Assembly (NCBI GenBank): GCA_031280035.1
Contig: JAITHJ010000054.1
Coordinates: forward strand, 1 to 35,025
Direction: 5' to 3'
Origin: Spirochaetaceae bacterium
GTDB taxonomy: Bacteria > Spirochaetota > Spirochaetia > Treponematales > Breznakiellaceae
DNA length: 35,025 nt
The notes under the pieces were generated by a model, which did no database searches, was not told where the DNA came from, and saw nothing but the letters and a program-made list of their open reading frames with translations. The position numbers were made by a program, and so were the translations under genes. Positions 1 to 35,025 of the stretch are shown here, piece after piece (position 1 is the first letter of the stretch; each line of letters starts with the position of its first letter).

Positions 1-30
1 ATGTGTCAAGTCCTGAAATCGGATTGTTTG

Positions 31-1158
31 TCAGGATGAGCAAAGCCTTTCCACAATCTGTAGAGCCGCATCCCACTGAGAATCCATCGAGCGAATCAAG
101 GCGATCTGATTCCGGCAGCGGTCTAGGTTATGCTGGGGACGCTTGATATGGTAGTAATGATCCCCCTCAAGGTAGTCGGTAAGAAAGCGCAGCGCCATAA
201 TCTGGGTAATGTTCCTGCCCGACTCGGCAATCAAGGCGGTCTCTTCTCCGATAAGAAACTCAAGAGCCTGCGAAAGATAGCCGTCCAGCAGCGCCTGAAA
301 ATAAGCCAAATCGAAGGCAACTTTCGCAAGATCCCGTTCGTCTTCTTCGGCACGGGTCGTTACCGTGCGGATAAGATCGCCCACATCGAACAGACTCGTG
401 CCCGGCATCACCGTATCCAAATCCGCCACACAGAGCGCCCTGCCGTCCTTGTCGTCGATAAGGATATTATTCATCTTGGTATCATTGTGGCAAATCCGTT
501 CCGGTATACGGCTGTCTCGAAGAGAGCGGACAAGGATGCTTCCCCGCTCCTCATTCTCCCGCATAAAATCGATTTCCGGCTCAACCTCTTTTGCCCTGCC
601 GCATGAATCTTTTTCAAGCGCCGCATAAAAACGGACATACCGTTTTTCCATGTCGTGAAAACCGGGAATCGCGTCGTGGAGACGGGGCGGGGGAAGGCTG
701 GCAAGCTGCTTCTGGAAATTGCCGATACTCGCCCCCAGAAAACGAGCCTCCTTTGGCGAGGCGGTAACTTCAAGGGTTTTTGTACCCTCGATAAACAGAT
801 ACGTGCGCCACCAGTTTCCGTCAGCATCACGGGCAAAAGGCTTGCCGTCCCATGCCGGAATCACACGGAGCGTTTTCCGGCTCCAATCCGGTTCCCCGTC
901 TGTAATAAGCTTTTGGGCTATATGATCCGTAACGCGGCAGATGTTTTCCATAATCTCGTCAGGCCGGATAAAGATACTGCTGTTAATCCGCTGGTGAATA
1001 TAGCGCAGCCGTGTTCCCGCCTGATTCCAGCAAGATACAAACGTCTCGTTGATATGCCCGCCGCCAAAAGGCGCCGCGTTTTCAAATTCACCGTAAATGA
1101 CAAAAAGCCTGACCACCGCAGGTAATACTGACAACTCCATAAAAGCATAGTACTTCAA
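31..1158 (-). CDS. APH-fold sugar kinase, N-acetylhexosamine 1-kinase (NahK)-like
   Basis: This 375-residue protein belongs to the aminoglycoside phosphotransferase/choline kinase fold. A glycine-rich ATP loop (FGGGHINETF, residues 31-40) is followed by the catalytic-loop motif HND (224-226, in ICHNDTKMNNIL) and the metal-binding segment VADLD (244-248) with TVMPG after it. This particular form of the two motifs, with K after the catalytic loop Asp-Thr and DLDTVMPG, is that of N-acetylhexosamine 1-kinases, which phosphorylate GlcNAc/GalNAc at C1 with ATP. The length (about 360 in that family) fits a complete gene. The longest frame begins at a TTG; an ATG seven codons in (1138-1140) is an equally likely start and neither has a clear Shine-Dalgarno. 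The gene is GC-rich compared with the glycosyltransferase upstream. The substrate is an inference; another sugar or amino-alcohol kinase is possible. Confidence 0.75.
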   Translation of the reverse strand: MKYYAFMELSVLPAVVRLFVIYGEFENAAPFGGGHINETFVSCWNQAGTRLRYIHQRINSSIFIRPDEIMENICRVTDHIAQKLITDGEPDWSRKTLRVIPAWDGKPFARDADGNWWRTYLFIEGTKTLEVTASPKEARFLGASIGNFQKQLASLPPPRLHDAIPGFHDMEKRYVRFYAALEKDSCGRAKEVEPEIDFMRENEERGSILVRSLRDSRIPERICHNDTKMNNILIDDKDGRALCVADLDTVMPGTSLFDVGDLIRTVTTRAEEDERDLAKVAFDLAYFQALLDGYLSQALEFLIGEETALIAESGRNITQIMALRFLTDYLEGDHYYHIKRPQHNLDRCRNQIALIRSMDSQWDAALQIVERLCSS

Positions 1159-1318
1159 GACTCGAAATTATGCCATAGCGGGACAACGGCGGAAAAAGAC
1201 CCTGCCGCAATGAAACGCGGGAATTTCTTCTGCCGCTATATAACGCGCCGGTATTATCTATTTTTTATTTACTAGACTTGTTCGGTAACTAGGGACAGGC
1301 AAGATTGCCGCACATGAG

Positions 1319-2296
1319 TTAGCGAACAAGCCTACTATATCTTTCTTCCAGCTTTTTATATATCACAGGAATGTATTTGTTCATAATCGAATCATTCTTT
1401 TCTTCATTTCTATCACCGCCATAAAAATTCTGCATAGACCTTTTCTCATCTTTATGATCCGCCATCCCCCTTTGTCTTTTTTGTAAAAATTCTTCATACG
1501 ATTTACCAAAGTAATGGTTTATTCTTATTTGGTCAAAAACAACACCGGAAAACGGACCTTTTATAACTTCTTTATTAGTATTTACACAAAATTTGCCGGC
1601 TCTATATACAGCATCATGAATGTTTATCTGAAGAACATATCGGGGGTTTACTATCGTTTTTATATGTCCGTTACTGTGAAAATTTTTTTCTGAATGATCC
1701 TTAAACCGTTCAATTACAAGCCCTTCTGTTTTGGTCTGCCGTCCACTGCTTCCATATACCAGCCAATTAATTCCAAGACCGCCGTAACCTTCAAATCTTT
1801 TTAATAACTCTGATATGGTTTCTGTTGAAATTGGAACAATAAACTCGTCGCAGTCAATCACCGCAAGCCAATATGTTTCCTTTCTTGCTTTTTCTAAAAT
1901 ATCATGATACACCCACATTTGCTTTTGTGTTCCGGGACAGTATTCATATTCAACAATTCCATCTTCTATATAAGGCGCTAAAATTTCTTTTAGATTATCT
2001 TCAGACTCATTATCATAAATATAAAATTTATTTACGCCAACTAATAAATGATACTCTATCCATTCGGCTATATATGGCCCTTCATTTTTTATTATCGCCA
2101 CAACAGATAAATAATTTTGAGTTATATAATTACCGTATTTTATAGACAGGTAAATACTCTTAAAAAAATCCGATAGTTTAACACGTATTTTTGCTAAATT
2201 ATTCCATTGTTCTTCCGTAAGTCTTTTTTTTAGATATGGTTTAATACCATTTAAATATCCATGCCGTAATTTTTGAAATAGTATGTTTTTTGTCAT
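1319..2296 (-). CDS. GT92/GT2-like glycosyltransferase (DUF23 type)
   Basis: A 325-residue glycosyltransferase with the pattern of the GT92/Glyco_tranf_2_4 group. After a basic N-terminal region comes IIKNEGPYIAEWIEYHL (about residues 68-84), then YIYDNESEDN (92-101) and the metal/nucleotide-sugar binding DCDEF (148-152), the DxD motif of GT-A folds. No membrane segment or signal peptide is visible, so it should work in the cytoplasm or at the inner face of the membrane on a surface glycan. The ATG start has an SD-like GGGGA about nine bases upstream, but that sequence lies in a small hairpin (see 2298-2310). The gene is strikingly AT-rich relative to the genes on either side and stands alone, suggesting acquisition by transfer. 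The donor sugar and acceptor cannot be told from sequence. Confidence 0.8.
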   Translation of the reverse strand: MTKNILFQKLRHGYLNGIKPYLKKRLTEEQWNNLAKIRVKLSDFFKSIYLSIKYGNYITQNYLSVVAIIKNEGPYIAEWIEYHLLVGVNKFYIYDNESEDNLKEILAPYIEDGIVEYEYCPGTQKQMWVYHDILEKARKETYWLAVIDCDEFIVPISTETISELLKRFEGYGGLGINWLVYGSSGRQTKTEGLVIERFKDHSEKNFHSNGHIKTIVNPRYVLQINIHDAVYRAGKFCVNTNKEVIKGPFSGVVFDQIRINHYFGKSYEEFLQKRQRGMADHKDEKRSMQNFYGGDRNEEKNDSIMNKYIPVIYKKLEERYSRLVR

Positions 2297-2297
2297 C

Positions 2298-2310
2298 GGG
2301 GAATGTCCCC
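2298..2310 (-). promoter_or_regulatory. Hairpin covering the Shine-Dalgarno of the glycosyltransferase gene
   Basis: Immediately upstream of the ATG at 2296 the minus strand reads GGGGACATTCCCC, a five-base-pair stem with a three-base loop. The 5' arm is the only SD-like element in front of the gene, and the 3' arm ends one base before the start codon. If it forms in the mRNA it would hide the ribosome site. It could alternatively be the edge of a REP-like repeat. Confidence 0.4.
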
Positions 2311-2369
2311 TGACACTTGAAAGAGTGTGATTACATTACAAACGAAGTGACTGAAAGGGTTCTGGCTGC

Positions 2370-2383
2370 GGGGGGGGGGGGGG
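2370..2383. repeat. Homopolymeric G tract, 14 bases
   Basis: An uninterrupted run of 14 G (C on the minus strand) lies 74-87 bases upstream of the glycosyltransferase start and at the 5' edge of the thioredoxin remnant. On the minus strand a perfect TATAAT hexamer (2395-2390) sits just upstream of it, so a transcript started there would begin in or next to the C run. No good -35 box is visible. Tracts of this length are prone to slippage. Confidence 0.9.
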
Positions 2384-2401
2384 TAGTAAATTATACTGCG
2401 C

Positions 2402-2703
2402 TGTACAGCGCTGGTTTTTACCGCTGTGCTTTTTTCTACACTGTGTAAGATTCTGCCGCTTTGCATAACAGACAGCATATCAGTCCGGCGGGAGTTTATC
2501 AATAGACGGAAGCTGCCGATTATCTTGATGAATTGCTCAGCAAAGTATGGAAAGAGCCGTCATTTTTTCTGGGTTCGGTTCCTGTTGTCGTTTTTTATAA
2601 TAATGGTAAAGAAATATGCCGAAAACACGGCTTCATGGTGAAATCCGCCCTAAATGCTTTTTTGCATGAGACTTTGAACGAACCGGCGGCGGAGCGGATC
2701 TGA
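2402..2703 (+). pseudogene. Frameshifted remnant of a thioredoxin-family gene
   Basis: The two halves of a thioredoxin-like sequence lie in different frames. From about 2402 one frame reads ALVFTAVLFSTLCKILP, resembling the beta-strand and active-site helix of thioredoxins, although the CxxC pair is not intact. From about 2506 the next frame reads YLDELLSK and then SVPVVVFYNNGKEI (2575 onward), which matches the cis-proline strand and the following hairpin of thioredoxin, and ends with a C-terminal helix and TGA at 2701-2703. A TAG at 2503-2505 blocks upstream reading in the second frame, and no convincing start codon or ribosome site is present. The family call is by eye from the cis-Pro region and is moderately secure. 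The N-terminal half is weaker. Confidence 0.5.
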
Positions 2704-2810
2704 ATACAGGTCAGACATAACCCTTGTCAGGGGAGTTCCCATTTTGCTGCACCGCTTGATAAAACGGCTGAACCATTAATATGCATAGAAAAATGTTGTT
2801 TGAAAATCTC

Positions 2811-2839
2811 TTGACAAACTTGGAAAAATCAATTAAATT
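2811..2839 (+). promoter_or_regulatory. Sigma70-type promoter for tatD
   Basis: A consensus TTGACA (2811-2816) is followed after exactly 17 bases by TAAATT (2834-2839). A transcript would start near 2846, about 40 bases upstream of the tatD start, in an otherwise AT-rich non-coding stretch. Confidence 0.55.
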
Positions 2840-2886
2840 TAAAAATCCGTTTTCAGAATGTTTAGAGAACGGAGATAATCTTTAAT

Positions 2887-3672
2887 TTGGAAAAAGCCAT
2901 GCAATATTTTGATACTCACGCCCATATAGGGCTTATTGATGATGATCCTATAAAGCAGCTTCTTATCACTCAAGAAGCGCGGCAGGCTGGTATTACGCGC
3001 ATACTCTCGATTTGTAATAACCTGCATGACTTTGCTAAAGTGTATGAAAACCTAAAGTCCGCCTCAAATGTTTACTACGCAACGGGCGTTTCGCCGTCTG
3101 AAGTGCAAAATCCCGGAAAAGACTGGCTTTTAACAATAAAACAGAACGCCCAGCTGCCGCGCGTTGTAGCAATAGGCGAGATTGGTTTGGACTATTATCA
3201 TAAATTCGGTGATAAAACAGCCCAAATTGAACTTTTTATCCAACAATTGGATGTCGCTTCCCGTTTAGATGTTCCTGTTGTAATTCATAACCGTGAAGCA
3301 GGCCGTGATGTTCTTGACATTCTGCGGGATAGGCTTCCGCCAAAAGGCGGCGTATTGCACTGTTATTCTGAAAATGCCGAATATGCAAAAAAAGCGCTTA
3401 AATTGAATCTATATTTTTCATTCGCGGGTAATTTAACCTACAAGAATGCGCGGAATTTGCACGAAACTGTAAGCGTTTTACCGCTCGATCGTATAATGGT
3501 CGAATCAGAAAGTCCGTTTATGGTGCCGTCGGAACACCGCGGTAAACGGAATATGCCCAAATATATTTCATTAACAGTACAGTGTCTTGCCAGCATGCTT
3601 GAGATAAGCTGTGAAAAGACAGCCGATATCCTCTGGGAAAATTCAAATAAATTTTTCGGTTTGCCGCAGTAA
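2887..3672 (+). CDS. tatD: TatD-family metal-dependent hydrolase/DNase
   Basis: This protein of 261 residues (257 if started at the ATG at 2899) is a TatD-family TIM-barrel hydrolase, a group of metal-dependent DNases/exonucleases acting in the cytoplasm. Visible ligands are HAH near the N terminus (DTHAHIG), GEIGLDYY with the bridging Glu, VVIHNREA and LHCYSE with the two later histidines. The final motif, normally ETDxP, reads VESESPFM, so the expected Asp is a Glu. The start given is the TTG with GGAG 12 bases upstream; the ATG four codons later is the alternative. It has its own promoter and converges on the cytidylate-kinase-like gene 19 bases away. Confidence 0.88.
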   Translation: MEKAMQYFDTHAHIGLIDDDPIKQLLITQEARQAGITRILSICNNLHDFAKVYENLKSASNVYYATGVSPSEVQNPGKDWLLTIKQNAQLPRVVAIGEIGLDYYHKFGDKTAQIELFIQQLDVASRLDVPVVIHNREAGRDVLDILRDRLPPKGGVLHCYSENAEYAKKALKLNLYFSFAGNLTYKNARNLHETVSVLPLDRIMVESESPFMVPSEHRGKRNMPKYISLTVQCLASMLEISCEKTADILWENSNKFFGLPQ

Positions 3673-3686
3673 GCGGTCTTACGGCA
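3662..3686 (+). terminator. Possible hairpin between convergent genes
   Basis: The tatD stop region can fold as TGCC-(gca bulge)-GTAAG-cggt-CTTAC-GGCA, nine pairs with a three-base bulge. It lies at the meeting point of two convergent genes but has no T run after it, so it is only a weak terminator candidate. Confidence 0.25.
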
Positions 3687-3691
3687 GAACT

Positions 3692-4231
3692 CTATAAAGA
3701 TGAATATTTTTTCTCTACGGCTTCAATTATTAGAGCGGCTGTTTCTTCCGCGCTGTACTTATCAGTGTCTATTATCAAATCGGCAAACTGATACTCATTG
3801 TTGTTTATAGTATACAAACTCAGATAACGTTCACTGTCTTGTTTGTCACGGTTTTTAGTGAACGTTTTTACAGCGGTAAAATCACCGCCTTCGCGCTTTA
3901 CAATCCGGTGCGCTCTGGTATCGGCTTTGCCTTCAAGATAAACTTTTAAGTCAGCTTCGGGAAGCAGCCATATCGCAAGGCGCGAGCCGAGAACGCAGCA
4001 TATACTTTCTCTGGCCATTTCTAACTGCCGTCTGTCAACTTCTTTATCCCAGCTGTCATCAGCCGCAGCGGCCTTCATTACTTCTTCAAGCGTCATGTTA
4101 TGCTCAGCCGCAAGATTGCGAAAAGTAAAGTTTATCAGTTTGTATCCAAGCTTTTCCGCTACAAGCTGACTTACAGTCGTGTTCCCAGAACCGCTTTTGC
4201 CTGAAATCGCTATCTTAATATTTTTCTTCAT
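3692..4231 (-). CDS. Cytidylate-kinase-like P-loop kinase
   Basis: About 179 residues, of the short (d)CMP/nucleoside-monophosphate kinase-like type that transfers phosphate from ATP to CMP/dCMP. The N terminus has a beta strand and a P-loop-like GKSGSGNTT. The next segments, KLGYKLINFTFRNLAAE and REGGDF with several Arg (TRAHRIVKRE), fit the NMP-binding and lid regions. The Walker A lysine is replaced by Asn (GxxxxGNT). The frame is open to a GTG at 4246, but a good promoter (4254-4282) would start transcription near 4247, so the ATG at 4231 is preferred; no clear Shine-Dalgarno precedes either. The CMP kinase role is inferred from overall resemblance. A related kinase with another substrate is possible. 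Confidence 0.7.
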   Translation of the reverse strand: MKKNIKIAISGKSGSGNTTVSQLVAEKLGYKLINFTFRNLAAEHNMTLEEVMKAAAADDSWDKEVDRRQLEMARESICCVLGSRLAIWLLPEADLKVYLEGKADTRAHRIVKREGGDFTAVKTFTKNRDKQDSERYLSLYTINNNEYQFADLIIDTDKYSAEETAALIIEAVEKKYSSL

Positions 4232-4253
4232 CTGTGTATTATACACATCATTA

Positions 4254-4282
4254 TATTTACGCTATATAGATAAGAATGTCAA
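4254..4282 (-). promoter_or_regulatory. Sigma70-type promoter for the cytidylate-kinase-like gene
   Basis: On the minus strand a perfect TTGACA (4282-4277) is separated by 17 bases from TAAATA (4259-4254). Transcription would begin near 4247, giving a leader of about 16 bases before the ATG at 4231. Confidence 0.5.
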
Positions 4283-4370
4283 CACGCTGTCTTTGACAGA
4301 TGAGCCAGTGTTTCTTTGCGGTAAACGGACTTCCCGCTATTGATTTTTTGCGTTAAACTCATCTGCACAC

Positions 4371-5297
4371 ATGAATCTTGAAGCTTTTATTCTTGGATGC
4401 GGCGGAATGATGCCTTTGCCGCGCCGGCATCTTACATCGGTCTTGTTAAGGCGTGAAGGGGACTTATTCCTTTTTGACGGAGGAGAAGGAACCCAGGTAA
4501 GTCTTCGCCGTCTTAATCTGCGCTGGAAAAAAATTTCAGCGATTTTTGTAAGCCATATTCACGCAGATCACGTTACCGGTATTCCCGGCCTTCTTATGCT
4601 TTCATCGCAGGTTGACAGAAGCGAGCCTATGTACATTTATGGTCCTCCGCGTATTGGCGATTATATAGAGATGAGCCGGCGTATACTTGATATGTATATC
4701 AATTACGAAATCATCGTTAAAGAAATTACCGAACCGGGCATAATTTACAAAGCCAAAGATTTTACTATCCGGGCTTTTCGCCTTAGGCATACAAAGAACT
4801 GTTTTGGCTATACATTGGAAGAGTATGACCGCCCCGGCGAGTTTTACCCTGAAAAGGCCAAGAATTTGGGTGTTCCCGTGGGGCCTTTGTGGGGAAAACT
4901 CCAGCGCGGCGAGCCTGTTGCTTTAAACGGCGGGAATATTATTGAACCGCATGATGTTATGGGCGCGGCGCGGCGCGGCAGGAAGTTTTCTTTTGTTACA
5001 GACAGTCTGTATTTTCCTGAAATAGCCGGCGAGGTTAAAAACTCCGATCTTTTTGTGTGTGAAGGAATGTTTGAAAACGCCCTTGAGGAAGACGCCCGTG
5101 AAAAAAAGCACATGACGGCGCTTCAGGCCGCTGTTATTGCCCGCGCGGCGTGCGTTAAAAAACTTGCTCTGATCCATTACAGTCCCCGTTACGCTGATGC
5201 GGAACTGCGAATTTTGCTTGAAGAGGCGCAAAGCATTTTTCCAGACACTGAACTTTCACGCGACAGGATGATTTTTCCTATCGAATTTGAGGGTTAA
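4371..5297 (+). CDS. rnz: Ribonuclease Z
   Basis: A 308-residue metallo-beta-lactamase fold endoribonuclease that trims the 3' trailer of tRNA precursors. The zinc-binding HxHxDH is SHIHADH at residues 61-67, preceded by FDGGEGTQ (35-42), the usual RNase Z N-terminal strand. Later come the expected RLRHT with a metal-ligand His, FVTDS with the bridging Asp, and a C-terminal IHYSPRY with the last His. The length matches the short bacterial form (about 300-320). It is the first gene of a rightward run with the HAD phosphatase and scpAB. The ATG is the only sensible start, though no clear ribosome site is seen. Confidence 0.93.
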   Translation: MNLEAFILGCGGMMPLPRRHLTSVLLRREGDLFLFDGGEGTQVSLRRLNLRWKKISAIFVSHIHADHVTGIPGLLMLSSQVDRSEPMYIYGPPRIGDYIEMSRRILDMYINYEIIVKEITEPGIIYKAKDFTIRAFRLRHTKNCFGYTLEEYDRPGEFYPEKAKNLGVPVGPLWGKLQRGEPVALNGGNIIEPHDVMGAARRGRKFSFVTDSLYFPEIAGEVKNSDLFVCEGMFENALEEDAREKKHMTALQAAVIARAACVKKLALIHYSPRYADAELRILLEEAQSIFPDTELSRDRMIFPIEFEG

Positions 5298-5365
5298 ATT
5301 ACTGGAAATGACTTTTTCAGGGACGCTTGATTTGAAAATTAAAGTCTATTACTATACAGGCAGTT

Positions 5366-6199
5366 ATGGCGTTTAAACTTATTGCTTTGGATCTTGATGA
5401 TACGCTTTTACGTTCTGATTTGACAATTTCATCACGTACGCGGAATGCTGTTAAAAAAGCTGTCTCTGCCGGCGTTAGAATTGCGTTTGCCACAGGACGT
5501 GTGCCAAGCGCATTGTCAAATTATGTTAAAATGCTTGGCCTGAACAAGAATGAAGGCTGCCTTGTCTGCGGGAATGGAACGATGATTATAAGCAGCGTAA
5601 CCGGAGAATTGATTGATGAAGTTTATCTGCCTGTAAAAGATGCGCTTGCGGCATTCGATTTAATTGACGCGGAAGATTTTTCGGCGCAGATATACGATGG
5701 CAGCAATATTATTGTGTCGCGCCGAAATGAGTTTTCGAATACTGATGAAAAACTTACCGGAATGAAGCAGGTTATTCCTGAAAATTTCCGTTCTTTTCTT
5801 GCTGAAAAAAGAACGCATAAAATTGTAGTTCCCGCCGATCCAATGCTTTTAAAGCCGCTTGAACGGATACTTCGTAATGTTATGGGAGATAAGCTGACTT
5901 TGTTTACAAGCAAACCGTACTATCTTGAGCTTCTTCCGCCGGATTGTAATAAGGGAACGGCGCTTGAAAAGATAGCGGCTAAATTCGAAATCGCCAGAGA
6001 AGAGGTTATGGCGTTTGGAGATTCGATGAATGATGAAGCGATGATACGCTGGGCAGGCTGCGGAATTGCAATGTGCAACGGAGACAGCAGAATTAAAGAT
6101 GCAGCGCGGATGATAACAGAGAAATCAAACGATGAAGACGGTGTTGCCATTATAATTGAACGCCACATTCTTTCCGGTCTTCCATTACCGTCTAAATAG
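5366..6199 (+). CDS. Cof-type HAD-IIB family phosphatase
   Basis: This 277-residue protein is a haloacid-dehalogenase superfamily hydrolase of the Cof/IIB subgroup, which dephosphorylates sugar phosphates, nucleotides or cofactors. Motif I is DLDDTLL (residues 9-15, nucleophile D9 and acid/base D11). Motif II is FATGR, and the conserved Lys is in CNKGTALEKIA, followed by motif III/IV GDSMNDEAM near residues 218-226. The C2 cap between motifs II and III is present, as in IIB enzymes. It starts at ATG with AGG nine bases upstream, 68 bases after rnz and 11 bases before scpA, and is probably cotranscribed. The substrate cannot be deduced. Confidence 0.88.
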   Translation: MAFKLIALDLDDTLLRSDLTISSRTRNAVKKAVSAGVRIAFATGRVPSALSNYVKMLGLNKNEGCLVCGNGTMIISSVTGELIDEVYLPVKDALAAFDLIDAEDFSAQIYDGSNIIVSRRNEFSNTDEKLTGMKQVIPENFRSFLAEKRTHKIVVPADPMLLKPLERILRNVMGDKLTLFTSKPYYLELLPPDCNKGTALEKIAAKFEIAREEVMAFGDSMNDEAMIRWAGCGIAMCNGDSRIKDAARMITEKSNDEDGVAIIIERHILSGLPLPSK

Positions 6200-6210
6200 C
6201 AGGAATTTAT

Positions 6211-6987
6211 ATGACGGAATTATCGATAAATCATGATGAAAAAAGAAAAAAACCGCATAGTTTTACATTAGAAAGATTTGAAGGCCCGCTTGATATTCTT
6301 CTCTATCTTATAAAAAAGAATGAGGTAAATCTTTATGACATTCCAATATCGGAGATAACAGAACAGTATCTTTCATATTTGAAATTCTGTGAAAAACTTG
6401 ACCTTGATGATTTGACGGATTTTTATGCAACTGCTGCAATGCTTTTATACATAAAATCACGAATGCTGCTTCCAGTTGAATTTAATGAAGAAGACGAAAT
6501 TGAAGATCCCCGTGAAGAACTTGTTGATAAACTGATTGAGCATCAAAAGTTCAAAAAACTTTCTGAATTGATGGAAGAAAAAGAACGTGAGGCTGAGTGG
6601 GTTATCGAGCGAAAAAAGTTACAGCGCAGCCTGCCTTTTGACGATGAAAAGCTTTGGGAAAAAATAGACGTATGGGATTTATTAAAAACATTTTCAAATC
6701 TGACAAAAAATCTTTCTATTGAACGCATAATTGATCTGTATGAGGAAGTTTCAATCAACGAAAAAATCGTATTGATTGAAGAATTTATTGAAAAAAAAGG
6801 AGAACTAATGTTTACAGAACTTTTGGTACGTAAAGGTTCTCTTATGGATGTTGTATGTGCGTTTCTTGCGATACTTGAGGCTGTCAAACTACGCTTAATA
6901 ACGATATATCAAAACAAAATGTTTGGTGATATTTTAATACGAGGCTATCAGGCAAATACAGTTCTAGAGGAGGAAAATCTTGCTTAA
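6211..6987 (+). CDS. scpA: Segregation and condensation protein A
   Basis: A 258-residue kleisin subunit that bridges the SMC heads together with ScpB and helps organise and segregate the chromosome. The N terminus has the family hallmark FEGPLDILLYLIKKNEVNLYDIPI, here from about residue 23, followed by an acidic stretch (EEDEIEDPREEL) and a C-terminal winged helix that contacts SMC. ATG is preceded by AGGAA six bases upstream. The 3' end overlaps scpB by eight bases, which indicates translational coupling of the two partners. Confidence 0.95.
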   Translation: MTELSINHDEKRKKPHSFTLERFEGPLDILLYLIKKNEVNLYDIPISEITEQYLSYLKFCEKLDLDDLTDFYATAAMLLYIKSRMLLPVEFNEEDEIEDPREELVDKLIEHQKFKKLSELMEEKEREAEWVIERKKLQRSLPFDDEKLWEKIDVWDLLKTFSNLTKNLSIERIIDLYEEVSINEKIVLIEEFIEKKGELMFTELLVRKGSLMDVVCAFLAILEAVKLRLITIYQNKMFGDILIRGYQANTVLEEENLA

Positions 6988-7519
6988 TGACGCGGCATTG
7001 GTAGAAGCTGTTTTACATCTTGAATCTGAGCCTTTGGACGTGCATGCTCTTGCCCAGATTGCAGTTATCAGTGAAGAGCGCGTTGAATCGGCGCTTGATG
7101 TACTTCGTGAACGGTATGCGGCAAATGATTCTGGAATTGAAATTACGGCTGTATCCGGCGGGCTTCTGCTTTCTCCAAAAAAAGAACTTTGGGATCTACT
7201 CCGTGAACGGTATGGCAAAAAGAATGAAGGCAGGCTGTCCCGCGCGGCAATGGAAACGTTAGCCATAATCGCCTATTCGCAGCCTGTTACCCGCAGCGAG
7301 ATTGAGATGATACGAGGCGTTCAGGCTGATAATATGATACGCATACTGCTTGAACGGAATTTGATTCGTGAATCAGGAAAAAAAGATATTCCCGGAAAAC
7401 CGGCGCAATATTCCACAACAAAAGAATTCCTCCAGTTTTTTAGGATGGAAAGCATAGCCGATCTTCCCAAATTAACCGGAGCTGACGCCGATAAATTTGA
7501 ACTTGAAGAGAACGTATAA
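6980..7519 (+). CDS. scpB: Segregation and condensation protein B
   Basis: A 179-residue ScpB, the tandem winged-helix partner of ScpA in the SMC complex. The conserved second winged helix reads LSRAAMETLAIIAYSQPVTRSEIE and then the family signature IRGV, ending in GKPAQYSTTKEFL. The TTG start at 6980 is well supported by GAGGAGG at 6967-6973 and overlaps the scpA stop. This size is normal for the family. Confidence 0.94.
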   Translation: MLNDAALVEAVLHLESEPLDVHALAQIAVISEERVESALDVLRERYAANDSGIEITAVSGGLLLSPKKELWDLLRERYGKKNEGRLSRAAMETLAIIAYSQPVTRSEIEMIRGVQADNMIRILLERNLIRESGKKDIPGKPAQYSTTKEFLQFFRMESIADLPKLTGADADKFELEENV

Positions 7520-7542
7520 TAAAAATTTCTGCGGAAGATATT

Positions 7543-9261
7543 TTGGAAAAACAGTATTACTTTGAACGCAATCTTTTATCGCTTTCTATTTATAACCCTG
7601 AATTGTGCAAGCGTCTTTCTTCCGCGCAGACAACCCTTAATTATTACAAGTTTATAGACAGTAAAAACGGTGAAAGAATTCCTGCGTGGATTGATAAAGC
7701 AGGTCAGGCTCATATACTGCATTCATTTGTTGATCCTGTACGTGAAGCCGAAAAACTGATTGCCGCACTGAATACTGAAGGTTATGTTATTATTCTAGGA
7801 CTAGGCGCGGGATGTCTTGCCGAAGCGGCTTTACGACGCGACGATATCCATAAAGTTGTAGTAATAGACTATAATCTAAATTCAATTGCGGAATTATTAT
7901 GTTCAAGAGAGTACGTAACTTTATTCAGCGATCCCCGTTTTTCACTGCTTATAGATACAGACTGCAATGCAATAAAAAGTTATATAATAGAAAATTATAA
8001 TCCGTGCATACACAACGGAATTCGCCTTCTTCCATTGCGCGTCCGCTGTGATTTTGACCAAGAGCGTTTTTTTGCGGCATCTGATGCTGTAAAGCAGGCA
8101 ATTGACAGCGTATCGTCTGATTATTCCGTACAGACAAGTTTTGGCAGGCGCTGGTTTTCAAATATTATCAGGAATTTACGCGCTGCGGAAGAACAGCGGA
8201 TTGTTGTACCGCCTGTAAAAAGAGCTGCTGTCTGTGCGGCAGGTCCGTCTTTGGATACTCAGTTTGACATCTTAAAAGAGCAGCGGAAAAATTTATTTGT
8301 TATCGCATCTGATACTGCGCTTTCATCTTTAATTGCTGCAGATATAAAACCTGATGCTGTTATATCTATTGACTGCCAGCATATAAGCTATCTTCATTTT
8401 ATGAATAATAACATTGACGATATAACTCTTTTTCTTGATCTTGCAAGTCCGCCGCTTCTTACATCCAGAACGAAAAAGAATTTCTTTTTTGCAAGCGGAC
8501 ATCCGTTCACGCATTACATATGCACACGCTTCAGGGGACTGCCGGTGCTTGATACATCTGGAGCCAATGTTGCTTTTGCCGGCGTTTCTTTAGCGCAAGC
8601 GCTTGGGGCGCAAACAATCGAGTTATATGGCGCTGATTTTTCTTATCCGCAGGGAATGACTTATACTAGAGGCGCTTATTTTTATCCCTATCTTAGCCGC
8701 AGGCAAAACAGATTTCTGCCTGTAGAATCGCAGCTTGCCGATTTTTTATTCAAAACCCCGTCTCTTTCAAAGATCCAAACTGATACGGGTTATTATTATG
8801 AAACGCATTCTCTTGCAATGTATCGCAGAAAACTTGAGTTGAAAGCGCAGTCATCCAGCGTTAAAATAATTCCGGCGCGCGGCATAGGATCACGGCTTTG
8901 CATTGAAAGAAAACAAAATGATAATACAATGAATCCTAAAACATTTGATAATACAATCAAATTATTTTCCGGAGGCAAGGCGCTTTTAAGCGCGGATGTT
9001 TTTCTTAGAAACTACAGCCGCATGATTGAAGCGCTCCCGCTTCCCGGCGCGTATATAGAGCAGTATATACAAAAACTTTCACACAGCGAGAAAACAATCT
9101 GGACGACGCTGCTTCCGGTTGCCGCCGCTGTTAAATACAGAGAGAATATACACTTGAATATTGAACTTATACGGATTGTTAAAGAATTCTGCATAACAGA
9201 AATAGAGAAAGTTTTGAATAGCGGCGGTTCACAGCGCCCGCCTGTTGACAATCCGTTATGA
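7543..9261 (+). CDS. DUF115 / 6-hydroxymethylpterin diphosphokinase MptE-like protein
   Basis: A 572-residue DUF115 (MptE-like) protein. The DUF115 domain begins near residue 226 with AAVCAAGPSLD (GPSLD 234-238), then FVIASDTAL, IKPDAVISIDCQH (269-280) and GADFSYPQG further on, the usual core pattern. Before it lies a Rossmann-like domain with GLGAGCLAEAAL (86-97). Relatives in bacteria include the Maf proteins, which add nonulosonic acids to flagellin, and archaeal MptE, a pterin diphosphokinase. No direct evidence picks between these. In treponemes, whose flagella are periplasmic and glycosylated, a flagellin or sugar-transfer role is attractive but is inference. The TTG start has GGAAG 10 bases upstream, 23 bases after scpB, so it is probably in the same operon. 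Confidence 0.75.
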   Translation: MEKQYYFERNLLSLSIYNPELCKRLSSAQTTLNYYKFIDSKNGERIPAWIDKAGQAHILHSFVDPVREAEKLIAALNTEGYVIILGLGAGCLAEAALRRDDIHKVVVIDYNLNSIAELLCSREYVTLFSDPRFSLLIDTDCNAIKSYIIENYNPCIHNGIRLLPLRVRCDFDQERFFAASDAVKQAIDSVSSDYSVQTSFGRRWFSNIIRNLRAAEEQRIVVPPVKRAAVCAAGPSLDTQFDILKEQRKNLFVIASDTALSSLIAADIKPDAVISIDCQHISYLHFMNNNIDDITLFLDLASPPLLTSRTKKNFFFASGHPFTHYICTRFRGLPVLDTSGANVAFAGVSLAQALGAQTIELYGADFSYPQGMTYTRGAYFYPYLSRRQNRFLPVESQLADFLFKTPSLSKIQTDTGYYYETHSLAMYRRKLELKAQSSSVKIIPARGIGSRLCIERKQNDNTMNPKTFDNTIKLFSGGKALLSADVFLRNYSRMIEALPLPGAYIEQYIQKLSHSEKTIWTTLLPVAAAVKYRENIHLNIELIRIVKEFCITEIEKVLNSGGSQRPPVDNPL

Positions 9262-9272
9262 CTTTTTTGATA

Positions 9273-11315
9273 TTATCCTGCGGCGCTGCCAAGTCCTAAT
9301 GATGCGCTGATGTCGCCTGTAGTTCTTTGGACGCGCAGAGTGCTGTCCAGAACTTCGCGCGATATGTTTTCAAGGCTGCGGACAGCCTTCTGTATTACCT
9401 GACTTTCACTATGAATCGCCTGTGAGCCCTGCCGCACCTGATCCGCCGCGCCGCGCAATGCATCAAGCGCGCTTAATATCCGCTGGCCGCTCTCAACCTG
9501 ACCGGAAACAACATTATCCATCTTCGAGCAGGAACTGCCCATATCGGCTACTTCAGTAAAAATATGTTCCATCATCGCAACAGTTTTATCAGACACTTTT
9601 TGAATCCGCTCTATGCTTAAACGCATTGTTTTAATCTCGTTGGAAATCGAAACCGATTCTTTACTTGATGATTCAGCAAGACTGCGAACTTCATTGGCAA
9701 CGACAGCAAAACCCCTGCCCGCCTCGCCGGCATGAGCGGCTTCAATGGCGGCGTTCATTGCCAAAAGATTCGTCTGCGCGGCTATCTTTACCAGCGTTGT
9801 ATTCGCCGCTTCCAATATACCGGATTGTCCGGCCAATCTGGAAAGCTCGCCTGATAATTCCATCAACATTTTGCGGCCTTCTTCAGATGACCCGCCAAGT
9901 TTTCCGGTAGTCTGCTCGACCTCCGTAACAACGCTGCGCAGATCATCAATACGCCGTACCACATCCTCAATAGACGCCGCCGATTCGGTTATGCTCCTCG
10001 ACTGTTCCCCAACCGCTTTTTCCAGTGAATCTATATTAAAAACGATTTTACTTACCGCGTCCGTCGTCTGACTCATCGAATCCTGCTGGGCATTTGCCGT
10101 GCGCTCCATCAATTCCATACTCTGAATTATTGTCTGAAACCCGTCTCCTGACGCGCCAATTTTTGAATGCAGATCTTTTACAATGCCGGCATTTTTTTCA
10201 GCTTCATGCCGGATATCGCTTAAAGCCTTTTGCATATTATCACGGATAGTAAGAAGAGCACTTTGTATATCGCCTATTTCATCATGCCGTTTTTTCTTGA
10301 ACGCGATATTAAAATTCATGGACGCAATCAGAGCCGCCGCGGAAACCGCCTCTTTTACCGGTGCAACAAGCGATAATGCAGCAAGGCAGCCTATAAAAAC
10401 AACTACAAGGCCGGCAAGCACGCTAAAAAGTATTGAAGTAACCGCAATCATATTTACTTCTTTGAATATGTTGCGCGCGGGAATCAATGAAACAAGATAC
10501 CAGTCAACGTCAGGAATAAAAGCTGAAAAAATAAAATAATCATTGTCAAGCGACTGAAAATTATTCCGTGACTCAAGTATTTTTTGCCGGTAATAATTAA
10601 GGCCGTTTTCATCAAAAAAATCTTTCTTTAGAACTGCGTCAGGATCAGCATTGGTAACAAAAAGGCCGGCTGCGTTAATAAAATAACTTTTCTGTTCAGG
10701 AAACGATGAAAATTCGGCAAGCATATCATCAAGAAATCCAATAGAAACGTTTCCAGAAACTACGCCCGTGTCCACGCCTTTATAATATGCGTTTATTGAA
10801 ATAGCCGTAGTCAGTTTTTGGGTTACAGCATCAATATAAGGCGGAGCGAACGAAACCTGTCCGCCTTTCTCTTTTGCCCCCTTATACCATGCGCGCGCGG
10901 TATTATCCCAATTAGTATCAGGCCGGTAGTCCGTATCAAATGCGGCAAAACCGCCTTGTTGATACCAAACCCCGTTCCCGCTGCAATAAACAAGCACAAT
11001 ATCGGACTGCGTTGCTTTTATCTGTGAAAAAAGATCGTGAAGGGACTGTTCGTCAGCGGGAGTCTGCGCCATAAATGGCGCCGCGGAAATTGCCGTTTGT
11101 TTAACCAGCGCCGCCCATTGAGAACAGCGGCCAGCAACCGTATCGCGGAGGCGGCTTACCCGCTCGCTTACCTCCGCCTGAATTGCACGTGAAGAAAAAG
11201 CTCTGAACCGAACCAAAAATAACGTTGACACCAGCGCTGTAACGGTAAGTATTCCGCCTGCCACCACCACAATAAACAATACAGCAAACGACGTCCTTTT
11301 TTCTTTTACACCCAT
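9273..11315 (-). CDS. Methyl-accepting chemotaxis protein with dCache sensor
   Basis: A transmembrane chemoreceptor of 680 residues from the ATG at 11315. TM1 is about residues 11-35 and TM2 about 289-314. Between them is a periplasmic dCache domain ([12 protein letters not shown] 141-152, PPYID 158-162). A HAMP-like region (about 315-367) leads into a long methylation/signalling coiled coil whose conserved tip is [20 protein letters not shown] (511-530). The tip contacts CheA/CheW. In the sensor, the R-x-W-Y seen in amino-acid-binding dCache domains is present (R141, W143, Y144), but the Tyr before it is Trp136 and the later Asp appears as Asn189, so amino acids should not be assumed as ligand. 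The frame is open upstream to a TTG at 11375; the ATG avoids a repeated GVKEK. Confidence 0.93.
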
Positions 11316-11333
11316 ATTTTTTTCTTTTACACC
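11297..11333 (-). repeat. Direct duplication at the chemoreceptor start
   Basis: The 16-base sequence GGTGTAAAAGAAAAAA occurs twice on the minus strand, at 11333-11318 and 11312-11297, 21 bases apart. One copy precedes the ATG at 11315 and one follows it. The period is seven codons, so both copies are in the same frame. Confidence 0.85.
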
Positions 11334-11475
11334 TATATAAACTAGTACAATATCACATTTTACAGGCAATATCAAGCTGGTTTACGAACCTGTGAAAACA
11401 GGCTAAACCAGACGCAGCCTGCCCTCCAAACCGGCGTAAAGACTCAAAAATCTTCGGACAGCAAAACAAAGAATT

Positions 11476-11847
11476 TTATGAAAAAAACGTTACTGTTTTT
11501 AGCAGCTCATCCGGGGAAAACGGCTTTATAATATACCCTTTTGCGCCTTTGCTAATCGCTTTCTGCGCGGTTTTTGTCTCAGAATTCGAGGTCAAAAACA
11601 CAACAGGTACATTTTTGAGTTTGTCGTTTTTTTGTATGGTTTCAAGAAACTCAAGACCAGACATACCGGGCATTTCCATATCCAGCAGAATAAGATTGGG
11701 CATTACGGATTCAAGCGCGGCCAACGCTGATTTGGCATCAGTTACACAGCGAATATCATAATCATTTTTCAAAACCGCATTGATGCTGGTAAGTACTTCA
11801 GGCATATCATCAACCGCAAATATAATTTTTTTTGCATTCCCCATCAT
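11476..11847 (-). CDS. Single-domain response regulator (CheY-like receiver)
   Basis: A stand-alone receiver domain of about 123 residues. The acidic pair is D13/D14, the phospho-acceptor D56 (NLILLDMEMPG), the switch Thr T86 (VVFLTS) and the conserved Lys K108 (IIKPFSP). No output domain follows, so it acts by protein contact, as CheY or a diffusible relay does. The ATG at 11847 has GGGGAGA six to seven bases upstream; an open extension to 11892 runs into the promoter region and is unlikely. It lies 160 bases upstream of the chemoreceptor gene on the same strand, which suggests they share signalling, but the cognate kinase is not in the window. Confidence 0.9.
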   Translation of the reverse strand: MMGNAKKIIFAVDDMPEVLTSINAVLKNDYDIRCVTDAKSALAALESVMPNLILLDMEMPGMSGLEFLETIQKNDKLKNVPVVFLTSNSETKTAQKAISKGAKGYIIKPFSPDELLKTVTFFS

Positions 11848-11879
11848 AATGTCTCCCCAAAAATATTGTAATAATTGAC

Positions 11880-11908
11880 AGAATATTATCAAAACACGGG
11901 ATTGTCAA
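11880..11908 (-). promoter_or_regulatory. Sigma70-type promoter for the response regulator
   Basis: The minus strand carries TTGACA (11908-11903), a 17-base spacer and TATTCT (11885-11880). The transcript would start near 11873, about 26 bases before the ATG at 11847, leaving room for the GGGGAGA ribosome site. Confidence 0.5.
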
Positions 11909-11957
11909 TGCCGCCTGTCAGTTCTAACACCGAATCTCTTGATGTTTACTATAAAAA

Positions 11958-12374
11958 ATGTTAAAAAAAGATATGGGTGTTTTTAAAAACCTGGAAAGAG
12001 TTCTTTCGAGTTATATAGATGACTTTTTCCAATCCAGTGACAGAATACATCAAACTGAAAAAAACTCTTTTTATAACGATGATTTAAATGCAGCGCATGA
12101 TGAATTAAATGAATTTTTAAATAACGGATATAATTCCGCTTACGGCTTTGATAATCCCAGACAATCCCGCCGTGAGAAACCCGCAGAACATATTTTAAAA
12201 AAAGATTTTGATGAGCTGGGGGTTTCATCCGGCGCTCCTTTATCCGAATGCAAAAAAGCCTACAGAGCGCTTATAAAAATTTACCATCCTGATAAATCAG
12301 GCAGTCCTGATTCTGAAAAATTTATGCGAATTGAAACCGCGTATAAGCGCATTAAAGAATGGTACTCCAATTAA
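11958..12374 (+). CDS. J-domain protein with C-terminal J domain
   Basis: A 138-residue protein whose last 57 residues (about 82-138) form a DnaJ J domain: DELGVSSGAPLSECKKAYRA, then the essential HPD at 110-112 in IYHPDKSG. J domains stimulate the ATPase of DnaK. The first 80 residues are polar and acidic without a recognised domain and may bind the client. There are no Gly/Phe or zinc-finger regions, so this is a specialised class C co-chaperone, not DnaJ itself. The start ATG at 11958 lies 20 bases upstream of a second Met. It is followed 19 bases later by the membrane-protein gene, with which it is probably cotranscribed. Confidence 0.85.
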   Translation: MLKKDMGVFKNLERVLSSYIDDFFQSSDRIHQTEKNSFYNDDLNAAHDELNEFLNNGYNSAYGFDNPRQSRREKPAEHILKKDFDELGVSSGAPLSECKKAYRALIKIYHPDKSGSPDSEKFMRIETAYKRIKEWYSN

Positions 12375-12393
12375 TAATTACAGGTAATTAAAA

Positions 12394-14043
12394 TTGTTTA
12401 TACATAATAATAATTATATTCTTAAACGCATTTTTGCCGTCTTTATTATTTTCATGCCATTTATAATAAACGCTCTTGATAATAACACTGTTGTACGGCA
12501 TCGTGCACAAACGCGCTATAATGAATTAATTAAGCTTTTATCTGATAATAACCTAAAATTTACAGAACATAATCTTTTGAAAGACTACGGCGCGTACGGG
12601 ACGTCTGTTTTTGTTCATTCACGCCAGTCTGGAAAAACAGCCGGTATAACGCCGGTATTAGCGGTTCCTATTACAACATTAAATGACACAGGAGAAGATT
12701 TTCATTATGGCTTTAAATTGGCGTTAAAATTCATTGAAGAAATATCAAATGAGGCTGAAAGGCTGCCATTTATCGTAGCGTTCCTTGCCGATGACTGGGA
12801 TTCCGTTGCCGGTTCTATTGCCTTTGCCGGATTTGAAGATTTGTTGAATTCGATAATCGAAGTAAATAACACCGTAATACTTTATGCCGATATTACAGAA
12901 AAAACGCCGGCGCTTAGTATAGTACACGCTTCAGAAAATTCAACTATTCCGCTTAATGTTTTATCATCATTTACTGATGCGTGCAAAAAATTTGATGTAC
13001 GCTTTAATTTATATACTAAGTATAATGTTCTTTATAAATACAAAATTATCAAAGACCAAAAACAAATTCAAATGGCAAATGAATATAATATACCAATATT
13101 ATATATAAAAGCTTCATCAACAACCGCTGCCGGTACAAATATATACGATAATACTATAGATCTTGACAATACGGCGCTTGCTTTTATTGACTGGTCTCTT
13201 GCAATGGATAAAACAGCAGATACAGAATCAACATATAATTATTTTATATCAGGTTCAGAAAGCTATCCAATCTTCCTGTCTGAAAAATCAATTATTTTCT
13301 TTTCATTTACGTTTGCTATACTGCTGTTTCTATACATATTATTTATTCGGTATTCAAAAAAACGAACGAAGCTGCTTTTTATTGTTATGTGCGTGTTTTA
13401 TACGCTGTTTTTTATTGTCTTAATGATTATTGACATCACTCTTGTTTTTTTTGCGCTGCCTTCATTATTCATTTTATCACTGATGTTCGGCCTGCATGCT
13501 TTAAACAAAAAAATTAAAATAATAAAGAAAAACAAAATTAAAATATTTCTTATTGTAATGTCAAGCTGTCTCTTGTTATCTCTAATTCCTTTTTATGACA
13601 TTTTTTCTGATACAATAAAACTAATTATAGAAAACTACAATGAATCTAATATTCCATATAAAGCGATTCCCTTGGAAACTGGCGGCGTTATCAAAGATGA
13701 TCCGCTTGAAATACTGGTACGCGAAGAAAAGTTTTCAGAACGCCGCGCTATGTATTTTAATTTATATAATATCGGAATACCGCTGCGCTACCGTATAATA
13801 CTCCATACGAATGATTATATTTTAAACAATTATTTTGATGACGGCGGCGTACTTCCGTTTATATACGCCGCTCCAGTACCCTATATAATTTCAGCTGAAG
13901 GCATCGAATTCATATTGGGATCATATCCGCCCTCTCATTTTAATATTGATATCACCCTTCCGCTAGAAATAGGCGGTTTTTTTTCTGTCGAAACCATTTA
14001 CAGCGATGATATTCGCATAATACGCAAACTAACGTTTGATTAA
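12394..14043 (+). CDS. Uncharacterised membrane protein, possible degenerate M28-like domain
   Basis: A 549-residue protein of unknown function. It has an N-terminal signal or TM segment (about 10-27) and an extracytoplasmic domain of some 270 residues. Then come four close hydrophobic segments (about 300-319, 327-347, 348-369 and 383-402) and a C-terminal domain of about 150 residues. Segments such as PVLAVPITT, FIVAFLADDWDSVAGSIAF and ALAFIDW recall the alternation of strands and helices in M28-type peptidases, but no His/Asp/Glu zinc ligands are evident, so any relation would be a catalytically dead version. The start is a TTG with AGG about 10 bases upstream. It lies between the J-domain gene and trmJ. 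Confidence 0.7.
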   Translation: MFIHNNNYILKRIFAVFIIFMPFIINALDNNTVVRHRAQTRYNELIKLLSDNNLKFTEHNLLKDYGAYGTSVFVHSRQSGKTAGITPVLAVPITTLNDTGEDFHYGFKLALKFIEEISNEAERLPFIVAFLADDWDSVAGSIAFAGFEDLLNSIIEVNNTVILYADITEKTPALSIVHASENSTIPLNVLSSFTDACKKFDVRFNLYTKYNVLYKYKIIKDQKQIQMANEYNIPILYIKASSTTAAGTNIYDNTIDLDNTALAFIDWSLAMDKTADTESTYNYFISGSESYPIFLSEKSIIFFSFTFAILLFLYILFIRYSKKRTKLLFIVMCVFYTLFFIVLMIIDITLVFFALPSLFILSLMFGLHALNKKIKIIKKNKIKIFLIVMSSCLLLSLIPFYDIFSDTIKLIIENYNESNIPYKAIPLETGGVIKDDPLEILVREEKFSERRAMYFNLYNIGIPLRYRIILHTNDYILNNYFDDGGVLPFIYAAPVPYIISAEGIEFILGSYPPSHFNIDITLPLEIGGFFSVETIYSDDIRIIRKLTFD

Positions 14044-14076
14044 ATAGTTAATATATAATATACTATTTTTAATGAT

Positions 14077-14841
14077 ATGGAATTGAAAGATATTATTGTT
14101 GTTTTATGCCGTCCCTCTGATTCCGGTAATACCGGCGCTGTCTGCCGTGCAATGAAAAACAGCGGGCTTGCGCGGTTAAGGCTTGTTTCTCCAACTGACA
14201 TACAGGAAAATATCATTCGTACCAGATCGGTACACGCTGAAGACATTTGGAATAATGCTGTTTTTTTTGATAATCTACAATCAGCCATAACAGATTGTTC
14301 TTTAGTTATAGGCGTTACAAGAAGGCGCGGTAAACGACGTAAGCTAATCACAATGACTCCACGCGAAGCAGCAAAGTTTCTTTGTAATTTTCCAGCGGCG
14401 GCGGAGCGGCCGGCGGCGCTTGTTTTTGGCAATGAACGAACCGGACTTGAAACAGAAGAACTTGCATTATGTAATTTTTCATCGCATATTCCGGCTCATA
14501 ATGATTTCCCGTCACTAAACCTTTCTCACAGTGTTCAAATATACGGATACGAACTATTTTATATGCTTACCAAAAATAACAGGAAATTCTCTATTGAAAA
14601 ACCACAGCTTAAAGGAGAATGGCAGGCGATAAGCAGAACAGAAATTGAACTGCTTACAACCTCTGTATGCGATTCTCTTGCCGCGCTTGGATTTTATGTC
14701 AAAAGCGGACGCCGGCTTCATGAAGAATATTTCCGGGATGTTTTCTCACGCGCCGGACTCAGTTGTACTGAGGCGCATTATATGCATGATATTTTTTCAA
14801 AAGCCGCCCGGCTAGGCTCAAAAAACACCGCTAAAATTTAA
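14077..14841 (+). CDS. trmJ: TrmJ-type SPOUT tRNA/rRNA methyltransferase
   Basis: This 254-residue protein is a SPOUT-class 2'-O-methyltransferase of the TrmJ/LasT group, which uses S-adenosylmethionine to methylate a ribose, typically position 32 of tRNA. The three knot motifs are visible: RPSDSGNTGAVCRAMKNSGL (12-31) with the conserved Asn, then LVFGNERTGL (115-124), and SLNLSHSVQI (146-155). The C-terminal helical extension is of TrmJ length. Its 3' end overlaps the convergent ParA-like gene by 11 bases. The start ATG has no obvious ribosome site and sits in an AT-rich leader. TrmJ versus a paralogous SPOUT enzyme with another RNA target cannot be decided by eye. Confidence 0.85.
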   Translation: MELKDIIVVLCRPSDSGNTGAVCRAMKNSGLARLRLVSPTDIQENIIRTRSVHAEDIWNNAVFFDNLQSAITDCSLVIGVTRRRGKRRKLITMTPREAAKFLCNFPAAAERPAALVFGNERTGLETEELALCNFSSHIPAHNDFPSLNLSHSVQIYGYELFYMLTKNNRKFSIEKPQLKGEWQAISRTEIELLTTSVCDSLAALGFYVKSGRRLHEEYFRDVFSRAGLSCTEAHYMHDIFSKAARLGSKNTAKI

Positions 14842-15979
14842 ATCCCTGTGCAATGGCTTGTGAAAGTTTTTGTTTTAGAAATACGCTTTCCTTTTTCAAT
14901 TTATTGATTTCAATCTGCTGAGTTTTTACAGTTTCTACAAGATCGCCTTCACTCAAAATGCCTGAATGTAAAAGTTCTTCAACATATTCTTTTTTACTTT
15001 CAAAATCAACTTCCGCTTCCATTGCGGCTTCCTGAAAGCTGTCTTCTATATCACGGCTGATATTAAAATCAAAATCGTTGTCATCATTAAATGTTTGTAA
15101 AACCTTATCAGCAATGCGATATATTGCCTGAGAAATAATTGCCTGCGGCTTATACAGCAGCACAGGAAGACGTGATGCAAGACTTATATCCTGTGTGCCA
15201 TCACGATAAACAACTCCAAGATGCTCTATTTGTAATCCAAGATATGTTTCACATGAACGCCGTATTTTCATCGCGACATCTGAATCCTTTGGATCATCAA
15301 GCATATTTAAAATAAGACGCGGATGAAAATGATTTATAGAATTCTTGAATTTCAAATATGACTGATTATCAATAACCGAAATTTCATCAAGTATTTTTGG
15401 TATATAAAGCATTTTAAGTTCAGATCCGTCTTTTCGAATTTTTTCAAGATACTGATATGCCTCGCTTGTACGTGAAAACGAACTATACATCAGTCTAAAG
15501 ACAGCATTTTTTAAAAAAACATAAGCATTGAGGGTTGCCGTTACTGTCGGCGCGCTTACAATTATGCCGCGCCCTGATGTCAAAAAGAAATCAAGTATGG
15601 ACTGATGAGTGCCCGCTCCCAGATCTACAATCAGTATGTCGGCATCAAGCGATGAAAGTCTTCGTATAATCGCGTTTCGCTGGCTTACTTTAAGAGTTGC
15701 CGTTCCCGGAATTTCCGCATCACCCGGAATAAAGCGAAGATTCGGAATATCTGTATCGGAGACTACGCTATTAAAATCAATCTTGGGATCCGTTAAAAAA
15801 CTTCCAAGACTTTTGCCTGGTTTTCTGTGTCCTATAACCAGATGAAGATTTGACGCGCCCAAATCAAGATCCGCAAGTATAATACGTTTGTTTGACTGAG
15901 CAAACGCCACTGCCAGATTAGCCGCAATAAGCGACTTGCCAACGCCGCCTTTTCCGCTTGCTATAGGTATTATACGCAT
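14831..15979 (-). CDS. MinD/FlhG-like ParA-family ATPase with C-terminal extension
   Basis: A 382-residue deviant Walker A ATPase of the MinD/ParA/FlhG type. KGGVGKS (10-16) contains the signature lysine, followed by LADLDLGASNLH (35-46, switch I) and ILIVDLGAG (the Walker B region, with Gly-Ala-Gly after Asp). These proteins dimerise on ATP and position structures at the membrane or pole. After the ATPase core (about 1-300) comes an acidic, helical region and a coiled coil ending ELHSGILSEG... and KQKLSQAIAQGF, which is not part of standard MinD. No amphipathic membrane helix is obvious at the C terminus. ATG is preceded by GGAG eight bases upstream. The small membrane protein gene is 21 bases upstream on the same strand. 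Confidence 0.85.
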   Translation of the reverse strand: MRIIPIASGKGGVGKSLIAANLAVAFAQSNKRIILADLDLGASNLHLVIGHRKPGKSLGSFLTDPKIDFNSVVSDTDIPNLRFIPGDAEIPGTATLKVSQRNAIIRRLSSLDADILIVDLGAGTHQSILDFFLTSGRGIIVSAPTVTATLNAYVFLKNAVFRLMYSSFSRTSEAYQYLEKIRKDGSELKMLYIPKILDEISVIDNQSYLKFKNSINHFHPRLILNMLDDPKDSDVAMKIRRSCETYLGLQIEHLGVVYRDGTQDISLASRLPVLLYKPQAIISQAIYRIADKVLQTFNDDNDFDFNISRDIEDSFQEAAMEAEVDFESKKEYVEELLHSGILSEGDLVETVKTQQIEINKLKKESVFLKQKLSQAIAQGFKF

Positions 15980-16000
15980 CTAAACTCCTCTCTCTCTCAT

Positions 16001-16453
16001 TTATATGATCTTATCTTGTCTAATAAACGCCGCAGCAACCAATACAATTGATATAACATCCCATAATGCAATAGACAATGCGGCTAACATAAAAAATAAT
16101 TGTGAACCCTTTACAAAACGCACCGCCAGCAGCAAATCTTCTATCGGCACGGATATTCGCACAATCCATACAACAGACGCCACAACACTAAGTACTTTGC
16201 CGGCAATATAAAGTCTTGCGAAATTCCTGCTGCTTTGCGGTTCCTGCCAAAGAAAAAATGACATAATTGGAAACAGCGCAAGCGGAGCCGTATATATGAG
16301 GAACGGCATAATTTCAAGCCGATTTATTGCCGTATTCAAATCCACGATGTTGCTCAAAGAAGCGGACATGGACATAAAAATCCCCAAGAGCGCGATAAAA
16401 CGGCAGACATCGCAGACAGTAACTATAAAGCAAGACAAAGAGTGTTTTTGCAT
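16001..16453 (-). CDS. Small four-helix membrane protein of unknown function
   Basis: 150 residues, almost entirely hydrophobic, with four likely membrane segments (about 10-33, 47-69, 80-100 and 117-143) and short charged loops. I do not recognise a family. It starts at ATG at 16453 and lies 21 bases upstream of the MinD-like gene on the same strand, so the two are likely cotranscribed. A membrane partner or anchor for that ATPase is one possibility, but nothing in the sequence proves it. Confidence 0.7.
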   Translation of the reverse strand: MQKHSLSCFIVTVCDVCRFIALLGIFMSMSASLSNIVDLNTAINRLEIMPFLIYTAPLALFPIMSFFLWQEPQSSRNFARLYIAGKVLSVVASVVWIVRISVPIEDLLLAVRFVKGSQLFFMLAALSIALWDVISIVLVAAAFIRQDKII

Positions 16454-16562
16454 CTACATATATGGTATTTAAGAAAAACAAAAATTGCAAGACTGTTTCT
16501 CAAAATTCCGTCTCTAAAGACTGCTTATCAAGAACCTTAAAAAACCCGTATACTAAGCCGTA

Positions 16563-17591
16563 ATGAAAAATTCATCATTATTTACGGTGTTTTTGATAAT
16601 TCCGGTATTCCTTGCCGGATGCCGCAATCAGGAAGACTGGCAGTACAGATTTTTGCTGGGAACAATTTGCAGAGTAAAATTTTTTGACCGCGCACCAAAG
16701 TCTCTTGCCAATGACGTTTTTTCCAGAATTGCGGTGCTTGAAGATATATTAAGCGCAAATAAGGAAGATACTGACTTGGACATGGTAAACAAAAACGCCG
16801 GCATAGGGCCGGTAAAAGTCCGTAAAGAGTTAATAGATGTTTCATTACGCGCTCTTTATTACGCTGAAATTTCTGAAGACGAAAATGGCTGCGCCGTGTT
16901 CGACCCGACTATTGGCCCTCTTGTTAAATTATGGAATATAGGCTCTCCGCTTGAACAGGTGCCGCTGGAAACCGACGTAAAAGATGCGCTTTCTTATGTT
17001 AATTGGCGTGCGATGGAGGTTGACAGTAAAGATCAGACTATTTTTTTAACAAAAAAAAATATGAGCGTTGATTTAGGAGCCATTGCAAAGGGATATGCCG
17101 CCGATGAAGCGGTTAAAATTATAAAAAATGCCGGTGTAAAAAGCGCCATTCTAGATTTGGGAGGTAATATTTACGTATTGGGCAGAAAACCAGACGGACT
17201 GCCTTTCAAAATAGGCGTTCAAGATCCTAAAAGCTCACGCAGAACATATATTGGCGTTGTCTCTGTGAGCAATATGGCTGTCATAACATCAGGCGACTAC
17301 GAGCGTTTTTTTGAGAAGGCCGGCATTCGTTATCATCATATACTTTCAACAAAAACAGGACACCCTGTTTGGAATAATCTTCGTTCCGTAACAATAGTAT
17401 CGGAAAACTCAATGGACGCCGATGCCTTGTCTACAATGGCTTTTGTGATGGGTTTTGAAAAAGGTTCCGCCTTGATTGATTCTATTGCCGGAACCGGAGG
17501 CATTTTTGTATTTAATGATAATCGTGTTACTGTAAGCGAATCATTAAAAGGCATATTCAGTTTGAATCATGAAAAAAATATTCAGCGGTAA
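16563..17591 (+). CDS. apbE: FAD:protein FMN transferase, lipoprotein form
   Basis: A 342-residue ApbE, the periplasmic enzyme that uses FAD to attach FMN covalently to a Thr of target proteins such as Rnf or NQR subunits. The N terminus is a lipoprotein signal with lipobox LAGC (Cys 20), so it is tethered to a membrane facing the periplasm. Family motifs in order are VDLGAIAKGYAADEAV, AILDLGGNIYV, and SGDYERF with the HHILSTKTGHPV strand, then the metal-binding VTIVSENSMDADALST. The length is typical. The 3' end overlaps the SDR gene by 23 bases. No FMN-accepting target protein is encoded in the window. Confidence 0.93.
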   Translation: MKNSSLFTVFLIIPVFLAGCRNQEDWQYRFLLGTICRVKFFDRAPKSLANDVFSRIAVLEDILSANKEDTDLDMVNKNAGIGPVKVRKELIDVSLRALYYAEISEDENGCAVFDPTIGPLVKLWNIGSPLEQVPLETDVKDALSYVNWRAMEVDSKDQTIFLTKKNMSVDLGAIAKGYAADEAVKIIKNAGVKSAILDLGGNIYVLGRKPDGLPFKIGVQDPKSSRRTYIGVVSVSNMAVITSGDYERFFEKAGIRYHHILSTKTGHPVWNNLRSVTIVSENSMDADALSTMAFVMGFEKGSALIDSIAGTGGIFVFNDNRVTVSESLKGIFSLNHEKNIQR

Positions 17592-18303
17592 ACAAGCGCT
17601 TGTTATAGGCGGTACCGGAGGTATAGGCCGATTTATAAGCCGCGGACTTGCCGAATGCGGCGCTGAATTAACAGTCATCGGATCTTCCGCTGAAAAAATG
17701 AAACGGACCAGCCAAGAAATAAAAAAGATCGGCGGCGTCATAAACGAGAATATACTTACGCTTGAAGCCGGCAGCGCTGTCGATAATGTTCTTTCAATAT
17801 GCAGATACGCCGACATTCTTGTCTGCGCTTATGGCCCGTTTAAAAGAACGGCGCTTTCTGAAACAACCGTAGAAGACTGGCATTCTCTTGTTACACTGAA
17901 CCTTATTCTTCCCGGAAGCCTTGTCTCGTCATATCTTGGCGGCATGATGAAAAAAAAGTGGGGACGTATCCTTCTTTTTGGGGGCACTAATACCGATTTT
18001 ATCCGCGGATGGACTACAACGGCGCCTTACGCGGCGGCAAAAACGGCTCTAGGGCCATTGGCTAAATCGGTTGCAAAAAACGCTTCGGCTTTTGGCGTAA
18101 CCTGTAATGTTCTTTGTCCTGGATTAACGGATACCGAGTATATGGACAACACGGCAAAAAAATACAACCGGGAAAATTCTCCAGCCGGCGTTACTCTTAC
18201 GCCGCAAGAAGTCGCCGCCTTTGCTCTGGATATACTAAAAAATCCCAGTATTAACGGAGCAATAGTACCTATAGATAAAGGCGTTGAAGTCCATGCTGTG
18301 TAA
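17569..18303 (+). CDS. Short-chain dehydrogenase/reductase
   Basis: A 244-residue classical SDR fold NAD(P)-dependent oxidoreductase. The cofactor loop is GGTGGIG (14-20), the structural Asn is N111 (TLNL), and the catalytic pair YxxxK is Y154/K158 (PYAAAK), with the usual CNVLCPGLTDTEY loop after it. At the position of the catalytic Ser, which should lie about 13 residues before the Tyr, the sequence is GGTNTD with Thr140-Thr142 and no Ser, so activity may be reduced or use Thr. The ATG overlaps the end of apbE by 23 bases, so the two are cotranscribed; a functional link is not obvious. The substrate is unknown. FabG-type keto reduction is only the default guess. Confidence 0.85.
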   Translation: MKKIFSGKQALVIGGTGGIGRFISRGLAECGAELTVIGSSAEKMKRTSQEIKKIGGVINENILTLEAGSAVDNVLSICRYADILVCAYGPFKRTALSETTVEDWHSLVTLNLILPGSLVSSYLGGMMKKKWGRILLFGGTNTDFIRGWTTTAPYAAAKTALGPLAKSVAKNASAFGVTCNVLCPGLTDTEYMDNTAKKYNRENSPAGVTLTPQEVAAFALDILKNPSINGAIVPIDKGVEVHAV

Positions 18304-18331
18304 TTGCTTTTAACCGGATATTTAACAGCAA
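18304..18331 (+). terminator. Possible hairpin after the SDR gene
   Basis: Immediately after the stop codon, TTGCTTTTAA (18304-18313) can pair with TTAACAGCAA (18322-18331) with one mismatch across an eight-base loop. It lies between convergent genes (SDR and argG). There is no T run after it, so this is tentative. Confidence 0.3.
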
Positions 18332-18362
18332 TGCGCCCCGCCGCAGACAGCGGAATAGTTTA

Positions 18363-19562
18363 TTAATGTTTTTCCATAATGGCCCGTACCAGAACTGGAA
18401 GTCCATAAAGACGAATGAACCCTTTAGCATCAGCATGATCATAGAGTTCTCCTGTAGTAAAACTTGCTATATCAGCATTGTAAAGAGAATAAGACGATAC
18501 AACCCCTGCCGGTATAATACTGCCCTTATACAACTTTAATTTAACTTTACCCGTAACTGTTTTTTGCGTTGAATCTACAAAACTACTTAAAGCTTCACGA
18601 AGCGGCGTAAACCAAAGACCGCCGTAAATAAGTTCCGCCATTTTCTGACCGGCAAGCTGTTTAAACGAGTATGTTTGCCTGTCCAGCGTAACATGTTCCA
18701 ATTCAGCGTGAGCCTGATACAAAATACTGCCGCCCGGAGTTTCATATACGCCGCGGCTTTTCATGCCAACTACGCGGTTTTCTACAAGATCGCATATTCC
18801 AACGCCATTCGCGCCGCCGATTTCATTTAACGCGCGAATAAGGGTTACTCCGTCCATTTTACTGCCATTAAGGGCAACTGGAACGCCTTTTTCAAATTCA
18901 AGCTCGACATACTCTGGCTTATCCGGCGCGCACTCCGGCGGCACAGTCATTTTCAGCATCGTATTAAAACGTGGTTCATTAGAAAGATTTTCCAGTTCCA
19001 ATCCTTCATGTGAAATATGCCACAAGTTATCGTCTCTGCTGTATGAATCATCACGTTTAACCTGAACAGGTATTCCACGTTTTTCAAGATATTCAATTTC
19101 TTCTTCACGGCTTTTAATATCCCATATTCGCCATGGAGCAATAATTTCAATATCATGCGCCAAAGCCATTACTCCCAAATCAAATCTGATCTGATCGTTG
19201 CCTTTGCCGGTTGCTCCATGAGCAATCGCCACAGCGCCTTCTTTACGCGCATACTCTACCAAAGTCTTCGCTATCAGCGGCCGCGCTGTTGCAGTGCCAA
19301 GAAGATATTTATCTTCATATACAGCGCTGGCTTTAAGAGCTGGAAAAATAAAATCTTCAACATATTCTTTTTTTACGTCAGCTATAAAACATGACGACGC
19401 TCCAGTATCAAGCGCTCGTTGCTTAACAGCCTGCCAATCAGCTTCCTGACCTACATCAATACAAACGGCGACAGTTTCGTAATCAAAATTTTCTTTCAGC
19501 CACGGAATAATAACTGTTGTATCAAGCCCTCCGGAATATGCCAAAACAACTTTCTTTTTCAT
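18363..19562 (-). CDS. argG: Argininosuccinate synthase
   Basis: A 399-residue argininosuccinate synthase, which joins citrulline and aspartate with ATP in arginine synthesis, in the cytoplasm. The PP-loop AYSGGLDTT (9-17) opens the protein, followed by the citrulline/aspartate-binding [13 protein letters not shown] and then [14 protein letters not shown]. The C-terminal ends with the tetramer helix. The length equals that of the family (about 400). The ATG has a perfect AAGGAG upstream. No argH or other arginine gene is in the window, so it is an isolated locus. Downstream, the convergent SDR gene is 59 bases away. Confidence 0.97.
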
Positions 19563-19765
19563 AAAACACTCCTTAATGTCAGTTTATCATATAACATTAC
19601 CTCACGATAAGTGGCATAAATAATAAGAATGAATAAACTACTCCACTCCGCAACAGTGAGACAGTAAACCCAATCACAAATAAAAATATCTTTGAAGGAT
19701 TTTCTAAAGGTTATATCTGATAAACCGATAAGTTAAATATGGGAGTTAAGCCTTGCGGCGATGCT

Positions 19766-20425
19766 TCAAGTTACTAGCGGTGCGGGACAACATCCAGACG
19801 CGCCGCTATTTTTTTGCGTTAAAGCATCTTCAACTTGTTTAAACAATCGTCTTGCAGAATTTTCGTTCCACGGATAACGGATTGAAATATCGGCAAGCGC
19901 GGCAACTCTCTTTGCAGAAGGTTTGAAAATTTCCGCCGGGTTATCTATCATGATAAAGACCGCAGGATTGACAATTTCACGCAGACAATTTGACTCGCAG
20001 ATAATTACAGCATTATGCGGCGATTGTTCTTGAAAGAAGGTAAAGCCGCTGAACAGAGCCTGTTTCAGGCAGCGCAGCCAGAAAACTTTTTCGGCGCCGG
20101 CGGCAAGCAGCCGCGATGTGTCTTTTTCGCCGCAGGCGCATATTTCCTCAGTAAGAGCGAACTGTACGCCGGAAAGCGAACATGCGCCGCAGCCTTTCGA
20201 ACCATGCGGACACGATGCGGAGCGGCCATCAATACTAGTAATTTTAAGCGCAATAACATGCATCTTTTCTTTTAATTGCTCAATTAAGCCGGCTGCTAAT
20301 GTTGTTTTACCGGAATTCCGGCAAGAAGAACCTATTATCACAAGATGCGGCGCTTCCATCATAATTGCATTATTTAAAACAGGCTGTTCCACGATTGTTT
20401 GAGAAATTGATTTTTGCTTTTTCAT
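19766..20425 (-). CDS. Cysteine-rich P-loop protein, MobB-like
   Basis: This 219-residue protein has a G-x-x-x-x-G-K-T P-loop with a flexible start, GSSCRNSGKTTLAAGL (32-47), of the form seen in MobB-type nucleotide-binding proteins that assist molybdenum cofactor maturation. It differs from standard MobB by a cysteine cluster, CPHGSKGCGAC (72-82), followed by CAC (96-98) and a closing CC near the C terminus; the first group resembles a metal or iron-sulfur site. Start is ATG with a weak AGAAG upstream. No molybdenum cofactor genes are near, so the MobB-like role is a loose fold-level guess and the metal role an inference. It reads leftward, upstream of argG. Confidence 0.55.
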   Translation of the reverse strand: MKKQKSISQTIVEQPVLNNAIMMEAPHLVIIGSSCRNSGKTTLAAGLIEQLKEKMHVIALKITSIDGRSASCPHGSKGCGACSLSGVQFALTEEICACGEKDTSRLLAAGAEKVFWLRCLKQALFSGFTFFQEQSPHNAVIICESNCLREIVNPAVFIMIDNPAEIFKPSAKRVAALADISIRYPWNENSARRLFKQVEDALTQKNSGASGCCPAPLVT

Positions 20426-20573
20426 TACTTCTATTGTTATGATTTTTTTATCAAAAACAAGCCCCGCCTTAAAATAAAAACAATTATAAGAACAGCCTTC
20501 TGAAATTTTGTCGATAATATATTACCAAATGGTAGTTGACTTTAGAAAAAAAATTTAAATGCGTTAGTGTGCG

Positions 20574-21056
20574 ATGAGTTTATTAACAAGTATAGCAATA
20601 GTTTCTTTTATATTGGCCTTATTTATTCTTCTATTGTTAAGGTTTAGTTCGCCTTATTTAAAAAACGATAAAACGTCTAACGGCTTGTACTTAGATAAAA
20701 AAGCTAAAACAAAAAAAACACTCAGCTTTTTTAAAAAAAACAGCGATTCTGGAAAAATGCAAATAAAAGAAGGTAAACGCGGTGAACCGCATACTTGTCC
20801 TGTCTGCGCGGCAAAATTTGAACGAGGTGAAACAGTACGTTCAAAAATATTTCCTCCAACGAACAGGAACGATCGACTGCTTCATATTTCAGGCTGCCCA
20901 TTCTGTTTAAAAGGCGAACGCAAGCGTGAATGTCCGGTCTGCGGCGCGGAATTGAAAATAGAAGAATATCTTACGGCTCGCATATTTCAGCGCAAAGAAA
21001 AATCACATGTTCATATACTTGGCTGTAATCACTGTAGATTAGGAAGAAACGGCTAA
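20574..21056 (+). CDS. Membrane-anchored tandem zinc-ribbon protein
   Basis: 160 residues with one N-terminal membrane helix (about 4-24), a basic linker and two cysteine modules. CPVC (75-78) pairs with CPFC (108-111), and CPVC (120-123) with CNHC (151-154). The spacing and the shared flanks (RSKIFPP/TARIFQR, LLHISGC/VHILGC) show an internal duplication of a four-Cys zinc ribbon. The topology suggests that the ribbons face the cytoplasm, but this is not certain. The function is unknown. The start ATG at 20574 has no clear ribosome site. The 3' end overlaps rsmA by 18 bases in the convergent direction. Confidence 0.75.
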   Translation: MSLLTSIAIVSFILALFILLLLRFSSPYLKNDKTSNGLYLDKKAKTKKTLSFFKKNSDSGKMQIKEGKRGEPHTCPVCAAKFERGETVRSKIFPPTNRNDRLLHISGCPFCLKGERKRECPVCGAELKIEEYLTARIFQRKEKSHVHILGCNHCRLGRNG

Positions 21057-21914
21057 ATGTTCCTGAAGCGTCCAGGCAAGCTGCGCAAAATCCTCACAAC
21101 AAAGCATCTCAGCCCTTCTATGCGGCTCTATTTTAAGGCTGTCAAGCACAGAAATGGCAAGAGAACCTGAGTTCGGCTTTACGCTGTTCATAAATGCGGT
21201 AAGATTATTTTTGATAGTTTTACGGCGCGTTGCAAATAATGCACGCAGCATTGGATAAAATAACGGCGGCGGCGCGGCGTTCTGCGGTAACAAATCAAGC
21301 CTTAACGACTGTGATTCAACATGAGGAGACGGAAAAAAACACTCGCCTTTTAAAACGGAAAGCGGCTTTATCTTATATGATGATGATACAAGCACCGACA
21401 ACGATGAATAATCCGCGCCGCCTGGTTTTGCCGTGATTCTTTGAGCAACCTCTCTTTGTACAGTTATCACCAAACGTGAAAACATTAATCTTTGTTCGAT
21501 AAAATTGCCCAAAAGTTTTGCTGCAATATTATAAGGAAGATTTCCCAGCATCTTAATTTCTTTTTTATTTTCAAGATACCTATCTTGAATGGTAATAAAT
21601 GCATCGCCCTCTATAAGAAGAAATTTTTTATCATTATTAAAAATCATTCTAAGCGCATTACAGAAACCCTTATCAATTTCAAATGCACTGACATGGGCGT
21701 CCCGTTCAAGAAGACCAGCCGTCATTGCGCCAAGCCCCGCTCCTATTTCCCAAACTTCATCGCCTGGAAATATTTCAAGTTCATTAAGCAGCATGGTTCG
21801 CACTGATGGATTTATCAAAAAATTCTGGCCGAATTTTTTTTGCATTCCCAACCCATGCTGTTTTAAAAAAGATATCAATGACAATGGCGAATCATAATTA
21901 ATCAAATCTTTCAA
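21039..21914 (-). CDS. rsmA: 16S rRNA dimethyladenosine transferase
   Basis: A 291-residue KsgA/RsmA, which dimethylates two adjacent adenosines near the 3' end of 16S rRNA with S-adenosylmethionine, a late step of small-subunit assembly. The entry strand KKFGQNFL (26-33), motif I EIGAGLG (56-62), the acidic motif II around FEIDKG, and the catalytic NLPY (125-128) are all present, and the length is normal. The start is a TTG that overlaps the comEC stop by 17 bases, so its translation is likely coupled. It is the last gene of the cdaA operon. Confidence 0.95.
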   Translation of the reverse strand: MKDLINYDSPLSLISFLKQHGLGMQKKFGQNFLINPSVRTMLLNELEIFPGDEVWEIGAGLGAMTAGLLERDAHVSAFEIDKGFCNALRMIFNNDKKFLLIEGDAFITIQDRYLENKKEIKMLGNLPYNIAAKLLGNFIEQRLMFSRLVITVQREVAQRITAKPGGADYSSLSVLVSSSYKIKPLSVLKGECFFPSPHVESQSLRLDLLPQNAAPPPLFYPMLRALFATRRKTIKNNLTAFMNSVKPNSGSLAISVLDSLKIEPHRRAEMLCCEDFAQLAWTLQEHLAVSS

Positions 21915-23397
21915 CGTAACTTCGAACCTTCAACCGCATATTACAAAAATATATTATTGCAAATGGCAGTATACTTAATATTATCACAGAAACCGCCGTG
22001 TTGCTAACGGTTAATGCAGGAAATTTACCGGCAGTATTTGTTATTTTTTCAAGAACCGCATAAAGGATTGAAAGTGCAGTATCTAAAGGCCGGCATAGCA
22101 AAGGAAAAGTAAAATGTACTATTATAAAAATAATCGATATTATCATAAACACTGTTGTAAGCGGGACCATAATAAGTCCGGCCAAAATACCGGCAGGCCG
22201 TAGATTGCCAAAAAATGACGCAGAAACTGCCATAGTCGCAATAAACGCTCCAAGCGAAACCGACAGAGGCTCCGCAAGCATGGGGGGAATCCTACCGCGT
22301 AAAAGGCCGCTTAAAGGTTTCCCTATGAAAAGAATACCTGCAAGCGCAAGATATGATAATATAAAAGAAATGGTCTTTCCAGAGGACGGATCTATAAGAA
22401 TCTGTGTTAAAAATGAAAGTGAAATCACTTGTACCGCACTAATATTCAATGAATGTAAAATGGCGATAGAACCAATTATATACGCTATGCCGGCACGAGC
22501 AAGAGATGGCTGCGCGCCAACAATGTAAATATATATGATGATGAACATCGCGCCAATCAGCGCCGCAGCCTTTATCCCAAACGGTTTTCGTAACATGAAT
22601 GTAATTATTGACGATATTATGGCTAAATGCATGCCTGATAACGCCAATATATAAGAACAGCCGGCATTTCTGTAGCGCGCAGCAAGTTCCATATCAAGAT
22701 TATCCTTAATGCCTATAAGCAAGGCAAGGGCAAGACCTCCCCAGCGTTTATCTGAAAAAATAGTAACAAGTAAAAGCCGCGCTTTTGTACGCTGTCGGTT
22801 CAGTGAATCTGATGGTTTTATAATGTGCGTTGAAGAAGCGCGGAACAGCGCACCGTATGGAGAACTATGTGAGACAAAACGCCCTTCGGTAAAGATAACG
22901 CAGCCACGTCCAAATTCTTTTAAATGCAAAACAGCCTCTTCTGAAAAAAACACCGGCGTTTTCCCTTTTGCTGATACTCTAACTCCATTTTCCCCATACG
23001 AATGAGTAAGTCTTACTATGGCAACACCGCGCTTTGATGAATTTACTCTTGGATCATCAAGCAAGATTCCGGTTATTCCAGTTATTTTATCGTAATCCAA
23101 GCCGGGCTTAACGGCATTGCCTCTAAAAGACGCGCAAAGAACGGCTGCCCCAAGCGAAAATCCCACCGTAAAATACCAAAGAAAAAGTTTTATTTTTATT
23201 GTTTTTACCGCGCAGCAGTTATATCCGCTTAAAAGTGATAATGTATCGGCCAATGAAAGACACGCGGCAATCAGGCCTCCCGCCACGGTAACGCTTATCA
23301 GAACAAACGCCGGCTTAAAAAAAGAACTAAAACCATAGTACGCAATAACAGCTCCTATGACAGCGCATAAGACCGGATCGAAAAATTTTTTATTCAT
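21898..23397 (-). CDS. comEC: ComEC/Rec2-type competence membrane protein, without lactamase domain
   Basis: A 499-residue integral membrane protein of the ComEC/Rec2 family, the channel that passes single-stranded DNA across the cytoplasmic membrane during natural uptake. N-terminal membrane helices and an extracytoplasmic DUF4131-like OB region (about 100-190) precede the Competence domain, with ALLIGIKDNL and CSYILALSGMHLAI (247-260). Several further hydrophobic segments follow. The C-terminal metallo-beta-lactamase-like domain present in many ComEC proteins is missing; the protein ends soon after the last helix. Whether it still mediates uptake is unknown; no comEA/comF partners are in the window. 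ATG start, 39 bases after truA. Confidence 0.88.
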   Translation of the reverse strand: MNKKFFDPVLCAVIGAVIAYYGFSSFFKPAFVLISVTVAGGLIAACLSLADTLSLLSGYNCCAVKTIKIKLFLWYFTVGFSLGAAVLCASFRGNAVKPGLDYDKITGITGILLDDPRVNSSKRGVAIVRLTHSYGENGVRVSAKGKTPVFFSEEAVLHLKEFGRGCVIFTEGRFVSHSSPYGALFRASSTHIIKPSDSLNRQRTKARLLLVTIFSDKRWGGLALALLIGIKDNLDMELAARYRNAGCSYILALSGMHLAIISSIITFMLRKPFGIKAAALIGAMFIIIYIYIVGAQPSLARAGIAYIIGSIAILHSLNISAVQVISLSFLTQILIDPSSGKTISFILSYLALAGILFIGKPLSGLLRGRIPPMLAEPLSVSLGAFIATMAVSASFFGNLRPAGILAGLIMVPLTTVFMIISIIFIIVHFTFPLLCRPLDTALSILYAVLEKITNTAGKFPALTVSNTAVSVIILSILPFAIIYFCNMRLKVRSYVERFD

Positions 23398-23436
23398 GAA
23401 AAATTAATTGCGTTCTGTTTTATTTCGCTTTAGAAT

Positions 23437-24207
23437 TTAATATTCAATGTGCCACAAAAACAGACCATTTGAAGGCGCAGTCGGACCAGCCATACTTCTT
23501 TCTCCACTTTTAAGTATTTCAGTAAATTCATCAGCTTTGATTTTTTTTTCTTCATAGTACATTAATGTTCCAACTATTGAACGTACCATTCTGCGAAAAA
23601 AAGCATTCGCGCTTATTTCGAAGATAACTGTTTCGCGTTCTACAAAAAAACATGAGTTTATTATTGCGCGGTATTTTGAACCGGTTCCACGCTGAAATAT
23701 CTGATCTGAGGGCGACGCGAAAAGAGAACAATCAATCTCACCGCGCAAAAGGCGCGCATAATCCTGTAAAAGTTTTATATCAAGCCGTCGGTTTATCTGC
23801 ATTGAATAACGCGATTTATGTGGAAAATTTTTTATGCCGCATATAATATGATAACGGTACGTACGACTTTTTGCTGAAAATCTGGCATGAAAATCATCGG
23901 GAACTTCACGCGCCGCCCTGATTCGTATATCCTGCGGAAGCATACTATTGAGCGCAAAGACAAAATTTGCCGCCGGAATTCTCTGTATATCAGTAAAGAA
24001 ATTGACACATTGACCTACTGCATGTACGCCGGTATCTGTTCTTCCTGCGGCATTCAATAGAATATGTTTTTTGTGCATTTTTTCAAGGACTGCTTCAATA
24101 CAGCCCTGTATGGTGCGCTTATTTCGCTGGCGCTGCCAGCCTGAAAACATAGTTCCGTCGTAAGCCACTATTAACTGTATATTTCTGTGGCTTTCACCGT
24201 TAGTCAT
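23437..24207 (-). CDS. truA: tRNA pseudouridine(38-40) synthase
   Basis: A 256-residue TruA, which isomerises uridines 38-40 in the tRNA anticodon arm. The catalytic Asp is in AAGRTDTGVHA (D58), preceded by YDGTMFSGWQRQ and followed by FALNSMLPQDI, HARFSAKSRTYRY and FRRMVRSIVG. The length is typical (about 245-260). The ATG at 24207 overlaps the end of the DUF2225 gene (ATGACTAA), a coupling overlap; a TTG one codon earlier is less likely. Confidence 0.95.
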   Translation of the reverse strand: MTNGESHRNIQLIVAYDGTMFSGWQRQRNKRTIQGCIEAVLEKMHKKHILLNAAGRTDTGVHAVGQCVNFFTDIQRIPAANFVFALNSMLPQDIRIRAAREVPDDFHARFSAKSRTYRYHIICGIKNFPHKSRYSMQINRRLDIKLLQDYARLLRGEIDCSLFASPSDQIFQRGTGSKYRAIINSCFFVERETVIFEISANAFFRRMVRSIVGTLMYYEEKKIKADEFTEILKSGERSMAGPTAPSNGLFLWHIEY

Positions 24208-25057
24208 CAAAATCTTGAAGTTCTTTCGCTATATTGTCGTACAAATTGCGGGCTTTTTCAAGCAAAGGGCCGGGTTTATTTTTGGATGATTTTCCTAAAC
24301 CAAACATCTTTGCAATCGTTCTTTTTATTCCAGCCATATTTTCCATTCGCTGTTCGATATTGCTTGTATCGCCATACCTGAATTGAAGAAGTCCTGTAAT
24401 ATACAAAAAACCTTCGTAGCCATAATTTTTGTCGGTATCAGGCCCGAACAATTTAAGACCGGACAGCGTTTCTTCACCGGTTCCTTCATTGGCAAGCGCG
24501 CGTGAATAGAAAAAAGACGCTTTTCTTTTGAATAATTCAGCAAGCCAGTCATAATGTTGTTCCGGTTCTTTTTTGTCCATTTCTTCCAAGAGCCAACTTG
24601 CTCTAAGCGCGGCAAGTCCCTGTTTTATCGTGGGCGAAAATTCCTTGCCGTAATAATCATAGCAGCGCATAACAAGGTACTGCGAAGCCGCGCCCGATAT
24701 TAAATCACGCGGCGCATAAAAACTCAACGATGGAAATACCAGCGAAATTTCTTCAAATCTGCTTGATTGGGATACACTAACGGCTTCCCGCTGTTCTTCA
24801 GAAATCATAGCGAAATCGTCATTCATAGAGGCAAACCAGCATTTAGGACACACAACAGCTTGATATATCAAAGGATACACATCGCCGTACTTTACTGAAG
24901 GCTCGTACAAGCGGTGCAGCTCTTCAGTAAGGCCTCCCGCTATAAGACGTCCGCTTCCGGTCAGAAGTTCTTCTTTGTGAAAAGTTTCTTCACAAACAGG
25001 ACATACAATAACTTCTTTTGAAAGATATGAAATTTTTAAGGCGTTATCTTTTGCCAT
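24200..25057 (-). CDS. DUF2225 protein
   Basis: A 285-residue DUF2225 protein. The N-terminal part carries two cysteine pairs, CPVC (19-22) and CPKC (70-73), which probably bind one zinc, with a conserved WFASMNDDF after the second. The remaining two thirds is helical, with a GLAALRASWLL-type helix pattern, and may form TPR-like repeats. The family function is unknown. In this window it stands between cdaR (7 bases away) and truA (overlapping). ATG start, with only a weak ribosome site. Confidence 0.83.
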   Translation of the reverse strand: MAKDNALKISYLSKEVIVCPVCEETFHKEELLTGSGRLIAGGLTEELHRLYEPSVKYGDVYPLIYQAVVCPKCWFASMNDDFAMISEEQREAVSVSQSSRFEEISLVFPSLSFYAPRDLISGAASQYLVMRCYDYYGKEFSPTIKQGLAALRASWLLEEMDKKEPEQHYDWLAELFKRKASFFYSRALANEGTGEETLSGLKLFGPDTDKNYGYEGFLYITGLLQFRYGDTSNIEQRMENMAGIKRTIAKMFGLGKSSKNKPGPLLEKARNLYDNIAKELQDFDD

Positions 25058-25064
25058 GATGCTT

Positions 25065-26009
25065 TTACTTTATCACATCTTTAACTGAAATTGAAACTGT
25101 CTCCGGCTTATAGCCCTGCAAAATAAATTTATCAGGAATATTCAGCGAAACCGGAATGTTATATACGCCTGCAGTTTTTACCTGCGTACAATCAATGTAC
25201 ATGGCGTTATCTTCCGGTTTATAATCCTGTATTTCCGCTGAGTTGCCCTGTATTCTCAAAATACCGGTAACCATTAAAGGCAGAACTGAAAGATCTCCGG
25301 CAAGATTTGCAATATGCAGAGGTACATCATTAAAATCATAACTAAGTTCTATGCTTTTTATTATCGCGCTGAACTGAACTGTATTTTCATTCGCGCTTAT
25401 CGAAGGATCCATATTGGAAATACGCACATTTTTTGTAAAACTGTTGTCATGTCCTGTAATATCAATAGATTCTGTACTAATTGTCTTTATGTTTCCAAGA
25501 AGTCCGGCAGGGCCTTCAATATAAATTTGTTTTGGAGATATGCTTTTATAAACAAGCTCGAAGCCGGGCGCTACATCGCCTTTAACAACCGGTTCTACCG
25601 GAAAATATTTTCCTTCCCGTTTATCAAGGGAAATTTTTAATTCGCCCGGAGATACATTTATATCAAGCATATTGATGTTTTGTGCGTTTTCAGTGCTTTT
25701 TATTTCTATTGGAATGGTATAATCACCCGGCTTATTGTAAACCGTCAAATCAACAACTGCTATCAAATCATTTTCTGTTATCGTATTCAAATTACCATCT
25801 ATCCCGCTTACAGTCAACCGCACCTTAGACGGTATAACTGTCGTAGATATAAATTCATTATTCTCTTTGCAGTTAAGTGAAATATCAAAACGAACGCTTG
25901 TTATCCCATTCATTTGCTGAAAAATATTTAAAAAATAAGCCAGTACAATAGCAAGAATTTTTGCAGGCCAGTTAGTTGTCAACTTCAAAAAAAAATTTTC
26001 AATACTCAT
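25065..26009 (-). CDS. cdaR: YbbR-domain protein, CdaA regulator (CdaR-like)
   Basis: A 314-residue protein with one N-terminal membrane segment (about 12-30) and a series of YbbR beta domains outside the cytoplasm. Repeated units carry patterns such as PSKVRLTVSG and SPKQIYIEGP, each a strand-turn pair. In many bacteria the YbbR protein binds and modulates the diadenylate cyclase encoded next door. ATG with AAGGAAT upstream, 26 bases after cdaA, so they are coexpressed. The symbol follows the neighbour; the regulatory role is inferred from that pairing. Confidence 0.85.
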   Translation of the reverse strand: MSIENFFLKLTTNWPAKILAIVLAYFLNIFQQMNGITSVRFDISLNCKENNEFISTTVIPSKVRLTVSGIDGNLNTITENDLIAVVDLTVYNKPGDYTIPIEIKSTENAQNINMLDINVSPGELKISLDKREGKYFPVEPVVKGDVAPGFELVYKSISPKQIYIEGPAGLLGNIKTISTESIDITGHDNSFTKNVRISNMDPSISANENTVQFSAIIKSIELSYDFNDVPLHIANLAGDLSVLPLMVTGILRIQGNSAEIQDYKPEDNAMYIDCTQVKTAGVYNIPVSLNIPDKFILQGYKPETVSISVKDVIK

Positions 26010-26035
26010 AATATTCCTTATGCGGATTCAATTAC

Positions 26036-26908
26036 TTACAATTTGAATATATCCGCATCTTTCTGATTCCCGCTGTTATCAGTCAATGCAGCCGCCGGTT
26101 CTGCTTCTGTTTTTATCTCGCCCTGTATATCTTTATCATCGTTTCGCGTATACCGGTCAAGAAGTGTACGAAGTTTTTGCAGAACTTCATCAGAAGATAA
26201 ATCATAGTACAACTGCGCGTCATACGCAAGCGAGATAGCGCCGGTTTCCTCAGAAACAACAAGAACCACAGCGTCTGAAGATTCCGACATACCGAGCGCA
26301 GCCCTGTGTCTTGTACCAAAACTTTTTCTTATATTTTGCTGCTCAGAAAGCGGAAGAAAGCACCCCGCAGCGGCTATTTTCCCATTTTGAATTATCATAG
26401 CGCCATCATGCAACGGGCCGTCAAACTGAAAAACCGTTACAATAAGCGTTGATGAGATTTCGCCGAAAATCCGTGTTCCCGTTCCGGTAACATTATTGAT
26501 ATTCGTACGGCGGGGAAACACGATAAGCATTCCTCTTCTCTGTTCGGATAATATCTCGGCAGCAGTTATCACCGCTTCAAGCTGGCCGGCGCGGGGTTTA
26601 TTTGTCGGCATAAAAATTTCAGTTATACCAAGCCTTATAATGATCTTTCGCAGTTCTGGCTGAAAAACTATAGCCATTGCTATAAAAAGTCCGGGCGTTA
26701 ATGATTTCAACAGCCAAAGAAGCGTACCAAGCTGAAAAACATAGGCAAAAGCATAAATTAAAGCGAGAAATCCCGCGCCCTTTATCAGCTGAAGAGCCTG
26801 AGTGCGAACAAGAATATCATACGCCTTGTAAATCAGGAAAGCAAGAATTGCCACATCAAGAACAGGCCTAATATAGGTATAAAATTCCAGAATCCGCGTC
26901 CACGTCAC
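26036..26908 (-). CDS. cdaA: Diadenylate cyclase, membrane type
   Basis: A 290-residue CdaA that makes the second messenger c-di-AMP from two ATP. Two or three membrane helices occupy about residues 13-90, followed by the DAC domain. Its motifs are DGA (168-170, in PLHDGAMI) and RHR (200-202, in GTRHRAALG). The C-terminal tail of about 40 residues is charged and acidic. The GTG start is the first in-frame candidate and has AAGATG a few bases upstream; a weak promoter would place transcription close to it. It heads an operon with cdaR, DUF2225, truA, comEC and rsmA. The usual glmM partner is absent. Confidence 0.93.
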   Translation of the reverse strand: MTWTRILEFYTYIRPVLDVAILAFLIYKAYDILVRTQALQLIKGAGFLALIYAFAYVFQLGTLLWLLKSLTPGLFIAMAIVFQPELRKIIIRLGITEIFMPTNKPRAGQLEAVITAAEILSEQRRGMLIVFPRRTNINNVTGTGTRIFGEISSTLIVTVFQFDGPLHDGAMIIQNGKIAAAGCFLPLSEQQNIRKSFGTRHRAALGMSESSDAVVLVVSEETGAISLAYDAQLYYDLSSDEVLQKLRTLLDRYTRNDDKDIQGEIKTEAEPAAALTDNSGNQKDADIFKL

Positions 26909-27033
26909 GGTATCATCTTAACGCCTTGAACAAATATTGGCAAGGCCGCCGGTAAAATCTTACACCCACGCATAGTTTCCAGACGAAAGCCGATCAGATT
27001 TTCCTGCACGGGCGGCTTAACAAAGACAGAGGA

Positions 27034-27062
27034 TTGAAAAAAATACGCCTTTACGATATTAT
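27034..27062 (+). promoter_or_regulatory. Sigma70-type promoter for the glycine-rich lipoprotein genes
   Basis: TTGAAA (27034-27039), 17 bases, then TATTAT (27057-27062), each five of six to consensus. The predicted start is near 27069, about 49 bases upstream of the ATG at 27118, with AAGGGAG between. Confidence 0.6.
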
Positions 27063-27078
27063 GAATATACTTTCATAA
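27059..27078. promoter_or_regulatory. Inverted repeat overlapping the -10 box, operator-like
   Basis: TTATGAA (27059-27065) and TTCATAA (27072-27078) are perfect inverted copies spaced by TATACT. They cover the end of the -10 hexamer and the predicted transcription start of the lipoprotein gene, where a repressor would block initiation. Confidence 0.4.
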
Positions 27079-27117
27079 TAAAAATTGGCAACACATTTTA
27101 AGGGAGTTTTTAAAGAT

Positions 27118-28584
27118 ATGAATTATAGAGCAATACAACGATTTGGATTTCTTTTTATAGCGTTTATTATAGCGGGATGTACTGTACAAGGCGTCTCCGA
27201 TGATAATGGAGAACCCGCCGGAGGTTCTTCTGGCCCTGTTTATAAGGCTGCGGTAAGAGTTAATTATCCGGCGCTTGGTTCATACGTATTTAGTCCGGCG
27301 GCGGTTGAAACCAAAGGAGTCGCCTCGAAAACAAAGGTAAGCATTACGATAACGCCAAAAGAAGGCGTGGCGATTTCCGCTCCTCCCACAGTAACCACAA
27401 CAGACGGCGTTACTGTCAGCGTATCCAATACCGAAGACAATACTAATATGGTAGTCTCATGGCAAATGCCGCCATGCAATATAATTGTAGACTTTGCATT
27501 TGAAACAACAGCGATATCAATCAATCAGCTAAAGAACATTGACGCCGGTACAAATGCCACACTCTATCCGCTGTTTGATCCAGGCTGCGTATTATATCAA
27601 ATTACAACAGTTACGGATGCTGTAACTATTACGCCGACGGCGTTTTACGATAACGCAAGCCTGCAAAAACGGATTGGCAGCGGTAACTTTGAACCATTAG
27701 AAAACGGAAGTTCGTTTACTGTATCTATTAATGAAAATCAGTCAAAAAAAATTTACATTAAAGTTATAATAGATGATGGTATTTCAAATCTTGTCTATAC
27801 AATTTATGTCAGGAATACAAAAGCCGTACAAGACGGACTTTCATGGACAAATGACGCCGACTGGGTTGTGCCGGCGACAGGATGCTATCTTGTTAAGGTA
27901 CGCGGCGCTCAGGGCGAAAAAGGCGTAAACTCAACCGGCAGCGATAATGGCGCCGGCGCGCAAAACGGCAAAGGCGGTTATGGCGAAGGTAAATTATTTC
28001 TGGAAGCCGGTACCACTCTTAAAATAATCGCTGATGGAAGCGGCGGTTTAGGCGGTAACGGCGCGTCCGGCAACGGCGGTTTAGGCGGTAAAGGCGGTAC
28101 GGGCGGCGGCATGGCGGCAATTAAGAGCGAAGAATCCTTTATTATTGTCGCAGGCGGCGGCGGCGGCGGCGGTGGCGGCGGAAATGGCAATGCAGGAGTC
28201 GGCGGCGGCGGCGGCGGGGTAAACCGTAACGGATCAAAAGGCAACAACGGCAGTTCGTGGAGTTCTTCAGGAACCGGCGGAAATGGCGGAACCGGCGCAA
28301 CAGTAGATGCCAACGGCGGGAATGGCAGCGTAAGCGGCGGCGGAACCGGTTTTGCAGGCGGCGGCGACGGCAAACAAAAAGGCGGCGGCGGCGGCGGCGG
28401 GAACGGTTATAAGAACGGCGGCGGCGGCGGCGGCGCATCAAAATCGGGCGGCGGCGGCGGCGGCGGCGGCGGTTCGGGTTACGCGGATACTATGAAATTT
28501 ATCCCCGGAACGTTGCAGGGATCCGACAACAGCCAAGATGGAAACGGAATGGTTGAAGCTATTTGGCTGGGGGCTTTTAATTGA
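27118..28584 (+). CDS. Lipoprotein with cadherin-like and ALK-type glycine-rich domains (copy 1)
   Basis: A 488-residue lipoprotein from the ATG at 27118, which has AAGGGAG upstream; an upstream TTG frame is less likely. Lipobox IIAGC puts the anchored Cys at 21, followed by TVQGVS. Next is a domain with NYPALGSYVF, then a cadherin-like beta sandwich (about 135-240), ending YTIYVRN. The last part (about 250-488) opens with a VVPATGCYLVKVRGAQG strand and turns into long glycine blocks such as IIVAGGGGGGGG, ending with SGYADT. This matches the glycine-rich ligand-binding domain of the animal ALK receptor (Pfam Gly_rich), known also from bacterial surface proteins. Surface exposure is likely but the partner is unknown. 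It resembles the next gene closely at both ends. Confidence 0.85.
   Translation: MNYRAIQRFGFLFIAFIIAGCTVQGVSDDNGEPAGGSSGPVYKAAVRVNYPALGSYVFSPAAVETKGVASKTKVSITITPKEGVAISAPPTVTTTDGVTVSVSNTEDNTNMVVSWQMPPCNIIVDFAFETTAISINQLKNIDAGTNATLYPLFDPGCVLYQITTVTDAVTITPTAFYDNASLQKRIGSGNFEPLENGSSFTVSINENQSKKIYIKVIIDDGISNLVYTIYVRNTKAVQDGLSWTNDADWVVPATGCYLVKVRGAQGEKGVNSTGSDNGAGAQNGKGGYGEGKLFLEAGTTLKIIADGSGGLGGNGASGNGGLGGKGGTGGGMAAIKSEESFIIVAGGGGGGGGGGNGNAGVGGGGGGVNRNGSKGNNGSSWSSSGTGGNGGTGATVDANGGNGSVSGGGTGFAGGGDGKQKGGGGGGGNGYKNGGGGGGASKSGGGGGGGGGSGYADTMKFIPGTLQGSDNSQDGNGMVEAIWLGAFN
28447..28473 (+). repeat. (GGC)n glycine-coding tract, copy 1
   Basis: An almost pure GGC run of nine units at the end of copy 1, followed by ttcgggtta and a GCGGATAC stretch. 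Similar shorter runs occur earlier in the gene (about 28153, 28381 and 28418). All are in frame, so a change of unit number would alter the glycine count without breaking the frame. Confidence 0.85.
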
Positions 28585-28659
28585 ATGAATGTCTACATGG
28601 TTTCCTGCAAAACAAAATTTATAGAAATCTATTATATATAAAGTAAAGAAGGTATAAAT

Positions 28660-30486
28660 ATGCAAATGAAAAAATTTTTATACGGCGCTTTCTGTACAGC
28701 GGCGTTTAGTATAATAAGCTGCTCAGTACAGGGCGTATCGGAAGAGAACGCAAAAAACGCGCCGCCATCGCCGAAAGCAAACGCGCCGTTTTTACTCAAT
28801 GTCTCGGTCTTTGTGGACGCTGAAGAGCTTGCACTAACGCCGCAATTCAGCAGCAATGTACTCTCCTACGAAGCTTCATTCCGAAGACCGCAAACGGGTA
28901 TGACGACCCGCATAACCATCAACGCCGAAACCGGTAATCCGGGCTGGAATGTCAATATGTCATCGAATTTACCTCCTGTAATCCAAACAATTACACGTTC
29001 TGGAAATCAGTTCAATGTGATAATGACATCCAGCGGACAGATTACTCTGGAAGTAACCGACGGCAAACTCATAACCGCATATTCAATCGATATTGCGCTG
29101 GTCGATCCCGGAATGTACCGTGTGCTTCAAGTAACATCCAATTATCCCTCGCTTGGCTCATACAGATTTGATCATACAAAAGTAGAACACTACGGCGTTC
29201 AAAACGGCACAACGGTTTCCATGACGGTAACTCCGCCGGGCAACTATATCAAGACAAGCGCATTGCCGGTGGTAACAACCATAAACGGCGTTGCTGTAAC
29301 CGTAAACGGATCTGTTCCCGACGACAATGAAACGGCAACATTTTCATGGGTAATGCCCGAAGACGATATTACTATATTACTTTCATTCGAGACATTTATC
29401 CTAACAATGAATCATCTTATCAATTTAGCCGTTGATGACACTGATACGTTAAATCCTGAATTCGATCCTTTGATATTTGAATATCAGCTTACAACAACAG
29501 AAACAAGCGTATCTGTTACGCCATTCGCTTTTCATTTGGCGGATATTACTAAAAAAATTGATGGCGGCGCGGCAGCGGAGGTTGACAACGAAACTCCAGT
29601 TGCGGTATCCGTTGCCACTGATAATTCGCATACATTAAAAATTACAGTTTCCGCAGCCGGATACACAGATAACGAGTATACTATCTATATAAGAAATATT
29701 TATACGGTCAGTCAGCCAGACGGCGAAGTTATCAGCGCTTCAAAAACATGGAATTCGCCCGCAAAAGGACGTTACCGTTTTGAAGTTTATGGAGCGCAGG
29801 GCGCAGCCGGCGGCAATTCGGGCGCAGCCGGCGGCAAAGGCGGTAAAAGCGCAGGCGAAATTTTACTGGAATACGGAGAAGAATTTGCCGTCATTACAGG
29901 CGTTCAAGGCGGCGTTGGAAGCGTAGAAACCGGCGGCGCATCAGTCGGCGGGAGAGGCGGCGGCACAACCCGTATCAGGAAAGGAAGCGATTATCTTGTT
30001 GCAGGCGGCGGAGGCGGCGGAGGCGGCAAAGGCTCTGGCAGCGGCGGCAGCGGCGGCGGCGGCGGCGGCGCAAACACGAGCGGTTTCCCTGGCGTCAATG
30101 GTACCGCCAGCGCAACCAATAATGACTGCTGCGGAGGCAGGGGAGGAGGCGCAACAACAACGGCGCATGGCGGCGGCGGCGGCGGCGGCTCTTACAATAG
30201 CAGAGAGCATTATGGAAATCCCGGGACAGCAGGTTCTAATTCAGGACCCGGCACCGGAGGATTTGGCGACAAGTGGAACGGAAATCTCGGCGGCGGCGGC
30301 GGCGCGGGGGGAGAAGGTCATAAAAATGGCGGCGGCGGCGGCGGCGGCGCGGCGCGTGCAGGCGGCGGCGGCGGCGGCGGCGGTTCGGGTTATGCGGATA
30401 CGAATAAATTCAGCACTATCCAAAGCGAAACCGGCGTACATACTGGGAACGGAAAAGTAGTGATTACCTGGCTTGGCTGCCGCTAA
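28660..30486 (+). CDS. Lipoprotein with cadherin-like and ALK-type glycine-rich domains (copy 2)
   Basis: A 608-residue paralogue of the preceding protein, with an extra N-terminal domain. The signal peptide ends in IISC (Cys 21), followed by SVQGVS as in copy 1. Beta domains follow: one ending near YSIDIAL, one with NYPSLGSYRF as in copy 1, and a cadherin-like one ending YTIYIRN. A glycine-rich ALK-type domain then starts at GRYRFEVYGAQG and contains VAGGGGGGGG and a final GSGYADTNKF. An odd CC (NNDCCGG) lies in the glycine region. AGAAGG precedes the ATG by seven bases. The gap after copy 1 is 75 bases with no terminator, so the pair is probably one transcript; a local promoter is not excluded. 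The function is unknown. Confidence 0.85.
   Translation: MQMKKFLYGAFCTAAFSIISCSVQGVSEENAKNAPPSPKANAPFLLNVSVFVDAEELALTPQFSSNVLSYEASFRRPQTGMTTRITINAETGNPGWNVNMSSNLPPVIQTITRSGNQFNVIMTSSGQITLEVTDGKLITAYSIDIALVDPGMYRVLQVTSNYPSLGSYRFDHTKVEHYGVQNGTTVSMTVTPPGNYIKTSALPVVTTINGVAVTVNGSVPDDNETATFSWVMPEDDITILLSFETFILTMNHLINLAVDDTDTLNPEFDPLIFEYQLTTTETSVSVTPFAFHLADITKKIDGGAAAEVDNETPVAVSVATDNSHTLKITVSAAGYTDNEYTIYIRNIYTVSQPDGEVISASKTWNSPAKGRYRFEVYGAQGAAGGNSGAAGGKGGKSAGEILLEYGEEFAVITGVQGGVGSVETGGASVGGRGGGTTRIRKGSDYLVAGGGGGGGGKGSGSGGSGGGGGGANTSGFPGVNGTASATNNDCCGGRGGGATTTAHGGGGGGGSYNSREHYGNPGTAGSNSGPGTGGFGDKWNGNLGGGGGAGGEGHKNGGGGGGGAARAGGGGGGGGSGYADTNKFSTIQSETGVHTGNGKVVITWLGCR
30328..30383 (+). repeat. (GGC)n glycine-coding tracts, copy 2
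   Basis: Two GGC runs of about seven units each, separated by a short GCGCGTGCA block. The second is followed by the same TTCGGGTTA and GCGGATAC bases as in copy 1, so the two gene ends share about 40 nearly identical bases. Confidence 0.85.
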
Positions 30487-30492
30487 AAAAGA

Positions 30493-30543
30493 ACCGGCGT
30501 TAAACGCCGGTACGCGCCTGCGCCGTACTACTGCGGCGCAGGC
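30493..30543. terminator. Bidirectional double hairpin between convergent genes
   Basis: ACCGGCGT-taa-ACGCCGGT (30493-30511) is a perfect eight-pair hairpin, and GCCTGCGCCG-tactactg-CGGCGCAGGC (30516-30543) a perfect ten-pair hairpin. An A run lies before the first (read as T on the minus strand) and a T-rich ATTCTTTT after the second. They separate the copy 2 gene from the convergent YidC-sulfatase gene. Confidence 0.8.
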
Positions 30544-30566
30544 AATTCTTTTACTGGAGTCATGAA

Positions 30567-33257
30567 TCAATTATTTCCGGTTTCTACTTGACTCCAGTTC
30601 TCCGGCTTAAAAATATTATCGTGAACATGCATCCACTGATCTTTTTTTATATTAAAAACACGTTTTCCTCTTAAATCACGACTAATATGCCAAAGAGCAG
30701 CAGTAGTAATCGTTGCGCCCTGTTCTTTATCCGCCGTAATTGTTTTTCCTGTAAATGGATTACGCGCCTCAACGATAAGACCGCGCGCTGCAATGTCCGG
30801 CGTATCAGCATTAGTCATAAAATCCATATTGACCTGTAACGGAGCGCTGTTATTGAAATCCTTTACAAGGAACAGCGGGTTATAACTTTCAACTATTCCT
30901 CCATTGGGAAGTTTAATATTGTCTGGAAAAGGGCTTGAACCGCCCCATCCATGATCTGAAACAATAATAATCCGTGTATTATCATACACGCCGTTCTTTT
31001 TAAGAAAATCAAAAAATTTCCCTAAAAGAATAAACGTCGCCATATTTACATGATAATGGGTTTCTTGCGCGAACGGGCCGTTTCCCCTATTGGAAATCTC
31101 TGACGCAGGTTCATAAGACGGGACATCAAAATAAGCGGGTTCATGAGTTAAGTTATTTACAATTATATTTGCAAAAGATTCATCATCGTTTGTTACGCGG
31201 GTAATTCGGGACAGAAAACTCAAGAATGAATAATCATCTAACATCAAACGAGAATAAGCCGCGTCCTTTTCTTTGAAAGATGCGGTAGAAAAATAATCGC
31301 CGTGATCATAAAAAAATTTATGCAGTGTAAGCGGCATAAATTTTAACAGTGAGTACCGCACCAGACAGTAACTTAACTTTTTATAATAAGAAATGTATTC
31401 AAATTCCTTATGTTCAGAAAGATAATAACTCAAATAATCATGTTCATTATCCGCAACTTTTATATCATCTCCAATGTCGTATAATTCACCGTTCATCCAC
31501 GGCAAATTACTTACGGTAACGTTAAATCCTCCATTCGACATAAGAGTGGGCAGCATATAGAGCGCTTCGTGAAATTTCTTTTCCAGAAGCTCGTCAGAAC
31601 GTTTTTGAATTTCCAGCGGAGTATATTCATAACCGCCAAATACCGGCGGCGCTCCCAGTGTGGTAACAGGTCCAAAAGATACGCAATTTGGATAATAGGT
31701 AAATCCGCTCCATGATTCCAGCAACTCAGGTTTCTCTCTAAAAATAAAGGGAACATAACCTGAAATACCTCTGTCGCACATGATAACGAGTACATTACGC
31801 GACGTCTTTGAAAAAGTATAAACGCTGTTGAGGTTCTCCGGCGTTATCTCATTGACGGCGCCGCTTCCGGCTCTATTCATAAAAGAGCGGTTTATCTTTA
31901 CTATGTTGAATATGCCCAGCGCTATAAAAACGCCTATCATGATACTTGGTATGGCGAACGCCGCATGGCGGCGTTTTATACGCAGAAGAAATAAAACAAA
32001 CGCGCATACAGCTATGATTGCAGCGATATTTATCAATTTTTCATGTCTTGGAGCGGATGTGAACTGTGCAAAAACCAAATCGGGAAGCATGAAACCATAA
32101 TTACCTCCAAATACAAACGTATTCAAAACGGCGACCGCCAAAAGAATCGCCGTGAATGCGGCAATCAATACGCGCATTGAAGAGCGCGCCATAATAAAAA
32201 AGCCAAACGCCCATAAAAACACGCCGCTTGCCTGAAGCATTGTTATCCCAATAAACGGCAAAGGAGAATTGAACGGTTTAATATTTGAAAATTCCTCCGC
32301 GCTTGACGCAATAAGCGTTGAAGGAACAAAAAAGCCGGCCAGCAGCATAAGCGCAAGCAGAGACAGTACAAAAAGACGCGTACAATATGCCGTATCTTGC
32401 ATAGCGGGCTTCACAGCGCGCCAAAACGCGGCAGCTATCCGCCTCAACAAAAAAAGCGCGGGAACAGCAAGCGCGGCGCATGCAATAACAAGCCTCTTTA
32501 TAAAAACCCCGTCGTGTATAAAAAGCACATAAAACGCCAGCATACACGCCGCGCCGCCAAGCGCATAAAAACCTATGCGCTTTACGCTCTTGTTTCTTTC
32601 AGCGAAATTCTTTATCAGGCTGTAAAGATTATTGCATGTCCAGTAGAGGACAAGCCCCGCAGGAGAATTATAAAGCAGAATAAGAAACAGCGCGGCCATT
32701 CCGTAAAGCTGGATTTTCTCTTTCAGCGCAAAGCCGCGCGTATACAGTACGCTTGAAGCGCAGTTGATAGCCGTCATTAAAACGGGAAGGATGTTGACGG
32801 CGAATCCGCAAATGTTTAACGCGCCGTCGCTTTTGCCTAAGTCTTTAATAAATAAGAATGCCGTGCCGTTCAACGCTTCAAGGCCTGATAAAAAATGATA
32901 CGCCGCTATGAAGAAAGGAATTTGTATGATAAGGCCAAGGCTGCTGCGCAGCGAGTACACCGGATGATAATTATTCTGGCGGTACCATGCCGCAAGCATC
33001 ATATATCGTTCATCGCCGCGGAAAACGGCGCGTATGTTATCAACGGCGGGTTTGAGCCGCTTCTGCATAGCGCGTTCCAGGCGCTGCTGGCGTTCGGCCA
33101 TGAAATAGAGCGGCAGGGTCAGCGTGCTGACGACCGCGCTTACGCCGACAACGGCAATCGCCGTATCATGAAAGATACGCCACACAAAAAGATATGAAAA
33201 CTCAATTATTGTTTCAAGCGGATAAATAAAAACAAAGTACCCTATATCCGAGATCAC
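30567..33257 (-). CDS. YidC/Oxa1-like membrane domain fused to an LtaS/sulfatase-like domain
   Basis: An 896-residue fusion. Residues about 1-220 resemble the YidC insertase: PLYFMAERQQRLERAMQKRL (49-68), LIIQIPFFIAAYHF (109-122) and the classic last helix NSPAGLVLYWTCNNLYSLI (197-215). The groove Arg that YidC carries five residues before the conserved Pro is Ser44. More membrane helices follow up to about residue 452. From 488 an alkaline-phosphatase-superfamily domain begins: D495 (VIMCDRG), a nucleophile-region Thr532/533 (FGPVTTLGAPP), H705 (LTHEPAYF) and D768-H769 (VSDHGWGG), as in LtaS phosphoglycerol transferases and sulfatases. It should face outward. GTG start with AAGGAG, 14 bases after the next gene. 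Roles of both halves are inferred from families. Confidence 0.85.
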   Translation of the reverse strand: MISDIGYFVFIYPLETIIEFSYLFVWRIFHDTAIAVVGVSAVVSTLTLPLYFMAERQQRLERAMQKRLKPAVDNIRAVFRGDERYMMLAAWYRQNNYHPVYSLRSSLGLIIQIPFFIAAYHFLSGLEALNGTAFLFIKDLGKSDGALNICGFAVNILPVLMTAINCASSVLYTRGFALKEKIQLYGMAALFLILLYNSPAGLVLYWTCNNLYSLIKNFAERNKSVKRIGFYALGGAACMLAFYVLFIHDGVFIKRLVIACAALAVPALFLLRRIAAAFWRAVKPAMQDTAYCTRLFVLSLLALMLLAGFFVPSTLIASSAEEFSNIKPFNSPLPFIGITMLQASGVFLWAFGFFIMARSSMRVLIAAFTAILLAVAVLNTFVFGGNYGFMLPDLVFAQFTSAPRHEKLINIAAIIAVCAFVLFLLRIKRRHAAFAIPSIMIGVFIALGIFNIVKINRSFMNRAGSGAVNEITPENLNSVYTFSKTSRNVLVIMCDRGISGYVPFIFREKPELLESWSGFTYYPNCVSFGPVTTLGAPPVFGGYEYTPLEIQKRSDELLEKKFHEALYMLPTLMSNGGFNVTVSNLPWMNGELYDIGDDIKVADNEHDYLSYYLSEHKEFEYISYYKKLSYCLVRYSLLKFMPLTLHKFFYDHGDYFSTASFKEKDAAYSRLMLDDYSFLSFLSRITRVTNDDESFANIIVNNLTHEPAYFDVPSYEPASEISNRGNGPFAQETHYHVNMATFILLGKFFDFLKKNGVYDNTRIIIVSDHGWGGSSPFPDNIKLPNGGIVESYNPLFLVKDFNNSAPLQVNMDFMTNADTPDIAARGLIVEARNPFTGKTITADKEQGATITTAALWHISRDLRGKRVFNIKKDQWMHVHDNIFKPENWSQVETGNN

Positions 33258-33270
33258 GCATTTCTCCTTG

Positions 33271-34584
33271 TCATAATTTTTCTATAAGCCCGCCGTCTTT
33301 GCGGCGTTTTCCGCCGGCATGTCCGCCGCGTTCTTTGTCCGGCATGACCGCGGCCAAAGACGCGGCTTTGGAAATCATGAAATCAGCCGTCCGTTTTCCG
33401 GCGGCGGCGCGGTATTGCCACGCGGTTTCTTTTGCCTTAACGCGCGCTTCTTTGAGCGCCGTGCTGTCAAGCGATTTTTGAATAATCGTTTTAATCTGCG
33501 GGAAATCCTGTTCGCGCAGTTCCACGCCGGTTTCCCGCAGCGTTTTGATCTGCCACAATTCGCGTTCGGGCAGGAACCACGCGTCGTACGGACGAAAGTC
33601 GAATTGATAATTGACATACAACACCGGCTTATCGCACAGGAACATATAGTCGAATATGATGCCGGAAAAATCCGAGATCATAATATCCGCCTTAGAAAGC
33701 GCGCCTATGTTATCGCGCTCATAATCCCAGATGACGTTTTTGCATGAAGCGTAGCGCGCGGTAAGCCGGTCAAGCGCGGTTCGTTCAGAAATGAGCGACT
33801 GCGGGTGCGGGCGCACGATAATCCGGCAGCCCGAACCGGCCAGCGGCGTAAGAAGCTTTTCGCCGTAACGCGAAAGCAGCGCGGACGCGCCCCACGACGG
33901 CGAAACGAGTACGGTAAGCTCATGATTTTGTCCGCGCGGCATTTCGGCGAGTCTTTTCCGGTACTCATCGAGGTAGCCGCATCCGACGGTAACAAGTTCT
34001 TTACGCGCCAGCGCGCGTACTTGTTCCACGCGCCGAATATCCTCGCCCTGATAGCCGCCTGTCATCAGGATCGAATCAAAGTAATCGAGGCCGAACATAC
34101 GGTACGTTGTCGCATCCGTAACGCCGTGAATGACGTGGGAATAGTGCCGGACGCCTTTTGAACGTTTCCATTGATAGACGTCAAGACCGGGCGTGGTCGC
34201 CAGCACAAAATCGGCGGAAATGAAATTAAGCCGCGCGAACCCTTTATTGCCCTTTGCGAGCAGTTCGCATTTGACGTGCGCATACTGAGCGTCAAACGCC
34301 GGATCGTCAGGCGAACCGGTCAGATAGAGGAGTTCGATGCCGCGGGCTTCAAACTCCTCCACGACGCCTTTGAAAAGCGACCAGTACCGTTTATCTTCGG
34401 CATAGATGACGAACCTGTTATCCGCCGCCGGTTTTCGTACGCCGCCGGTAAAAAACGCTTTGGCCTTAATCAAAAGGGCGTGAAATAGGAAATAAATAGT
34501 CGCCGCAATGCCGATAACTATTGAAAAAAGCACGCTTCCTGTTCCGGGATCAATATATAAGGGGAAAAGCACGATGTATCTCAT
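33271..34584 (-). CDS. CDP-glycerol glycerophosphotransferase family protein
   Basis: A 437-residue protein of the TagB/TagF glycerophosphotransferase family, which adds glycerol phosphate or a like unit from a CDP donor to a lipid-linked acceptor at the inner membrane face. The catalytic half has RPHPQS, then SKADIMISDFSGIIFDYMF and DKPVLYV, with the His-containing nucleotide-binding site. The N terminus is unusual: YIDPGTGSVLFSIVIG with one membrane segment (about 15-38), a motif found on proteins next to sulfatase-like transferases. The GC content is higher than that of the middle of the window. It lies 14 bases upstream of the YidC-sulfatase gene and shares its promoter. The polyol and acceptor are not known; a glycan polymer is the simplest guess. 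Confidence 0.85.
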   Translation of the reverse strand: MRYIVLFPLYIDPGTGSVLFSIVIGIAATIYFLFHALLIKAKAFFTGGVRKPAADNRFVIYAEDKRYWSLFKGVVEEFEARGIELLYLTGSPDDPAFDAQYAHVKCELLAKGNKGFARLNFISADFVLATTPGLDVYQWKRSKGVRHYSHVIHGVTDATTYRMFGLDYFDSILMTGGYQGEDIRRVEQVRALARKELVTVGCGYLDEYRKRLAEMPRGQNHELTVLVSPSWGASALLSRYGEKLLTPLAGSGCRIIVRPHPQSLISERTALDRLTARYASCKNVIWDYERDNIGALSKADIMISDFSGIIFDYMFLCDKPVLYVNYQFDFRPYDAWFLPERELWQIKTLRETGVELREQDFPQIKTIIQKSLDSTALKEARVKAKETAWQYRAAAGKRTADFMISKAASLAAVMPDKERGGHAGGKRRKDGGLIEKL

Positions 34585-34619
34585 ACGATTTTCTAAACTA
34601 CTTATAGAATTCGGGTCTT

Positions 34620-34649
34620 AACATACTGATTTCTCGTTTGTTGAGTCAA
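34620..34649 (-). promoter_or_regulatory. Sigma70-type promoter for the glycerophosphotransferase operon
   Basis: The minus strand has TTGACT (34649-34644), an 18-base spacer and TATGTT (34625-34620). Transcription should begin near 34613, about 29 bases before the ATG at 34584. Confidence 0.45.
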
Positions 34650-34831
34650 ATTTTTCCTTTTTTTGTCAAACAAATCGAGATTTAGACCGAACTTTCAGTT
34701 CGTTACCTCCTCCTCCTGCGGTATTCGGAGCGGATTTCAGATTTCGGCTTTCTGATTTCAGGGAGCGGAGAGGAGTCGCCAGTTGCCGGTTGTCCGTTGT
34801 CAGGGAGTCCGGGCTGAAATCCGGTGTCGAA

Positions 34832-34880
34832 GGAGGAACGCGCGGTTCATCGTGATATACCGGAGTGAAATCTGGAATCC
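34832..34880. repeat. 49-base direct repeat, first copy
   Basis: Begins GGAGGAACGCGCGGTTCA and runs through GTGATATACCGGAGTGAAATC to AATCC. It matches the copy at 34958-35006 at 46 of 49 positions. Confidence 0.85.
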
Positions 34881-34957
34881 GAAATCTGGAATCTGGAATC
34901 CTGTCCGCGGCGCGAGGGATAGCCCGCAGGGTTCGGGGGTCGGGTTTCGGGGTTCGG

Positions 34958-35006
34958 GGAGGAACGCGCGGTTCACCGTGATATACCGGAGTGAAATCCG
35001 TAATCC
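34958..35006. repeat. 49-base direct repeat, second copy
   Basis: Second copy of the repeat, with a period of 126 bases. The three differences are T to C at one site in the first half, and T to C and G to T in the AAATCTGGAATCC end. The array may continue past the window edge. Confidence 0.85.
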
Positions 35007-35025
35007 CCCACGCGGCATTCGGAAC

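Follow-up and report, generated by a model that had tools for sequence, protein, structure and literature searches.

A membrane protein of 896 aa that joins a YidC/Oxa1-like core to an outer domain of the alkaline-phosphatase superfamily forms, with the TagF-like transferase encoded next to it, a real system. It is somewhat probable that the two are the components of a membrane-bound system (three components in some genomes) in which CMP-activated phospho- or phosphono-alcohols are used to tailor or build surface glycans. The groups carried are perhaps 2-aminoethylphosphonate, ethanolamine phosphate or choline phosphate, with glycerol phosphate in a minority.

The stretch analysed (the window) comprises positions 1 to 35,025 of the forward strand of contig JAITHJ010000054.1, from the Spirochaetaceae bacterium assembly GCA_031280035.1 (1.43 Mb, 64% complete). 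Both open reading frames proposed in the initial annotation are present on the minus strand. The fusion gene (30567..33257) begins with a GTG start codon preceded by AAGGAG, and the partner gene (33271..34584, 437 aa) lies upstream of it at a distance of 13 nt, with only 441 bp of contig left past its far end.

The YidC-like core of the fusion protein

Residues 1–222 of the fusion (32592..33257, minus strand) were assigned to the YidC/Oxa1 family, and the description of this part as a complete-looking YidC core holds. PF02096 is matched over residues 34–218 (E 4.9e-22), and a profile of the fusion family matches solved YidC structures over aa 8–224, with E values down to 5e-10. The NCBIfam model TIGR03592 (yidC_oxa1_cterm) also matches (E 3e-23), slightly below its family cut-off. 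AlphaFold2 modelling of the whole fusion (mean pLDDT 91.1, pTM 0.86) predicts an amphipathic helix, TM1, a cytoplasmic hairpin and TM2–TM5 in a YidC-like arrangement, followed by seven more membrane helices (12 in total) and then the outer domain. The complete core, the cytoplasmic hairpin and the helix motif PAGLxLYWxxNN are shared with the YidC/Oxa1 insertases. No YidC is found among the 50 matches listed by Foldseek for the whole model, which are dominated by alkaline-phosphatase-superfamily proteins, so the YidC assignment rests on the sequence profiles and the helix pattern.

The fusion differs from the insertases in being fused to (or, elsewhere, co-operonic with) a transferase-type domain, and in its groove. 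Ser44 aligns with the groove arginine of E. coli YidC, a replacement noted in the initial annotation that proves to be systematic: across 75 fusions the position is occupied by Ser (32), Thr (30), Asn (12) or Gly (1), and never by Arg or Lys. The genome carries a second, canonical yidC elsewhere (C40; 197.8 bits), the product of which has Lys at the groove position, as read by eye from the sequence, and is 27% identical to the fusion core over 172 columns. Its presence answers the question raised earlier of whether the fusion could be the sole insertase of the cell, which is ruled out. Two additional fusion paralogues are also found in this genome. The core might still be a specialised insertase or chaperone, dedicated to its own sulfatase-fold half or to the partner, and its true YidC homology, hairpin and PAGLxLYW helix included, would fit such a role; but the uniform loss of the positively charged groove residue and the canonical yidC in the same genome make this very unlikely.

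The outer domain and the TagF-like partner

Between the core and the last domain lie the seven further predicted TM helices (aa 223–480; 31818..32591, minus strand), and the helix pattern, hydropathy and K/R count predict that they place the C-terminal part (aa 481–896; 30570..31817, minus strand) outside the membrane. This part matches PF00884 over residues 488–771 (E 3.3e-5, on its own slightly below the cut-off). In the comparison of the family profile with solved structures, its C-terminal end matches LtaS, choline sulfatase and phosphonate monoester hydrolase, and the top folds among the Foldseek matches listed are MCR-1, EptA, PbgA, a phosphonate monoester hydrolase and LtaP, with LtaS also present.

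A sulfatase-superfamily active site had been proposed for D495, T532/T533 and D768-H769. In the alignment of relatives D495, T532, D768 and H769 are each invariant (75/75), as are N488, H705 and K799, while T533 is not conserved among the 75 and drops out of the proposal. Since only T532 of the two threonines is invariant, it is the candidate nucleophile, and D495, D768 and H769 are putative metal ligands. The formylglycine signature C/S-x-P-x-R is absent from the nucleophile position in all 75 rows, with Thr there instead, which rules out a true type I sulfatase. The combination of a Thr candidate nucleophile, a D-H metal pair and an extra His in a membrane-anchored outer domain behind TM helices is that of the phosphoethanolamine transferases EptA/MCR-1 and of LtaS/LtaP. 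The first metal ligand in LtaS and EptA is Glu, at which place the fusion has D495; the fusion also differs from these enzymes in having 12 membrane helices, a YidC core among them, and a near-obligatory TagF-like partner. A domain with a Thr nucleophile could hydrolyse its substrate instead of transferring a group.

The partner was described in the initial annotation as a relative of CDP-glycerol glycerophosphotransferases. The structural side of this description stands: PF04464 is matched over residues 245–334 (E 6.6e-8), the fold is a TagF-like GT-B fold with Cps3D (8qoy) and TagF (3l7k) as best Foldseek matches, and the motifs RPHPQS and SDFSG are shared with TagF/TagB and Cps3D. Conserved residues include H153, R258, P261, Q262, D305 and S307. 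The CDP-glycerol side finds no support in most genomes, which have no TagD (CDP-glycerol synthase) to supply it. The partner differs from TagF/TagB and Cps3D also in its single N-terminal TM helix, which is preceded by an invariant LYIDPGTGS; the positive-inside rule predicts that this motif faces outward and that the enzyme is cytoplasmic. Clostridia with the partner gene can also carry a separate TagF-like protein.

Linkage of the two genes and the putative supply of donors

A genome-wide scan returned 413 places encoding relatives of the fusion, from which 77 loci were retained, mostly from Treponema and other spirochaetes, plus Clostridia. The DPGTGS partner gene is present in 61 of these, the gap between the two genes has a median of 2 nt, and they are on the same strand in 65 of 66 cases. 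Fusion genes frequently occur in tandem. Among 296 genomes of the spirochaete phylum the fusion is found in 68 and the partner in 66; 65 genomes carry both, three the fusion only, one the partner only and 227 neither (Fisher 1e-60 for co-occurrence, with kinship ignored). The four exceptions are all draft genomes, 66–91% complete, and the genes are also absent together within genera (in g8, for example, three genomes have both and two have neither). In a clostridial order, fusion and partner occur in the identical 6 of 147 genomes. The YidC-like cores from Clostridia group in a single separate clade (support 100/99, eight distinct rows), and this, with the exact match to the partner distribution, rules out contamination as their source. 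Two contigs labelled Bacteroidota (L018 and L072) branch with the spirochaetes in the tree, probably as a result of misbinning. The linkage predicted from the window is thus conserved across phyla, and is much stronger than one locus gave reason to expect.

The loci are surface-glycan loci, and the pair recurs in them beside glycosyltransferases, GDP-heptose-type genes, LicC-type nucleotidyltransferases, LicC-aminotransferase fusions and genes for CMP-aminoethylphosphonate (CMP-AEP). A nucleotide-activation gene lies within 6 kb of the pair at 39 of the 77 loci; about half have no recognised activation gene within that distance, many of these loci being cut by contig ends. One neighbour cluster (c12) matches the Treponema denticola PntC-AEPT Tde1415 (6PD1; E 8e-283), a protein that has been both solved and assayed and for which PntC chemistry is established (PMC6697681). 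At two loci (L077, L100) LicC, choline kinase and an EamA transporter adjoin the pair, and at a third (L101) LicC, choline kinase and EutH. Another cluster (c3) is heterogeneous, which makes its reading as a CDP-ethanolamine supplier weak. PntC-Ppm is encoded in 25 of the 68 fusion genomes and in 5 of 228 others (Fisher 1e-13). The genome of the window is among its carriers (C15), at a place that does not adjoin the fusions in the available sequence; its three fusions have no adjoining nucleotide-activation gene in that sequence. The donor is usually, we infer, a CMP-activated aminoethyl-type phospho or phosphono group.

This gene content bears on the surface-polymer system proposed in the initial annotation, of which the linked pair survives, in surface-glycan loci, and the teichoic (glycerol-phosphate) polymer mostly does not. 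In a teichoic-acid-like system the partner would use CDP-glycerol to polymerise glycerol phosphate, with the fusion as an LtaS-type synthase. The two Pfam families (PF04464 and PF00884) and the TagF, LtaS and LtaP folds among the Foldseek matches are what such a system would contain, but TagD exceeds its curated cut-off in only 7 of the 68 fusion genomes and is near the pair in none of the seven, and the neighbours supply CMP-aminoethylphosphonate, CDP-choline or CDP-ethanolamine instead. No TagD was found in the genome of the window, at its 64% completeness. Sub-threshold TagD-like genes adjoin the pair in a few genomes (G218, G239, G260 and G290), in which glycerol phosphate or another alcohol is therefore possible; as a general explanation the teichoic-like system is improbable.

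The loci resemble LicABCD and Pnt tailoring systems in their nucleotide-activation genes (LicC, choline kinase, PntC, Ppm, Ppd, AEPT), and differ from them in that the YidC fusion and the TagF-like partner occupy the place expected for LicD, which is annotated among the neighbours at one locus only (L097). The position of the pair beside genes for CMP-AEP and for choline or ethanolamine phosphate suggests that fusion, partner and supply genes are a machine that carries phospho or phosphono groups through the membrane and attaches them to surface sugars.

Two genomes have a split form, with separate genes for the YidC-like, partner and sulfatase-fold proteins. At L121 (genome G092) these come after three CMP-aminoethylphosphonate genes in one operon, the order being PntC-Ppm, Ppd, PntC-AEPT, YidC-like protein (238 aa), DPGTGS partner and PF00884 membrane protein (607 aa). 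The same parts are present at L098 (G183), with the phosphonate genes divergent. The sulfatase-fold protein of L098 has no significant Pfam match; by eye it is similar to the PF00884 proteins encoded at L121 and L106. Neither this protein nor the separate sulfatase-fold protein of L106 matches the fusion profile significantly, which indicates that the outer enzyme is exchangeable, while the YidC-like core and partner stay constant.

A possible route to the cell surface

A sequence of four steps can be proposed. In the cytoplasm, PntC/Ppm/AEPT, LicC with choline or ethanolamine kinase, or the LicC-aminotransferase fusion would make CMP-AEP, CDP-choline or CDP-ethanolamine; that CMP-AEP would be delivered to this pair is suggested by gene position. 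The helix-tethered LYIDPGTGS partner would then transfer the group from CMP to a lipid of the inner leaflet (undecaprenyl phosphate, or diacylglycerol or a glycolipid). The YidC-like core, without its groove arginine, may provide a hydrophilic path along which the head group flips to the outer leaflet, may dock the hairpin of the partner, or may do both. Finally, the outer Thr domain, judging from its fold and invariant residues, would bind the group covalently through its Thr before passing it to the glycan in the manner of EptA and LtaS. Tandem fusion paralogues may serve different acceptors with one shared partner.

Purified YidC and several Oxa1 relatives scramble lipids in vitro (PMC10491306), and by analogy the YidC-like core may perform a scramblase step of this kind. 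It is possible, as a tentative proposal, that this is an Oxa1-superfamily protein that no longer inserts proteins and has become a flippase or scramblase of a lipid-linked phosphono- or phospho-alcohol donor, fused to an outer transferase, and that it and its partner provide the transfer step that is missing after CMP-AEP in phosphonate tailoring by bacteria. The core could alternatively be a docking scaffold that clamps the LYIDPGTGS hairpin and holds the inner and outer transferases in one complex, the glycolipid being flipped by another protein. The position of the invariant motif at the mouth of a single TM helix would be explained by this, as would the retention of YidC-like protein and partner together where a separate sulfatase-fold protein from a different subfamily is encoded, but the retention of a whole Oxa1 core with polar invariant residues would not, and we regard a scaffold as unlikely.

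In the open-access literature, outside which most subscription papers lie, no description was found of a YidC-sulfatase/LTA synthase fusion or of the DPGTGS partner. The stages of phosphonate tailoring that come after C-P bond formation were called enigmatic before CMP-AEP was recognised as the activated form (PMC6697681); the fusion and its partner are a concrete, testable gene pair for the steps that follow. They are also a natural example of an insertase-type fold that seems to work in lipid or glycan chemistry, which is relevant to the scrambling of lipids by insertases (PMC10491306). For Treponema and other spirochaetes, the pair points to an envelope-decoration system.

A split form of the system

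The system also occurs in a split form, in which the YidC-like protein stands alone, accompanied by the DPGTGS partner (the TagF-like transferase), and the sulfatase-fold membrane protein is encoded by its own gene (loci L121, L098 and L106). The three separate genes lie at 8555–12433 of L121 and at 5733–9847 of L098. The separate sulfatase-fold membrane proteins carry an ES metal motif, and two such proteins are present in L106, the sequence of which begins at the partner gene.

Fusions of spirochaete type were found on two contigs labelled Bacteroidota (L018 and L072), which are probably misbinned.

Further copies in the genome of the window

Two orphan paralogues of the fusion (L010, 10038–12743; L011, 5435–8131) have no adjoining DPGTGS partner. 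Downstream of the L010 fusion are apparent PP2C-type phosphatase and MFS-like genes, named by eye. A second DPGTGS gene (L012, 7403–8641, contig C53) is solitary, with no fusion adjoining, and lies upstream of an rsmG-like gene, the latter also named by eye.

Surroundings of the pair

In the window, a tandem pair of plus-strand genes encodes likely lipoproteins with glycine-rich C-terminal ends: 27085–28584 (GCTVQG) and 28660–30486 (SCSVQG), the second candidate carrying a cadherin-like beta-sandwich domain (PF12733). Upstream of the fusion and its DPGTGS partner, at the contig end, is a 49-nt direct repeat (34832–34880 and 34958–35006; copies 94% identical), and these repeats may have caused the contig to break there.

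Another neighbour combines a LicC-like cytidylyltransferase and a HisC/CobD-like PLP enzyme in one protein (L074, 14665–16650), with similar genes in 22 loci; this neighbour cluster is heterogeneous. The product of such a fusion could be CDP-ethanolamine, made from phosphoserine.
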